From assembly GCA_016870995.1 (NCBI GenBank), contig VFZU01000028.1, positions 1 to 53,340 of the forward strand: a DNA stretch of 53,340 nucleotides, given 5' to 3'. The translations under genes were made by a program, and so were the position numbers. This document shows positions 1 to 53,340 of this stretch, in pieces. Each line of letters opens with the position of its first letter. Positions within the stretch are counted from its first letter, which is position 1. Origin of the DNA: Acidobacteriota bacterium. GTDB lineage: Bacteria > Acidobacteriota > Terriglobia > Bryobacterales > Bryobacteraceae. The notes below the pieces were generated by a model. The model did not search any database and was not told the origin of the DNA. It worked only from the letters and a program-made list of their open reading frames with translations.

Positions 1-257
1 TTAATAGTGTCGGAAAATTCTGGCCTGACCGGAAGGCTGCCGGACTTCAAGCTTGCTGCCGTCTAGGCGAGACCAAAGTCAACAATGTCGCCAACCTCAA
101 GCTTGAGTTTCCCCAAGGCACATCAAGGAAAAAATCAAAGTCGGATCAGTCTCTTTACTCGGTACCGTCTTGTTGGACAATCACGGGCTTCCGGCGTGTC
201 CAAACTCAAGATTTAGGCCCCACCAGTGCCTCAGAACAGGTTACACCTGCAAATTAC
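1..257. other. Unresolved left edge, possibly decayed coding sequence
   Basis: No intact gene begins and ends here. On the plus strand the frame that starts at base 3 stays open into the ORF at 258, but its translation is rich in Lys, Ser and Cys and does not look like a folded protein. Short protein-like stretches appear one after another in three different plus frames: LPDFKLAA near 40-60, NNVANLKLEFPQGT near 81-122 and IKVGSVSLLGTVLLDN near 134-183, then a short run ending in TAG at 214-216. This could be the eroded 3' end of a gene broken by several small indels. That reading is inference only. Confidence 0.25.
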
Positions 258-599
258 GTGATGTCGTCATCGAGCCAGTATCAGGCAGAGTATCAAAACA
301 TGCAGAACTACGTTGCTAACTTGAACATCCCATCCGTCGTCAAGGCAGATATCCTGCTCAAGATCGAGGAGTTCATAAAGAACTATGAAGCTTACACTAA
401 CTCCCTTCAAATGTCTCACGCTTCGCTTCTTCATCGGGCTACGATCCAGGGTGCGGGCGCATTTAACGGGCGCACAATCTACCAAGCCCACTATGAAATG
501 ACTGAAACCTGCTGTCCTCAAGAGATCCGCAACGCAAAAAACCTTCGCGTTCTGCTTCAAGGTTGGGCGGACGGGATCGTTGCCTCGTCGCCCAGATAG
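258..599 (+). CDS. Hypothetical protein, function unknown
   Basis: The reading frame gives 113 residues from GTG 258, or 112 from ATG 261. No clear ribosome binding site precedes either codon, and the same frame is open upstream to the window edge, so the true start may lie outside. The protein looks soluble and mostly helical, with a segment around residues 24-50 (IPSVVKADILLKIEEFIKNY) typical of an amphipathic helix, and ends after a Trp-containing helix. There is no signal peptide, membrane segment or recognisable catalytic motif. I do not recognise a family. Base composition here is less GC-rich than in the genes to the right. The gene is plausible but not secure. Confidence 0.4.
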   Translation: MMSSSSQYQAEYQNMQNYVANLNIPSVVKADILLKIEEFIKNYEAYTNSLQMSHASLLHRATIQGAGAFNGRTIYQAHYEMTETCCPQEIRNAKNLRVLLQGWADGIVASSPR

Positions 600-884
600 T
601 AGCCTGTCCAGCGCTCGTTTAGACCGCAGCGCAAGTATCAATTGAGACACATTTACGGCTAGAGAGGAGGCTTTCTTGGAGGACGGCTACCAAGTTGTTC
701 GGCGGGAAAGCCTCGCATTTAGCCCACGTACATGATTCCATTTGTGTTTCGAATGTTAGCCCGAGCAACGCCTTCAGCTTTCGTATCGGCCAGAAGTTTG
801 CAGCCTGTTGGATCGGATTTCCAATTTGTGTCGATGCTGCTTGAGCTCGAAGTGTGCTTCTGCGGGCTCGCCGAGAGAAAATTA
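600..884. other. Intergenic, no convincing gene
   Basis: Both strands carry short open frames, but none has a ribosome binding site, a coherent hydrophobic pattern or a family motif. I see no strong hairpin with a T run. It separates the plus-strand hypothetical ORF from the 3' end of the minus-strand FecR group, so it probably holds the termination region of both. Confidence 0.4.
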
Positions 885-1061
885 CTAACGACGCTTTTGT
901 TGATCGAGGAAACAGATGCAGCAATCGGTGCAGCGCTTGCAGCGCTCGCACAGGTGAAGCTCGCAAGTGTCTTTGGTGCAGTAGACGCAGATCTCCGTTG
1001 AGGTCTCTTTGCAGATGTAGCAGTGGAAGGTCTTGGCTGCTGGCGGGGCGGCTGGAGTCAT
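885..1061 (-). CDS. 58-residue cysteine-rich, probable metal-binding protein
   Basis: The minus strand encodes 58 residues with ten cysteines, seen as CYIC (residues 14-17), CVYC (25-28), C33, C38, CERC-type spacing at 38-41, C44, and CCIC (47-50), plus two histidines (13 and 36). Paired CxxC motifs of this density usually bind zinc or an iron-sulfur centre. There is no signal peptide, so the product is likely cytoplasmic. Its ATG overlaps the TGA of the upstream secreted-protein gene by four bases (ATGA), so translation is probably coupled to it and to the FecR gene before that. I do not recognise a named family. The residue pattern and the overlap make a real gene likely despite the small size. 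Confidence 0.7.
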   Translation of the reverse strand: MTPAAPPAAKTFHCYICKETSTEICVYCTKDTCELHLCERCKRCTDCCICFLDQQKRR

Positions 1062-1588
1062 TTCTTTTTGGCAGGGGCTGGTGGCTTGGGCGGCGTGGGG
1101 ACGTTGCGATCGATGCGGCAGCGCTGCGCTTCACTTAACAGGACGTCGAACTCGCGGTCGCGCTGGGAGGCGAGGTCGAGCAAATAGTTGCGAAAGCGAT
1201 TTCGAACCGGAGCGCTCTCGACAAACCTCGCTTCGATCGAATCGGCCACCTCCGGAGTTTCGTATTTGCGAATGGCTTCCATAACGGCACGCTGCATGTT
1301 ATCGAGTGCGTCGAAACGGAGAAAGATCTCCAAGGCAACTGAGAGTTTTTCAGGTGTCTGGCGAAGGTCGGCAATGGCCAGTGTGAGACTGCGCAACTGG
1401 ACGTTGATCGACTCATATTGCGAAAGATACGCCACTGCAACACCTTGGTTACGCCAACGGTCAAGATCAACTTTTGCGAGAGCTGGAGGGATCGCTTCGA
1501 ACTTGGCTTTGAGGTCGTCGAGTTGTTCCCGGACACTCCACTCCGAAGGGATGCTCTGAGCGCATACCAAGAGCAGCAGAGGAAGCAT
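1058..1588 (-). CDS. Secreted helical protein, function unknown
   Basis: This 176-residue product starts with a short hydrophobic leader (MLPLLLLVCAQS) that looks like a signal peptide, possibly a lipoprotein signal with Cys9. The rest is predicted helical and rich in Leu, Ala, Arg and Glu, with a region around 30-150 that resembles a long helical hairpin. The C-terminus is a short Pro- and Lys-rich tail (PTPPKPPAPAKKK). Its start codon shares one base with the stop of the FecR gene (TAATG), and its own stop overlaps the Cys-rich gene (ATGA), so three genes form one translationally coupled unit. I cannot assign a function. A periplasmic partner of the FecR-domain protein is a guess from context. 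Confidence 0.75.
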   Translation of the reverse strand: MLPLLLLVCAQSIPSEWSVREQLDDLKAKFEAIPPALAKVDLDRWRNQGVAVAYLSQYESINVQLRSLTLAIADLRQTPEKLSVALEIFLRFDALDNMQRAVMEAIRKYETPEVADSIEARFVESAPVRNRFRNYLLDLASQRDREFDVLLSEAQRCRIDRNVPTPPKPPAPAKKK

Positions 1589-2376
1589 TAGAAGCCCGGA
1601 GGAGGAGGCGGGGGTGCGGTAGGCGGCGGTGCGGGTGCGCCCGTGTCACCCGGTAAACCCCCAGGGTTTCCTGTCGGTCCAGGAACAGGGATGCTCGGGC
1701 CGGCTGTGCCACCACCCGTCTTGGGAGTGTTGAGCCAGACGTCAGCCATGATGCGCATCATCTTCTGCAGCACATGACCACGGTCGAATTGCTTTTGAGC
1801 CAGAGGCTGATTCTTGAAAACGCGCAGGTAATCGCCACCATTCAAAATCTTGGCATCCGAATACGGCATCAGGGCATGTTGAACCGCCACTTGGCCTTCT
1901 TCAACCAAAACCAGTGTCATTTCGTCAGGCTCGACCGTAACGTCGAAGGTGGTGCCACGAACCGAGATGACAGCCGAAGGAGTTTGAATGCGATTGTGGT
2001 TGGGCTTACCGTTCAGCTTTTCGATGTGAACTTTCACCCGGCCAATCCAGAGGTCGAGAAGTTCGCGCAGGTTGCCCTGGTTCGAGCGGAAGGTAGCCCG
2101 CGAATTCGGGAAGATTTCGAAAACACTGCCATCCGGAACCTGGATCTTGGCATAACCATCGAGACCGGTGAGGATCTCCTGGCGAGGATTGACCAAGTCC
2201 CCCACGTTGAGTGCCCATGGAGTCTCATCACGCAGTACCTGCACCTGACCCTGCGCGTGCAGCACCTTGCCAGTCGAGCCCGGCGCGATCGGCATGAACT
2301 GCGCAGAGGACACGGCGGAAAAGGCGACAGTGATCGCCAAGGCGGAGAGGCCGGATTGGAAGAGTTTTCTCAGCAC
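1588..2376 (-). CDS. FecR-domain secreted protein
   Basis: The 262-residue product begins at GTG and has a clean signal peptide ending near AVSSAQ (residues 20-26). Residues about 40-165 match the FecR domain: a beta-rich region with the typical phrases for a baseline threshold (QEILTGLDGYAKIQVPDGSVFEI) and the core IQTPSAVISVRGTTFDVTV, followed by LVLVEEGQVAV. The C-terminal 45 residues are Gly/Pro-rich and end in a proline run. Stand-alone FecR-domain proteins without a FecI sigma factor or FecA receptor are common in Acidobacteriota and are thought to be periplasmic or surface proteins; no sigma factor gene is near. It leads the three-gene minus-strand unit 885-2376. Confidence 0.9.
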   Translation of the reverse strand: MLRKLFQSGLSALAITVAFSAVSSAQFMPIAPGSTGKVLHAQGQVQVLRDETPWALNVGDLVNPRQEILTGLDGYAKIQVPDGSVFEIFPNSRATFRSNQGNLRELLDLWIGRVKVHIEKLNGKPNHNRIQTPSAVISVRGTTFDVTVEPDEMTLVLVEEGQVAVQHALMPYSDAKILNGGDYLRVFKNQPLAQKQFDRGHVLQKMMRIMADVWLNTPKTGGGTAGPSIPVPGPTGNPGGLPGDTGAPAPPPTAPPPPPPGF

Positions 2377-2566
2377 TACCTAATCCCTAATACTAACACC
2401 AAAATAGCAAAGCATTTTCATCACCGGAGGGTGCCCTGGGCCCAAACGGCGGAAACCGGAAAAGTTTTCTCCCGTCAAATCAACAGTTCGGCAGAATTCC
2501 CGCCGATCTTGAGGATTGGCGGCAGGTTTAGAATGGATAAGGCTTATGTGTCGGATTGACACTTTG

Positions 2567-4291
2567 ATGTGGACAAAGCGCCGCGGTTTGATTCTCACGC
2601 TCGGGTTGATCACCCTGGCGGCGACGGGGTATGCACAGGGGTATGAGTTTGCGCTGAACTGGCGGGCGATTGGCACAACGGTGGTTTACAATTCTCGGGC
2701 CGGCTTTTCGTCCGGGCCAGTTGCTGGGGCGTGGTTCGGCGTCGATGGGCGTTCGGTGGAAATTCAACTGCGCAACGGGAAACTCTACAGGACAGAAGAT
2801 TTTGAGAACTGGCAGCCGGTGGCAACTGCCGCTGCCCGGGCCGGATTGTCCGCAAAGATCGTGAACACGTTGCCTGAACCCGGGGCCAAAGCCTTCGCTT
2901 CGCCCGGAAATGGCTATCGTGCTTATGCTGCCGGGCAATGGCTCTGGCGCAGCGACGATGGCGGCCGGCACTGGACGAATCTGATTGCGGCCGGCGACAC
3001 GCAACTGATCGGCAAAAACGTGCAAGCGCTGGCCATTTCGCCCCTGGATCCGGATCGCGTGATCGCAGCAACGAATGAAGGCCTTTGGTTGTCTTCCGAT
3101 GGCGGCGGAGCCTGGATCAGCTTGAACCCGGGCCTACCGAATTTGCGGTTGACGCGACTTGTGGCTGCACCCCAAGGCGGACGCGGATTGGTGGCCGAGT
3201 GGGAAAATGGAGAACTTGTGGAATGGCTGCCAGGCGCCAAAGCCGCATGGGTGACTCGCGGAGAAGCGGCTACGGTTCGGAACCCGAGCAAGTGGGTAGA
3301 TGGAGAACGGCCTGAGATTCAGCTTGAAATTCGCGTTACGGACCGCGCGCATGTTTACCGCACTCGCAACGGCGGCACCCAATGGGATGAACTCACAAGC
3401 GATCTGCCTGCCCAACAGATAACCGGCATTTCCGCCGACCGCGCCAGCGGGGCAATTTACTTGGCAACTGAGCGTGGGGTGTATTACACGCTAAACAGTC
3501 TTGAGACGGCATCAGGACCAACGAGCTGGATCCGGCTGGGCGGGAACCTGCCGAAGGAAGCAGCTCTCGATGTGATGTTGAATGAGGGGGGCAACTTCCT
3601 CTATGTGTCGCTCATGGGCGAAGGCGTATTCTTGACCTATGCGCCGCATCGGCGAAGATCCCCGGCCCTGATCAGCGCAGGAGATATGAACTCGCGCGGC
3701 GCTGCGCCGGGTGGCCTAATGTCGATCATGGGCGCAAAGCTCACCGACGTGCAGTTGTCAGGGCGCAAGGTGCCAATCCTGTCGGCGACGGCAGATGAGA
3801 CCCAGGTACAAATCCCCTACGATGCCGAGATTCCCTCACCCACGCTCGAAGTGAATACCGGTAGCGGGCCGCAGCGAATGGATCTGGAATTGAGCGAAAC
3901 GGCGCCTGTCATTTTCACCGACCGCGATGGGGCACCCCTGCTGCTGGATGCCGAGAGCGGAGAACTTTTAGACCCCACCCTGGCGCTCAAGGCTGGGATG
4001 AAGGTGCAAATCCTGTTGACGGGCCTCGGCAAGGTAGAACCAGCGTGGCCAGCGGGAGTTCCGGCCCCCGCCCAGAATGCACCGAAAGTGGTGGCGCCGG
4101 TGCGAGTCTGGTTGAACGGCGTGACGCTCGAGGTAAGTCGAGCGGAATTGGCAGCCGGCTACGTCGGCTTCTACGCCGTTGAGACGAAGCTGCCGCCGGT
4201 GGTGGACGAGGGCTATGCCGTTTTGCGCGTCGAGGCCTCCGGCCGCTATTCGAATTCCATACGCATCCGTACGGCGCTCGATTCGCATTGA
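2567..4291 (+). CDS. Secreted BNR-repeat protein with Solibacter-type C-terminal domain
   Basis: From ATG 2567 the product is 574 residues with a good signal peptide (KRRGLILTLGLITLAATGYA). ATG 2546 is an alternative start with an AAGG closer by. The N-terminal two thirds hold Asp-box-like BNR/sialidase repeats, for example WRSDDGGRHWTNL, WLSSDGGGAWISL and YRTRNGGTQWDEL, which build a beta-propeller. The last 200 residues, starting near APGGLMSIMGAKL and including ATADETQVQIPYDAE, match the pattern of TIGR03437, a C-terminal domain found almost only in Solibacter and relatives. Its role is unknown; secretion or surface display is likely. The gene runs divergently from the FecR unit, sharing a 190-base promoter region. 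Confidence 0.85.
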   Translation: MWTKRRGLILTLGLITLAATGYAQGYEFALNWRAIGTTVVYNSRAGFSSGPVAGAWFGVDGRSVEIQLRNGKLYRTEDFENWQPVATAAARAGLSAKIVNTLPEPGAKAFASPGNGYRAYAAGQWLWRSDDGGRHWTNLIAAGDTQLIGKNVQALAISPLDPDRVIAATNEGLWLSSDGGGAWISLNPGLPNLRLTRLVAAPQGGRGLVAEWENGELVEWLPGAKAAWVTRGEAATVRNPSKWVDGERPEIQLEIRVTDRAHVYRTRNGGTQWDELTSDLPAQQITGISADRASGAIYLATERGVYYTLNSLETASGPTSWIRLGGNLPKEAALDVMLNEGGNFLYVSLMGEGVFLTYAPHRRRSPALISAGDMNSRGAAPGGLMSIMGAKLTDVQLSGRKVPILSATADETQVQIPYDAEIPSPTLEVNTGSGPQRMDLELSETAPVIFTDRDGAPLLLDAESGELLDPTLALKAGMKVQILLTGLGKVEPAWPAGVPAPAQNAPKVVAPVRVWLNGVTLEVSRAELAAGYVGFYAVETKLPPVVDEGYAVLRVEASGRYSNSIRIRTALDSH

Positions 4292-4340
4292 GGCGGGTGG
4301 CCGTGTTAATCTAGGAGTTCCCCGTTTGTAGGACTTCCCT

Positions 4341-5030
4341 GTGGATAAATCACTTCAGAATGTAATCAAGCACGACCAGTTTGTGGAAACGGTCGGCGAA
4401 GCAACCGAGTACGTCTCGGGTCATAAGAAACAAGTCACAACGTATTTGGTAGTTGCCGTGGTGGTGGCTGCGCTCGTCTATGGCGTTTGGTCCTATATGG
4501 GTGCCAAGCGGGCGGAGCGGCAGTTGGCGCTGGGTGAGGCGATGGGTATCGCTCAAGCAACTACGAGCCGTACGACTAGCGAAGAAAAGAAAGTCGTGGA
4601 CGCCTTTGCCAAAGTGTCCAACAGCTACGCGGGTACCAAAGAAGGCAATCTTGCCCTCTACATGCTTGCCATGCTCGACATCGAGCGCGGCGACATGGCT
4701 GCTGGCGAAAAGAAGCTGAAAGATGTGATGGCTGGCGACAAAGAACCGGCGTCCCTCGCAAAGTTTACGATGGCCGAACTGTTGCAAGGCCAGGGCAAGA
4801 CCAGCGAAGCCGAGACGATCCTGCGGGACTTGATTGCAAATCCGTCCTACATGATGCCTGCCGAACAGGCCACCCTGCAGTTAGCTCGCTACATCGCAAA
4901 GACCAAGCCCGAAGAAGCACGCAAGCTGCTCGAGCCGTTGCGCACCGCGCGGACCCCGATTTCCACGCCCGCGATGGAAATTCTCGGCGGCCTTCCTCCC
5001 GCACCCGTCGTATCCACCCCCAAGAAATAA
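4341..5030 (+). CDS. YfgM-like membrane-anchored TPR protein
   Basis: The 229-residue product starts at GTG 4341, preceded by an AGGA element. Residues about 33-52 (VTTYLVVAVVVAALVYGVWSYM) form a single N-terminal membrane helix, followed by a periplasmic domain with tetratricopeptide-like helical pairs (ALYMLAMLDIERGDMAAGEKKLKDV, FTMAELLQGQGKTSEAETILRDLI). This matches the TPR_21/YfgM family, whose E. coli member is an accessory subunit of the SecYEG translocon working with periplasmic chaperones. The final 20 residues are Pro-rich. The dGTPase gene follows after 10 bases, so they are probably co-transcribed. Confidence 0.8.
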   Translation: MDKSLQNVIKHDQFVETVGEATEYVSGHKKQVTTYLVVAVVVAALVYGVWSYMGAKRAERQLALGEAMGIAQATTSRTTSEEKKVVDAFAKVSNSYAGTKEGNLALYMLAMLDIERGDMAAGEKKLKDVMAGDKEPASLAKFTMAELLQGQGKTSEAETILRDLIANPSYMMPAEQATLQLARYIAKTKPEEARKLLEPLRTARTPISTPAMEILGGLPPAPVVSTPKK

Positions 5031-5040
5031 CCGGTATCGC

Positions 5041-6180
5041 ATGATCCGGACCGGCGCACTGGCCCAGCTTCGCTTCCCTGTGGAGAGAAGTCTGGGCCGT
5101 CGTTTTCCTGAGAGTCTTCCTTCTTTCCGCAACGACTTCCAGCGGGACCGTGATCGAATCGTACATTCACGAGCGTTTCGCCGGCTGGAAGCCAAAACGC
5201 AAGTATTTCCGGCGGGGATTTCCGATCACTTCCGAAATCGCTTGACGCATACCCTCGAAGTGGCGCAACTGGCCAGAACTGCGGCCCGCGTTTTGGGAGT
5301 GGACGAGGATCTGACCGAGGCACTGGCGCTGGCTCATGACATCGGGCACCCGCCGTTTGCGCACTCCGGCGAAGCGGCGCTGAACCAGATTCTGGCCCGC
5401 TTTGGAGAACGCTTCGAACACAATGTGCATGCGCTCCGAATTGTAGAAGCCTTTGAGCATCGCTATGCGATGTATCCGGGATTGAACTTGTGCTTTGAGG
5501 TGCGCGAGGGAATTGTGAAGCATTCGCGCGATTTGCCTCAAGGTTATGCAGGGCCGCTCGAGGAATATCTGCCTGGATTGCGTCCGCCGATTGAGGCACA
5601 GTTGATCGACCTGGTGGATGAGATCGCCTACAACACCGCGGATGTCGACGATGCGCACGAGGCCGGGTTTTTCCAGCTGAGCGAACTGACAGCAGCCGTG
5701 CCGATGGCTGCGTCGATTCTCGAAGAAGTGGAAACGAATTTCCCCGCCTCCGAAGAACGCATCCACCTCCATGAGATGCAGCGGCGGTTGATCGATCACC
5801 TGATGCGCGGCTTAATGGAGGGTACGATCGGTGCCTGTACCGCAGCGGGGGTTGCCGATGTCGATTCCGTGAGAGCGTGGCCCGAGAGACTGGTTCGGTT
5901 TACGGCTGAGGCTGCGGAAACTTCGGCGGCAATGAAGAAGTTTCTCCATGCGCGTGTGTATCACACGGAAATTCTGGTAGAAGAACGCGACCAATCGGCT
6001 AAGGCGATCCAGCGGCTGTTCGAGTATTTGCTCGAGAATCCCACACAGGTGCCGGGGGATGAGGGTGAGGGGAGTTTGCCGAGGCGGATCACCGATTACA
6101 TTGCCTCGATGACGGACAGCTATTTCCGTCGCGTTTACGCGCAACTGCTGCCGCAGTTTACTCCGTCGTTACGTTCGTAA
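5041..6180 (+). CDS. dgt: Deoxyguanosinetriphosphate triphosphohydrolase-like protein (HD domain)
   Basis: This enzyme family cleaves dNTPs, mainly dGTP, to the deoxynucleoside and triphosphate and so trims the dNTP pool. The 379-residue product shows the HD phosphohydrolase signature: H70 in RLTHTLEVAQLAR, then H99-D100 in LALAHDIGHPPFAHSGE and a later Asp in LVDEIAYNTADVDDA. The N-terminal RDRDRIVHSRAFRRLEAKTQVF is the conserved substrate-binding segment of the family. The length fits the shorter type 2 dGTPase-like proteins rather than the 505-residue E. coli form. A small minus-strand gene overlaps its last 23 bases. Confidence 0.92.
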   Translation: MIRTGALAQLRFPVERSLGRRFPESLPSFRNDFQRDRDRIVHSRAFRRLEAKTQVFPAGISDHFRNRLTHTLEVAQLARTAARVLGVDEDLTEALALAHDIGHPPFAHSGEAALNQILARFGERFEHNVHALRIVEAFEHRYAMYPGLNLCFEVREGIVKHSRDLPQGYAGPLEEYLPGLRPPIEAQLIDLVDEIAYNTADVDDAHEAGFFQLSELTAAVPMAASILEEVETNFPASEERIHLHEMQRRLIDHLMRGLMEGTIGACTAAGVADVDSVRAWPERLVRFTAEAAETSAAMKKFLHARVYHTEILVEERDQSAKAIQRLFEYLLENPTQVPGDEGEGSLPRRITDYIASMTDSYFRRVYAQLLPQFTPSLRS

Positions 6181-6313
6181 CTTCGGCGGAGCGCACTCCG
6201 TAGATCTTCTGAAGCTGGCGTGTGATTTCGCGGGTGACGCGATCGGGGTTGACGTCGCCTTCTTCTTCCTCAAGCACGAGGACCTTCACGTAGAAATTCC
6301 ATTTTTTTCGCAT
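6158..6313 (-). CDS. 51-residue conserved-looking small protein
   Basis: Reading the minus strand from ATG 6313 gives 51 residues: a basic start (MRKKWNFYVKVLVLEEE), then NPDRVTREITRQLQKIYGV and a short acidic end. The pattern of one beta strand, a helix and a second strand (SAEVTNVTTE) is coherent and looks like a small folded protein. Its 3' end overlaps the dgt coding end by 23 bases in convergent orientation. The upstream leader has no clear Shine-Dalgarno sequence, and it lies just downstream of tRNA-Leu on the same strand, from which it may be expressed. The function is unknown. I consider it real because the translation is well balanced and fills an otherwise empty 150-base gap. Confidence 0.6.
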   Translation of the reverse strand: MRKKWNFYVKVLVLEEEEGDVNPDRVTREITRQLQKIYGVRSAEVTNVTTE

Positions 6314-6333
6314 ATGGGTTTGAGGAGGGAGAG

Positions 6334-6422
6334 TGGTGGCGAAAGTCGGGGTCGAACCGACACGTAGAGTGAACTACGGCAGATTTTGAGTCTGCTGCGT
6401 CTGCCAATTCCGCCATTTCGCC
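6334..6422 (-). tRNA. tRNA-Leu (anticodon CAA)
   Basis: The minus strand folds into a class II tRNA: 7-bp acceptor (GGCGAAA with TTTCGCC), discriminator A and an encoded CCA end, D arm with GGCGGAATTGG, an anticodon stem GCAGA/TCTGC enclosing loop CTCAAAA (anticodon CAA, reads UUG), a long variable arm (CGTAG/CTACG) and the T arm with GTTCGAC. The long variable arm and the A73 fit leucine. It reads UUG codons. Confidence 0.96.
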
Positions 6423-6469
6423 ACGGCCTGGCTTTTTCAAGTCTAACACTTTGGGGTATAGTGCAGGCC

Positions 6470-6967
6470 ATGAAACTGAAATCTGCTGTCCTTGCCACGC
6501 TGCTCGGCGGCCTGACGATTTTTGTCTGGGGCGCCCTCTCTCACATGATTCCTCCAGAACCAGTTACGACGCTGAGCGATACGAAGGCGATTGACGAATT
6601 TGCCGCGAAGCATACGCCGCAGAACGGAGCCTACATGGACCCACGAGGCTACATGGTGATCGTTGGGTTCAGGCCGGACAAGTCGGATAAGGCAGTGGAT
6701 ATGGGGCCGCAACTTGGGATCGAGTTTGCGACGAATCTTGTGCAAGCGTTTCTGCTGTTCCTGGTGTTGGGGCGGATTGAGCGGACGACAGTGCTGGGCT
6801 ACGGTAAGTTTGCGGCCTTGCTCGGCGTGATGGCCTGGATCGCGATCGAGGTTTCGTACTGGGGTTGGTATGCCTTTCCACCGCCGCTGGTGCTGATGGG
6901 CTTGCTTGATGCCTCAGTGGGATATTTTCTGGCTGGTTGTCTAGTGGGTTGGCAGGTTCGTAAGTGA
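6470..6967 (+). CDS. Integral membrane protein, function unknown
   Basis: From ATG 6470 the product is 165 residues; a longer in-frame start exists at 6386 but would run into the tRNA gene, so it is rejected. An N-terminal hydrophobic helix (residues 5-25) is followed by a soluble loop of about 50 residues containing NGAYMDPRGYMVIVGFRPD, then three more hydrophobic helices between about 80 and 162. The topology suggests a four-helix inner-membrane protein with one extracytoplasmic domain. I do not recognise a named family. The stop overlaps the GTG start of the next gene by four bases, so the two are probably translated together. Confidence 0.8.
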   Translation: MKLKSAVLATLLGGLTIFVWGALSHMIPPEPVTTLSDTKAIDEFAAKHTPQNGAYMDPRGYMVIVGFRPDKSDKAVDMGPQLGIEFATNLVQAFLLFLVLGRIERTTVLGYGKFAALLGVMAWIAIEVSYWGWYAFPPPLVLMGLLDASVGYFLAGCLVGWQVRK

Positions 6968-7947
6968 CGCGGCGATCGCTGCTGCTGGCATTAAAAGGAA
7001 GGGCCCTGCGTGAGCAGTGGCGGGAGATCCTGGGCAAACTTGAGCCGTCGGCGAGTGATCGCCGATGGTTCGTGCCTGCTATGAAGCCGCGTGTGATCGA
7101 AGAGACAGATTGCGGTAGCTATGTGCGTCGATACATCGAGTTGCCACTTGAGGTCGATTTCTGGCAACCCGCATTGCTGCTTGAGCCAAAGACTCAGGGT
7201 AGAAAGGCGGCAGTGATTGCATGGGCATCCACTTCGCCAGATTGGCGCAAGCCCGAAGATTGGTGGGGTCGATGGTTGGCTGAGCAGGGTTTCGTTGTGT
7301 TGACCAGTTGGGCGCATATCCGAAGTTATCGGGATGGGACGTCATTTCAGAATGGAGTGAGCGAGAAGGTCTACGACCGGTTTGGGCGCTGGGCGGGCCT
7401 ATCGCGGATGGTTTGGGATGTGCGGCAACAAGCTCGTTTTCTCGCGGGGTTGCGCATTGTGGATCGCGGGCGGATCGGGTTTATGGGGAGTTCGCTGAGT
7501 GCGAAGACGGCGCTATATGTCGCTCCGTTCGCACCCGAGGTGAGCGCCGTGGTGTCGATTGATCCGCATGTGCCGCTGTGGGATGGGGGCACGAATTACG
7601 AAGCGCCCTGGTATCTCGATGCAGACCGCAAGTTCGACGACATACGAACGCCGGAGAAGACCGTGCGGTCCCTATTGCGGGGGCACGATCATGATGAGTT
7701 GCTGATGATGGCGGCACCGAAGCCGGTGTTAATCATCGGCGGCAATGACAAGAAGCACTCGGATGGGCCAAGCACGCTGCCGCTGATTGAGAAAGCTGCT
7801 GTTGAGTATCGGAGGCGAAATGCCGGAGAACGCTTGCAGTTTCATTTGCTCGATACGGGGCACACGCCAGTGCATCCGAAGATCGACCCACTGTGGCAGG
7901 CTTTTCTGCCTCAGTTCTTGCGTGGAACTGGTCGGAACTCAAGGTGA
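6964..7947 (+). CDS. Alpha/beta hydrolase family protein
   Basis: The 327-residue product starts at GTG 6964 within the previous stop. It shows the layout of dienelactone-hydrolase-like alpha/beta hydrolases: AAVIAWAS early, a nucleophile elbow at GRIGFMGSSLSAKTA, an acid-bearing strand APKPVLIIGGNDKKHSDGPS, and a C-terminal His in LLDTGHTPVHPK. The elbow reads GSSLS, so the final Gly of the usual GxSxG is Ser; a catalytic Ser remains. No signal peptide is clear although the start MTRRSLLLAL is basic and short. Substrate unknown. Its 3' end overlaps the convergent serine hydrolase gene by 37 bases. Confidence 0.75.
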   Translation: MTRRSLLLALKGRALREQWREILGKLEPSASDRRWFVPAMKPRVIEETDCGSYVRRYIELPLEVDFWQPALLLEPKTQGRKAAVIAWASTSPDWRKPEDWWGRWLAEQGFVVLTSWAHIRSYRDGTSFQNGVSEKVYDRFGRWAGLSRMVWDVRQQARFLAGLRIVDRGRIGFMGSSLSAKTALYVAPFAPEVSAVVSIDPHVPLWDGGTNYEAPWYLDADRKFDDIRTPEKTVRSLLRGHDHDELLMMAAPKPVLIIGGNDKKHSDGPSTLPLIEKAAVEYRRRNAGERLQFHLLDTGHTPVHPKIDPLWQAFLPQFLRGTGRNSR

Positions 7948-9458
7948 TGGTAGTCGAAGCTGAAATCGGCGAGGTCGCTGATGGCTTCCATCTTGAAGGA
8001 TTCGATTTCACCTTTCGCGTCAAGTTGAAAGGTAAGATACGCGTCGGGGATGGTGGGATCCTCCCAGCGGGCCACAAACGTATTGTGGTGAAAATGTTCC
8101 AGACGGCCCTTCAGGTCCGGGGTGGCATGCATGCGCAGGGAGAGCGTGTCGTTGCTGGCAGTGATGGTGGCCTGGCCGTACCACGGGTCGCTATAGGTGT
8201 GGGCGAAAGCAGCGAGCTCAAGTGAGGGTTTCGTATCCGCGCGACGGGCAGCGAGTGCCTTCTGCTCCCGTTCGTTGTTGCGCTTGAGCCCGTTCAGGCG
8301 GTTGGTGTGTTGGGTGGCGATCCAGTCTGGAGAGATGACGCAGAAGTAGTGGTCGAGGATCAGGTTCGTGATGGCCTGGAATGCGCCGCCTTCTTCCTGG
8401 TTCGTGAGAACGACGATGCCAAGTTTGAGTTGAGGAACGAGGGTCGTCTGCGTCACCATGCCGGTGAGGCCGCCGCCGTGATAGGCAACCTTGCGGCCGC
8501 GATAATCCTTGAGAAACCAGCCCAGGCCATAGGCGGCAAACTGGGCTTCGGGGTCGCCGAGGTTCTTCGGTTGTTGGCCAACGCCCATGACGGTTTGTGC
8601 CGAGAACATGAGCCGGCTCATGCGCTCGCTAAAGAGGCGTTGGTTCTCACCAAGCTTACCTTCGTTGAGCTGAGCAATCATCCACTTGGATAGGTCAGTG
8701 ACATTGGCCTTGATACCTGCGGCGGCGGCCCAGGTATCGTCGCGAGTCCATGCGATGGGCTTAAGAGTGCCTTCGAGACGCCAGCCGCGGGAGTGAGGGA
8801 CGGCGGTGTTGGCAGTGTCGGTCAAGCCATTGTTGGACATGCGGGCCTCCGTCATTTGGAGGGGCTTGAAGATCCGGTCGCGGATGAAATCGTCATAGTT
8901 GCGGCCCGAGACGGCGGCAATCAATTCGCCTGCAACCACGAACATGGTGTTGTTGTACGCATAGGCAGATCGGAAACTGGTGGCGGGTTTGAGATAGCGC
9001 GCGCCCTTGAGAACCTGTTCGCGCGTAAAGTTGGTGTTTGGCCAGAACATGAGGTCGCCCGCGCCGAGGCCGAGGCCCGTGCGATGGGTCACGAGATCGC
9101 GAACGGTGAGCTCGCGAGTAATGTAGGGGTCGTAGAGGCTGAAGCCGGGGAGGTGCTGGGTGACCTTGTCGTCCCAGCTGAGCTTGCCTTCGTCGACGAG
9201 GATGGAGAGGGCGGCAGTCGTGAAGGCCTTGGTGTTGGAAGCGATGCCGAACAGCGTGTGTTCGTCGACTTTTGCGGGGTTGCCGAGCTTGCGGACGCCG
9301 TAGCCTTTGGCGGTGACGAGATTGCCATCCTTGACGATGGCGACGGCCATACCGGGGACTTCGAACTGTTTGAGGGACCGCTCAACCCATTCGTCGAGCA
9401 GGGGCGGGGCTTGAGCCGCCAACGTCAGAGCAGCAGCAAGCAGAATCAACAGACGCAT
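7911..9458 (-). CDS. Serine hydrolase, class C beta-lactamase/DD-peptidase fold
   Basis: The 515-residue product has a signal peptide (MRLLILLAAALTLAAQA). The catalytic SxxK motif is SNTK at residues 74-77, the second motif is the Tyr-containing YAYNN near 167-171, and the third is HGGGLTG near 350, where the usual KTG is replaced by HGG as in many esterases and peptidases of this fold. A separate C-terminal domain of about 130 residues (from around residue 385), with KPSLELAAFAHTYSDPWYG, resembles DUF3471. Such proteins act in the periplasm on peptides or esters; resistance to beta-lactams cannot be inferred. It is monocistronic or leads nothing on this strand, 16 bases upstream of the cation transporter gene end. 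Confidence 0.88.
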   Translation of the reverse strand: MRLLILLAAALTLAAQAPPLLDEWVERSLKQFEVPGMAVAIVKDGNLVTAKGYGVRKLGNPAKVDEHTLFGIASNTKAFTTAALSILVDEGKLSWDDKVTQHLPGFSLYDPYITRELTVRDLVTHRTGLGLGAGDLMFWPNTNFTREQVLKGARYLKPATSFRSAYAYNNTMFVVAGELIAAVSGRNYDDFIRDRIFKPLQMTEARMSNNGLTDTANTAVPHSRGWRLEGTLKPIAWTRDDTWAAAAGIKANVTDLSKWMIAQLNEGKLGENQRLFSERMSRLMFSAQTVMGVGQQPKNLGDPEAQFAAYGLGWFLKDYRGRKVAYHGGGLTGMVTQTTLVPQLKLGIVVLTNQEEGGAFQAITNLILDHYFCVISPDWIATQHTNRLNGLKRNNEREQKALAARRADTKPSLELAAFAHTYSDPWYGQATITASNDTLSLRMHATPDLKGRLEHFHHNTFVARWEDPTIPDAYLTFQLDAKGEIESFKMEAISDLADFSFDYHHLEFRPVPRKN

Positions 9459-9474
9459 GCGAACAGTTTAGCGA

Positions 9475-10038
9475 CTAGTGGCAGCCGCAGCCCTGGCCGA
9501 TCCATGCTTTGCGGGCTTCAAGAACCATAAGCGGTGTCATCGCGAGGGCCGCAACTGAATCGAGCCAGGAGATGTTGAGCGTGAACTGAGCTGCCATGCC
9601 TGCGAGAAGAATCAAAGACAGGTAGAAGCAAAAGTCGGTTTGACGAGCTTCGCTTTCGAGGGCGCAGGAATTGAGGCTACGGGCGACCTTGCGCTTTTCT
9701 CGGGCCAGCCAGGGCATGATGATGACGCTGGCGATCGCGATGATCAGGCCGGTGAGAGTTCGCTCGGCCTGGCCGACCTGGGTGATCGCCTGCCAAGCGG
9801 TGCCGATGGCGAGCAGGCCGAGACTGATCGCGATGGCGCGTTGGGCCAGGCGCTCGCTGAGGCGGCGGCTGAGGAGTTGTAAGGCGGTGAGGCTGGCCGT
9901 GAGCTCAATGACGCTGTCGAGGCCGAAGCCGACCAGCGAGACGCTGCTGGCAAGGGCTCCGGCTGAGATGGCCGCCACAGCTTCAACTGTGTTGTAGCCG
10001 AGTGTGATGTATTGCAATTGGTGGCCGCGGGTGGTCAT
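9475..10038 (-). CDS. Small cation-diffusion-facilitator-like transporter
   Basis: The 187-residue product contains five to six hydrophobic helices and two repeated Asp-bearing motifs, LVGFGLDSVIEL and ISWLDSVAAL, in the positions of the metal-binding helices TM2 and TM5 of CDF transporters. It lacks the long cytoplasmic C-terminal domain of typical CDF proteins (about 300 residues) and ends instead in a short GCGCH tail that could bind metal. The start overlaps the xerC stop by four bases (ATGA), so it is the third gene of the trmFO-xerC operon. The substrate is not predictable. Confidence 0.75.
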   Translation of the reverse strand: MTTRGHQLQYITLGYNTVEAVAAISAGALASSVSLVGFGLDSVIELTASLTALQLLSRRLSERLAQRAIAISLGLLAIGTAWQAITQVGQAERTLTGLIIAIASVIIMPWLAREKRKVARSLNSCALESEARQTDFCFYLSLILLAGMAAQFTLNISWLDSVAALAMTPLMVLEARKAWIGQGCGCH

Positions 10039-10961
10039 GCTTTGGGATGGGCCTGCTGGTAGACGCGTTCGAGATCTTCGATGGCGACCTTGGTGTAAAT
10101 CTGAGTTGTCGAAAGGCTGGAGTGGCCGAGAAGTTCCTGGATGGCGCGGAGGTCTGCGCCCGCATTCAGGAGATGAGTGGCGAAGCTGTGGCGGAACTCG
10201 TGAGGATGAACGGTTGGGTCCCCCAGCAGCATCATGGCGTAGAACCGCGTGATCTGATGCACGGCGCGGGTGGAAATACGAGTGCCTTTGTAGTTGAGAA
10301 AGACAGCGCGTTCCTTCGAGGTGGAACGTTCAGCGAGATAAGCTTTGAGTGCATCGAGTGCTGAGTGGCCAATCGGCGTGAGTCGCTCTTTATTGCCTTT
10401 ACCAATGACGCGGAGCCAGCGCTCTTCCATGTCGAGATCGTCGAGATTCATGCCAACGAGTTCGCTGACACGAAGGCCGCAGCCATAGAGAATTTCGAAG
10501 ATGGCACGGTCGCGGACGGGAAAGGGGCGCTGAAGTTCCTGCTTGCCGATGTTGTCGACGAGGAAATTGACGGCTTCTGCATCCAGCACTTGAGGAACCT
10601 TCTTGGGGGTCTTCGGCAGGCGCAGGTACTTGGCGGGGTTTTGATCACACAGATCGAGCTGTCGGCAATGGTGGAAGAAGCTGCGCAGGCTCGAAACCTT
10701 GCGCCGGATGGTGACTGGAGTCAAGTTGCGCTCGTACAGACCTGCCATCCATTCGCGGAGTTCGTTGATGCCGATCAAGCTGACGTTGGTGGAGGCCGGG
10801 AAGTGATCGAGAAATTGTTCGAGGTCGATCGAGTAATTACGCAGAGTGTGCGCACTTGAAGACTGACGGGCGCGATCGTCGAGAAAGGACACCACGGCAT
10901 CCTTAAGCGGCCCTTGAGAGAATCGGGCGAGGCGCTCAGACGGTGACGCCGAGATACTCAT
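10035..10961 (-). CDS. xerC: Tyrosine recombinase XerC/XerD
   Basis: The product resolves chromosome dimers at the dif site in partnership with a second Xer protein. From ATG 10961 it has 308 residues, the usual Xer length; a longer frame upstream lies in trmFO and is rejected. The N-terminal SAM-like DNA-binding domain covers about 20-105. The catalytic set is complete: R164 (GLRVSEL), K188 (GKGNKER), H254 and R257 (PHEFRHSF), H280 (LLGHSS) and nucleophile Y289 (QIYTKV). The start lies 26 bases inside trmFO. The order trmFO-xerC is also found in Firmicutes, which supports a housekeeping rather than mobile role. Confidence 0.93.
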   Translation of the reverse strand: MSISASPSERLARFSQGPLKDAVVSFLDDRARQSSSAHTLRNYSIDLEQFLDHFPASTNVSLIGINELREWMAGLYERNLTPVTIRRKVSSLRSFFHHCRQLDLCDQNPAKYLRLPKTPKKVPQVLDAEAVNFLVDNIGKQELQRPFPVRDRAIFEILYGCGLRVSELVGMNLDDLDMEERWLRVIGKGNKERLTPIGHSALDALKAYLAERSTSKERAVFLNYKGTRISTRAVHQITRFYAMMLLGDPTVHPHEFRHSFATHLLNAGADLRAIQELLGHSSLSTTQIYTKVAIEDLERVYQQAHPKA

Positions 10962-12318
10962 CGTATTTCTCCAATGCGCGTCTGCAAACTTCAGCGTGCT
11001 TGGCCTTCTTGTCCTTACGCAACTTGCGGCCGGTTTCTTCGTCGAGCTTGGGCAACAGATCGAAGGTGATGTTGGCGGGTTGGTAATGGTTGGGATCGGC
11101 CCCGGCAATATAGGCGCAGAGGCTGCCGATTGCGGTTTCGCGAGGGTAAGGACGGGGATTGTCGGCGGCGGCGAATTGCGCGGCAGCAAAGCCGGTGGCG
11201 ATGCTTTCGACGTAGCCCTCAACGCCGGAGATCTGGCCGGCGAAGAAGATGCGTGGGTCAGACTTGAGCTGCAAAGTGTTATTCAGCAGCTCGGGCCCGT
11301 TGATGTAGGTATTTCGATGGATCTGGCCGTAGCGAAGGAACTCAGCATTTTCAAGGCCCGGGATGAGCCGGAAGATCCGTTGCTGCTCACCAAAGCGCAG
11401 ATGATTCTGGAAACCAACCAGGTTGTAGCTATCGCTGCGGCAGTTCTCTTTACGCAGCTGGACGATCGCGTAAGCCCAGCGGCCCGTCCTGGGATCGTCG
11501 AGGCCCGTAGGTTTCATCGGGCCGAAGCGCAGCGTTTCGCGGCCGCGGCGGGCGAGTTCTTCGACCGGGAGGCAGGCCTCAAAGAACGGCGTGTTCGGGT
11601 TGTCTTCGGCGATATGGAAGGGGACACTATCCCCAGCGAGCAGGGCGTCGACAAAACGATCGTACTCTTCTTTGTTCAACGGGCAGTTGAGGTAATCGTC
11701 GGTGCCATCAATGCTCTTGCCCCAACGGGAAGCGGCGAAGGCGATCGAGGTGTTGATGGAATCAGCGTCGACGATGGGGCTGATGCTGTCGTAGAAGTAA
11801 AGTCGAGTGGATCCGGTGAGCCGAGCGATGTCGGCAGCGAGTGCGTCCGAAGTGAGCGGCCCGCTGGCAACAACGACCTTCCCCTCGGTGGGGACGGCCT
11901 TGAGCTCTTCGCGAATCACCTGAATGTTGGGGACTTCGCCAATGCGGCGGGAGACTTCGCGGGCGAACTCCACACGATCCACGGTAAGAGCATGACCAGC
12001 GGGGACGCGGGTTTGCGCGGCGATCTCAAGTAGAAGGCTGCCTCCGCGCCGTAGTTCTTCCTTCAGCAGCCAGGGGGCGGTGTTGGCGCTTTCGCTCTTG
12101 AGCGAATTGCTGCACACCAGCTCGGCCATATCAGAAGTCTTATGTGCGGCGGTGGTGGCCGCAGGGCGCATTTCGTAAAGGGTGACGTTGAAGCCTTGGC
12201 GGGCCAGTTGCCAGGCGGCTTCGCTGCCCGCCAGACCGGCGCCAATCACTGCGACGGCCCTGTCGTTATTGAAGTTGAAGCTCAAAGACCATCGTAGCAA
12301 GTGATAGAATCGCGCCAT
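10936..12318 (-). CDS. trmFO: Methylenetetrahydrofolate-tRNA-(uracil-5-)-methyltransferase TrmFO
   Basis: TrmFO makes 5-methyluridine at position 54 of tRNA using methylenetetrahydrofolate and FAD. The product shows the FAD-binding motif VIGAGLAGSEAAWQLA, the typical YEMRP and MAELVCSNSLKSE segment, and conserved later phrases such as FEACLPVEELARRG, RFGPMKPTGL and GQISGVEGYVES. From ATG 12318 it is 460 residues. Known family members have only about eight residues before VIGAG, so a TTG at 12285 is a good alternative start that would also leave a 31-base gap to the divergent oxidoreductase gene instead of an overlap of start codons. Confidence 0.93.
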   Translation of the reverse strand: MARFYHLLRWSLSFNFNNDRAVAVIGAGLAGSEAAWQLARQGFNVTLYEMRPAATTAAHKTSDMAELVCSNSLKSESANTAPWLLKEELRRGGSLLLEIAAQTRVPAGHALTVDRVEFAREVSRRIGEVPNIQVIREELKAVPTEGKVVVASGPLTSDALAADIARLTGSTRLYFYDSISPIVDADSINTSIAFAASRWGKSIDGTDDYLNCPLNKEEYDRFVDALLAGDSVPFHIAEDNPNTPFFEACLPVEELARRGRETLRFGPMKPTGLDDPRTGRWAYAIVQLRKENCRSDSYNLVGFQNHLRFGEQQRIFRLIPGLENAEFLRYGQIHRNTYINGPELLNNTLQLKSDPRIFFAGQISGVEGYVESIATGFAAAQFAAADNPRPYPRETAIGSLCAYIAGADPNHYQPANITFDLLPKLDEETGRKLRKDKKAKHAEVCRRALEKYDEYLGVTV

Positions 12319-13518
12319 GTCGAAATCAAGAAGAGACATCCTGAAATTGAGTGGTCAGGCAGCGGCCACTTTTACCGCAGCATCGTATTCGCGAATCCTG
12401 GGCGCCAATGACCGGATCCATTTGGGCTGGATCGGGGCCGGAGATCGCGGCACCTACGTCTGCAAGACCTTCAATGACACCAAGCAGGTCGATGTGACGG
12501 CGGTGGCCGAAATTTGGGGTGACAAGCTGGATAAAGCCGTGACGACCTACCCGGGCGCAAAGGGCTACGTGGATCATCGCAAGCTGCTTGAGCAGAAGAA
12601 TGTCGACGCTGTGCTGATTGCCACTCCAGACCACTGGCATGCCGGGTGTACGATCGATGCCTTGAATGCCGGTAAGGATGTCTATGTCGAAAAGCCGCTG
12701 ACGCTGACGATCGAAGAAGGCCCGATGATCGTGAAGGCAGCGCGGGTGAATAACCGCATTTGCCAGGTGGGTATGCAACAACGCTCGGGAAGCCACTATT
12801 TGCAGGCCAAGCAGGAGTACTTCGATAGCGGCAAGCTGGGCAAGATTACATTGGCAAGGACATGGTGGCACGGCAACGGGTATCACCTGCGCAAAGCGCC
12901 GCCAGTGCTGCAGCAGAAGCCGAGCAACCTCGATTGGGCGCGGTTCCTTGGGCCGCTCAAGTGGCGCGATTATGATCCGCAGCAGTACTTTAACTTCCGC
13001 GCATATCTGGATTTTGGCGGCGGGCAGGTGACAGACTTGTTCACGCACTGGATCGATGTGGTTCATATGTTTATGAATCAGGACGACCCCATCTCCGCGG
13101 TGGCCGCGGGCGGTGTGTATCACTACAAGGACGGGCGCACCGCGCCAGACACGATCCATGTGTTGCTCGAATATCCGAAGGAGTGGACAGCAACGTTTGA
13201 GGCGACGCTCGCACCCGGGATTCGTGGGGCGGCTGTCGAGATGTGCGGCACCAACGGGCGGCTTTGGATCGATCGCAGCCGTTACGAGTTCTGGCCGAAC
13301 GAGCGCAATGCGCAACCAGTGATTGTGAAGAGCGAGCGGGATCAGACGATTGAGCACGTGGCGAACTTCCTCGATTGCTGCCGGTCGCGCAAGCTGCCGA
13401 ATGGCGATGTGCGGATCGGTCACCGGTCGGCGCAGGCGAGCCATCTGGGCAACGTCGCGTATGTGCAGAAGCGGCGCCTCAAGTTCGACCCGGTTCGCGA
13501 AGAGATCCTGCCGCTCTA

Positions 13519-13519
<1 letters not shown>
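12317..13519 (+). CDS. Gfo/Idh/MocA-family oxidoreductase with Tat signal
   Basis: The 400-residue product starts with a twin-arginine signal (SRRDILKLSGQAAATF), so it is exported folded, probably with its nicotinamide cofactor. A Rossmann fold follows (HLGWIGAGDRGTYV), then DAVLIATPDHWHAGCTIDALNAGKDVYVEKPL, in which the EKP motif is the family signature, and a C-terminal sugar-binding domain with GGGQVTDLFTHWIDVVHMF. Members oxidise or modify sugars and polyols; Tat-exported forms are abundant in Acidobacteriota and Planctomycetota. Its stop shares a base with the sulfatase start (TAATG), placing it in a polysaccharide-related operon. The exact substrate is unknown. Confidence 0.9.
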
Positions 13520-14984
<1,465 letters not shown>

Positions 14985-14988
<4 letters not shown>

Positions 14989-16046
14989 TGCGGCGACGGG
15001 AGCTTTTGCTGCTGCCGTTTGCGATGCAAGCAGCAGAAGTGGTGATCCCGAACGGCGTGTACCGGGATCGCGTACTCCGATACGACGGCAAGGGGATGCG
15101 CGTCCGCGCCGAGACCCCAGGCGGTGTTGTGTTCACCGGGGCTTCGTCACTGTTTGTCGGGGGCGAAGGCAATCGTGTGGAAGGGTTGTGGTTTCGCGAT
15201 GGAGCCGTGCCCAAGGCGGTCATCACGATGGTTGGCAAGGGGAATCGCGTGACGCAGTGCGCGATCGAAAACTACAATGGCGCCTCCAAATCGGTAGATA
15301 CGAAATGGGTCTCGATTTATGGGGAGGCCAATAAGTTTGACCACAACTACATAGCAGGGAAAACGAATCGCGGCACGACCTTGGTTGTGTGGCTCAAGAA
15401 GGGGGATATCAGCGGGGCAAGGCACAAGATTTATCGCAACCACTTCGGGCCTCGGGAGCCGCTTGGCGAGAACGGCGGCGAGACAATTCGCGTGGGGGAT
15501 TCGGCGACATCGCTGCAGCCCGGCAAGTGTGTGGTGGAGGAGAATTGGTTTACCAGGTGCGATGGCGAGATCGAGGTGATCTCGAACAAGAGTTGCGAGA
15601 ACGTGTATCGCGGCAATGTGTTTCGCGAGTGCGCGGGCACGTTGACGTTGCGGCACGGCAATTCGTGCGTTGTTGAGGGGAACGTCTTCTTAGGTGAAGG
15701 GTATCCGCAGTCCGGCGGCGTCAGGATCATTGGGGAAGATCATGTAGTAGAGCGCAATTTTTTTGAGAGACTGACGGGCACAGGCTCGCGGGCGGCGATC
15801 AGCGTGATGCAGGGTGTGGCTAACACTCCTCTCAACGGCTATGCACAAGTGAAGCGGGCAGTGATTCGCCAGAACACAATTGTCGATTGCGCTGAGATAA
15901 TGGCGTTGAGCGTGAAGGGGGCTAAGACGACGCTCGAGCCAGAGGATATGAAGATTGAGAGTAACTACGTTGTCGAAAAGAAAATTGGACGGCCCTCGTT
16001 TATAGCGATGGAGGAGGTGGGGCCAAAATGGCGGAAGTCTGGCTGA
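14985..16046 (+). CDS. PL6-family polysaccharide lyase (alginate lyase/chondroitinase B-like)
   Basis: PL6 enzymes cleave alginate or dermatan sulfate by beta-elimination within a right-handed parallel beta-helix. The product (353 residues from GTG 14985, or 352 from ATG 14988) has a short leader (RRRELLLLPFAMQA) and the family signature run: RGTTLVVWLKKG, HKIYRNHFGPREPLGENGGETIRVGDS, then VVEENWFTRCDGEIEVISNKS and HGNSCVVEGNVFLGEG. These hold the conserved Lys, Arg, Asn and Glu/Asp residues around the catalytic site and calcium. It is somewhat shorter than most single-domain members (about 450-500), so it may be a minimal version. It is coupled to the sulfatase by overlap of start and stop. 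Confidence 0.88.
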
Positions 16047-16519
16047 GAGGTTTGCCTGTTGAATACGATCCCTTGCGGCATCTTTTGTTCTGTACGCTAG
16101 AGCAGACTCGCGAGGAGGTTCGCGGTCGCCTCGAGGGATTGGCCGACGAGCAGGTTTGGGCGCGCCCAGGCGGATTAACACCGATCGGGTTTCATGTGCG
16201 CCATATCGGGGAATCGATTGATCGCTTGTTGACTTATGCAGAGGGAAGGCAACTGAGCGAGCAGCAGTTGGCGGTTTTGAAAGAAGAATTGAGCAACGAG
16301 CTGAGCGCAGTCGAATTGCTCGGGCTGCTCGAGAGCCAGCTGGATGAGGCGAAGCGCCGGGTGATCGCCATGGCTGGGGCTGATCTGAGTGGGGTCAGAG
16401 AGATTGGCCGCCGAAAGATTGAAGTGCCGCTCGGGACATTGCTCGCGCACATCGCGGAACATACGCAGAGGCACCTCGGGCAATTGGCGACGACCGCTAA
16501 GTTGCTCGGAGCCCGCTAG
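16028..16519 (+). CDS. DinB-family protein
   Basis: The 163-residue product matches the DinB/YfiT four-helix bundle, a metal-dependent fold. Candidate metal ligands are three His: H57-H60 region in GFHVRHIGESIDRLL and HIAEHTQRHLGQL near 145-153. The family includes thiol transferases and DNA-damage-inducible proteins, but most members are of unknown function. Its start lies 19 bases inside the PL6 gene, so it belongs to the same transcript although a link to polysaccharide breakdown is not evident. Its stop overlaps the convergent peptidase stop by four bases. Confidence 0.85.
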   Translation: MAEVWLRGLPVEYDPLRHLLFCTLEQTREEVRGRLEGLADEQVWARPGGLTPIGFHVRHIGESIDRLLTYAEGRQLSEQQLAVLKEELSNELSAVELLGLLESQLDEAKRRVIAMAGADLSGVREIGRRKIEVPLGTLLAHIAEHTQRHLGQLATTAKLLGAR

Positions 16520-17517
16520 CTGATCGCGGGCACACCGCCGAGAGAACGAGCCTGTTTGACGGCTCGGCGGATCGATTCCGCGAGAACTTCGGCTGCGGCG
16601 ATGCCGAGGGCATTGATGTCGATCGCGGGGCGCGCACCCGTGGAAAGCGTGAATATTGTGTCGCCATCGCGAGTGGTGTGCACTGGAGAAATTGCGCGGA
16701 TGACCCCCGCCTGGGCGAGTTGGGCCAGCTTGGTGGCCTCGACTTTTGTGAGCTTGGCATTGGTGGCGACGACAGCGAGAGTCGTATTACCGCCTTCGAA
16801 TTTGGACTTGGCCCCGTCAAGCATCTTTAAGGTTGTATTCGCGAAATCGCGGCTGGATGGTTTGGTGCGCGTGCCGGCGATGATCTTGCCTTTTGCGTCG
16901 AGGATGTCGCCGAAGGCATTCACTGCGGCCAGGGCGGCCACCTGAATACCAGCGAACTTGCCGGAGAGATTCCAAACCGCGGTACCAAGGCCACCTTTCA
17001 TGGCGCACTCAATGCCGTTGAGCTTGCCCACTGTGGCTCCTGTCCCCGCACCGACAGAGCCTTCCGCGATTGGGTTGAATGGCTTGCTTGAGAATGCTGC
17101 GGCCGCCGCGGCTTCTCCCATTTCTCGCGATGGGCGAGCATGAGGATTGCCGATGCCGAGGTCGTATAGTATGGCAGAAGGCACGATGGGAACTCGGGCG
17201 CTACGCATCTCAAAGCCGATGTCGTGTTGTTCGAGAAAGCAGCGGACCCCGCTTGATGCCTCAAGGCCAAAGGCGCTGCCGCCGGACAGCACCACAGCAT
17301 GAAGGGATGAGGTGATATGCATGGGGTCGAGGACCCCAATTTCAGCCGTCCCGCTCGCTCCTCCCCGGATGTCCACTCCGCCAGTCATGCCAGCTTCGCA
17401 AAGAACAACAGTGCAGCCGGTAATGCCCTCAAGGTCGGTGGCATGGCCGACGCGGATGCCTTCAATTGCCGTTAAGCCGTTCACGAACGGTATGCTAGCA
17501 TCAGTAGCGCTTATCAT
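16516..17517 (-). CDS. P1-family aminopeptidase (DmpA/BapA-like)
   Basis: P1 peptidases are self-cleaving N-terminal-nucleophile enzymes that remove N-terminal residues or act on beta-peptides. The 333-residue product shows the family pattern: GIRVGHATDLEGITGCTVVLCEAGMTGGVDIRGGASGTAE, LSGGSAFGLEASSGV, GSVGAGTGATVGK and the presumed self-cleavage site GGNTTLAVVATNAKL near residue 245, where a Thr rather than the Ser of DmpA would be the new N-terminal nucleophile. No signal peptide is seen. The ATG chosen is 21 bases from the divergent mlaE start; a GTG at 17484 is an alternative. Confidence 0.9.
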   Translation of the reverse strand: MISATDASIPFVNGLTAIEGIRVGHATDLEGITGCTVVLCEAGMTGGVDIRGGASGTAEIGVLDPMHITSSLHAVVLSGGSAFGLEASSGVRCFLEQHDIGFEMRSARVPIVPSAILYDLGIGNPHARPSREMGEAAAAAAFSSKPFNPIAEGSVGAGTGATVGKLNGIECAMKGGLGTAVWNLSGKFAGIQVAALAAVNAFGDILDAKGKIIAGTRTKPSSRDFANTTLKMLDGAKSKFEGGNTTLAVVATNAKLTKVEATKLAQLAQAGVIRAISPVHTTRDGDTIFTLSTGARPAIDINALGIAAAEVLAESIRRAVKQARSLGGVPAIS

Positions 17518-17538
17518 TCCTTAAGAGGCCTAACCCGG

Positions 17539-18297
17539 TTGCTCGATTACCTCAAAAGCCCAGTTCAATCGTTTCAGGACTTCCTCATCCTGGCTGGCCG
17601 CAGCATGCGGAATGTGGCCAAGCCTCCGATCTACTGGAATGACATTCTGATGCAGATGGATTCGATCGGTGTGGGCAGCTTGCCGATCGTCGCGTTGATT
17701 GGTGCCTTCAGTGGTATCGTCATGACCCTGCAGATGTCTCGCGCGCTGGAGACGTATGGCGCAACTTCGCAAACCGGACAGGTCGTTTCGATCAGTATCA
17801 TCCGCGAACTAGGGCCTGTGCTCACAGCACTGCTCGTCGCTGGGCGAAATGCATCAGGCATCGCATCGGAACTCGGCTCGATGAAAGTGACCGAGCAAAT
17901 CGACGCCATGCGGGCCCTCGGCACCGACCCGATCCAAAAACTTGTTGTGCCGAGGCTAGTGGCGACCGCCATCATGCAACCTCTACTCACTGCAATTGCA
18001 GACTTCGTAGGGTTGTTGGGCGGGCTGATTATCGCCGTCACGATCATTGGTAACACGGCGAACCAATACTGGAGCTCGGCGATCGATATTCTCGCGTTGA
18101 ATGATATTGCCCAGGGAATGACGAAGCCGTTTGTATTCGCGATCGTGATTGCGCTGGTGGGTTGTTTTTATGGGATGCGAACCACCGGCGGAACCCAGGG
18201 CGTGGGATTGTCGACAACTAAGGCCGTGGTCGTATCGAGCGTATGGGTCTTTGTGATCGACGTTCTGATTACCCAGATTTTCGTGAGCCTGACGTAA
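17539..18297 (+). CDS. mlaE: MlaE-family ABC transporter permease
   Basis: MlaE is the inner-membrane permease of the Mla system, which moves phospholipids between inner and outer membrane. The 252-residue product starts at TTG 17539 with AAGAGG about 10 bases before it. It shows the hallmark core SISIIRELGPVLTALLVAGRNASGIASELGSMKVTEQIDAMRALG and five to six membrane helices. It is followed without a gap by the ATPase and MCE genes, a complete minimal EFD unit. MlaB and MlaC homologues are not in the window. Confidence 0.93.
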   Translation: MLDYLKSPVQSFQDFLILAGRSMRNVAKPPIYWNDILMQMDSIGVGSLPIVALIGAFSGIVMTLQMSRALETYGATSQTGQVVSISIIRELGPVLTALLVAGRNASGIASELGSMKVTEQIDAMRALGTDPIQKLVVPRLVATAIMQPLLTAIADFVGLLGGLIIAVTIIGNTANQYWSSAIDILALNDIAQGMTKPFVFAIVIALVGCFYGMRTTGGTQGVGLSTTKAVVVSSVWVFVIDVLITQIFVSLT

Positions 18298-19157
18298 TGG
18301 CCGAAGCGATCCTTCAGTTTGAAGACGTGAGCCTCCGATTCGAGGATAACCTCGTGCTGGATCGCGTCAACCTTACAGTGAACCGCGGAGACACATTCAT
18401 TCTGTTGGGGGCGGCCGGCAGCGGCAAGACGGTGCTGCTCAAGCTGGCGATGTCGCTGATTCAGCCAAGCTCGGGCCGAATCCGCTTGTTGGGCCACGAC
18501 ATCACTGACCTGAAAGAAAGCGAGCTGTTCGAGATTCGTAGCGAAGTCGGGATTCTGTTTCAGGAAGGCGGGCTCTTCGATTCGCTGACGATCGAAGAGA
18601 ATGTTGGCTATCCGTTGCGGAACCAGAAGCGCTTGCGAGCTCCGGAAGAAGAAATTTTGACGCGAGTGACCGAGTCGCTCGAGTTTGTCGAGCTGGGGCA
18701 TACCCTGGACAAATTTCCCAGCGAGCTATCCGGCGGCATGCGGCGACGCGTTGGCATCGCTCGCGCCAATGTGACCAATCCCAAACTGTCTTTGTACGAT
18801 TCGCCCACCGCGGGCCTGGATCCGATTACGGCGCACACGATCATGTCGTTGATCGTGAAGCAGCGGGACTTGCGCAAGACAACAACGGTACTGGCAACCC
18901 ACCGGTATCAGGATGGGGCAATGGCGGCAAATTATCAATGGGACGAGGCCACGCACGATGTGGTGCGGGCGGTGCCGCACGGCCAATACGCCAGCCTCAA
19001 CACAAGCTTTGTAGTGATGAAGGAGGGGAAGATCGCGTTTCTCGGTGAGCAGCAGCAGTTAGAAGCTTCACGCGACCCCTATGTGTCACAATTTGTATTG
19101 CATCAGCCTCCACCCAGAATTGGGCCCGGAGGAGATCGAGGGCACCTGCCAGCATGA
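18297..19157 (+). CDS. mlaF: MlaF-family ABC transporter ATPase
   Basis: The 286-residue ATPase starts at ATG 18297 sharing a base with the mlaE stop. Motifs are: Walker A GAAGSGKT (38-45), Q-loop Q89, signature LSGGM (144-148), D-loop GLD and H-loop H202. Walker B reads LSLYDSP, so Ser169 replaces the Glu that normally activates water (DEP). If hydrolysis is still needed, another residue must serve, or the protein is slow. The C-terminal 70 residues go beyond a minimal nucleotide-binding domain and include YASLNTSFVVMKEGKIAFLG. It should pair with MlaE and the MCE protein that follows. Confidence 0.92.
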   Translation: MAEAILQFEDVSLRFEDNLVLDRVNLTVNRGDTFILLGAAGSGKTVLLKLAMSLIQPSSGRIRLLGHDITDLKESELFEIRSEVGILFQEGGLFDSLTIEENVGYPLRNQKRLRAPEEEILTRVTESLEFVELGHTLDKFPSELSGGMRRRVGIARANVTNPKLSLYDSPTAGLDPITAHTIMSLIVKQRDLRKTTTVLATHRYQDGAMAANYQWDEATHDVVRAVPHGQYASLNTSFVVMKEGKIAFLGEQQQLEASRDPYVSQFVLHQPPPRIGPGGDRGHLPA

Positions 19158-20224
19158 CGTCAAAGAAAACCAGTTGGGCACAGTTGAAAGTTGGGCTGCT
19201 GGCGATAGCGGCCTTTATGCTATTAGTGGCCCTGACTTTCTACATCACGAGCTCGACCAACATGTTCGAATCGCGATCGAAGGTTTATGCCTACCTCGAT
19301 ACCAGCGGCGGGCTGCTCAAGAATGCACCGGTGCGGCTGAACGGGATGCTCGTGGGCAAGGTGACGGATATTGCGCTGTCGGGGGAATCAAAGCCGAACC
19401 GGATCATCAAGGTGACTCTCGAAATCGACGACAAGATGCTGGCTTCGATCCCGAGCGACTCAAAGGTTTCAATCGGGGCGGAAAATTTGCTGGGCGCAAA
19501 GCTGGTGGCGATCAAGAAGGGCGCAGGATCGACGCCCGTTGCTAAGGGCGGGGAGTTGCCCAGCGGATCGACCCCCGAGCTCGATGACATCCAACAGCAG
19601 GCTTCTCAAACCATCGCGGTGCTGCAAAATATTCTGACCAAGGCGGAAGGCATTGTGGGCCAGGTGGAAGCAGGGAAGGGAACCATCGGCAAGCTGCTCG
19701 TAGACGAAGAGCTTTATAACCGCTTCTTGAACATCACTCGCGAAGTGGAGCGGCTTTCGGCAGCGCTCAATCAAGGTAAGGGCACGATGGGTAAGCTCTT
19801 GAGCGATGAATCCTTGTACAACGACGTTCGCAAAACCCTTGGGCGGATGGACCAGATTGTGGCCGACATACAATCCGGCCAGGGAACGGCTGGCAAGCTT
19901 CTGAAGGATGACTCGGTGTATCTCGAGGCGAAGGCAAGTATCGTCGAACTGAAAACCCTGCTGGCGGATGTGAACGCGGGCAAGGGAACGGCAGGGCAAT
20001 TACTGAAAAGCGATGCGCTAGCCAAGCAAATCTCAGCGACGATCGGTCGCGTGGACATGATGCTCGATAAGGTGAATAAGGGTGAAGGATCTCTGGGGCA
20101 ATTGTTGGTGAACCCATCACTTTACGAAAATCTGAATGGTACGGCGGTCGAAATGAAAGGCCTGATGAAGGACTTCCGCGCCAACCCGAAAAAGTTTCTG
20201 CGAATCAAACTGGCCCTCTTCTAG
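19154..20224 (+). CDS. mlaD: MlaD-like MCE protein with five 34-residue repeats
   Basis: This membrane-anchored protein carries one MCE domain, which forms the lipid-carrying ring of Mla-type transporters in the periplasm. The 356 residues consist of a short cytoplasmic start, a membrane helix (about 12-32), the MCE domain (about 40-122, KVYAYLDTSGGLLKNAPVRLNGMLVGKV) and a long helical tail. The tail holds five copies of a G-x-G-T/S-x-G-K/Q-L-L element starting at residues 174, 208, 242, 276 and 310, exactly 34 residues apart. The E. coli MlaD tail is short, so this one may form a longer periplasmic tube. Start overlaps the mlaF stop (ATGA). Confidence 0.92.
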   Translation: MTSKKTSWAQLKVGLLAIAAFMLLVALTFYITSSTNMFESRSKVYAYLDTSGGLLKNAPVRLNGMLVGKVTDIALSGESKPNRIIKVTLEIDDKMLASIPSDSKVSIGAENLLGAKLVAIKKGAGSTPVAKGGELPSGSTPELDDIQQQASQTIAVLQNILTKAEGIVGQVEAGKGTIGKLLVDEELYNRFLNITREVERLSAALNQGKGTMGKLLSDESLYNDVRKTLGRMDQIVADIQSGQGTAGKLLKDDSVYLEAKASIVELKTLLADVNAGKGTAGQLLKSDALAKQISATIGRVDMMLDKVNKGEGSLGQLLVNPSLYENLNGTAVEMKGLMKDFRANPKKFLRIKLALF

Positions 20225-20227
20225 ACC

Positions 20228-21043
20228 TTGCGCTGCCTGATCGTCAATGCCGACGACTTTGGATTCACACGGGATGTGAATGCTGGAATTGTGGAGGCGC
20301 ACCGCAACGGGATTCTCACGGCAACAACGCTGATGGCGAACGGCGATGCGTTTGAAGATGCGCTGAGACTGGCCGCGGACAACCCAAAGCTTGATATCGG
20401 CGTGCACCTGCAGATGGTGCAAGGGATGAGCCTGAGCGAACCCGGCAGAGCACTTCCACCCACGGTTTCGGCACTGATGGCGAGCTTGATACTGGGGCGA
20501 TGGGATGTGCAGCGCGAGCTGCGGGCTCAGATTGAGAAGATCCTGAAGGCCGGGTTGAAACCAACACACCTCGACACTCACAAACACACGCATTTGCTGC
20601 CGCCAGTGCTGCAGGCAGTGGCCAGATTGAGCCGTGAGTACGGGATTCCCTGGGTGAGGCGACCCTTTGATCTGCCGATGGATGGCTCGCGAACGAGCTT
20701 CAAGACACGCGTTGCATCAAAAATCATGGGGCTTATGAAGGGCCACTTCGAAAGTGTATTGGGTGAGCATGGAGCACGATCTACAAATCACTTCGCCGGG
20801 TTTGTCTGGACCGGGATATTCACGGCTGCGGATCTTGTGGCCCTGATCGAGGCGTTGCCTGAGGGGACCACAGAATTCATGTGCCATCCCGGGTTTCTGG
20901 GGCCAGAGTTGCGCGAGGCACCGACACGATTGAAAGAAAGCCGGGAGGCAGAACTGCGGGCACTGGTGGACCCAAGTGTGAAGCAAGCCCTTGAGCGGCA
21001 CGGGGTCGTGCTGAATGGCTTCAGCGGGGCAGCAGAATTGTAA
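20228..21043 (+). CDS. YdjC/HpnK-family carbohydrate deacetylase
   Basis: The 271-residue product starts at TTG 20228, three bases after the mlaD stop. It has the YdjC signature: VNADDFGFTRDVNAGIVEAH (metal-binding D9-D10), H60 in DIGVHLQMV, the HLDTHKHTHLLP segment and a C-terminal CHPG. Members deacetylate N-acetyl sugars, such as chitooligosaccharides (ChbG), and one subgroup (HpnK) lies in hopanoid gene clusters. Here it sits behind an Mla lipid-transport unit, so an envelope glycolipid substrate is a reasonable guess. No other hopanoid gene is in the window. It overlaps the convergent kinase gene by 23 bases. Confidence 0.88.
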   Translation: MRCLIVNADDFGFTRDVNAGIVEAHRNGILTATTLMANGDAFEDALRLAADNPKLDIGVHLQMVQGMSLSEPGRALPPTVSALMASLILGRWDVQRELRAQIEKILKAGLKPTHLDTHKHTHLLPPVLQAVARLSREYGIPWVRRPFDLPMDGSRTSFKTRVASKIMGLMKGHFESVLGEHGARSTNHFAGFVWTGIFTAADLVALIEALPEGTTEFMCHPGFLGPELREAPTRLKESREAELRALVDPSVKQALERHGVVLNGFSGAAEL

Positions 21044-21650
21044 AGCAAGCTCCCGAACAGTCTTCACGATTGGCGGCTGTCACGGTGCCGCCTTGGGATT
21101 CGACGATGGTGCTGACGATGTGTAGGCCGAGGCCTTTGTGGCGCGGAGTTGTAGTGAAGCCGGGCTCAAAGAGATTGGGGAGAACTTTGGCCGGGATGCC
21201 GGGGCCGGTGTCGAGAACCTGGATTTCAACTCCAGCTTTCGTTGTCTTCATATGAACTGAAATGGTGCCGCCCTGGGGCATCATGCGGGCCGCGTTTAGC
21301 AAGAGATTGAGCAGCACACGCTCCCAGGCGCCTCGGGTTCCTGGGATTTGGAGATTCGGTTCGATGGTGGGGATGACTTCAATGGCAGGGCCACGGCTGG
21401 CAACGAGGAAGTCGTTCAGCAAGGCTTGACCCTGATCCATCAGCCGCCCCGCATCGGTGAGGCCTCCTTGCGTTTCGAGGCTCTTAACGATGCGTGCGCC
21501 GTGCTTGATGGTACGCAGCATCGTCGCGCAGAGCTTGGTGTACTTAGGATCGGTCTTAAGAATGTCGTTGGCTTCGAACAACGTCTCGAAGACGTTGTTG
21601 AGATCGTGTACGACGCCCTGGAGCGTGAGATTAGCGAGCCGTTCCGGCAT
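21021..21650 (-). CDS. Minimal histidine kinase without sensor domain
   Basis: The 209-residue product consists almost only of a dimerisation/phosphoacceptor helix pair and an ATPase domain. The phosphoacceptor is probably H15 in VVHDLNNVFETL, a motif of HisKA subgroups related to NtrB-type kinases. The N box is LLNLLLNAARMMP, G1 is LDTGPGIP, and G2 is KGLGLHIV. There is no membrane helix, PAS or receiver domain, and no response regulator gene is adjacent. Its ATG lies 10 bases after the aroA stop, so it is co-transcribed with aroA. It may take its signal from a partner protein. The partner is unknown. Confidence 0.87.
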   Translation of the reverse strand: MPERLANLTLQGVVHDLNNVFETLFEANDILKTDPKYTKLCATMLRTIKHGARIVKSLETQGGLTDAGRLMDQGQALLNDFLVASRGPAIEVIPTIEPNLQIPGTRGAWERVLLNLLLNAARMMPQGGTISVHMKTTKAGVEIQVLDTGPGIPAKVLPNLFEPGFTTTPRHKGLGLHIVSTIVESQGGTVTAANREDCSGACFTILLPR

Positions 21651-21660
21651 AGGAGTGCGC

Positions 21661-22938
21661 TTAAGCGGTGATGCGCTTCAGTGTTTCATAAAACTCGGGA
21701 AAACTCACGCTGGCCGCTTCGGCGCGGTGAATTTCCGAAGGACCATCGGCGACCAGGCTGGCCACGGCGAAAGCCATCGCGATGCGGTGATCACCAAAGC
21801 TATCAAATTGAGCGGCGCGGAACTTCTGATTGCCGGGAACGGTAAAGCCGTCCTCGCGGACTTCGATTTCGATGCCAGCGCGCTGGAAGTTTTCGGCAAC
21901 CGTGGCGATGCGGTCGGTCTCTTTGATGCGCAGCTCAGAGGCGTCGCGCACGTCGAGGCCGTGGGTTGCGGCACCAAGGACGGCGAGAGTGGGGATTTCG
22001 TCGATCAGCGATGCAGTCAGTGCGCCAGAGATCTGGCCGGGACGCTGAACGGAACCACGGACAAGAATGTCACCGACAAGTTCACCGTGTTGTTCCCCAA
22101 CATTGAGAATCTTGATGCCGGCACCGAGACCGACAAGATAATCAAGCAAGGCCGTTCGAGTGGGGTTGAGACCAACGCCGCCGATCACCAGATTGGAATT
22201 GGGAATCATCAGCGCGGCCGAAAGAAAGAACGCCGAGGAACTCAGATCGCCAGGCACAGTGAGGTCCTTGGCGGTCAGATGCGGGCGGCCCTTGATGGTG
22301 ATGACATTGTTCGCGGAACGGACGTCAGCACCGAACATGCGCAGGGCAAGCTCAGTGTGATCCCGAGTGCGAATCGGCTCGCGGACAATCGTGTCGCCGT
22401 CACAGAACAGGCCTGCGAAAAGCACACAGGTCTTCACCTGGGCGCTGGCAACGGGAGTTGAATAGTCGATTGCTTTGAGCTTGCCGCCATGGATTTCCAG
22501 CGGCGGGAACTTGCCGTTGGTTGCGACGATGTTGGCACCCATTTCGGCCAGCGGAGTCATGACGCGCTGCATGGGGCGCTTTGAAAGAGATTCGTCGCCA
22601 TGGATGCGCGAAACGAAGGGCTGGGCCGCGAGGATGCCGCTCATCATGCGGATCGTGGAGCCGGAGTTGCCGGCGTCGAGATCGCGGGTGGGGGCTTGAA
22701 GCCCGTCGAGACCTTTGCCCTGGATGGAAACTTCGCTGCCCTTATCCTCCACCTCAATGCCGAGACTCGTAAGAATACCGAGTGTAGAATGGCAATCCTC
22801 GCCAGTGGCATAGCCATGAATGGTCGTCTTACCTTCGGCAAGGGCGGAGATCATGGCCCAGCGATGTGAAATGGATTTGTCGCCGGGAAGGCGGATTGCG
22901 CCGGAAAGATTCTGGGCGGGGTGAATGGTTTCGATCAT
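21661..22938 (-). CDS. aroA: 3-phosphoshikimate 1-carboxyvinyltransferase (EPSP synthase)
   Basis: AroA joins shikimate-3-phosphate and phosphoenolpyruvate in the sixth step of chorismate synthesis. The 425-residue product begins LSGAIRLPGDKSISHRW (K21-S22), then LDAGNSGSTIRMMSG, SAQVKT (165-170), RDHTELALRMFGA (192-204) and NPTR. SAQxK, RDHTE and NPTR are the marks used for class II enzymes, which as a group tend to tolerate glyphosate; this is a family statement and not measured here. Asp in IDEIPTLAV and the C-terminal FGDHRIAMAFAV complete the active site. It is the middle gene of a three-gene minus-strand run. Confidence 0.95.
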   Translation of the reverse strand: MIETIHPAQNLSGAIRLPGDKSISHRWAMISALAEGKTTIHGYATGEDCHSTLGILTSLGIEVEDKGSEVSIQGKGLDGLQAPTRDLDAGNSGSTIRMMSGILAAQPFVSRIHGDESLSKRPMQRVMTPLAEMGANIVATNGKFPPLEIHGGKLKAIDYSTPVASAQVKTCVLFAGLFCDGDTIVREPIRTRDHTELALRMFGADVRSANNVITIKGRPHLTAKDLTVPGDLSSSAFFLSAALMIPNSNLVIGGVGLNPTRTALLDYLVGLGAGIKILNVGEQHGELVGDILVRGSVQRPGQISGALTASLIDEIPTLAVLGAATHGLDVRDASELRIKETDRIATVAENFQRAGIEIEVREDGFTVPGNQKFRAAQFDSFGDHRIAMAFAVASLVADGPSEIHRAEAASVSFPEFYETLKRITA

Positions 22939-22943
22939 GCGGA

Positions 22944-23333
22944 TTATTCGACTGGATAGGGGCCCGGTTTTCCGACGCGAAGGTCGCGGCCACTGCCATC
23001 TTCGGCACCCAGAACCACTTGCACGGCTCGCGCGGGGGCGCGCAGTTGCAGGTGGAACTCGACCAGGTCGCCGGGTTCGATGGTGTCCGGTTCTGGAGAG
23101 CCCTTCTGGATCGTGATGGATTGCTTGCCGGGGGCAAAAAACTCAAAGATGATTTGCGCTTTGTTGATCGTCTTGGCGCTGGTATTGCGCAGGCTGCCGT
23201 CAGCGGCAAGCAACTGGTCGTCGATGCGGTGGACGCTGACCTGGACGAATTCGATTTCGGGAGGCTTGGGTTTGCGGTCCTGGGCGGTGAGCAGGAGCGC
23301 GAGCGCAAGACTGGCTAGCAGGATTCGGCGCAT
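22944..23333 (-). CDS. Secreted FxLYD-like protein
   Basis: From ATG 23333 the product has 129 residues with a signal peptide (MRRILLASLALALLLTAQ). A longer in-frame start at 23408 would place a basic extension before the signal and is less likely. The mature part is a small beta-sandwich (VQVSVHRIDDQLLAADGSLRNTSAKTINKAQIIFEFF) that resembles FxLYD domains, in which residues around a beta-turn follow NTS-like loops. It is thought to be extracytoplasmic; function unknown. It lies five bases upstream of aroA on the same strand. Confidence 0.7.
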   Translation of the reverse strand: MRRILLASLALALLLTAQDRKPKPPEIEFVQVSVHRIDDQLLAADGSLRNTSAKTINKAQIIFEFFAPGKQSITIQKGSPEPDTIEPGDLVEFHLQLRAPARAVQVVLGAEDGSGRDLRVGKPGPYPVE

Positions 23334-23458
23334 GGAAGGCTGAAATGACAAGTGTAGCAATTGCGAAGGCGATTTTTGAATCCGAAGCATCGCCCGGCTG
23401 CGTCTCAACGAGTAGAAGTTGAGTATTGTAATCGCTTACACTTGAATAAGTGGGTCTT

Positions 23459-24310
23459 ATGCAGTTTGTCCTGATTTTGTTGATTTCCGCATTGTTTGCG
23501 CTGGCCGCCGGCCAGGAGTATGAAAAAGCGCGCATCCTCTTTGAAAAGACGGATTATCCGGCGAGCACGCGAGTGCTTGAGGCGGTTCAAAACAAGACCG
23601 GAGCGGACTGGAACCTCTTGGGTCGCAACTACTTCATGATGGGTGAGTACAAGAAGGCGACCGATACCTTTGAAAAGGCGACGAGCCTGGACCCGCGAAA
23701 CAGCAGTCATTGGCATTGGCTGGGAAGGACTTACGGCCGTCGGGCCGAGTTGGCTTCGTTCTTGTCCGCACCCGGTTATGCCAGCAAGGCACGACAGAAT
23801 TTTGAGCGAGCCGTTGAGCTCGATGTGCGAAATATCGAAGCTCTGAACGACCTGTTCGAGTATTACCTGCAAGCTCCTGGATTTCTCGGCGGCGGCCTGG
23901 ATAAGGCACAAGCATTGATTGAGAAGATCGCAGCCGTAGACCCTGTGGAACGTCACTGGGCAATGGCGCGCGTGGCCGAAGAGAAAAAGGATTTCAAGAC
24001 GGCAGAGGCGCAACTGCGCCGCAGCATGGAAATGGCGCCGAAACAGATCGGTCGGATCGTGGATCTGGCAAAGTTTCTCGCTAAGCGAGGCAGGACGCAG
24101 GAAAGCGAGCAGATCTTTGAGCAGGCCCGCAAGATCGAACCGAGCAACCCTACCTACCTCTGGGAGCGGGCCAATCTGCTGATCGAGCAGAAGAGAAATC
24201 TGCCCGAAGCCCGGCAACTGCTGGAGCAATACATGAACAGCAAGGTAAAGCCGGACGACGACCACAAAGAAGAAGCAAGAAAACTGTTGTCGAAGATCCA
24301 GGGAGCTTGA
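23459..24310 (+). CDS. Secreted TPR-repeat protein
   Basis: From ATG 23459 the product has 283 residues; GTG 23450 is an alternative start three codons earlier. The N-terminus is a signal peptide (MQFVLILLISALFALAAGQ). The remainder consists of tetratricopeptide repeats, seen as alternating helices with typical residues at ADWNLLGRNYFMMGEYKKATDTFEKATSLDP, ARQNFERAVELD, AMARVAEEKKDFKTAEAQLRRSMEM and TQESEQIFEQARKIEPSNPTYLWERANLLIEQ. TPR proteins act as protein-protein scaffolds. It lies three bases upstream of an FtsX-type permease gene, so it could be a periplasmic partner of that permease; this is inference. Confidence 0.85.
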   Translation: MQFVLILLISALFALAAGQEYEKARILFEKTDYPASTRVLEAVQNKTGADWNLLGRNYFMMGEYKKATDTFEKATSLDPRNSSHWHWLGRTYGRRAELASFLSAPGYASKARQNFERAVELDVRNIEALNDLFEYYLQAPGFLGGGLDKAQALIEKIAAVDPVERHWAMARVAEEKKDFKTAEAQLRRSMEMAPKQIGRIVDLAKFLAKRGRTQESEQIFEQARKIEPSNPTYLWERANLLIEQKRNLPEARQLLEQYMNSKVKPDDDHKEEARKLLSKIQGA

Positions 24311-24313
24311 GAC

Positions 24314-25519
24314 TTGCGCGTTGGCGAAGTACTCAAGTCGAGTTATGAGGCCCTGAAGGCCAATCGCGTTCGCACGCTCCTGACCGCGTTGGGGCTGGTG
24401 ATCGGCAATGCCAGCGTAATTCTGGTGGTGACGATTTCGCTAACGAGTACAGAATTCATCCTCGATCAGATTCGTGGCATTGGGTCGAACGTGGTGTGGG
24501 CTTACTTTGAGACGGGCAGCCGCGAGAGCGAGCAAAGCGAAGCCGACTTTGTCAAGATCGCCGACGCCGAAGCGATCCGCAATCAACTTGCGGACCGAAT
24601 CGTCGCAGTAACGGCAACGATGTCATCCAGCAGCACGCTGGTGCTGGAGGGGAAACCTCAGGATACGAGCGTCCTGGGTGTGGATGAGTACTATCCGAAG
24701 GTGCGGAATCTGATTCTGCTGACAGGGCGATACTTTGACGCTTCTGAGGTGAAGCAAAGAGCCAAGGTGACGTTATTGACCGAACCACTGGCGCAGTTGC
24801 TCTACGGATCGAACCAGGCCGCGATCGGCAAGCTGATCAAGGTAAAGGATCACCAGTTCACCGTGATTGGCGTATTTCGGGAAAGAGTGCAGAGCTTCGG
24901 CTTGAGCGAGTTGGCCGACCGAGCGATGGTGGTGCCAATTACCGTGGTGCGCTACTACATTCGCGTGGAGCGGATCGACCCGATGTACATCCAGGCCAAG
25001 CGGGCCGAGGATGTCGAAGCCTTGACCGCAGAGGTCAAGCGGATTCTTGAAGGCCGGCACCGGCGGGGAGCGAAGTATTTCGTAGACAATCTCGGTGCCA
25101 TCCTCGACACCGCAAAAAACATCAGTTTGATTCTGACGTTTGTCCTGGTCCTGGTGGCTGCAATTGCGCTCGTGATCAGTGGCATCGGGATTATGAACAT
25201 CATGCTGGTGACAGTGACAGAGCGCACCAAGGAGATCGGGATCCGCATGGCGATCGGCGCATCGCGGCGCGAAGTGCTGGCGCAGTTTTTGATGGAGGCG
25301 GTACTGATCTCGACGGGCGGCGGGCTGCTGGGCATCCTCGTGGGAGTGAGTGGGCCGCTGGTGGCGCAGTATTTGGTGCCTGAGTTTGGCGTAGCGATTT
25401 CGCCGCTAAGCGTGATTGTTGCCTTTGTGGTTTCCTTCGCCGTTGGGCTGATTTTCGGGATGCTGCCAGCGAACCGCGCGAGCCAGTTGAACCCCATCGA
25501 AGCCTTGCGCTATGAGTAG
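24314..25519 (+). CDS. FtsX/MacB-type ABC transporter permease without adjacent ATPase
   Basis: The 401-residue product starts at TTG 24314. It has the MacB-like layout: one N-terminal membrane helix (about 20-45, RVRTLLTALGLVIGNASVILVVTISL), a large periplasmic core domain (about 50-270), and three C-terminal helices with the FtsX signature GIGIMNIMLVTVTERTKEIGIRMAIGASRREVLAQFLMEAVLIS. The end reads LNPIEALRYE, the conserved PxxALRxE cap. Relatives export peptides, siderophores or lipoproteins with a MacB ATPase and a MacA adaptor, but none is encoded next to it here. It may use an ATPase encoded elsewhere. Confidence 0.9.
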   Translation: MRVGEVLKSSYEALKANRVRTLLTALGLVIGNASVILVVTISLTSTEFILDQIRGIGSNVVWAYFETGSRESEQSEADFVKIADAEAIRNQLADRIVAVTATMSSSSTLVLEGKPQDTSVLGVDEYYPKVRNLILLTGRYFDASEVKQRAKVTLLTEPLAQLLYGSNQAAIGKLIKVKDHQFTVIGVFRERVQSFGLSELADRAMVVPITVVRYYIRVERIDPMYIQAKRAEDVEALTAEVKRILEGRHRRGAKYFVDNLGAILDTAKNISLILTFVLVLVAAIALVISGIGIMNIMLVTVTERTKEIGIRMAIGASRREVLAQFLMEAVLISTGGGLLGILVGVSGPLVAQYLVPEFGVAISPLSVIVAFVVSFAVGLIFGMLPANRASQLNPIEALRYE

Positions 25520-25576
25520 GATCTAAGGTTTTTACCCGATTCGTTCCCTTGCGGAACTTCCTTACACTGAGATTTC

Positions 25577-26233
25577 ATGTCATTTTTGCGCCTCAGTTTA
25601 TTGGCCCTGGCCAGCGTTGTTTTGCTGCCCGCGGCGCAGATTGTGAAGTTGAACAACGGACTTTCGATGCGCGTGGACAAGGCAGATGTAGATGGGGAAC
25701 AGGTCTACATTACTGTCGCCTCGGTGGTGACCATCTTCTCGACGGCAGACATCAAGAGCATCGAGCCAGAACCAGACCCGAACAAGCCCGCGCCGAAGGC
25801 TCCCATCACCGAGTTTGCTGGGAATGACACGAAAGCACTGATCCGCAAGGCCGCCAAGGCGAATGGGCTACCGGCTTACGTCATCGAGAGCATTGCTTCG
25901 GTGGAATCCGGCATGAGGACGAACGCCGTCAGCCATAAGGGCGCGATCGGGGTCATGCAGTTGATGCCTGGCACCGCCAGGCAGCTCGGTGTGAACCCGC
26001 ATGATGTCGAACAGAACATCGAAGGCGGAGCGAGGTTGATGCGCGAATTGCTGATCAAGTATCAGGACGACCCGAATCAGGTGGCCAAAGCGCTAGCCGC
26101 TTACAACGCCGGGCCTGGGGCTGTGGCGCGCCATGGCGGAATTCCGCCATATAAAGAGACGCGCAACTACGTGCGCAAGGTGTTGCACAAAATGCAGGCG
26201 GCCGAGCAGGCCGAAGGCGCACCGAAGGAATAG
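25577..26233 (+). CDS. Lytic transglycosylase (SLT domain)
   Basis: Lytic transglycosylases cut the MurNAc-GlcNAc bond of peptidoglycan and leave an anhydro end. The 218-residue product has a signal peptide (MSFLRLSLLALASVVLLPAAQ), a short beta region of about 50 residues with KLNNGLSMRVDKADVDGEQVYIT, a Pro-rich linker (68-77) and the SLT domain from about 85. Catalytic E110 sits in IASVESGM, followed by GAIGVMQLMPGTARQLGV and AYNAGPGAVARHGGIPPYKETRNYV, all typical of the family 1 fold. The N-terminal domain is probably for substrate or partner binding. It stands alone with a 57-base upstream gap. Confidence 0.92.
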   Translation: MSFLRLSLLALASVVLLPAAQIVKLNNGLSMRVDKADVDGEQVYITVASVVTIFSTADIKSIEPEPDPNKPAPKAPITEFAGNDTKALIRKAAKANGLPAYVIESIASVESGMRTNAVSHKGAIGVMQLMPGTARQLGVNPHDVEQNIEGGARLMRELLIKYQDDPNQVAKALAAYNAGPGAVARHGGIPPYKETRNYVRKVLHKMQAAEQAEGAPKE

Positions 26234-26257
26234 TTGCGGGTATAGAATCCAGATACT

Positions 26258-27040
26258 GTGCGGTATCTGAATCGAACCCTGATGGGTCTCGCCCTCTCGG
26301 CGAGACTGTTTGCCCAACACGAAAAAGAAGACGAAGCGGCGAAGCATCCCTTTATGGGCGATGCTGCCCGCATTGAGGCTGGGCGTAAAACCTACCTTGG
26401 CGGTTGCGCGGGATGCCACGGGCCTGAGGGCGGTGGCGGACGCGGACCAAGTCTCATCGAGCGCGGTGTCTGGCATCCGATGACAGACGCAAACCTGTAC
26501 ACCACCATTCAGAAGGGCGTTGGCATTATGCCGGCTGCGAACTTGCCAGAAGATAAAGGTTGGGAACTGGCGGCTTTTGTAAGGTCACTCACCTCACCGG
26601 CGGTCGACGTCAAAGCGCCTGGGGACGCCTCTGCTGGCGAGCAGGTGTTCTGGGGAACCGCAGGGTGTTCGAGTTGCCATCGCATCGGGGGCAAGGGCGG
26701 TTTTGCTGGGCCGGACCTAAGCCGGATCGGCAGAACTTCGACGCTGCCGAAGTTGCGACGATCCATCGTCAACCCCGACTATGAGCGCACGCCAGGCTTT
26801 GAGGCCGCGAAAATGACACTGCGGGACGGCAGCAAGTTGGCCGGGCTAGTAAAGGACAGGACCAACTACACGGTGCAAGTGCAGTTGAAGGACGGGACAT
26901 TGCGATCGATCCCGGTTGAAAAGATCGAGTCGATGGAAATTGTGAAACCCACGACGATGCCGCTCGACTACAAGGCCAGGCTAAGCGCTGCGGACATCAC
27001 CAATCTGGTGAGCTATCTGCGCCTGCAGGGCGAGAAATAG
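26258..27040 (+). CDS. Diheme cytochrome c, secreted
   Basis: The 260-residue product starts at GTG 26258 and has a hydrophobic leader. It contains two heme c attachment motifs, CAGCH (50-54) and CSSCH (137-141), with Met candidates for the sixth ligand, for example GIMPAAN near 91. Between them lies GRGPSLIERGVW, typical of cytochromes that serve alcohol or PQQ dehydrogenases. After the second heme domain a C-terminal region of about 60 residues (MTLRDGSKLAGLVKDRTNYTVQV) adds a small beta unit found in related membrane-bound cytochromes of Acidobacteriota and Planctomycetota. It probably accepts electrons from the PQQ enzyme encoded 13 bases downstream. Confidence 0.9.
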   Translation: MRYLNRTLMGLALSARLFAQHEKEDEAAKHPFMGDAARIEAGRKTYLGGCAGCHGPEGGGGRGPSLIERGVWHPMTDANLYTTIQKGVGIMPAANLPEDKGWELAAFVRSLTSPAVDVKAPGDASAGEQVFWGTAGCSSCHRIGGKGGFAGPDLSRIGRTSTLPKLRRSIVNPDYERTPGFEAAKMTLRDGSKLAGLVKDRTNYTVQVQLKDGTLRSIPVEKIESMEIVKPTTMPLDYKARLSAADITNLVSYLRLQGEK

Positions 27041-27053
27041 GAGCTACTCCCAA

Positions 27054-28649
27054 ATGCGCTATTTACTTTTGTTGACAGCCGTGACGGTTTCCGCGCAGGT
27101 GAGCTTCAACGACATCCGGCAAAGCCCGAACCAGAATTGGCTCACCTATGCCGGGGACTATCAGGGTCGCGGATTATCGCCGCTCAAGCAGATTACGCCC
27201 GAGAACGCACAGAATCTGACACCGAAGTGGACGTTCAACGTACCGAAGGCGAAGGGCTTGCGGGCTCGGCCCATTGTCGTCGATGGGGTGATGTATTACA
27301 CAAACACGAATTCCATCTACGCCCTCGATGCTCGTAGCGGCCGCGTGATCTGGCAGTACTTCGATGCGCAGTCAAAGAAGGAATCCGTAAACCGCGGGGC
27401 CGCAATCCTTGGCAATCTCGTTTACTTCGTCACGGCAGATTGCCATCTCGTGGCACTCGACCGTAGAACGGGCGGCTTGAGTTGGCGCAAGCAATACGGC
27501 AACATCAAGGACGGCGTGTTTTGCACTGCCGCGCCGGTAGCCATCGAAGGCAAGATCATTGTCGGTACCGCAGGCGGCGACGAAGGCATGCGCGGTTATC
27601 TGGCGGCACTCGACGCCACAACGGGCGATGAAATCTGGCGCACCTACACAGTGCCGAAGCGCGGCGAGCCCGGTAGCGAGACCTGGGGCAACTACATCGA
27701 ATACGGTGGCGCGTCCACCTGGCTATCGGGGACCTATGACCCCGACACGGATACGCTTTACTGGACAACTGGCAACCCTTGGCCCGACTTCTACGGAGGG
27801 GATCGCAAAGGCGACAACCTCTACAGTTGTTCTCTGCTCGCGCTCGACGGAAAGACGGGCAAGATGAAGTGGTACTTCCAGTTCACGCCCGGCGACTGGC
27901 ATGACTGGGACGCCCAGAGTTGGCCGGTGCTGGCTGAGGTCCAATCCGAAGGCAAGCCGCGAAAGGTGATTTTCCATGCCAACCGCAACGGCTTTCTGTA
28001 CTTGCTCGACCGGGAAACCGGCAAATACCTGCGTTCCTCAAAGTTGATCGAGCAACTGGACTGGGCTTCCGGAATCACCCCCCAGGGCCGACCGATTCCG
28101 GTGCCGGGCAAGGATCCGACGCCAGAGGGCAACCGGGTGTGCCCAGGGGTACGCGGGGCAACGAACTGGATGAGCCAGTCATGGAATCCCGCAACGGGCC
28201 TGCTCTCTGTGGTGGTGCTGGAGCAGTGCGATGTCTACACGAGTTCGTCGAAAACACCCGAACCTGGTAAGAATTTCGCAGGCGGCGGTGCCGGACATAA
28301 GCCGAACGATTTGGGGCAGTTCTTTATTCGCGCTTTCGACCCAGTCACAGGGGAGCGCAAGTGGCAATACCCAATGACGGGCAAGGTGGAGATGTGGGCG
28401 GGGCTGACAGGCACTGTGACGGGCGTCCTGTTCGCCGGGGACGATGACGGCCATCTGATCGTAATGGACGCAAGAACGGGTAAGCACCTTTGGCACTACC
28501 AGACGGGCGACAAAATCTACTCCTCGCCGATTACTTACACGGTGGATGGCAAGCAGTACGTGACAATCGCTAATGCGACATCAGTCATCACCTTTGGCTT
28601 GTTTGAGCCAATTCGGAGTGTCCCTGTGCCACCTCTGAAAATTCGCTGA
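27054..28649 (+). CDS. PQQ-dependent dehydrogenase (quinoprotein)
   Basis: The 531-residue product starts at ATG 27054 with AGGAG upstream and has a signal peptide. It folds into an eight-bladed beta-propeller that holds pyrroloquinoline quinone: repeated W-docking elements such as TGDEIWRTY, LYWTTGNPWPDFYGG, GKTGKMKWYFQFTPGDWHDWDAQSWPVLAE and MDARTGKHLWHYQTGDKIYSSP. The DWHDWDAQ segment carries the family aspartate. It is shorter than methanol dehydrogenase subunits (about 600) and its substrate is unknown; the acidobacterial group of these enzymes lacks a defined function. It is coupled in one operon with the cytochrome c gene. Confidence 0.92.
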   Translation: MRYLLLLTAVTVSAQVSFNDIRQSPNQNWLTYAGDYQGRGLSPLKQITPENAQNLTPKWTFNVPKAKGLRARPIVVDGVMYYTNTNSIYALDARSGRVIWQYFDAQSKKESVNRGAAILGNLVYFVTADCHLVALDRRTGGLSWRKQYGNIKDGVFCTAAPVAIEGKIIVGTAGGDEGMRGYLAALDATTGDEIWRTYTVPKRGEPGSETWGNYIEYGGASTWLSGTYDPDTDTLYWTTGNPWPDFYGGDRKGDNLYSCSLLALDGKTGKMKWYFQFTPGDWHDWDAQSWPVLAEVQSEGKPRKVIFHANRNGFLYLLDRETGKYLRSSKLIEQLDWASGITPQGRPIPVPGKDPTPEGNRVCPGVRGATNWMSQSWNPATGLLSVVVLEQCDVYTSSSKTPEPGKNFAGGGAGHKPNDLGQFFIRAFDPVTGERKWQYPMTGKVEMWAGLTGTVTGVLFAGDDDGHLIVMDARTGKHLWHYQTGDKIYSSPITYTVDGKQYVTIANATSVITFGLFEPIRSVPVPPLKIR

Positions 28650-28725
28650 AAAAAATTCCCTAAACCTAAGGTCGTCTCTAGCCGATATCAGTACAAACAC
28701 TGAGATCTACTAAGGGAGGCCTTCC

Positions 28726-29064
28726 ATGAAACTGGAGCAGGTCGAAATTATTTCTTTCGCCCAAACTCTGGCGGGAGTGTTGCTTGTAGGGGCGATTGCG
28801 CTCGTCGGATATGATTCGGCCAAGCCCGGCGTTGTCCTGGCATCGCCGTCGATGGCCACCATCAAAGAGTCGCCTATGAACCCACCGTCGGAATTGGCCG
28901 GGGCGGTAAATCGGCTGCCGGTCTTGCCCGAGCGCTACCAACGGAAAGTGCTGGTTTACGGGTGGCGGAGCCGCTGGGGCAGTGGAAAAAACTTCACGAA
29001 TTCGGCTGAGACTGGAAAACTCTACCAGGTCTCAAGTGTCAAAACACAAGCAGACGAAGAATAG
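28726..29064 (+). CDS. Small single-span membrane protein, unknown
   Basis: The 112-residue product starts at ATG 28726, with a strong AAGGGAGG ribosome binding site eight bases before it. Residues about 10-30 (ISFAQTLAGVLLVGAIALVGY) form one hydrophobic segment that may be a membrane anchor or uncleaved signal. The remainder is soluble, Pro-rich in the middle and basic at RYQRKVLVYGWRSRW. I do not recognise a family. The start of the broken glycine-zipper gene downstream (GILSAVLGGVLVAGIGAV) has a similar hydrophobic stretch, so the two may be related in origin. The strong ribosome binding site argues that it is expressed. Confidence 0.6.
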   Translation: MKLEQVEIISFAQTLAGVLLVGAIALVGYDSAKPGVVLASPSMATIKESPMNPPSELAGAVNRLPVLPERYQRKVLVYGWRSRWGSGKNFTNSAETGKLYQVSSVKTQADEE

Positions 29065-29129
29065 AATCAACAACTTGGCGTTTGGCTGCCGATTTGCACT
29101 GACCTCAGGCACAAGGAGCAACCAAAACC

Positions 29130-29573
29130 ATACAAAACAACGAAATTCGATTGGGAATCTTATCGGCCGTCCTCGGAGGGGTGCTCGTCGCCGGCATCGG
29201 AGCTGTAGCGATGAACTGGAATTCGGCCAGCGCCAAGGAGCAGGCGCTTTCGCGCAGGGTGGAGCAGCAAACCCTGGTAGTCGCTGCGCCCGAGGTGCGA
29301 GTTCCTGGCTATGTGGACCCACTCTATTATGCACAAGGCCATGGGGTTGCAATTTCAACCGATAAACGCAGTTCTGCAGCCGAAGCTCAGGCGAGCCCCG
29401 CAGTTGCAAGCAAGGGTAGAAGCACAGGATAGAGCGTCGCAATTGTGGCAGGCAGCGCGGGTGCTGGTGCAGCCATTGGAGCGATCGCGGGAGGCGGCAA
29501 AGGCGCAGCGATTGGGGCAGCTTCGGGCGGCACCGCGGGTTTCATTTACGACCGCGTGACTGCTAAGAAGTAA
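29130..29573 (+). pseudogene. Glycine-zipper protein gene with lost start and in-frame TAG
   Basis: The frame carries a membrane-spanning start (GILSAVLGGVLVAGIGAVAMNW), a middle part, and a C-terminal glycine-zipper segment (VAGSAGAGAAIGAIAGGGKG and AAIGAASGGTAGFIYDR) that is typical of the YMGG/glycine-zipper family of outer-membrane-associated proteins. It has two defects. The codon at 29130, 11 bases after the AAGGAG at 29113-29118, is ATA where ATG would give a natural start (I-QNNEIRLG). A TAG at 29430-29432 interrupts the frame between the middle part and the zipper; the frame then continues to a TAA at 29571. Both could each come from one base change. A shorter 93-residue product from TTG 29151 is possible but would lack the zipper. 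Confidence 0.72.
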
Positions 29574-29604
29574 GACTTAGATCGTTCAAAACATCAATCC
29601 ACCG

Positions 29605-29636
29605 AGGCCCCGCCCAGAGTAGTCTGCGCGGGGCCT
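29605..29636. terminator. Strong hairpin, possible terminator or regulatory stem-loop
   Basis: The arms AGGCCCCGC (29605-29613) and GCGGGGCCT (29628-29636) form a perfect 9-bp stem with a 14-base loop. No T run follows, so it is not a textbook intrinsic terminator; it lies between the broken glycine-zipper gene and the MerR promoter and may still end transcripts or protect an RNA end. Confidence 0.45.
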
Positions 29637-29654
29637 ACCGCTATATCTAGTAGC

Positions 29655-29683
29655 TTGACCCCATCTGTGTTCTAGCGCATATT
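29655..29683 (+). promoter_or_regulatory. Predicted promoter of the MerR regulator
   Basis: TTGACC (29655-29660) and CATATT (29678-29683) are separated by 17 bases, a sigma-70-like arrangement matching consensus at five and four of six bases. It lies about 40 bases before the MerR-family start at 29722, which itself has AAGGGG shortly upstream. Confidence 0.4.
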
Positions 29684-29721
29684 TATAAGGCGAAACTTCT
29701 CCAGAACAGAAAGGGGCATTT

Positions 29722-30231
29722 ATGGTTAAAACAAAAAAAGGCAATATTGATTTATTGGTTCCATCCCCTTCGTTTACATCAACGGATGTATCTGATCTGA
29801 CGGGAGTTAGCCTTCGTCAGCTGCAATGGTGGGACGAGAAGAAGGTGGTGTCACCGCGCCAGGAGGGACACCGCCGTCTCTACCTCACCGAAGAGGTACT
29901 TGAGATCTCAGTGATCGCCGAGTTGCGGCGAAAGGGTTTCTCACTGCAGAAGATTCGCCGGGTGCTGCGATTCCTCCAGAAGAACATCGGGAAACGTTTG
30001 AGCGAAGTACTCGACGTGCGGTCTGACCTGCATCTGGTGACCGACGGCAAGAATATTTACCTTGAAGACAACACACACCTGATCATCGACATCTTGAAAA
30101 ACGCAAGGCAGCCGATGTTTCTTGTATGTGTCAGCGACCAGGTCAGACGGATTCAGGCGAACATGCCAGCAACGAAAAAGCCGGTGGGCCGGGAATCCGG
30201 TTCAGCCCAGTTGTCCCGCAAGGCCCGCTAA
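29722..30231 (+). CDS. MerR-family transcriptional regulator
   Basis: The 169-residue product begins with a lead of about 15 residues before the winged helix-turn-helix: FTSTDVSDLTGVSLRQLQWWDEKKVVSPRQEGHRRLYLTEEVLEISVIAELRRKGFSLQKIRRVLRFLQ (about 18-88). The usual MerR form is Y in the YxxxGLI region; here the two Trp (LQWWDEKKVV) replace it. The following domain of about 60 residues shows no Cys cluster, so a metal sensor is unlikely. Similar stand-alone regulators respond to small molecules or developmental signals. The gene is flanked by its own predicted promoter and is not obviously co-transcribed with the S41 protease. Confidence 0.85.
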   Translation: MVKTKKGNIDLLVPSPSFTSTDVSDLTGVSLRQLQWWDEKKVVSPRQEGHRRLYLTEEVLEISVIAELRRKGFSLQKIRRVLRFLQKNIGKRLSEVLDVRSDLHLVTDGKNIYLEDNTHLIIDILKNARQPMFLVCVSDQVRRIQANMPATKKPVGRESGSAQLSRKAR

Positions 30232-30314
30232 AAATCTTCGAAGCGATCGGGGCCTCGCCAACGTCTCCATGACATTGGCATATACTGTAGTCAAAATCGG
30301 AGGCCTGTATTTCT

Positions 30315-31901
30315 ATGGCACGTAGCCGTGCATCCTGGTTGGTAATTCCGCTCCTCGTGGCGCTTTGTTCAGTGCTTGGCGGAGTGTTTGGTCCGGAACT
30401 GGACGAAGTAAACGCCGCAACTACAGAAGACGACATCAAGTCGGGCTTGCGTATTTTCGCGAAGGTTTACGAAGTGGTGGAAGATAACTTCGCCGAGAAA
30501 GTATCCGCCGATCGGGCCATCTATCAGGGGGCGATCCCCGGGATGTTGCGCACCCTCGATCCCCACTCGAATTTCTACGATCCCAAGATGTACCAGCAGA
30601 TGCGCGAAGACCAGCGCGGGCGCTACTTCGGCGTCGGCATGACAATCGGTCCGCGCAATGGGCGCATCATCGTGATCGCCCCGTTCCCGGCCTCGCCTGC
30701 CTACAAAGCTGGCATTCGTCCCGGCGACATCGTCGCTGAAGTGAACGACAAGAAGACCGACAACATGACGACCTCGGATGTTGCCGATCTCCTCCGCGGC
30801 CCCCGTGGGACGCAGGCCCAAATCCTCATCCAGCGTGAAGGCGTCGACAAGCCTTTGACCTTGAATGTGACGCGCGACGAAATCCCACGCAAGAGCGTCA
30901 AGGATGCCTTCTGGCTCAAGGCAGGGATCATGTACCTCGACGTGGAATCGTTTAACGAAAACACGAGCTCCGAGGTGAACGAGAATTTCAAACGGCTGGG
31001 CGAGAAGAATGTGAAGGGTTTGATTCTGGACCTTCGCAGCAACCCGGGCGGGCTGTTGAACGAAGGCGTGGCTGTGGCCGGCCGGTTCCTGCAAAAGGGC
31101 CAGTTGGTAGTGAGCCACCGTGGCCGGGCCAACCCTGAGCGTACCTACACCGAGCGTCGCGGATCGGGCCCGTTTGACTATCCGATCGTAGTGGTGGTGA
31201 ACAAGTTCTCTGCCTCCGCTGCCGAAATTGTTGCAGGTGCACTGCAGGATCATGACCGCGCCTGGGTGATCGGCGAAGACACCTTCGGCAAGGGCCTCGT
31301 GCAAACCGTCTATCCTCTCAACGAGAACAGCGGCCTTGCTTTGACCACGGCGAAATACTACACGCCGAGCGGACGCCTGATTCAGCGCGATTACTCGAAC
31401 ATCAGCTTCTTCGATTACTACTACCGCAAAGAGACAGAACTCAAGAATCCGAAGGACGTCAAAATGACGGATTCTGGTCGTGCTGTCTATGGCGGAAATG
31501 GAATTGCACCAGATGAAAAATTCGCCCCGGTTCCGCTCAACAAGTTCCAGATCGAGCTGTTGCGGCGTGCTGCATTCTTCAGCTTCACCCCGGCGTACTT
31601 TGGCACCAAAGAAGCAAAGCTGCCCAAGGGCTGGGCTCCGGACGCGAAGGTTCTCGACGAGTTCAAGGCGTTCCTGAAAAAGTCCAACGCAACGTTTACC
31701 GAAGAGGATTTCAAGGCGAACGAGACCTGGGTGAAGAATACACTGCAGGCGGAGTTCTACAAGACGGCGTTCGACATCGACGAAGCCGCCAAGTTCGAAG
31801 TGGAAGTCGATCCTGAAATCCTGAAGGCCGTCGATGCCCTGCCGAAGGCGCGTGAGTTGGGCGACAAAGCCAAGAAGATGATTGTTCAGCGAATGAACTA
31901 A
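30315..31901 (+). CDS. S41-family C-terminal processing peptidase
   Basis: S41 peptidases (CtpA/Prc type) are periplasmic Ser/Lys enzymes that trim proteins and control cell-wall hydrolases. The 528-residue product, with GGAGG before ATG 30315, has an N-terminal signal or anchor, a PDZ domain at about 100-185 (GRYFGVGMTIGPRNGRIIVIAPFPASPAYKAGIRPGDIVAEVNDK) and the peptidase core with NPGG, VVVNKFSASAAEIVAGALQDHDRAWVIGEDTFGKGLVQTVYPL, giving the catalytic Ser (SAS) and Lys (FGKG). A C-terminal extension of about 120 residues follows the usual end and is helical, possibly a regulatory or partner-binding tail. It lies upstream of guaA but probably has its own role. Confidence 0.92.
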   Translation: MARSRASWLVIPLLVALCSVLGGVFGPELDEVNAATTEDDIKSGLRIFAKVYEVVEDNFAEKVSADRAIYQGAIPGMLRTLDPHSNFYDPKMYQQMREDQRGRYFGVGMTIGPRNGRIIVIAPFPASPAYKAGIRPGDIVAEVNDKKTDNMTTSDVADLLRGPRGTQAQILIQREGVDKPLTLNVTRDEIPRKSVKDAFWLKAGIMYLDVESFNENTSSEVNENFKRLGEKNVKGLILDLRSNPGGLLNEGVAVAGRFLQKGQLVVSHRGRANPERTYTERRGSGPFDYPIVVVVNKFSASAAEIVAGALQDHDRAWVIGEDTFGKGLVQTVYPLNENSGLALTTAKYYTPSGRLIQRDYSNISFFDYYYRKETELKNPKDVKMTDSGRAVYGGNGIAPDEKFAPVPLNKFQIELLRRAAFFSFTPAYFGTKEAKLPKGWAPDAKVLDEFKAFLKKSNATFTEEDFKANETWVKNTLQAEFYKTAFDIDEAAKFEVEVDPEILKAVDALPKARELGDKAKKMIVQRMN

Positions 31902-31926
31902 TCCTCGTTCGGCTTATCCTGATAGT

Positions 31927-33690
31927 TTGAACAAACAATCTCAAATCACTGTGCTCGATGCAGGCGGGCAGTACTGTCATTTGATTGCGCGCCGCGTGCG
32001 CGAAATGGGTGTCTACGCCGATGTGCAGCCGAGCGAAACCGATGGCTATAAGCTCGCCGACCGCAGAGGCATCATCATCTCGGGGGGACCTGCAAGCGTT
32101 TATGAGCCAGGCAGCCCAACGGCAGATCCAGAGATCTTCTCGCTTGGTGTGCCGGTTCTAGGGATCTGCTACGGGATGCAGCTGATGGCTCACCTGATCC
32201 CAGGCGGCAAGGTGACCAAGGGTGTCAAAGGCGAGTACGGTCTGGCGACGCTCAAGGTAACCGCCCAGGATCGGTTGTTTGACAACTTCCAGGCGGTATC
32301 TGAAGTTTGGATGAGCCACCGCGACCGTGTGGGGCAGCCGCCAGAGGATTTTGAGATCACCGCGACGACAGAAGCCTGTCCGGTTGCGGCGATCGCGAAC
32401 GATTGGCGTAATCTGTTTGGCATCCAGTTCCATCCTGAGGTTGTACACACCCAAGGCGGTAAGATCCTGCTCGGAAACTTCCTGTTTGGCATTGCCGGTT
32501 GCACACAGGATTGGGACCCAACACGCCAGATCGAAGACATTGAAGATGAGATTCGCCGAACGGCGCGGGGCCGGAAAGTGTTCTTTTTTGCCTCAGGTGG
32601 AGTGGATTCAACCGTCGCATTCTCGCTGTGTCTAAAGGCGCTCGGTAAAGAGCGCGTGCATGCGGCATATGTGGATACGGGCTTGATGCGCGAAGGAGAA
32701 AGCGAGTTTGTCCGCGAGGTGTTCACGCGGATGGCGGGCGATTCCTTTGAAGTGGTGGATGCACGCGCCGAGTTCTTATCGAAGCTGGCTGGCGTCGTGG
32801 AGCCCGAGGCGAAGCGCAAGATCATCGGCGAAGAGTTTGTTGCCGTGCAACAGCGTGTCCTCGAAAGCGGGCATTTCCTCGATAGCGCCTGGATTCTTGG
32901 CCAGGGCACGATTTACCCAGACACCATCGAGAGCGGTGGAACGGCCAAGGCTGAGGTGATCAAGACGCATCACAACCGTGTAGCCGGCATCCAGAAGCTG
33001 ATTGAAGAAGGTCGCCTGGTGGAGCCGCTGGCGCAGCTCTATAAGGATGAAGTGCGGCAGGTGGGCAGAACCATCGGCTTGCCGGATGAACTGCTCGACC
33101 GGCACCCGTTCCCCGGGCCAGGTCTCGCGATCCGCTGCCTCTGCACGAACAAAGCCGAGGCTGCCATCAAAGTAGATGGTGAAGTAGTTCTCCCGGTGCT
33201 GAGCGTTGGCGTACAAGGCGATTCGCGCACCTATCGTTTGACGCTGGCCCTCGACCAATACAGCGAAGCAGCATTCGCCACCGCAACCGAATCGATCAAC
33301 CTGAACCAAGAAGTAAACCGGGTGGTCGCATTGGTTGCTGGCAAGCTCCCTCTAAGCGAGTTCCGCTCAACGGTTTCAGCGATCGACCAGGTTCGGCTAG
33401 AGAGATTGCGGCGCTGCGATGCGATTGTGCGGCGACTGAGCACCGACAGTGGCTTCGAGGAAAAAATCTGGCAGTTCCCGGTAGTGCTTTTGCCCTGCGG
33501 TGGCGAGGGGATTCCAGACAGCGTTGTGTTGCGGCCGATCGATAGCGTCGACGGCATGACGGCTAAGGCCGTGCCGATGCCGGAAGTGCTGCTGCGACAG
33601 ATGACAGAAGAGCTGCTGGCCGTGCCTGGCATCGCCGCAGTCTTCTTCGATCTGACGAACAAACCACCAGCGACGATTGAGTGGGAATAG
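31927..33690 (+). CDS. guaA: GMP synthase (glutamine-hydrolysing)
   Basis: GuaA converts XMP to GMP with glutamine. The 587-residue product starts at TTG 31927 with no good ribosome binding site in view. The class I amidotransferase domain shows catalytic C81 in GICYGMQL and HPEV near 174; the ATP-pyrophosphatase domain shows the PP-loop SGGVDS near 219, and the dimerisation domain contains RHPFPGPGLAIRCLC. It is about 60-70 residues longer than most bacterial GuaA (about 520), with extra sequence after the PP-loop domain (ALDQYSEAAFATATESINLNQ region), resembling the longer type seen in eukaryotes and some bacteria. All catalytic residues are intact. Confidence 0.95.
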   Translation: MNKQSQITVLDAGGQYCHLIARRVREMGVYADVQPSETDGYKLADRRGIIISGGPASVYEPGSPTADPEIFSLGVPVLGICYGMQLMAHLIPGGKVTKGVKGEYGLATLKVTAQDRLFDNFQAVSEVWMSHRDRVGQPPEDFEITATTEACPVAAIANDWRNLFGIQFHPEVVHTQGGKILLGNFLFGIAGCTQDWDPTRQIEDIEDEIRRTARGRKVFFFASGGVDSTVAFSLCLKALGKERVHAAYVDTGLMREGESEFVREVFTRMAGDSFEVVDARAEFLSKLAGVVEPEAKRKIIGEEFVAVQQRVLESGHFLDSAWILGQGTIYPDTIESGGTAKAEVIKTHHNRVAGIQKLIEEGRLVEPLAQLYKDEVRQVGRTIGLPDELLDRHPFPGPGLAIRCLCTNKAEAAIKVDGEVVLPVLSVGVQGDSRTYRLTLALDQYSEAAFATATESINLNQEVNRVVALVAGKLPLSEFRSTVSAIDQVRLERLRRCDAIVRRLSTDSGFEEKIWQFPVVLLPCGGEGIPDSVVLRPIDSVDGMTAKAVPMPEVLLRQMTEELLAVPGIAAVFFDLTNKPPATIEWE

Positions 33691-33697
33691 AACCCGC

Positions 33698-34123
33698 TCA
33701 GACCTCAATTATTGTGACGCCAGCGTCGGCCCAGCCCTTGATTTTTTGATCGAAGGTGGCGAGCGTCCCGCCGTTGCGGAGCGCCAGTTCAATCAAGATG
33801 GCGTCCGTGACTTGTCCGGCCCCGACGATTCGGTCCCGAACTGCAGGGCGTATTTCGGCTGGCGTAAAGTTCATTTGCCAAAAGAAATGCAATGCACTGG
33901 CTGTCGTACGAGTGAGTGCTTCGATCGCGTCACTAAACAGCAGCGGTATCTTCACCACAGCGGGTTGCATCGAGAGACGAAGGAATCCGAGTTGCGTGAT
34001 CGGACAAGTGGCCCAGCCGTCGCGAGCTCGGTTCGCAAACCAATGATGAGCTGCCTGATGATGAACGTGGGTTGGCACAAATAGGGCGAGCAGAACATTA
34101 ACATCGAGAAGATGAGCGGCCAT
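33698..34123 (-). CDS. vapC: VapC-like PIN-domain toxin
   Basis: The 141-residue product is a PIN domain with LLDVNVLLALF (Asp7 as first metal ligand), an acidic position in VTDAILIELAL near 108 and FDQKI near the end. PIN toxins cleave RNA, often tRNA or rRNA, when the antitoxin is degraded. The second usual acidic residue around residues 40-45 is not obvious (ATCPITQLGFLRL has none), as in several TTHA-like PIN subgroups that begin HLLDVNVLLAL. The gene starts three bases after the antitoxin gene stop, a typical toxin-antitoxin pair. Confidence 0.88.
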   Translation of the reverse strand: MAAHLLDVNVLLALFVPTHVHHQAAHHWFANRARDGWATCPITQLGFLRLSMQPAVVKIPLLFSDAIEALTRTTASALHFFWQMNFTPAEIRPAVRDRIVGAGQVTDAILIELALRNGGTLATFDQKIKGWADAGVTIIEV

Positions 34124-34126
34124 GAG

Positions 34127-34390
34127 TTACCGGACTGGGGAGATGAATTGGGAGGCCAGCTGAAGATCTTCCGTTTCGAGAGCCTTGGCGACATCGTCGG
34201 GGCCGAAGACAGGGGAGCCCGCAGGGAGTTGAAATACAGCAATTCCGTTGCGGTCGCGAGTTGGGGTTCGAGAGGCAAATCCACGGCGAGCCAATTCAGA
34301 AAGAGCGGCTCCGACCGAGATTCCACGAGCAGAAGCTAGCGACTTTGCGACCGCCAGAACTTCAGATTCGATGTCCAGCGTAGTTCTCAT
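34127..34390 (-). CDS. vapB: VapB-like antitoxin
   Basis: The 87-residue product begins with a ribbon-helix-helix region (MRTTLDIESEVLAVAKSLASARGISVGAALSELARRG, residues 1-37), the DNA-binding part that also autoregulates the operon. The C-terminal half, with NGIAVFQLPAGSPVFGPDDVAKALE, would wrap around the PIN toxin. The promoter signals lie so close to the ATG that the transcript would have almost no leader. It directly precedes vapC on the same strand. Confidence 0.85.
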   Translation of the reverse strand: MRTTLDIESEVLAVAKSLASARGISVGAALSELARRGFASRTPTRDRNGIAVFQLPAGSPVFGPDDVAKALETEDLQLASQFISPVR

Positions 34391-34429
34391 TATAATGTTT
34401 ATGATGTTCTAGGGCGATTTTGATGTCAA
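34388..34429 (-). promoter_or_regulatory. Promoter and probable operator of vapBC
   Basis: On the minus strand TTGACA (34424-34429) and CATCAT (34401-34406) are 17 bases apart. A perfect 10-base palindrome CATTATAATG at 34388-34397 covers the expected transcription start and the vapB start codon, a good position for RHH antitoxin binding. The predicted start of transcription is within about five bases of the ATG, so the message may be leaderless. Confidence 0.5.
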
Positions 34430-34441
34430 GCACATTTTTGA

Positions 34442-34496
34442 TTGACAACCGACTGGTTGGACGGTAATTTGAGAATATACCGACTGGTTGGTCGGT
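34442..34496 (+). promoter_or_regulatory. Promoter with two copies of a TetR operator
   Basis: TTGACA (34442-34447) and TAATTT (34465-34470) are 17 bases apart. Between them, from 34448 to 34465, lies ACCGACTGGTTGGACGGT, and just downstream of the -10, from 34479 to 34496, lies ACCGACTGGTTGGTCGGT. The copies match at 17 of 18 bases, are imperfect inverted repeats, and start 31 bases apart, close to three turns of DNA. Binding at both would block polymerase. The tetR gene starts seven bases after the second copy. Confidence 0.8.
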
Positions 34497-34502
34497 TTTC
34501 TT

Positions 34503-35048
34503 ATGGCGAAAAAGGCTGATCTGACACATGAATCGATCCTGGTGGCTGCCCAGGAAGTTTTGCGGACCCAAGGGGTGAGGGCGTTTACGCTCGACAAAGT
34601 AGCCAAGCAGGCGGGCGTGAGCAAGGGTGGGCTGATCCATCACTTTCCCTCAAAGGAAGCGCTGCTCGGCGCAATGCATGACCATGCGTTCCAGTTGATT
34701 GACCTCCAGATGCAGCGAATTCTCTCGGAAGAACCAGAGGCCCCCGGGCGGTATCTGCGCGCGTATCTGAAGTGCAACCTCGAGTCAATCTCGAACGGAA
34801 TTCCCAGCGTTTTCCAGATCGTGGCGGAGATGTCGCTGGCCGAGCCGGAATTGTTCCGGACCAAGCGCGAGTGCATCCGCGGAATGATGGCGATGGTGGA
34901 AGGCGACGGCGTCGACCCTGTCATGGGACACATCATCGCGGCTGCATCGGACAGCATCTGGCTGCAGGTGCTGTTTGGACTGACCGAACCCGACGACCCG
35001 CACATCCACCGTGTGCACGACCGCCTGATGGCGATGACGCGCGAATAG
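34503..35048 (+). CDS. TetR-family repressor of the efflux operon
   Basis: From ATG 34503 the product has 181 residues; an earlier in-frame start at 34488 would lie inside the second operator. The N-terminal helix-turn-helix is HESILVAAQEVLRTQGVRAFTLDKVAKQAGVSKGGLIHHFPSKEALL (about 8-54). The C-terminal part resembles TetR_C domains that bind small hydrophobic ligands, with a run LVDMQMQRIL then YLRAYLKCN. There is no Shine-Dalgarno sequence right before the ATG. It probably represses its own gene and the following tolC-adaptor-RND genes, which are 12 bases downstream and closely packed. Confidence 0.92.
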   Translation: MAKKADLTHESILVAAQEVLRTQGVRAFTLDKVAKQAGVSKGGLIHHFPSKEALLGAMHDHAFQLIDLQMQRILSEEPEAPGRYLRAYLKCNLESISNGIPSVFQIVAEMSLAEPELFRTKRECIRGMMAMVEGDGVDPVMGHIIAAASDSIWLQVLFGLTEPDDPHIHRVHDRLMAMTRE

Positions 35049-35060
35049 GAGATTTAGGTG

Positions 35061-36581
35061 ATGCTGAGTAAGTTCATATTGCTAGCCGCGATTCCAGCTC
35101 TACATGCGGAAACCGTAATGACCCTCCGCGAGGCTGTGCAGCGGGCAATTGCAAATAACCCAGAAGTCGTCGCCGAGAAGGCGAGCTTCGACGCCGCGAA
35201 ACCCGCACTGCGAGCGGCGCAAGGTGCGTTTGATCCGGTGCTGGGGCTCCGTGGCGAGTGGCGGCAGGCCACCACTCCAGCCACTAGCATCCTGCAAGGC
35301 GTGAATGGACGGCTGGATGAACGAAGTTGGACCCAGGCGCTGACGACTCGGCAGCGCTTGCCCTGGATGGGCATGCAATTGGACTCGGCGCTCGAGAACA
35401 CGCGGCTTGCAACCAGCAACCCGTTCACATCGCTGAACCCTTACTACCAGCTAAATCAAAGGACCTCGATCACGATTCCTTTGTTGCGAGGCCGCAAAAC
35501 GGACGAGTTCCGAGCGGAGCTGAAGGTGAGGCGCAAGGAGTTGAAGACGCTGCGGCACGACTTTGACGCTCGCTTGCTGAATCTGGTGTTCCGAGTGGAA
35601 ACAGCGTACTGGAGCTTCGTAGCAGCAAGTGAAGCGTATGAGGCAGCGCGGGATGTTGAGCGATTTGCCAGCGAGAGTCTCGACTCAACGGCGCGCCAGG
35701 TAAAAGAAGGTGAAATGGCAGAGACCGATCTGGCGGGCGCCCGTGGGCAATTGAGCCGCGCACGAGAGAATCGCGCCAACGCTTTTGGCGGTTATCTCGA
35801 GGCGCAAGTGGAGTTGAAAGGATTGATCGCCGGGTCGCCCGCGGATGCGATCTGGAGTGAAAATCTGCGGCCGGGTGAGTCGAGATCTGAGTTGAGCTGG
35901 AAGCGTGAGGAACTGAAGACGATGGCGATCGAAAAGCATCCTGAGTTGCTCGGCTTAGCGATGCGGCTTGAGGCTCAGAAGGACATGACGGCGGTTGCGG
36001 CCGAGGGGGCAAAGCCGCAAGTGGACCTCAGCTTCACGCATCTACAGCAAGGGCTGGCGGGCAACAGCGTCCCACAGGGACAGTTTTTTCCGGGTATCAA
36101 TCTGGATGCACCGCCGCAACTCATCGGAGGATTTCCGCGCGCGGCCAATCAGGCCTTGCGCAACCGCTACCCAACCTATCAGGCCACATTGAACATCGAA
36201 TTGCCGATCCGCAATCGAACCGCCGAGGGCCGGCTGGCACAACAGAAACTGCTTGAGACGAGGATTGCGGCCCAACGGCGGCAGGCGGAGATTGCGCTGG
36301 CCGCAGGCGTGGAGCAAGGCTGGGCGCGGCTTGAGTCGGCGCGGCTGCGCATCGAGGATGCGGCAGCAGCAAGGACCGCGAGCTCCGACCGGCTTCAGAG
36401 CGAGTTCCGTTTGTTTCGTGAGGGGCAGTCGAACAATCTGAGTTTGAATACGCGGCAGAACGAATTGGCCGAGAGTCGGCAGTTACTGGTAAATGCCTGG
36501 CGCAGCTTCAATCTTGCGGCAGCAGAGTTGCGGCGGTTGAGTGGTCAGAGTCTCGAAGTGTTTCAAGTGAGCGTGGAGTAA
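35061..36581 (+). CDS. TolC-family outer-membrane efflux protein
   Basis: TolC-type proteins form the outer-membrane duct of tripartite efflux pumps. From ATG 35061, with AGGAG nine bases upstream, the product has 506 residues and a signal peptide (LSKFILLAAIPALHAE). It shows two OEP repeats: the first with LREAVQRAIANNPEVVAEKASF and the long helices FRVETAYWSFVAASEAYEAARDVERFASES; the second with MAIEKHPELLGLAMRLEAQKDMTAVAAEGAKPQVDLSF and LAAGVEQGWARLESARLRIEDA. The length is somewhat above the usual 450-490. Placed directly before the adaptor and pump genes, it completes one pump. Confidence 0.92.
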   Translation: MLSKFILLAAIPALHAETVMTLREAVQRAIANNPEVVAEKASFDAAKPALRAAQGAFDPVLGLRGEWRQATTPATSILQGVNGRLDERSWTQALTTRQRLPWMGMQLDSALENTRLATSNPFTSLNPYYQLNQRTSITIPLLRGRKTDEFRAELKVRRKELKTLRHDFDARLLNLVFRVETAYWSFVAASEAYEAARDVERFASESLDSTARQVKEGEMAETDLAGARGQLSRARENRANAFGGYLEAQVELKGLIAGSPADAIWSENLRPGESRSELSWKREELKTMAIEKHPELLGLAMRLEAQKDMTAVAAEGAKPQVDLSFTHLQQGLAGNSVPQGQFFPGINLDAPPQLIGGFPRAANQALRNRYPTYQATLNIELPIRNRTAEGRLAQQKLLETRIAAQRRQAEIALAAGVEQGWARLESARLRIEDAAAARTASSDRLQSEFRLFREGQSNNLSLNTRQNELAESRQLLVNAWRSFNLAAAELRRLSGQSLEVFQVSVE

Positions 36582-36584
36582 ATC

Positions 36585-37841
36585 ATGAAGTGGATTGCAC
36601 TAGTTTCGATATTGATGGTTGGCTGCGGTGGCGAAGTTGCCACCCGCAAGACAGATGTGGCGGCGGCAGCACCTGTGGCCGTGAAAACCGCAAAGGGACG
36701 AGCGATCGAGGCGCCAATCGAGTTGTCGCTCACGGGGACGTTTGCCGCTGAGTCCAGCGCAACACTAGCCTCGGAGGTTGAGGGCATTGTAGCGGTCACG
36801 CCAGTTCGAATTGGCAACGCCGTGTCGCAAGGCGCGGCGGTCGTGGTGTTGAACCAGCAATCGGCGCAACTGCGGTTACAAGAAGCTCTCGCTCGCGAAA
36901 AGGAAGCAACAGCGAACCTGAAGCAAGCCGAGGCGAGGCTCGGAGCTGGATTGACCACCCGGCTTGAGAATGTCCCGGAGGTGTTGTCGGCCAAGGCGAC
37001 GCTCGATTCGGCGCAGGCCGAGCAAAGATTACTTGAGATCGAAGAACGGCGAGCAGCGAACCTTCTCAAAGGGGGCGACGTTTCCCGCGCTTCTTACGAC
37101 AGAGCCAAGGCGAACCTCGCTATGGCCGAGGCGCGAGTGGCCGGGGCTACTAAACAATACGATGCGGCGCTCAATCAGGCACGCCAATCCAGCGGAAGCT
37201 TGGATGGCGCGCGGGCAGCGCTCGAGAGCGCGCGAGCGCAAACAGGGCTGGCTCGCAAGGCCTTGGCGGATACGACAATTCGTGCACCATTTGCCGGCTA
37301 CGTCAGTGCGCGAATGGTGGCCGCCGGTGAGTTCGTCAACAATCAAAGCAAGCTGGTTACGATCGACCGGATTCAGCCACTCAAGCTTGAGATACAAGTG
37401 CCGGAATCGGAGGCTTCGCGGATCAAGCCCGGATTGAAGGTGAGAGCTCGCGTCCAGGCCTTTGGCGAAGAGTGGTTTGAAGGCGTCGTAGCGAATGTAA
37501 ATATGGCGGTCAATCCAAACTCGCGAAGCTTTCTTGTGGAGGCGCGATTCGAAAACGCGAAGCTGCTTCTAAAGCCGGGGATGTTCGCCGAAGTGATGGT
37601 CGACCTGGGTCGCAGCGAGAGTCGTGTTGTCGTGCCCGCGACTGGGCTCGATCTCGATAGCCGTACAGATTCCAACCGCGTCTGGACGATCGAAAAGGGA
37701 GTGGCTCGACTGAAGCTGGTCGAGCTGGCGGGAAGGTCCTCTACGGAAGTCCAGGTGCGGCGCGGTCTTGATGCCGATGCGGTGGTGATTGTGTCAGACC
37801 GAGCGAAGTTGTTCGACGGTGCCGCCGTCGAAGTGAGGTAA
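36585..37841 (+). CDS. RND efflux periplasmic adaptor, lipoprotein
   Basis: The 418-residue product starts at ATG 36585 and has a lipoprotein signal (MKWIALVSILMVGCGG) with Cys14 as the lipid anchor. It has the order of an HlyD/AcrA adaptor: a biotinyl-lipoyl-like beta domain (SATLASEVEGIVAVTPVRIGNAVSQGAAVVVLN), a coiled-coil hairpin (about 90-220, LRLQEALAREKEATANLKQAEARLG to SLDGARAALESARAQTGLARKALADT), the returning lipoyl part (TIRAPFAGYVSARMVAAGEFVNN), a beta-barrel and a membrane-proximal domain. It links the RND pump and the TolC duct. Neighbours are one transcript with spacings under eight bases. Confidence 0.93.
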   Translation: MKWIALVSILMVGCGGEVATRKTDVAAAAPVAVKTAKGRAIEAPIELSLTGTFAAESSATLASEVEGIVAVTPVRIGNAVSQGAAVVVLNQQSAQLRLQEALAREKEATANLKQAEARLGAGLTTRLENVPEVLSAKATLDSAQAEQRLLEIEERRAANLLKGGDVSRASYDRAKANLAMAEARVAGATKQYDAALNQARQSSGSLDGARAALESARAQTGLARKALADTTIRAPFAGYVSARMVAAGEFVNNQSKLVTIDRIQPLKLEIQVPESEASRIKPGLKVRARVQAFGEEWFEGVVANVNMAVNPNSRSFLVEARFENAKLLLKPGMFAEVMVDLGRSESRVVVPATGLDLDSRTDSNRVWTIEKGVARLKLVELAGRSSTEVQVRRGLDADAVVIVSDRAKLFDGAAVEVR

Positions 37842-37847
37842 CCCGTT

Positions 37848-40800
37848 ATGCAGAAACTAGCCGAAGTTTGCGTCAAAAGGCCCGTGTTTGCGAGCATGAT
37901 CGTTCTCGCGATGACTGTGGTGGGGGCTTTCTCGTTCGGGCTGCTGGGCGTCGATCGATTCCCGAACGTGGATCTCCCGATCGTGACGGTGGTGACAATG
38001 AATCCGGGAGCATCGCCGGAAGAAATCGAGCGCGAGATTTCGGATCGAATCGAAGGCGCGGTAAACACCGTGTCTGGCATCGAAGACTTGCGCTCCGTAT
38101 CAGCCGAGGGGATCTCGCAGGTGATCATGCAGTTTGAACTCGGCAAGAACGTCGACACCGCCGCGGCTGAAGTCCGCCAGAAGGTGGATCTGATTCTGAA
38201 CGAACTGCCCAAGACGGCTGAGAAACCGCAGGTGCAGAAGCTGAACAGCGATTCGGCCGATGTGTTGCTTTATGCGGTACGTTCACTGCGGGGCTTGGTG
38301 CAAATTACAGAATTCGCCGACAAGGAAATCGTGGATCGCATTGAAAGCGTGTCGGGCGTCGGTTCGGTGCGGATCTTTGGCGGCAGCAAGCGCGAGATCG
38401 AAGTGCGCCTCGATACGAATCGGTTGCGAGCCTACTCGCTCACGGTGGCCGAGTTGACGAATGCTCTGCGCGCCCAGAATCTGGAATTGCCAGGCGGTGC
38501 TCTCGATCAAGGCGGACAGCGCCTCACACTGCGGACCCTTGGCAAAACTGCTGACCTGAAGTCGCTGGCTGGAATCGTAGTGGCAACTCGGGACGGCTAT
38601 CCCGTCAAGCTGAGTGATGTGGCGGCCGTGCTCGATGGAGGTAAGCAGCCGACCTCGGTGGCGAGGCAGAATGGCGAGAGCGCGATTGTGATCGGCATTC
38701 AGAAGCAATCGGGCGTGAACACAGTTGCAACGATCGATGCCGTAAAGGAAAGGATCGCGGAGATTTCAGCGACCTTGCCGAAGGATGTAAAGCTGGATCT
38801 GGTTCGGGATCAAAGTGAGTTCATTCGCGCATCGCTGAACAGTATTGAGGAACATCTGATCGTAGGTGGATTCCTGGCGGCGGGCGTAGTGTTTCTGTTC
38901 TTGCGCAACTGGCGCAGCACGGTAATTGCGGCGATCGCGATTCCCACCAGCATTGTGTCGGCGCTCGCGGTCATGAAGATGCTCGGCTACACGCTAAACA
39001 TGATGACGATGCTCGCCTTGACCTTGATGGTGGGCATTGTGATCGACGACGCGATTGTGGTGCTCGAAAACATTTACCGGTTCGTGGAGGAGAAGGGTAT
39101 GCCGCCCTTCGAGGCGGCCATCGAAGGTACGCGTGAGATTGGTTTGGCGGTGATGGCCACCACACTCTCGCTGCTCGCCGTGTTTGTGCCGATCGGATTC
39201 ATGGGCGGCATCGTCGGCCAGTTCATGCAGAGCTTCGGGCTAACCAGCGCGGCTGCGATCGCAGTGAGTCTCATCGTCTCGTTTACGCTTACGCCGACTC
39301 TGGCGGCCCGATGGATCAAGCCGAATCGAGCGGGGCATGCTTCAAAGAACGAGGGCCTCAATGTCTGGCTCGACCGTGTCTACACAGCGATGCTCGAGTG
39401 GTCGATGGCGAACCGGGGCAAAGTGGTGGCGCTGTGTCTAATCGTGATTGTGTCGATTGTGCCGCTGGCAATGATCGCCGGATTTACGTTTATCGCCGAG
39501 GATGACGAGAACGAGTTTGAGGTGTTGGTGCGGATGCCGGAAGGCACTTCGCTCGCCGCCAGCGAATCGGTCATGGAGGATATTGCGCGACGGATTCGCA
39601 ACGAGTTGGTTGGCGTACAATCGACGCTCGCCGTGCCGGGCTTCAATGCGCAAGAGCAAGTAAATTCCGGAACAATCTTCGTTCGTCTGAAGCCGACGAC
39701 CGAGCGCAAGCCGGCGCAGAAAGATTTGATTGCCGCAGCGCGTGAAATGCTCAAGGCTTACCCGAAGGAGATTTACACCTCCGTGCAACCCGTGAATCCG
39801 TTTGCGGGCGGCGAGCGCAATGCGACGATCCAGTTCATCATCGCCGGGCCCGATTTGGGCAAGCTCGACGAGTATTCGGCCAAGCTGCTGGAGCACATAA
39901 AGAAGGACAAAAACATGGCCGACGCGGATCGGAGCCTGTTGCCGGGCAAGCCGGAACTACGGGTGAAAATCGACCGTGCACGAGCCGCAGACCTGGGAGT
40001 GCGCGTCGAGGATATTGCCGCAACCGTCAATACGATGTTCGCCGGAGAGCGCGTTACGACCTTTAATGAAGGCAAGAATCAATACGACATCCGCGTGAGA
40101 GCAGACGCGGAGACTCGCCGGGATCGCGATGCGATTCTGCGCCTGATGGTGCCGGCGGCCAATGGAACTTCGATCGAGCTGCGCAATGTGGCGAGCCTGG
40201 TGGAGGGCACCGGACCCGGTTCTATCGACCGGTTCCAGCGGCAGCGACAGGTAACGCTCTATGCCAACGTAGCGCCCGGCGGCAGCCAGAGCGAGGCGGT
40301 GGAATCGATCCGCAAGTTTGTCGAAACGATGGAGTTTGCCCCCGGCTACAAGCAGGCTGTGTCGGGCGACGTGAAAGAAATGGAGAAGACGGGCTTCTAC
40401 TTCATGATCGCCGTCGGCCTGACGTTCACGTTCATGTACATGGTGCTCGCTGCGCAGTTTGAGAGCTTCATTCACCCGGTAACGATCTTGCTGACCCTGC
40501 CCTTGTCAGTGCCGTTCGCCATGTTAAGCAGCGCCGTGGCTGGGCAGCATCTGAATATCTTCTCGATGTTGGGGATCCTGCTACTGTTCGGCGTGGTGAA
40601 GAAGAACGCAATCCTGCAGATCGATCATATGAATACTCTGCGCGCCAAAGGCGTGGCGCGGCACGAAGCGATCATACTGGCCAATCGCGACCGGTTGCGG
40701 CCGATCCTGATGACCACCATCGCGCTGGTAGCAGGAATGATCCCGCTGGTTCTAGGTACGGGGCCAGGAGCAGAAACAAACCGATCCATCGGTGTTTTGG

Positions 40801-40946
40801 TAGTTGGCGGGCAAAGCTTATGCCTGCTGCTGACATTGCTCGCCGTACCGGTGTTCTATTCGCTGTTCGAAGATGCGAAAGATTGGTTCGTTAGCCGATC
40901 CTTCATGAGACATTCACCAGTTTCAAACACTGAGCCATTACGCTGA
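37848..40946 (+). CDS. RND-family efflux pump (AcrB-type HAE transporter)
   Basis: The 1032-residue product has the AcrB layout: first membrane helix (about 10-32), porter domains PN1-PN2, helices 2-6, the second half with PC1-PC2 and helices 8-12. The proton-relay segment GYTLNMMTMLALTLMVGIVIDDAIVVLENIYR (helix 4) carries the two Asp (D-D in IDDAI). The second large loop starts near EDDENEFEVLVRMPEGTSLAASE, and the end of helix 10-12 has LLFGVVKKNAILQIDHM. Such pumps export toxic organic compounds. It is the third gene of a TetR-controlled operon. Confidence 0.95.
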   Translation: MQKLAEVCVKRPVFASMIVLAMTVVGAFSFGLLGVDRFPNVDLPIVTVVTMNPGASPEEIEREISDRIEGAVNTVSGIEDLRSVSAEGISQVIMQFELGKNVDTAAAEVRQKVDLILNELPKTAEKPQVQKLNSDSADVLLYAVRSLRGLVQITEFADKEIVDRIESVSGVGSVRIFGGSKREIEVRLDTNRLRAYSLTVAELTNALRAQNLELPGGALDQGGQRLTLRTLGKTADLKSLAGIVVATRDGYPVKLSDVAAVLDGGKQPTSVARQNGESAIVIGIQKQSGVNTVATIDAVKERIAEISATLPKDVKLDLVRDQSEFIRASLNSIEEHLIVGGFLAAGVVFLFLRNWRSTVIAAIAIPTSIVSALAVMKMLGYTLNMMTMLALTLMVGIVIDDAIVVLENIYRFVEEKGMPPFEAAIEGTREIGLAVMATTLSLLAVFVPIGFMGGIVGQFMQSFGLTSAAAIAVSLIVSFTLTPTLAARWIKPNRAGHASKNEGLNVWLDRVYTAMLEWSMANRGKVVALCLIVIVSIVPLAMIAGFTFIAEDDENEFEVLVRMPEGTSLAASESVMEDIARRIRNELVGVQSTLAVPGFNAQEQVNSGTIFVRLKPTTERKPAQKDLIAAAREMLKAYPKEIYTSVQPVNPFAGGERNATIQFIIAGPDLGKLDEYSAKLLEHIKKDKNMADADRSLLPGKPELRVKIDRARAADLGVRVEDIAATVNTMFAGERVTTFNEGKNQYDIRVRADAETRRDRDAILRLMVPAANGTSIELRNVASLVEGTGPGSIDRFQRQRQVTLYANVAPGGSQSEAVESIRKFVETMEFAPGYKQAVSGDVKEMEKTGFYFMIAVGLTFTFMYMVLAAQFESFIHPVTILLTLPLSVPFAMLSSAVAGQHLNIFSMLGILLLFGVVKKNAILQIDHMNTLRAKGVARHEAIILANRDRLRPILMTTIALVAGMIPLVLGTGPGAETNRSIGVLVVGGQSLCLLLTLLAVPVFYSLFEDAKDWFVSRSFMRHSPVSNTEPLR

Positions 40947-40953
40947 TGAGTAC

Positions 40954-41460
40954 ATGGCTCGCACCTCCCCGCTTGCTTGCGCCCTCCGAACCTGGCATTG
41001 GAAGGCGGCGCTGTTCAGCGCGTTGATACGCTGTTCGATTTTCTTCTTGGTGAGCATAACGAGTGGCTGGAAAGCCGCCACCGGTGCGGCGCTGGCCGAG
41101 TTTTTGTACCGGATTGCTGCATCGGGATACTACGGCTCGATGACACAGGCGCTGTCGCGCATGAGTCCCGCCTGGAAGGCAAATTTGCTGGCAATAATTG
41201 CCTTACCAATTCTGCAGCACACGATCGAGTTCGGCATTCACTGGATGCAAGGTACGCCCAAGCTGGTAACTTCGATTAGCTTGAGCTACGGGTTTACGAT
41301 CATTTCGACCTTGTTCAATCTCTATTCGATGCGGCGTGGATCGCTGATCGTGGGCACAGGAGCACGATCGATCTGGCAGGATATCGCGGCGTTTCCATTG
41401 CTCGCCTGGGGCTTTGTGACGAGTGGGCCGCGTCTGATATTGCGAACCAACCCCAGATGA
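40954..41460 (+). CDS. Small membrane protein of the efflux operon, unknown
   Basis: The 168-residue product has three or four hydrophobic stretches (about 20-35, 60-75, 85-100, 140-160) with basic loops and a Pro/Arg end. I do not recognise a family. It begins eight bases after the RND pump stop and its stop overlaps the following glycosyltransferase start (ATGA), so it is transcribed with the pump. An accessory role in efflux or in lipid modification is a guess. Confidence 0.7.
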   Translation: MARTSPLACALRTWHWKAALFSALIRCSIFFLVSITSGWKAATGAALAEFLYRIAASGYYGSMTQALSRMSPAWKANLLAIIALPILQHTIEFGIHWMQGTPKLVTSISLSYGFTIISTLFNLYSMRRGSLIVGTGARSIWQDIAAFPLLAWGFVTSGPRLILRTNPR

Positions 41461-42685
41461 AAACGATCCATCTGACGAATGCCTGGCACGCTTCCTCCGG
41501 TGGGATCGCGACACACTACCGTTCTCTCCTCAATGAGGCGGAGAGGACCGGGCAACAACTGGCGATGGTGGTGCCGGGGGCTGAAGACGGAGTGGAGCGT
41601 AAGGGAAGCACGCGGATTCACTCGGTGAAGGCTGTAGTGTCCCCGTTTAACTCGGCCTATCGCAGCATCATGCCGAACGCATGGCCAGGAGTAAGCCGGC
41701 GGGTGGTTGAGATCCTGCTGGAGGATCAACCCGACCTGATCGAGATTTGCGATAAGTACAGCCTGCATTATCTGGCTGGTTTGATTCGCAAAGAGTACCT
41801 GAAAGGGTTTGCGAAGCGGCCTGTTTTGATCGGGCTATCCTGCGAGCGAATGGACGACAATCTGGGCGTTTATCTGACGCGGTCTCCCGTGGGCAAAGCG
41901 TTTGCGCGCTGGTATATGAAGTGGGTGTACTTCGGGTTCTTCGATCACCACATCGTGAACTCAGAGCATGTGGCGATGGAGTTGCGCGAAGCTTCCAGGG
42001 GCCATGTTCGCGAGCGTGGCATCTATGTGCGCCCGCCCGGGAGTCGATCTCTCGATGTTCGACGCCTCAACCCGACAAGCGATTGGGCGGCGAGATGGCC
42101 CCCGCGTAGCTTTGTACGCAGGCCCGGCTGGCACGGGAGAAGAACCTCTCGCTGTTGATGGATATGTTTGCGCTGCTCGGCGAGAATTACCGGTTGGTAT
42201 TGGCGGGGGATGGGATATTGAGAGCCAGTCTTGAGGCAGAAGCCAGGCGGCGATTCCCGGGGCGAGCAAGCTTTCTCGGACATATCCAAAGCAGGGCCGA
42301 GCTGGCGAAGGTCTTTGCGGGTGCCGATGTGTTCGTCCAAACAAATCCGGCGGAACCGTTCGGGATCGCACCGCTTGAAGCAATGGCGAATGGCGTGCCT
42401 CTGGTGGGGCCGAACAGCGGAGGCATCCTGACTTGCGCGACCGAGCGCAACGCATGGCTGGTGCCGCCGGTTGCCAACAAGTTTGCGGCGGCGGTCGAAG
42501 CCTGTTTCGATGAGGAAGAGCGAGCGCGGAGGGTGAGCGAAGGGTTCGCTACCGCGAAGCGATTCCACGCACCAGAGACGGCTGGGCGGTTTCTAGAGAT
42601 GTACCGGGAGTTCGTAATGAACGGTGCAGCGCCGGAGCCGGACTACGTGTCGACTCCGGGCACATGGTTGGGTTCGGAAGTTTAG
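41457..42685 (+). pseudogene. Glycosyltransferase family 4, broken by two frameshifts
   Basis: Three plus frames together spell one GT4-type glycosyltransferase. The first (41457 to about 42041) gives MKTIHLTNAWHASSGGIATHYRSLL up to RERGIYVRPPG; the second gives VDLSMFDASTRQAIGRRDGPRVALYAG; the third (to 42685) gives LVLAGDGILRASLEAEARRRF, VQTNPAEPFGIAPLEAMANGVPLVG and the rest. Removing one G from GGG (42039-42041) and one C from CCC (42123-42125) restores an unbroken frame reading PPGVDLSMF and YAGRLAREKNLSLLMD. The EPFGIAPLEAMA motif is the donor-binding ExxE. As written the product would lack a complete donor domain. Confidence 0.85.
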
Positions 42686-43302
42686 CTGGTGGCTTGAGGC
42701 TTAGGCGGGGGAGGACCTTGGGGCTTGTCCTTAGACTTATCTTTGGCAGGAGGAGTCTGCGCCTTCACCGGGCTCATGATGATATGAGCGTTACGGCCTT
42801 CGAGTTTAGGCTGGCCTTCGACTGCGCCGATGTCCTTCAGGTCTTCGGCGAAGCGCTGCAGGAGTTTCTTGCCAAGGTCGACGTGGGCGATTTCGCGACC
42901 ACGGAACTGGACAACGGCTTTGACGCGATTGCCTTCCTTCAGGAAGCGCATGGCGTTGTTCTTTTTGAACTCGTAGTCGTGATCATCGGTGTTGGGGCGG
43001 AACTTCACTTCCTTCACCTGGATGATGTGCTGCTTCTTCTTGGCGTCGTGAGTTTTCTTTTTTTGCTCGTACTGCCACTGGCCGTAATCCATGGCCTTGG
43101 CGACGGGAGGCTCCGCCGTAGGAGAAACGAGAATCAGGTCGAGGCCCAATTCCTGTGCCCTGCGAATCGCCGTCGGCGTGGGCAAAACTTCAACCACACC
43201 GTCGGGAAATACAGCGCGTACTTCCTTGACACGGATGGCTTCGTTTACGTTTTCTCTGATCTTGGGTAAGCGCCGGAAGGGGGGTCGATTGTTCGGAAAC
43301 AT
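42682..43302 (-). CDS. infC: Translation initiation factor IF-3
   Basis: IF-3 binds the 30S subunit and checks the start codon. The 206-residue product has the N-terminal domain (IRENVNEAIRVKEVRAVF to LVSPTAEPPVAKAMDYGQWQYEQ) and the C-terminal domain (QVKEVKFRPNTDDHDYEFKKNNAMRFLKEGNRVKAVVQFRGREIAHVDLGKKLL), plus a Lys/Pro-rich tail. The N-domain loop reads AVFPDGVVEVLPT where most have IDxDGxQLGV, so it is divergent there. The usual rpmI-rplT genes do not follow, which is unusual for infC. No clear Shine-Dalgarno sequence precedes the ATG. Confidence 0.93.
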   Translation of the reverse strand: MFPNNRPPFRRLPKIRENVNEAIRVKEVRAVFPDGVVEVLPTPTAIRRAQELGLDLILVSPTAEPPVAKAMDYGQWQYEQKKKTHDAKKKQHIIQVKEVKFRPNTDDHDYEFKKNNAMRFLKEGNRVKAVVQFRGREIAHVDLGKKLLQRFAEDLKDIGAVEGQPKLEGRNAHIIMSPVKAQTPPAKDKSKDKPQGPPPPKPQATS

Positions 43303-43419
43303 GCGCTTAGTTGGAGGAGGCCACTCGGGGCCGTGAGCAGGATATTCCCTGCGCGTGGGTACAGTTCGTCACTAATCGCATACTAGCAGAGTTTTTTTGT
43401 TGTTCGTAGGGGGAGTTGG

Positions 43420-44103
43420 CTACTGCAGCTTGCTGCGATTCCGCCACTCTGCCAGCACGCGCTTCAGCCTGGACAGGATTTCCGGCTTCTCCGAAAGGAG
43501 GACTTCGGTAGTGTAGAAGTCATATTTCTTAACGGTGAGGAATTGATCTGCGAATACATACCTGGGGTCATCAGACCATTCGGGGCGCACGTAGACATAA
43601 ACGGAAACCATGCAGCGATGAGGTTCTGGACTGGTTTCGCCGACTCCAATAACAGCATCAAATGTTACAAAAGTGGGCGCCACAGAAATGGAGGGGTCGG
43701 CAATCCAACCCAGCGTGCTTCGGCTGGAGAGGGTAGGGTTCGAGTCAAACAACTCCTTGAATTGACCCTTGGAATCCAACTGCAGCATTGAGTAAAAGAA
43801 CTTCCAGCCGCTGACTCCATAGCTCTCTGCAGAAAACAGGAGCGCTTGCGAAGACGGATTCAATTGGACCAGTTGGACCTTGGCGGAACGGATGTATTCT
43901 TCCGGCGCCGTATAGCATCGGTTCTCTGGCTGGGCTTCCAAACAAACATAGGCGGCCTTGTTCCCTATTGCCTGGCCAGGATCATCCAACTGATCTTTGC
44001 TGAGAATGATTCGCTTACCCTCGAAGTGGGTGGGCGGCGATTGCGCGAGCACGCCGATGGTGAAGGCGATCAGAAGTAGCGCACGCTCCAAGTGCAACAT
44101 CAT
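43420..44103 (-). CDS. Secreted protein, function unknown
   Basis: The 227-residue product has a signal peptide (LHLERALLLIAFTIGVLAQS) and a mature part of beta-rich character with four Cys, including CLEAQPENRCYT. I do not recognise a domain. A C-terminal helix (SEKPEILSRLKRVLAEWRNRSKLQ) is clear. It follows the ADOP permease gene on the same strand after nine bases and could be transcribed with it, but a link is unproven. Confidence 0.75.
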   Translation of the reverse strand: MMLHLERALLLIAFTIGVLAQSPPTHFEGKRIILSKDQLDDPGQAIGNKAAYVCLEAQPENRCYTAPEEYIRSAKVQLVQLNPSSQALLFSAESYGVSGWKFFYSMLQLDSKGQFKELFDSNPTLSSRSTLGWIADPSISVAPTFVTFDAVIGVGETSPEPHRCMVSVYVYVRPEWSDDPRYVFADQFLTVKKYDFYTTEVLLSEKPEILSRLKRVLAEWRNRSKLQ

Positions 44104-44112
44104 GCTAATCCA

Positions 44113-46683
44113 TTATCCGTCGGAGCGGAGTGCGATGGCCGGATCGATTCGGCCTGCCCTCCGGGCTGGCAGCCAGGCGGCGAAGAGTGCGGCGGCGAGT
44201 AGCGTGGAGGCCGCGATCAGCCAGGTTGCCGGATTTCGCGGAGTCACTTGATAGAGCAATTTGTCCAGCAGAGATGTCGAAAACCATGCGGCGATGAGGC
44301 CAATGCTGAGGCCAGCGACCGTCCACTGAGAAGCTTGCTTCAGAATTAACCGCCGGATGTTGCTAGCCGTTGCGCCCAGCGCGAGCCTGACGCCCAGCTC
44401 ACGGGTTCGCTGAGTAACCAGAAATGTGATTACGCCATAGAGACCAAGGACCGCGAGTAGCAGGCCAAGTAACGCGAAGGTAGTTAGCAGAATCGCCTGG
44501 AAGCGGGGACGGACGGAGAGTTCGGTGACCTTTGTCGAGAGACGCTCCGAGGTAATTGGCAAGGTCGGGTTGATCGCGGCTAGCTGTTGCTTGAGCCAGC
44601 TTTCGATCACTGCGGGCGAGCTGGTTGTGCGGATCAGCAGGAAACCGTGGCCCGAATCCTGATTGATCTTGCGAGCAAAGTAGTATTCGGGTTCACGGGC
44701 GGCGAGGCCATTATTGTTGACGCTGCCTACGACTCCAATCACGTTGTGCCATTCTCCCTGTGCGCCGAAGCGCAATCGCTGGCCTATGGCGTCCTGTTGT
44801 GGGAAGAGGCGTTGGGCAAGCAGTTCGTTGATGACGACGGTGCGCTCGGCTGATTGGCGATCCTGATCGTTGAAGGTTCTACCTTTGCGGATGGGGATCC
44901 CGAGGATTGAAAAGAAAGATGGGGAAACGACTCGTTGTGGGACCATGCCGCCCGTCGGCTGCGGAGGCTTGGGGCGGTGCTCGACTTCGATGTTCGAAAA
45001 GATCATCGCCTGCATTGGCCCGAGAGGTGGGATGGAATCTGAGAGGGCGAAAGCCGTTGAGCCCGGTGCGGCGCTGGCAAAGGCTTCTAGTTGCGTGAAG
45101 AAGGCCTGGCGCCGACCCGGTTCCTGGTATCCGCTGCGGCCGAGCGCGATGCGGGTGGCGATCACGTTTTCGGTTTGAAACCCTAGAGGTGTGGATTGTA
45201 GATTCCACAAGCTTTGGAGCAGCAGTGCTGCGCTGGTGAGCAGGATCATCGAGGCGGTGATCTGAGTCGTAACGAGAAGGAGACGCAAGCGAGGTTGTGC
45301 GCTTGAAGTGGTGCGCGTGTGCGCGGAGGGCAGTTGCAGTGCGGGTGCTAGCCCGGCGATCAGCGCGGCAAAGATGGAGATGGCGACTGCGTAGGCGAGC
45401 ACCCTGAGGTCGAGCGTTGCCTCTTCGAGACGAAGGATGCCAGCCGGCGCGAGAAGAGTCATCGACTTGAGGAGACCGAAGGCCATAGCGATGCCGGCGA
45501 TGGAGGCGACCGAAGAAAGCAGAAGGCTTTCGGTGAGGATTTGGCGGAGGATGTGAAAGCGCGATGCGCCGATCGAGAGACGGATGGAGAGTTCACGCTC
45601 GCGCGCGGCGGTTCGGGCGATGAGTAGATTTGCCAGGTTGGCGCAAGCGATGAGGAAGACGGCCCCGACAGCGGCGAGCAGAAGCCAAGAGGCGGATCTG
45701 GAATCTCCGATCTGCCGATCCTGCAGGCTCGTGATTCGCAGAGAGACTTCCTTGCGGAAGGAGGGTGGGACCGTGTTGAGTGACTCTTTGAAAAGAGGCG
45801 TGAGCGATTGTGAGGCTTGAGAGAGAGTGACGTTGGGCTTAAGGCGAGCGAAAGTGCGTAGGAAAAATTGAGGGCCATTTGGGCTTGAGGCAGTGGGAAT
45901 TTGAAGAGGCGTGAGGATGTCGAACTTCTGGAGTGTAGGCATCTCAAAGACTGGGGGCAGAACTCCAATCACTTCCGTCGCGTTGCCGTCGATCACAATC
46001 GTGCGTCCAATGATGGATTCGCTCGAGCCGTAGCGCGTCACCCAAAGCGCATGTGAAATGATCGCGACGCGAGGGCCGTTGGGCGTGTCCTGAGTGGGAG
46101 TGAAGTTCGTGCCACGGTACGGTTGTATGCCGAGCATCGGCAGCAGTGTGCGTTCGACGGGGACACAGCGAAGACGTTGCGGATCGGCCTCGGTGAGGTC
46201 GCAATCGTTAGCCCCTTTCGTTGCGGCAGTGAGCTGAAAAGGTTGCTGGGCTGTGCGCCACTTTACATATTCCGGATGCAGCATGAACTCGGATTTGTCG
46301 AGGGGAGCGCCAATGCCGAAAGCAACTAATTGGCTCGAATCGGGATAGGGCAACGATCGGAAGAGGATTCGATCCACGACGCTGAACACGGCGGTGGCCG
46401 AGCCGATGCCGAGGGCCAAGACGAGGATCGCGGCGAAGGGCAGCGCTGGTGTGCGGGTGAAGCTGCGTATGGCATAGAGCATGTCGCGCCGCAAATCTTC
46501 GAACCAGAGATTGAGATGGGCCTCGCGAGTCTGCTCATGAATCGCGGTGCGATTGCCGAAGGTCAGCTGAGACTGCCGGCGTGCTTGTTCGGGAGCCAGG
46601 CCTTGCTGTTGATTCAGTTGCTCGCGGGATGCCAGATGGTGATCGAGCTCGTCGCGGATATCGTCGTCGGAAGGAATGCTCAT
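44113..46683 (-). CDS. ADOP-type orphan ABC permease
   Basis: The product is 856 residues from ATG 46683, whose ATGA overlaps the PadR stop; a start 132 bases upstream is rejected because it lies in padR. It follows the acidobacterial duplicated orphan permease (ADOP, TIGR03434) plan: an N-terminal region (IRDELDHHLASREQLNQQQGLAPEQARRQSQLTFGN), a membrane helix, a periplasmic MacB-like domain, three helices with FtsX motif (FLIACANLANLLIARTAARERELSIRLSIGASRFHI), a second periplasmic domain and a final FtsX unit (TQRTRELGVRLALGATASNIRRLI, ALRSDG end). No ATPase gene is adjacent, as usual for this class. Its function is unknown; large numbers of them in Acidobacteriota suggest niche adaptation. 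Confidence 0.92.
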   Translation of the reverse strand: MSIPSDDDIRDELDHHLASREQLNQQQGLAPEQARRQSQLTFGNRTAIHEQTREAHLNLWFEDLRRDMLYAIRSFTRTPALPFAAILVLALGIGSATAVFSVVDRILFRSLPYPDSSQLVAFGIGAPLDKSEFMLHPEYVKWRTAQQPFQLTAATKGANDCDLTEADPQRLRCVPVERTLLPMLGIQPYRGTNFTPTQDTPNGPRVAIISHALWVTRYGSSESIIGRTIVIDGNATEVIGVLPPVFEMPTLQKFDILTPLQIPTASSPNGPQFFLRTFARLKPNVTLSQASQSLTPLFKESLNTVPPSFRKEVSLRITSLQDRQIGDSRSASWLLLAAVGAVFLIACANLANLLIARTAARERELSIRLSIGASRFHILRQILTESLLLSSVASIAGIAMAFGLLKSMTLLAPAGILRLEEATLDLRVLAYAVAISIFAALIAGLAPALQLPSAHTRTTSSAQPRLRLLLVTTQITASMILLTSAALLLQSLWNLQSTPLGFQTENVIATRIALGRSGYQEPGRRQAFFTQLEAFASAAPGSTAFALSDSIPPLGPMQAMIFSNIEVEHRPKPPQPTGGMVPQRVVSPSFFSILGIPIRKGRTFNDQDRQSAERTVVINELLAQRLFPQQDAIGQRLRFGAQGEWHNVIGVVGSVNNNGLAAREPEYYFARKINQDSGHGFLLIRTTSSPAVIESWLKQQLAAINPTLPITSERLSTKVTELSVRPRFQAILLTTFALLGLLLAVLGLYGVITFLVTQRTRELGVRLALGATASNIRRLILKQASQWTVAGLSIGLIAAWFSTSLLDKLLYQVTPRNPATWLIAASTLLAAALFAAWLPARRAGRIDPAIALRSDG

Positions 46684-47000
46684 GAGAAGCTGAGAACCTT
46701 TGCTACGCCTGTGGAGAGTTGGCTCCAGGACTGCTCGGCTTCGCGCAGGCGTTTGCGGCCGGCTGGAGTCAGGGAATAGATTCGAGCGCGGCGGCCGTTT
46801 TCCGTTTTGGTCCAATCGGCGGTGACGAGCTCAGTGCGCTCCAGGCGATGGAGGGCGGGGTAGAGCGAGCCTTCCTCGACTTTGAGCATGTTGCCAGAGG
46901 CTTGTTCGATATGCAGGGTAATGCCGAAGCCATGATTCGGGCCTCGATCCAAAGTTTTGAGGATGACGAGATCGAGCGCGGCTTGAGGAGAAGTAGACAT
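46680..47000 (-). CDS. PadR-family transcriptional regulator
   Basis: The 106-residue product is a small PadR: ALDLVILKTLDRGPNHGFGITLHIEQASGNMLKVEEGSLYPALHRLERTELVTADWTKTENGRRARIYSLTPAGRKRL, a winged helix-turn-helix with the conserved GxLYPALHRLE. Acidobacteria often place such a gene directly before an ADOP permease; here the stop overlaps the permease start by four bases. It probably controls itself and the permease through the promoter region just upstream. Confidence 0.92.
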   Translation of the reverse strand: MSTSPQAALDLVILKTLDRGPNHGFGITLHIEQASGNMLKVEEGSLYPALHRLERTELVTADWTKTENGRRARIYSLTPAGRKRLREAEQSWSQLSTGVAKVLSFS

Positions 47001-47039
47001 CTAGTTCTCTAGGGTAGACGGCTATGGTAAAGGTGTCAA
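47001..47039 (-). promoter_or_regulatory. Promoter and possible PadR operator
   Basis: On the minus strand TTGACA (47034-47039) and TACCCT (47011-47016) are spaced by 17 bases. The inverted repeat CTAGAGAACTAG (47001-47012) overlaps the -10 and the start site and ends at the padR start codon, so PadR binding would give autoregulation. Confidence 0.5.
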
Positions 47040-47091
47040 CTAGGTATTTTTTCTTGGACCAAATTTGGAAAGGCTGCCGCATATTGGGAAT

Positions 47092-47577
47092 ATGGCAATT
47101 ACACCGGAACGGATCGATCGCTCGCGACCGCCATTTACGAGGCAACATGACTTGAATTGGTGCTGGGCGGCGACGCTTGAGGCGTGGAGTCGTGTGGATT
47201 CGCGCTGGGGTGGCGTAAAGACTCAGGAGAGCTGGATTGCGGATGCGGGCGTCCAACCCCATTTGCATCCGACCACGAAGGCGTTGAACATCCGGAATGG
47301 GATTCCTTATCTGGCGGAACGGTTCAACCTAAAGGTCTCGGCTTACAACACCGGAACCGCAACTTCTCGTGCACCGCGATTGAGCGAACTACGGGGATGT
47401 CTGAGCGTCTCGCATGCATTAGCTGTTTACCAGGTAATCCCTGGGCAGGCTTCGCATGTTGTGCTGATTTATTCAATCGGGCGGACTACGGTTTACTACA
47501 TGGACCCAAACATCGGCTACCGAGAAGCGAATATTGCGGATGTGGCCGTGTCTCCGATTGTCTTGATGTACCGATAA
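47092..47577 (+). CDS. Papain-like cysteine peptidase, AvrRpt2/C70-like
   Basis: From ATG 47092 the product has 161 residues; a TTG start nine codons earlier is less likely. The catalytic core is QHDLNWCWAATLEAW with oxyanion Gln18 and nucleophile Cys24, then the Gly/Ser stretch, His in QASHVVLIYSI and Asp in YYMDPNIG. The QxxxNWCWAA pattern is typical of the peptidase C70 group (AvrRpt2-like) and related bacterial papain-like enzymes. There is no signal peptide or transmembrane segment, so it acts in the cytoplasm or is secreted by another route. It is transcribed divergently from PadR. Substrate unknown. Confidence 0.8.
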   Translation: MAITPERIDRSRPPFTRQHDLNWCWAATLEAWSRVDSRWGGVKTQESWIADAGVQPHLHPTTKALNIRNGIPYLAERFNLKVSAYNTGTATSRAPRLSELRGCLSVSHALAVYQVIPGQASHVVLIYSIGRTTVYYMDPNIGYREANIADVAVSPIVLMYR

Positions 47578-47617
47578 CAGGCGGTGGGTCTGCCCAGAGT
47601 TTATATATGATGTTGGC

Positions 47618-48823
47618 GTGAAAACTGCAGCTTTGTTGTTGGTTAGCGTTCTCGGATGGGCGGAGGATTATTATCCGAAGCCGGATAAGAAGGGGGGCTG
47701 GCGTTTGGCGAAGCCAGCCGCTGTGGGGCTGGACGAGGCCAAGCTCGATGCGGCGTTCGAGTACACGAAGACCACCAGCCAGCACGGGGGCTTGCTCGTG
47801 GTGCGGCAAGGGAAGCTGGTTTACGAGAAATATTTTGGCCGCGGTGCGCGGGAAGCTCTGCCTGAGCTGGCCTCCTGCGGGAAGGCGTTTACAAGCGTTG
47901 CCTTGGGGATGGCAATGCAGGACAAGCCCGAGTTGTTTTCGAAGGGGCTTGATGAGAAGGCATACGTGCCGAAATTCTTGCCGGAAGCAGCGTTTCCGCT
48001 CGATGACCCAAGAAAGGCTGAGATCACGCTGGGGCAAGTGTTGTCTATGTCGGCAGGGCTTCGCGGGACGAACCCCGTTTATGTCAAGGGACAACGGCAG
48101 GAGTGGGCAGACCCGACGATTGACAATGGGCCGTGGTCGACGACGGATGAGTTTGCGCTGAAGCAATCGCTGTGGTGCGCGCCCGGGGATTGTTATTCGT
48201 ATTCGACGGCGTCGAGCCACATTCCGGCCATCGTAGTGCGAAAGGTGATGGGCATGGAGATGGAAGACTATATGCGCAAGCGGCTGACGGGGCCGTTGGG
48301 ATTCGGAACCTGGAGCTATGCGATGTACCGGCCGAAGCTGAAGAGTGGCATCGATGCCGAGGGGCGCATGCTGCACACCCCCGGCGGCGGGAGCATCGCG
48401 GTGAGGGCGACGGATGTGCTGCGGTTTGGCTATCTGATGTTGAAGGAGGGCAAGTGGGGTGCGAAGCAGATCTTGCCCAAAGAGTTTGTGAAGATGTGCG
48501 GGCGGAGTGTGAGCTACAACCCGCACTACACGCATTCGTTTAACTTCAACGTGAATGACGATGAGCATGTGAAGGGCGCGCCGAAGGACGCTTACTGGAA
48601 GGGCGGGGCTGGTGGATATGCAATCTATGTGGTGCCGTCGCTCGATCTCGTGATTTACAAGATGGGTGGGACGGAAGCGCAGTATGACCCGGCATTGACG
48701 CGGTTGCCGGTGCGGTACACATATGACGGCTCGCGGGATGGCTGGAAGGCAATGCCTGGAGTCGGGGCGGGGACGGAGAAGACGCTCGAATTGGTGGTGG
48801 CATCCTTAAATGGAACGCGATGA
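47618..48823 (+). CDS. Serine hydrolase, beta-lactamase fold
   Basis: The 401-residue product starts at GTG 47618 and has a signal peptide (KTAALLLVSVLGWAE). SxxK is SCGK at 86-89, the second motif is YSYSTASS near 195, and the KTG-like motif is KGGAGGYAIY near 327. It belongs to the penicillin-binding/beta-lactamase class C superfamily, with esterase or peptidase activity likely. Its stop overlaps the FucD-like gene start by four bases, suggesting a shared function in carbohydrate use, perhaps as an esterase; this is inference. Confidence 0.85.
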   Translation: MKTAALLLVSVLGWAEDYYPKPDKKGGWRLAKPAAVGLDEAKLDAAFEYTKTTSQHGGLLVVRQGKLVYEKYFGRGAREALPELASCGKAFTSVALGMAMQDKPELFSKGLDEKAYVPKFLPEAAFPLDDPRKAEITLGQVLSMSAGLRGTNPVYVKGQRQEWADPTIDNGPWSTTDEFALKQSLWCAPGDCYSYSTASSHIPAIVVRKVMGMEMEDYMRKRLTGPLGFGTWSYAMYRPKLKSGIDAEGRMLHTPGGGSIAVRATDVLRFGYLMLKEGKWGAKQILPKEFVKMCGRSVSYNPHYTHSFNFNVNDDEHVKGAPKDAYWKGGAGGYAIYVVPSLDLVIYKMGGTEAQYDPALTRLPVRYTYDGSRDGWKAMPGVGAGTEKTLELVVASLNGTR

Positions 48824-50211
48824 GCAAGCACAAGATTGTTTCCCTGGATGTGATTGATTTGCGGTACCCGACGGTGAAGTTGGGGATGGCGGGGAGTGAC
48901 CCGCGGCATCTGGCGCCGAATTACTCGTGCGCGATTCCGGTGTTGCGGACTGACAGCGGACTTGAAGGGCGGTCGTTGATCTTTATGATCGGCGATGGGA
49001 CGCAGATCCAGTGCGCCGCGGTGGAGGCTTTGCGGCGTTTTGTCGTGGGCCGGGACTTGAGGGAGTTTATCGAGGAGCCGGGGTTGTTTGCGCAGTCGCT
49101 GGCGGAGCATCATCAGTTGCGATGGCTCGCGTTGGGTGTCTACCGAATGGCTGTGGGTGGGGTGGTGAATGCGCTTTGGGACTTGTGGGCCAAGAGCGAA
49201 GGCGTGCCGATGTGGCGGTTGCTGACGGGGCTTGCACCAGAGAAGATTGTGCAGTCGATCGACTTTCATCACTTGCGGGATGTGCTGACAGAAGATGAGC
49301 TGCTTGAGATGTTGACCTCGCGCACCGCGGAGAATAGCGAGAATCTCGAGCGGTTGGAGCGGGTAGGGGTTCGCGTTTACAGTACGGCGGGCTGGTCGGG
49401 AAGGCCGCTGGAAGAAGTGCGTTCGATTTGCAGTGGGCTTTATGCAGCGGGGACGCGGGCATTCAAGGCCAAGGTGGGGCGAGGGCAACAGTATGATCGG
49501 GCGCGGGCGCTCGATGAAGACCGGCGGATGCTGAATGCGATTCGCGAGTCGACGGGCCCTGATGCACTATTGCTGACGGATGCCAATCAGAACCTGGGGG
49601 ACTGGAAGAACGCTGCCAGCTATATGAAGGAACTGGCGGAGTACAAACTGCTGTTTATTGAAGAGGCGATCGCGTATAACGATGTGACCGGATACATTGC
49701 GTTGCGCAACGAGTTGGCTCCCTATGGCATTGGTGTCGCGGGCGGGGAGCAGGCACCGGATGCGGTGACGTTTAAGCAGATGCTGGCCGGGGGTGGGTTG
49801 ACCCATTGCCAGATTGATGGGGCGCGCGTTGGTGGAGTGAATGAGCTGTTCGCGATTGTGGCGATGGCGGCGAAGTTCGGAGTGCCAGTGTGTCCGCATA
49901 GCGGAGGCATTGGTTTGGGCCAACTGGTGGGGGCGATGTCGATCTTCGATCAGGCCTGGTTTGGAAGCTCGGGCAGGTGGCTTGAGTATCTGGAATTTCT
50001 GCAGGCGGGAGTGTTTTTAAATCCGCTCGTTGTGCGGAACGGGCACTATCAATTGCCGGCGGCTGCAGGCTGGGGGCTTGAGATGGAAGAAGATTTTGTG
50101 GCGCGCTACCGCTATCCGGAAGGGGCTGATTGCGCGGATCATCTCGAGGCAGACCGAGTGGCGGCTGAGCAGCCAGGGGCGCCGCCCTATGCGAAGTATT
50201 GGAAGGTTTAG
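48820..50211 (+). CDS. L-fuconate dehydratase-like enolase-superfamily enzyme
   Basis: L-fuconate dehydratase removes water from L-fuconate in the non-phosphorylating L-fucose route. The 463-residue product matches the family length and shows the enolase-superfamily markers: AFKAKVGRG (catalytic Lys), LTDANQNLGDW, LLFIEEAIAYND and GGEQAPD as metal-ligand strands, and CPHSGGIGLGQLV with the His. These features fit FucD and its human ENOSF1 relative; a related sugar-acid dehydratase is possible. It is coupled to the serine hydrolase by ATGA overlap. Its end overlaps the convergent DUF3817 gene by four bases. Confidence 0.88.
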   Translation: MSKHKIVSLDVIDLRYPTVKLGMAGSDPRHLAPNYSCAIPVLRTDSGLEGRSLIFMIGDGTQIQCAAVEALRRFVVGRDLREFIEEPGLFAQSLAEHHQLRWLALGVYRMAVGGVVNALWDLWAKSEGVPMWRLLTGLAPEKIVQSIDFHHLRDVLTEDELLEMLTSRTAENSENLERLERVGVRVYSTAGWSGRPLEEVRSICSGLYAAGTRAFKAKVGRGQQYDRARALDEDRRMLNAIRESTGPDALLLTDANQNLGDWKNAASYMKELAEYKLLFIEEAIAYNDVTGYIALRNELAPYGIGVAGGEQAPDAVTFKQMLAGGGLTHCQIDGARVGGVNELFAIVAMAAKFGVPVCPHSGGIGLGQLVGAMSIFDQAWFGSSGRWLEYLEFLQAGVFLNPLVVRNGHYQLPAAAGWGLEMEEDFVARYRYPEGADCADHLEADRVAAEQPGAPPYAKYWKV

Positions 50212-50495
50212 CGGCTGATTCGTTTATCGAACCAGAAGGGGCCAAAGGGCAGGAATGCGGCGAGCAGGCCGAGGCCGATCAGCTTACCCGGCCAGCGATA
50301 GGCACGTGCCGTAGTAAGGACGAGGACGGCGTAAATGATGAAGAGTGCGCCGTGCAGGGAGCCGATGACACGCACGGCCTGGGGAAGGCCGAAGGCATAC
50401 TTGAGCGGCATTGCGATGCCAAGCAAAGCAAGGAAAGAAACGCCTTCCGCGTAGCCGGCGCGGCGGAGCCAGGTGAAGTCACTCGAAGGATTCAT
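50208..50495 (-). CDS. DUF3817 membrane protein
   Basis: The 95-residue product has three hydrophobic segments and the DUF3817 pattern: AEGVSFLALLGIAMPLKYAFGLPQAVRVIGSLHGALFIIYAVLV. Known members are small integral membrane proteins without assigned function. The gene stands alone and its end overlaps the convergent dehydratase gene. Confidence 0.88.
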   Translation of the reverse strand: MNPSSDFTWLRRAGYAEGVSFLALLGIAMPLKYAFGLPQAVRVIGSLHGALFIIYAVLVLTTARAYRWPGKLIGLGLLAAFLPFGPFWFDKRISR

Positions 50496-50559
50496 GAGGT
50501 GCCAAATTTCATTGTCGCGGATTGCGTAACTTTTGGGTGAGGGTCGGCCAATTGTGGGT

Positions 50560-51018
50560 ATGACTCAAGCAATTCTTTTGACACTGACCAGCCTTGTGTT
50601 GGGGCTGGGATTGATGCAGGGACAGACGGCGAAGAAGCCAGTGGCTGTGGTGGCCAAGGATGGCTCCGGGGTGGCGATTCGAGGGTATGATCCCGTGGCG
50701 TACTTTGAAATGGGCAAGGCCATGGTGGGCAAGCCCGAACATGAAGCGGAGTATCGTGGGGCGAAGTTTCGGTTCGTTTCCGCAAGCCATAAACAGAGCT
50801 TTGAGGCGAACCCGGAGAAGTTTGCGCCGCAGTATGGAGGCTATTGCGCCTGGGCGGTAGGCCACAACTACACGGCTCCGGTGGACCCAGAGGCGTGGAA
50901 GATTGTGGACGGCAAGCTTTATTTGAACTACAACAAGGATGTCCAGAGGATGTGGTCGAGCAAGCAGGCCAAGTGGATCACCGAAGGCGATAAGAACTGG
51001 CCTGGGCTGCACCAGTAA
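50560..51018 (+). CDS. Secreted YHS-domain protein
   Basis: From ATG 50560 the product has 152 residues with a signal peptide (TQAILLTLTSLVLGLGLMQGQ). The YHS-type region is VAIRGYDPVAYFEMGKAMVGKPEHEAEYRGAKFRFVSASHKQSFEANPEKFAPQYGGYCAWAV, which has the conserved YDPVAYF and the Cys; the family is thought to bind metal or sit beside heavy-metal proteins. An in-frame start at 50533 is possible but lacks a signal-peptide start. Function unknown. Confidence 0.85.
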   Translation: MTQAILLTLTSLVLGLGLMQGQTAKKPVAVVAKDGSGVAIRGYDPVAYFEMGKAMVGKPEHEAEYRGAKFRFVSASHKQSFEANPEKFAPQYGGYCAWAVGHNYTAPVDPEAWKIVDGKLYLNYNKDVQRMWSSKQAKWITEGDKNWPGLHQ

Positions 51019-51024
51019 GGGTCG

Positions 51025-51693
51025 TTATTTCGAGGCGGCGAAGCAGTAGAACAGGCCTGCGCCGCCTGTCGAGACGAGGTTGGCTTGCGTGCAGCCGCGA
51101 GAGGGGTGGACTGAGTTCCAGGAGATGCCACCGCCGTTGCGATCGTGATGGCCCACCTGGGCGATGCCATCGGGCCTGGTGGAGGTCCAATTGTTGCAGG
51201 TGTGATCGGCGGAGTCGGTGTAGGCGCGGCCATCGGGCGTGGAGCCAGTGAGGATGTCGTGGGTGTTGGGGGTTGCGCCGACCCCGTTGACCTGTTCGCC
51301 CTTTTCGGTGAGCGCATTGTTCTTGGTGACAAGGTTGCCGAGCAGCGCGAGTTCGAGAGTGTCGCCGTGGAGGTGGGCCTGGTCGCGGGCGATGAGAGTG
51401 CCTTTGAAATTGTGCCAGGGGCCGGTGCCGATGCGGTCGCGAGCGTTGACTGCGGGCTTACCGTCTTTGGCCTGAGTGGAAAGATAGGCCTTCCAGGACT
51501 TGTTGGTGGAACCGGCGGCTTCGGCCAACTTCTGGCAGTGGGCATCGGCGCCCGCGAGTCCGCCGAGGTTTGCGCCGTCGCCGAGGCCGACGCTGGTGAT
51601 GAAGAAAGACATGGGCTGTGGCGCTGCTTTGGGAGCGGCGGGTTGTTGTGCGAAGAGAGCCGTGGAGGCGAGGGTGAGAACGAGAGTGCGCAT
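51025..51693 (-). CDS. Secreted lectin-like domain protein
   Basis: From ATG 51693, preceded by GGAG, the product has 222 residues with a signal peptide (MRTLVLTLASTALFAQQ). The domain starts at MSFFITSVGLGDGANLGGLAGADAHCQKLAEAAG and continues with SWKAYLST, LIARDQAHLHGDTL and ILTGSTPDGRAYTDSADHTCNNWTS, a pattern shared with small secreted proteins often annotated as lectin or DUF1554-like, with conserved Cys. It probably binds carbohydrate or sits on the surface. The gene lies 7 bases from the convergent YHS gene end. Confidence 0.7.
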   Translation of the reverse strand: MRTLVLTLASTALFAQQPAAPKAAPQPMSFFITSVGLGDGANLGGLAGADAHCQKLAEAAGSTNKSWKAYLSTQAKDGKPAVNARDRIGTGPWHNFKGTLIARDQAHLHGDTLELALLGNLVTKNNALTEKGEQVNGVGATPNTHDILTGSTPDGRAYTDSADHTCNNWTSTRPDGIAQVGHHDRNGGGISWNSVHPSRGCTQANLVSTGGAGLFYCFAASK

Positions 51694-51747
51694 AGTGTCT
51701 CCGACGAGACTACTACTTTTGCTGCTTGATTGCATCCTCGCGGTGCA

Positions 51748-52962
51748 CTACAGTACGCGATCGTATCTGTAGCCGAGGCTGCCGAGGGCGGCGAAGAGTT
51801 CGTCGAGATGCTCGCTGCCGCGAGTTTCGATTGTTGTTTCAACGCTGGTATTGCCGAGGGTAACGCCGTGGTAGGCACGTTCGTGCGCGATGCTGACGAC
51901 GTTAACGCGCTTCTCGGCGAAGAGGCCAGTGAGCGCGTGGAGTGCCCCGGGCCGATCGGGCACGATAACGCGGATGCGCACGAGACGTCCGTCTTTGACC
52001 ATGCCACGTTCGATGATGTGACTGAGGAAGAGCGGGTCGATGTTGCCTCCGCAGACGAGCGAGACGGTCTTCTTGCCTTTCAGCTTGGTCTTGTTGTGGA
52101 GGAGGGCGGCGACGGCGGCGGCGCCTGCCCCTTCGGCGACAGCCTTCTCTTTTTCAAGAAGGTAGAGGATGGCGCTGGCGATCTCTTCTTCTTCGACGGT
52201 GACGACATCGTCGACGTATTTTTCGACGAGGGGAAGCGTTTGTGCACCGGCTCTGCGTACGGCGATGCCGTCGGCGATGGTGGTGGCGGCGGGGAGTTCC
52301 ACAGGGTGGTGGGCGGCGAGGGCGGCTTGCATCGAAGGGATGCTGCTGGTTTGCACGCCGACGACTTTGATCTTTGGGTTTGTTTCTTTGATGGCGCAGG
52401 CGATGCCGCCAATGAGGCCGCCGCCACCGACCGGGGTGAGAATCGCTTCGACGAATGGGTTCTGGCTGAGGATTTCGAGGCCGATGCTGCCCTGGCCGGC
52501 GATCACAGCTGGGTCGTCGAAGGCGTGGACGAACGTGAAGCCGTCTGATTCCGCGCGGGATTTGGCTTGGGCGAGTGCTTCATCGAAACTCTTGCCGGAG
52601 AGGACGACCTCGCCACCGAAGCGTTCGGTCGAGTTGATCTTGGTGATGGGGGCGTGTTCCGGCATGTAAATGATGGCGCGGATGCCGAGACGAGTGGCGT
52701 GATAGGCGACGCCCTGGGCGTGATTGCCAGCCGATGCGCAGATGACTCCTTTGGCGCGCTCGTCCGGTGACATGAGGAGGAGTTTGTTGAGTGCGCCGCG
52801 CTCTTTGAAGCTGCCGGTCATGTGCAGGTTCTCGAGCTTGAAGAAGGTGGGGTTCCCGGAGATTGCCGAAAAGGTCTCGGAGTATTCGCAAGGCGTGACG
52901 TGGATGGTCGGCCGGATGCGATGGTGGGCGGCTTCGATGTCGTTTAAGGTAACCATCTCCAT
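51748..52962 (-). CDS. ilvA: Threonine ammonia-lyase with ACT domain
   Basis: This enzyme deaminates threonine to 2-oxobutanoate, the first step of isoleucine synthesis or a route of threonine breakdown. From ATG 52962 the product has 404 residues; a longer frame upstream is rejected for lack of coherence. PLP-binding Lys53 sits in TGSFKERGALNKL, then CASAGNHAQGVAYHA and TPVGGGGLIGGIA, and a C-terminal ACT-like domain (about 330-404, RLVRIRVIVPDRPGALHALTGLF). The length fits the TdcB-with-ACT type better than the longer IlvA. No other isoleucine genes are nearby. Confidence 0.92.
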   Translation of the reverse strand: MEMVTLNDIEAAHHRIRPTIHVTPCEYSETFSAISGNPTFFKLENLHMTGSFKERGALNKLLLMSPDERAKGVICASAGNHAQGVAYHATRLGIRAIIYMPEHAPITKINSTERFGGEVVLSGKSFDEALAQAKSRAESDGFTFVHAFDDPAVIAGQGSIGLEILSQNPFVEAILTPVGGGGLIGGIACAIKETNPKIKVVGVQTSSIPSMQAALAAHHPVELPAATTIADGIAVRRAGAQTLPLVEKYVDDVVTVEEEEIASAILYLLEKEKAVAEGAGAAAVAALLHNKTKLKGKKTVSLVCGGNIDPLFLSHIIERGMVKDGRLVRIRVIVPDRPGALHALTGLFAEKRVNVVSIAHERAYHGVTLGNTSVETTIETRGSEHLDELFAALGSLGYRYDRVL

Positions 52963-53125
52963 TGATTGTGACTGATGCGCGGTGGCGCGCAACAAGCCGG
53001 CGCGGATCTTGTTTCTGGGCACACTACGGGCGCCGGCTTGTGGGTGGGTTCCTCGGGGAGGGCAAATTGTCAAAGAGCGGTGAGGTTGCGGGTGGCCTCG
53101 GGTTATGGGTTTGATTGGACGTTCG

Positions 53126-53340
53126 CTAGCTTTGAGCGGGCTGCGGATCTGGCTGCGCTTTGTCGGGGCGCGGTTCATAGGGTTTCGGCGTGATGCCCAT
53201 GCGTCGGCAGTACTCCTGATAGATGTATTCGCTAATGCTCTCGCCGAGTTTGGGGCCGGATGGGTACGTTCCCGCCGCTTTGGCTTGCCTTTCGAGCTGG
53301 CCGAGGGTTTCGACGCGGGGTGGATCCTCGATGGGTTCGA
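53126..53340 (-). CDS. C-terminal part of an unknown protein, cut by the window edge
   Basis: The minus strand reads 70 residues from the right edge to TAG at 53126-53128, containing VETLGQLERQAKAAGTYPSG, LGESISEYIYQEYCRRMGITPKP and a Pro/Asp/Gln-rich tail. The start is outside the window. The tail looks like a soluble, probably intracellular protein end. I do not recognise a family. Confidence 0.65.
   Translation of the reverse strand, partial: EPIEDPPRVETLGQLERQAKAAGTYPSGPKLGESISEYIYQEYCRRMGITPKPYEPRPDKAQPDPQPAQS

Follow-up and report, generated by a model that had tools for sequence, protein, structure and literature searches.

Two near-identical 18-bp repeats at the promoter of an acidobacterial tetR gene are very probably the operators through which the adjacent TetR-family protein represses its own tetR-tolC-adaptor-RND operon. 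They lie in a stretch of 53,340 bases analyzed as a whole (the window). This reading, already put forward in the initial annotation, is supported by recurrence of the two-site promoter layout throughout a clade of related TetR proteins, by the finding that within the scanned DNA the unmismatched operator core is confined to tetR promoters, by conservation of the pump genes downstream, and by the precedent of PaaR, whose site has the same core at the same promoter position. The repeats, the promoter geometry, the restriction of the unmismatched core and the conserved operon were each obtained directly by computation. The features concerned are as follows.

33698-34123, - strand: vapC (TIGR00028, 109.8 bits against a cut-off of 73.6)
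34127-34390, - strand: vapB, named from its place before vapC (no Pfam match)
34442-34447, + strand: -35 hexamer TTGACA of the tetR operon promoter, read in the sequence and conserved as TTGAC[A/G]
34448-34465, + strand: putative operator copy 1 (O1), ACCGACTGGTTGGACGGT, whose 14-bp core (34448-34461) departs from the relaxed core defined below at one position
34465-34470, + strand: -10 hexamer TAATTT, after a 17-bp spacer, at a position conserved in orthologs
~34477, + strand: predicted transcription start, placed ~7 nt after the -10 hexamer
34479-34496, + strand: putative operator copy 2 (O2), ACCGACTGGTTGGTCGGT, whose 14-bp core (34479-34492) fits the relaxed core at every position
34503-35048, + strand: tetR, TetR/AcrR-family repressor of 181 aa (PF00440, PF17937)
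35058-36581, + strand: TolC-like outer-membrane efflux protein (PF02321; ATG 35061 preferred)
36585-37841, + strand: RND periplasmic adaptor (TIGR01730)
37848-40946, + strand: RND inner-membrane pump of the AcrB/AcrD/AcrF family (PF00873)
40954-41460, + strand: 168-aa open reading frame without Pfam or NCBIfam match, 7 nt after the pump gene

The tetR product exceeds the cut-offs of both of its Pfam models (PF00440, 57.9 bits, cut-off 24; PF17937, 49.2 bits, cut-off 26.4) and does not reach those of the NCBIfam models for MtrR (44.4 vs 280 bits) and AcrR (28.9 vs 271 bits). Its AlphaFold model, built from a 5-sequence alignment, has nine helices and a mean pLDDT of 83.9; the best PDB match is EbrR (3hta; E 1.8e-5, TM 0.63), the PfmR structure 3vpr ranks 29th, and these weak to moderate fold matches do not fix the ligand. 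The EbrR structures include ethidium and proflavin, so that cationic dyes would be no more than an initial guess. The repressor gene adjoins outer-membrane, adaptor and RND genes, as in operons of local RND-pump repressors, and the operator-like sites overlap the operon promoter, which is the sequence mark expected of an autoregulated repressor of this kind. The genes of the cluster all run in one direction, 3 to 12 bases apart (with ATG 35061 as the tolC start), and a simple scan finds no promoter-like sites inside 34990-42700. The 168-aa reading frame, a 77% identical copy of which follows the pump gene in the same-genus genome G002 (L063:6732-7199), is perhaps the last gene of the operon. 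Beyond it a glycosyltransferase-like gene (named by eye) is split over overlapping + strand frames at 41457-42158 and 42155-42685, possibly by a frameshift or a sequencing error.

The two 18-mers and the single base by which they differ are read directly in the sequence, as is the distance of 31 bp between their starts. Both are imperfect dyads. When the 110-bp region 34393-34502 is shuffled 2000 times with its dinucleotides preserved, a non-overlapping pair of 18-mers with one mismatch arises once and pairs with up to three mismatches arise in four shuffles in all, and no other pair with at most one mismatch and a start spacing of 18-100 is present in the window. In the organism's own genome (5.72 Mb) exact matches to the 18-mers are O1 and O2 only. 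With up to three mismatches allowed there are 11 places, nine of them besides O1 and O2 (one at one mismatch and eight at three); because the reversed-pattern control likewise gives nine places, no further target is evident, and the 18-mer scan of this genome yields no convincing additional site for the window TetR. The place with one mismatch (C75:3930) was rejected as a further target, as it lies inside the open reading frame of an unrelated gene.

With respect to the promoter, the initial annotation had O1 filling the spacer exactly. Since the conserved -10 hexamer is TAATTT at 34465-34470, O1 does cover the whole 17-bp spacer, and it extends in addition over the first -10 base (34465). O2, which had been described as covering the transcription start, instead begins ~2 bp downstream of it; with the start taken as ~34477, O2 would occupy about +3 to +20. 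A promoter scan did not return this tetR promoter, and its -10 hexamer agrees with the consensus at no more than 3 of 6 positions. ATG 34503 is preferred over TTG 34488 as the tetR start codon because the ortholog proteins align from ATG 34503.

The 3' end of O2 is six bases before this ATG, with only TTTCTT between. The tetR leader thus has no Shine-Dalgarno sequence between O2 and the ATG, O2 occupying its usual place, and the orthologs are alike in this, with short T-rich stretches between the second site and the ATG; tolC, unlike tetR, has AGGAG nine bases before its ATG. Placement of O2 where a Shine-Dalgarno sequence would normally stand may keep translation of the repressor low. It is extremely unlikely that O2 acts mainly as RNA, damping translation through a leader hairpin by the start codon or transcription through a terminator-like stem before a T run: a 7-pair stem and T-rich run are predicted at 34479-34496 and the Shine-Dalgarno sequence is absent, but the 64 nt of 34477-34540 are no more stable than shuffled sequences (z -0.45; 60 of 200 shuffles as stable), Rfam gives no match at gathering score in 33000-36000, and terminator-like sites in 34000-35200 number 1, vs 1.1 in shuffles. 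Moreover an RNA explanation does not reach O1, which carries this motif too but precedes the predicted start.

Homologs of the repressor were sought by protein only, so that the choice of upstream regions is independent of the operator. At E <=1e-20 matches were found in 10 genomes among 151 relatives, and in overlapping sets 26 of 257 genomes of the order (1e-25) and 19 of 399 of the class (1e-22) have one. Among seven other genomes of the genus, a tetR ortholog is present in G002, G005 (where the locus is cut at the contig end) and G007, only a distant homolog is present in G006, and no TetR match reaches the cut-off in G001, G003 and G004; distribution of the operon in the genus is patchy. 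Thirty-four upstream regions were compared: 31 from 30 genomes, including that of the window, and three from outside (a Planctomycetota MAG, Salsuginibacillus kocurii and Salibacterium halotolerans). Genome G215 (two gene fragments, L037 and L062) and loci L012-L017 (partial or weak matches) were left out; L018, L019, L021, L022 and L024-L027 coincide with other loci that were used, and L020 and L023 were used themselves.

Within 140 bp upstream of tetR, a relaxed 14-bp core, ACC[G/A][A/T]C-NN-G[T/A][C/T]GGT, is present without mismatch in 32 of the 34 homologs and with one mismatch in the other two. In the window the cores are ACCGACTGGTTGGA for O1, in the -35/-10 spacer, and ACCGACTGGTTGGT for O2, after the -10 hexamer. 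The fit of the core to tetR promoters is partly by construction, since the relaxed core was written after seeing them; its absence elsewhere is not. A scan of 196,692 bases (the window and 18 loci) finds the core without mismatch 26 times, always at a tetR promoter, and O1, being a one-mismatch core, is not among these. One-mismatch cores also arise by chance, as at window positions 164, 26861 and 40716 and at some places in the fetched loci. The 23 more distant homologs have a related core as well, as a rule one, in which ACCGTC-NN-GACGGT or mixed half-sites may replace ACCGAC-NN-GTCGGT (L057, L058, L059, L060 and others), and comparison of the sequences indicates that the unit common to the whole family is 14 bp rather than 18 bp. 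By eye, operator base 5 (A/T) seemed to go with TetR residue 32, which is K/Q in the clade and E/A in those outgroup regions that were compared first; this association was discarded because R or K accompanies ACCGTC or mixed sites in G381, G366, G436, G408 and G063.

Eleven of these regions, that of the window included, belong to TetR proteins forming one branch with 100/99 support (the tree being midpoint-rooted for drawing), and the ten other members are 38-58% identical to the window TetR. All 11 have the same layout: TTGAC[A/G], a first site, a -10 hexamer at 17 or 18 bp, a second site, and ATG. The first site follows TTGAC[A/G] after 0-1 bases in every member (for the window's genus the count runs to the 18-mer). 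In seven the -10 hexamer is at 17 bp (TAATTT, TAATCT twice, TATTCT twice, TACTCT, TATCCT), and in the other four the sequence reads GTA[T/C]C[T/C] at 17 bp, which is TA[T/C]C[T/C]T at 18 bp. Relative to the relaxed core, the second site has no mismatch in any of the 11; the first has none in seven members, one in G000 and G005, two in G212 and three in G232, and because it is degraded in G232 and partly in G212, O1 may matter less. An exact tandem pattern, run against 151 genomes, gives four hits, all at this tetR promoter, and its reversed control gives none; the pattern missed the window's own copy and that in G005 because their letters differ from it. In view of these results the repeats have a negligible chance of being an accident or a functionless duplication of simple sequence: one of the 2000 shuffles does contain an equally good pair, but both sites and the promoter geometry recur in every clade member while the linker between the sites diverges.

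Spacing between the cores in the 11 members is 31, 35, 35, 30, 31, 32, 32, 30, 30, 30 and 30, that is 30-32 in nine of them and 35 in G002 and G005 (31 if counted by the 18-mer). The argument that a spacing near three helical turns would prove binding of two dimers to the same face was therefore not retained, given the value of 35 by the 14-bp core in these two members, and spacing is not diagnostic of same-face binding because it is also confined by promoter geometry. The 20 other regions have one core per promoter (in overlapping registers in two of them). In 11 of these 20 a TTGA[C/T] begins 10-11 bases before the core, which is thereby placed within the spacer and reaches the -10 hexamer, and in nine no -35 of this type is found at that distance. 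The Planctomycetota region has two cores 22 bp apart, on a long branch of unsure place. These comparisons suggest that the position held in common is the one in the spacer, the second site having been added in the clade.

Conservation downstream is similar. TolC follows tetR in all ten other clade members and adaptor and RND genes follow in nine (two of these RND genes being cut by the contig end), the contig of the tenth, G212, ending within tolC. The RND proteins of the same genus are 84-86% identical to that of the window, and those of the other clade members 66-68%. An RND gene was detected in seven of eight more distant loci fetched (27-37% identity; none in that of G381) and in the Planctomycetota locus (28% identity), but in neither of the two Bacillales loci. 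Because related species keep the same layout, the arrangement of twin sites before a pump operon is real, though of a familiar kind.

On the upstream side lies vapBC, a toxin-antitoxin pair oriented away from tetR. That the two sites serve vapBC as well, or are recognized by a regulator other than the window TetR, is very unlikely. The vapB gene starts at 34390 on the - strand and its weakly predicted promoter has a -35 at 34429, 18 bp from O1, and a -10 ending at 34401; neither O1 nor O2 overlaps these elements, however, and the sites stay with tetR, while the two same-genus upstream regions examined (L019, L021) carry other genes (PhyH, endonuclease). The predicted vapB start is almost at its ATG, so that the antitoxin mRNA may be nearly leaderless.

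The number of dimers per site is less clearly indicated. In the QacR operator, dimers overlap. By analogy each 18-bp unit could be a 14-bp core with an extra half-site on which dimers overlap, for up to four dimers in the region, a reading that we consider unlikely without being far-fetched. The 18-mers of the window's genus do each contain three half-sites, some with one mismatch (in the window these are ACCGAC, GTTGG[T/A] and G[T/A]CGGT), 9 of the 20 regions outside the clade have a further ACCGAC or ACCAAC 4 bp before the core, and the authors of the PaaR study liken their own site, described as a dual overlapping inverted repeat, to that of QacR (PMC2770484). Against this, an exact third half-site is found in none of the seven clade members from other genera, and a one-mismatch version is present in all seven at O1, where the letters are shared with the -35, and in only one of seven at O2. 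For sites from other genera the 14-bp dyad scores highest, with a mean of 7.39 of 10 pairs vs 5.29 and 3.92 for 2-bp shifts (n=38 sites); in the window's genus three dyad centres are nearly equal (5.88, 5.5 and 5.5; n=8) because each box contains the third half-site, and the 14-bp and 18-bp registers are indistinguishable there. Both window copies are poor dyads, pairing at 5 of 10 at the family's centre. The MtrR consensus, MCRTRCRN4YGYAYGK, is an 18-bp site of 7-N4-7 layout, as which the window 18-mers can likewise be read, and according to the excerpted report it is bound by one MtrR dimer, with one dimer per 21-mer in crystals (PMC8053128). Each copy may thus take one dimer (in the 14-bp register or as an 18-bp 7-N4-7 site) or overlapping dimers.

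Autorepression by the adjacent TetR comports with several described systems. In Burkholderia cenocepacia the TetR-type regulator PaaR has the core ACCGACCGGTCGGT in the -35/-10 spacer, where according to the excerpted text it is needed for negative control, mutation of the site raising uninduced expression by derepression (PMC2770484); EMSA is reported in a review passage on this precedent (PMC9493321). The PaaR core occurs letter for letter, in the spacer, in G084, G011 and G204, and O1 is likewise a core of this type in the -35/-10 spacer. The likeness concerns the operator. PaaR controls phenylacetate catabolic genes, whereas the window TetR precedes an RND pump, and a single PaaR site is described in that excerpt (PMC2770484), vs two at the window promoter. 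For PfmR/TTHB023 of Thermus thermophilus, another TetR-family protein, the excerpted report gives the consensus TACCGACCGNTNGGTN (PMC7022988), which overlaps the core of the window family while its in vitro consensus differs in part; PfmR is tied there to fatty-acid and phenylacetate genes, unlike the pump operon of the window.

MtrR-mtrCDE and AcrR-acrAB are TetR-family local repressors of RND pumps, as proposed here, though their operator letters differ and the window tetR is co-directional, being the first gene of its operon; an AcrR-AcrAB local repressor, among the matches of the literature search, is the ordinary relative of this arrangement. In Tn10 tet the spacing of tetO1 and tetO2 is similar to that of O1 and O2, while the genes are divergent and the operator letters and pump family are unlike those of the window. 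The two Tn10 operators of one TetR dimer repressor overlap the repressor and efflux promoters, and the excerpted account gives no indication of cooperativity (PMC3037858).

The repressor-operator mechanism itself is textbook. Binding, repression, induction and the share of each copy are what we infer for this system from the comparisons above. Without ligand, a TetR dimer at O1 would occupy the -35/-10 spacer and block RNA polymerase, and one at O2, which covers the beginning of the transcript close ahead of the start codon, would block polymerase binding or clearance as well. A small molecule, presumably a pump substrate, would free TetR, so that tetR, tolC, adaptor and RND genes are turned on together, and since tetR itself is among the genes induced, the response would be self-limiting. 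A more speculative, and quite improbable, extension is that an old single spacer operator has been doubled in the clade by a better-conserved leader copy about three helical turns downstream, at the usual place of a Shine-Dalgarno sequence, and that the two boxes of the window's genus, with three half-sites each, could take as many as four dimers in cooperative binding, giving a steep switch.

A literature search on TetR operators at efflux or RND genes and on acidobacterial examples returned, among the matches listed (titles and abstract starts), none on this system. The sites described here provide a predicted operator, with good support, for a set of RND-pump repressors without a report among those matches. 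Since the distant homologs have ACCGTC or mixed half-sites where others have ACCGAC, they form a natural set of variants from which the residues reading base 5 might be identified. The second operator, specific to the clade, is of modest interest, and the 14-bp core together with the two-site layout could help to predict targets across relatives.
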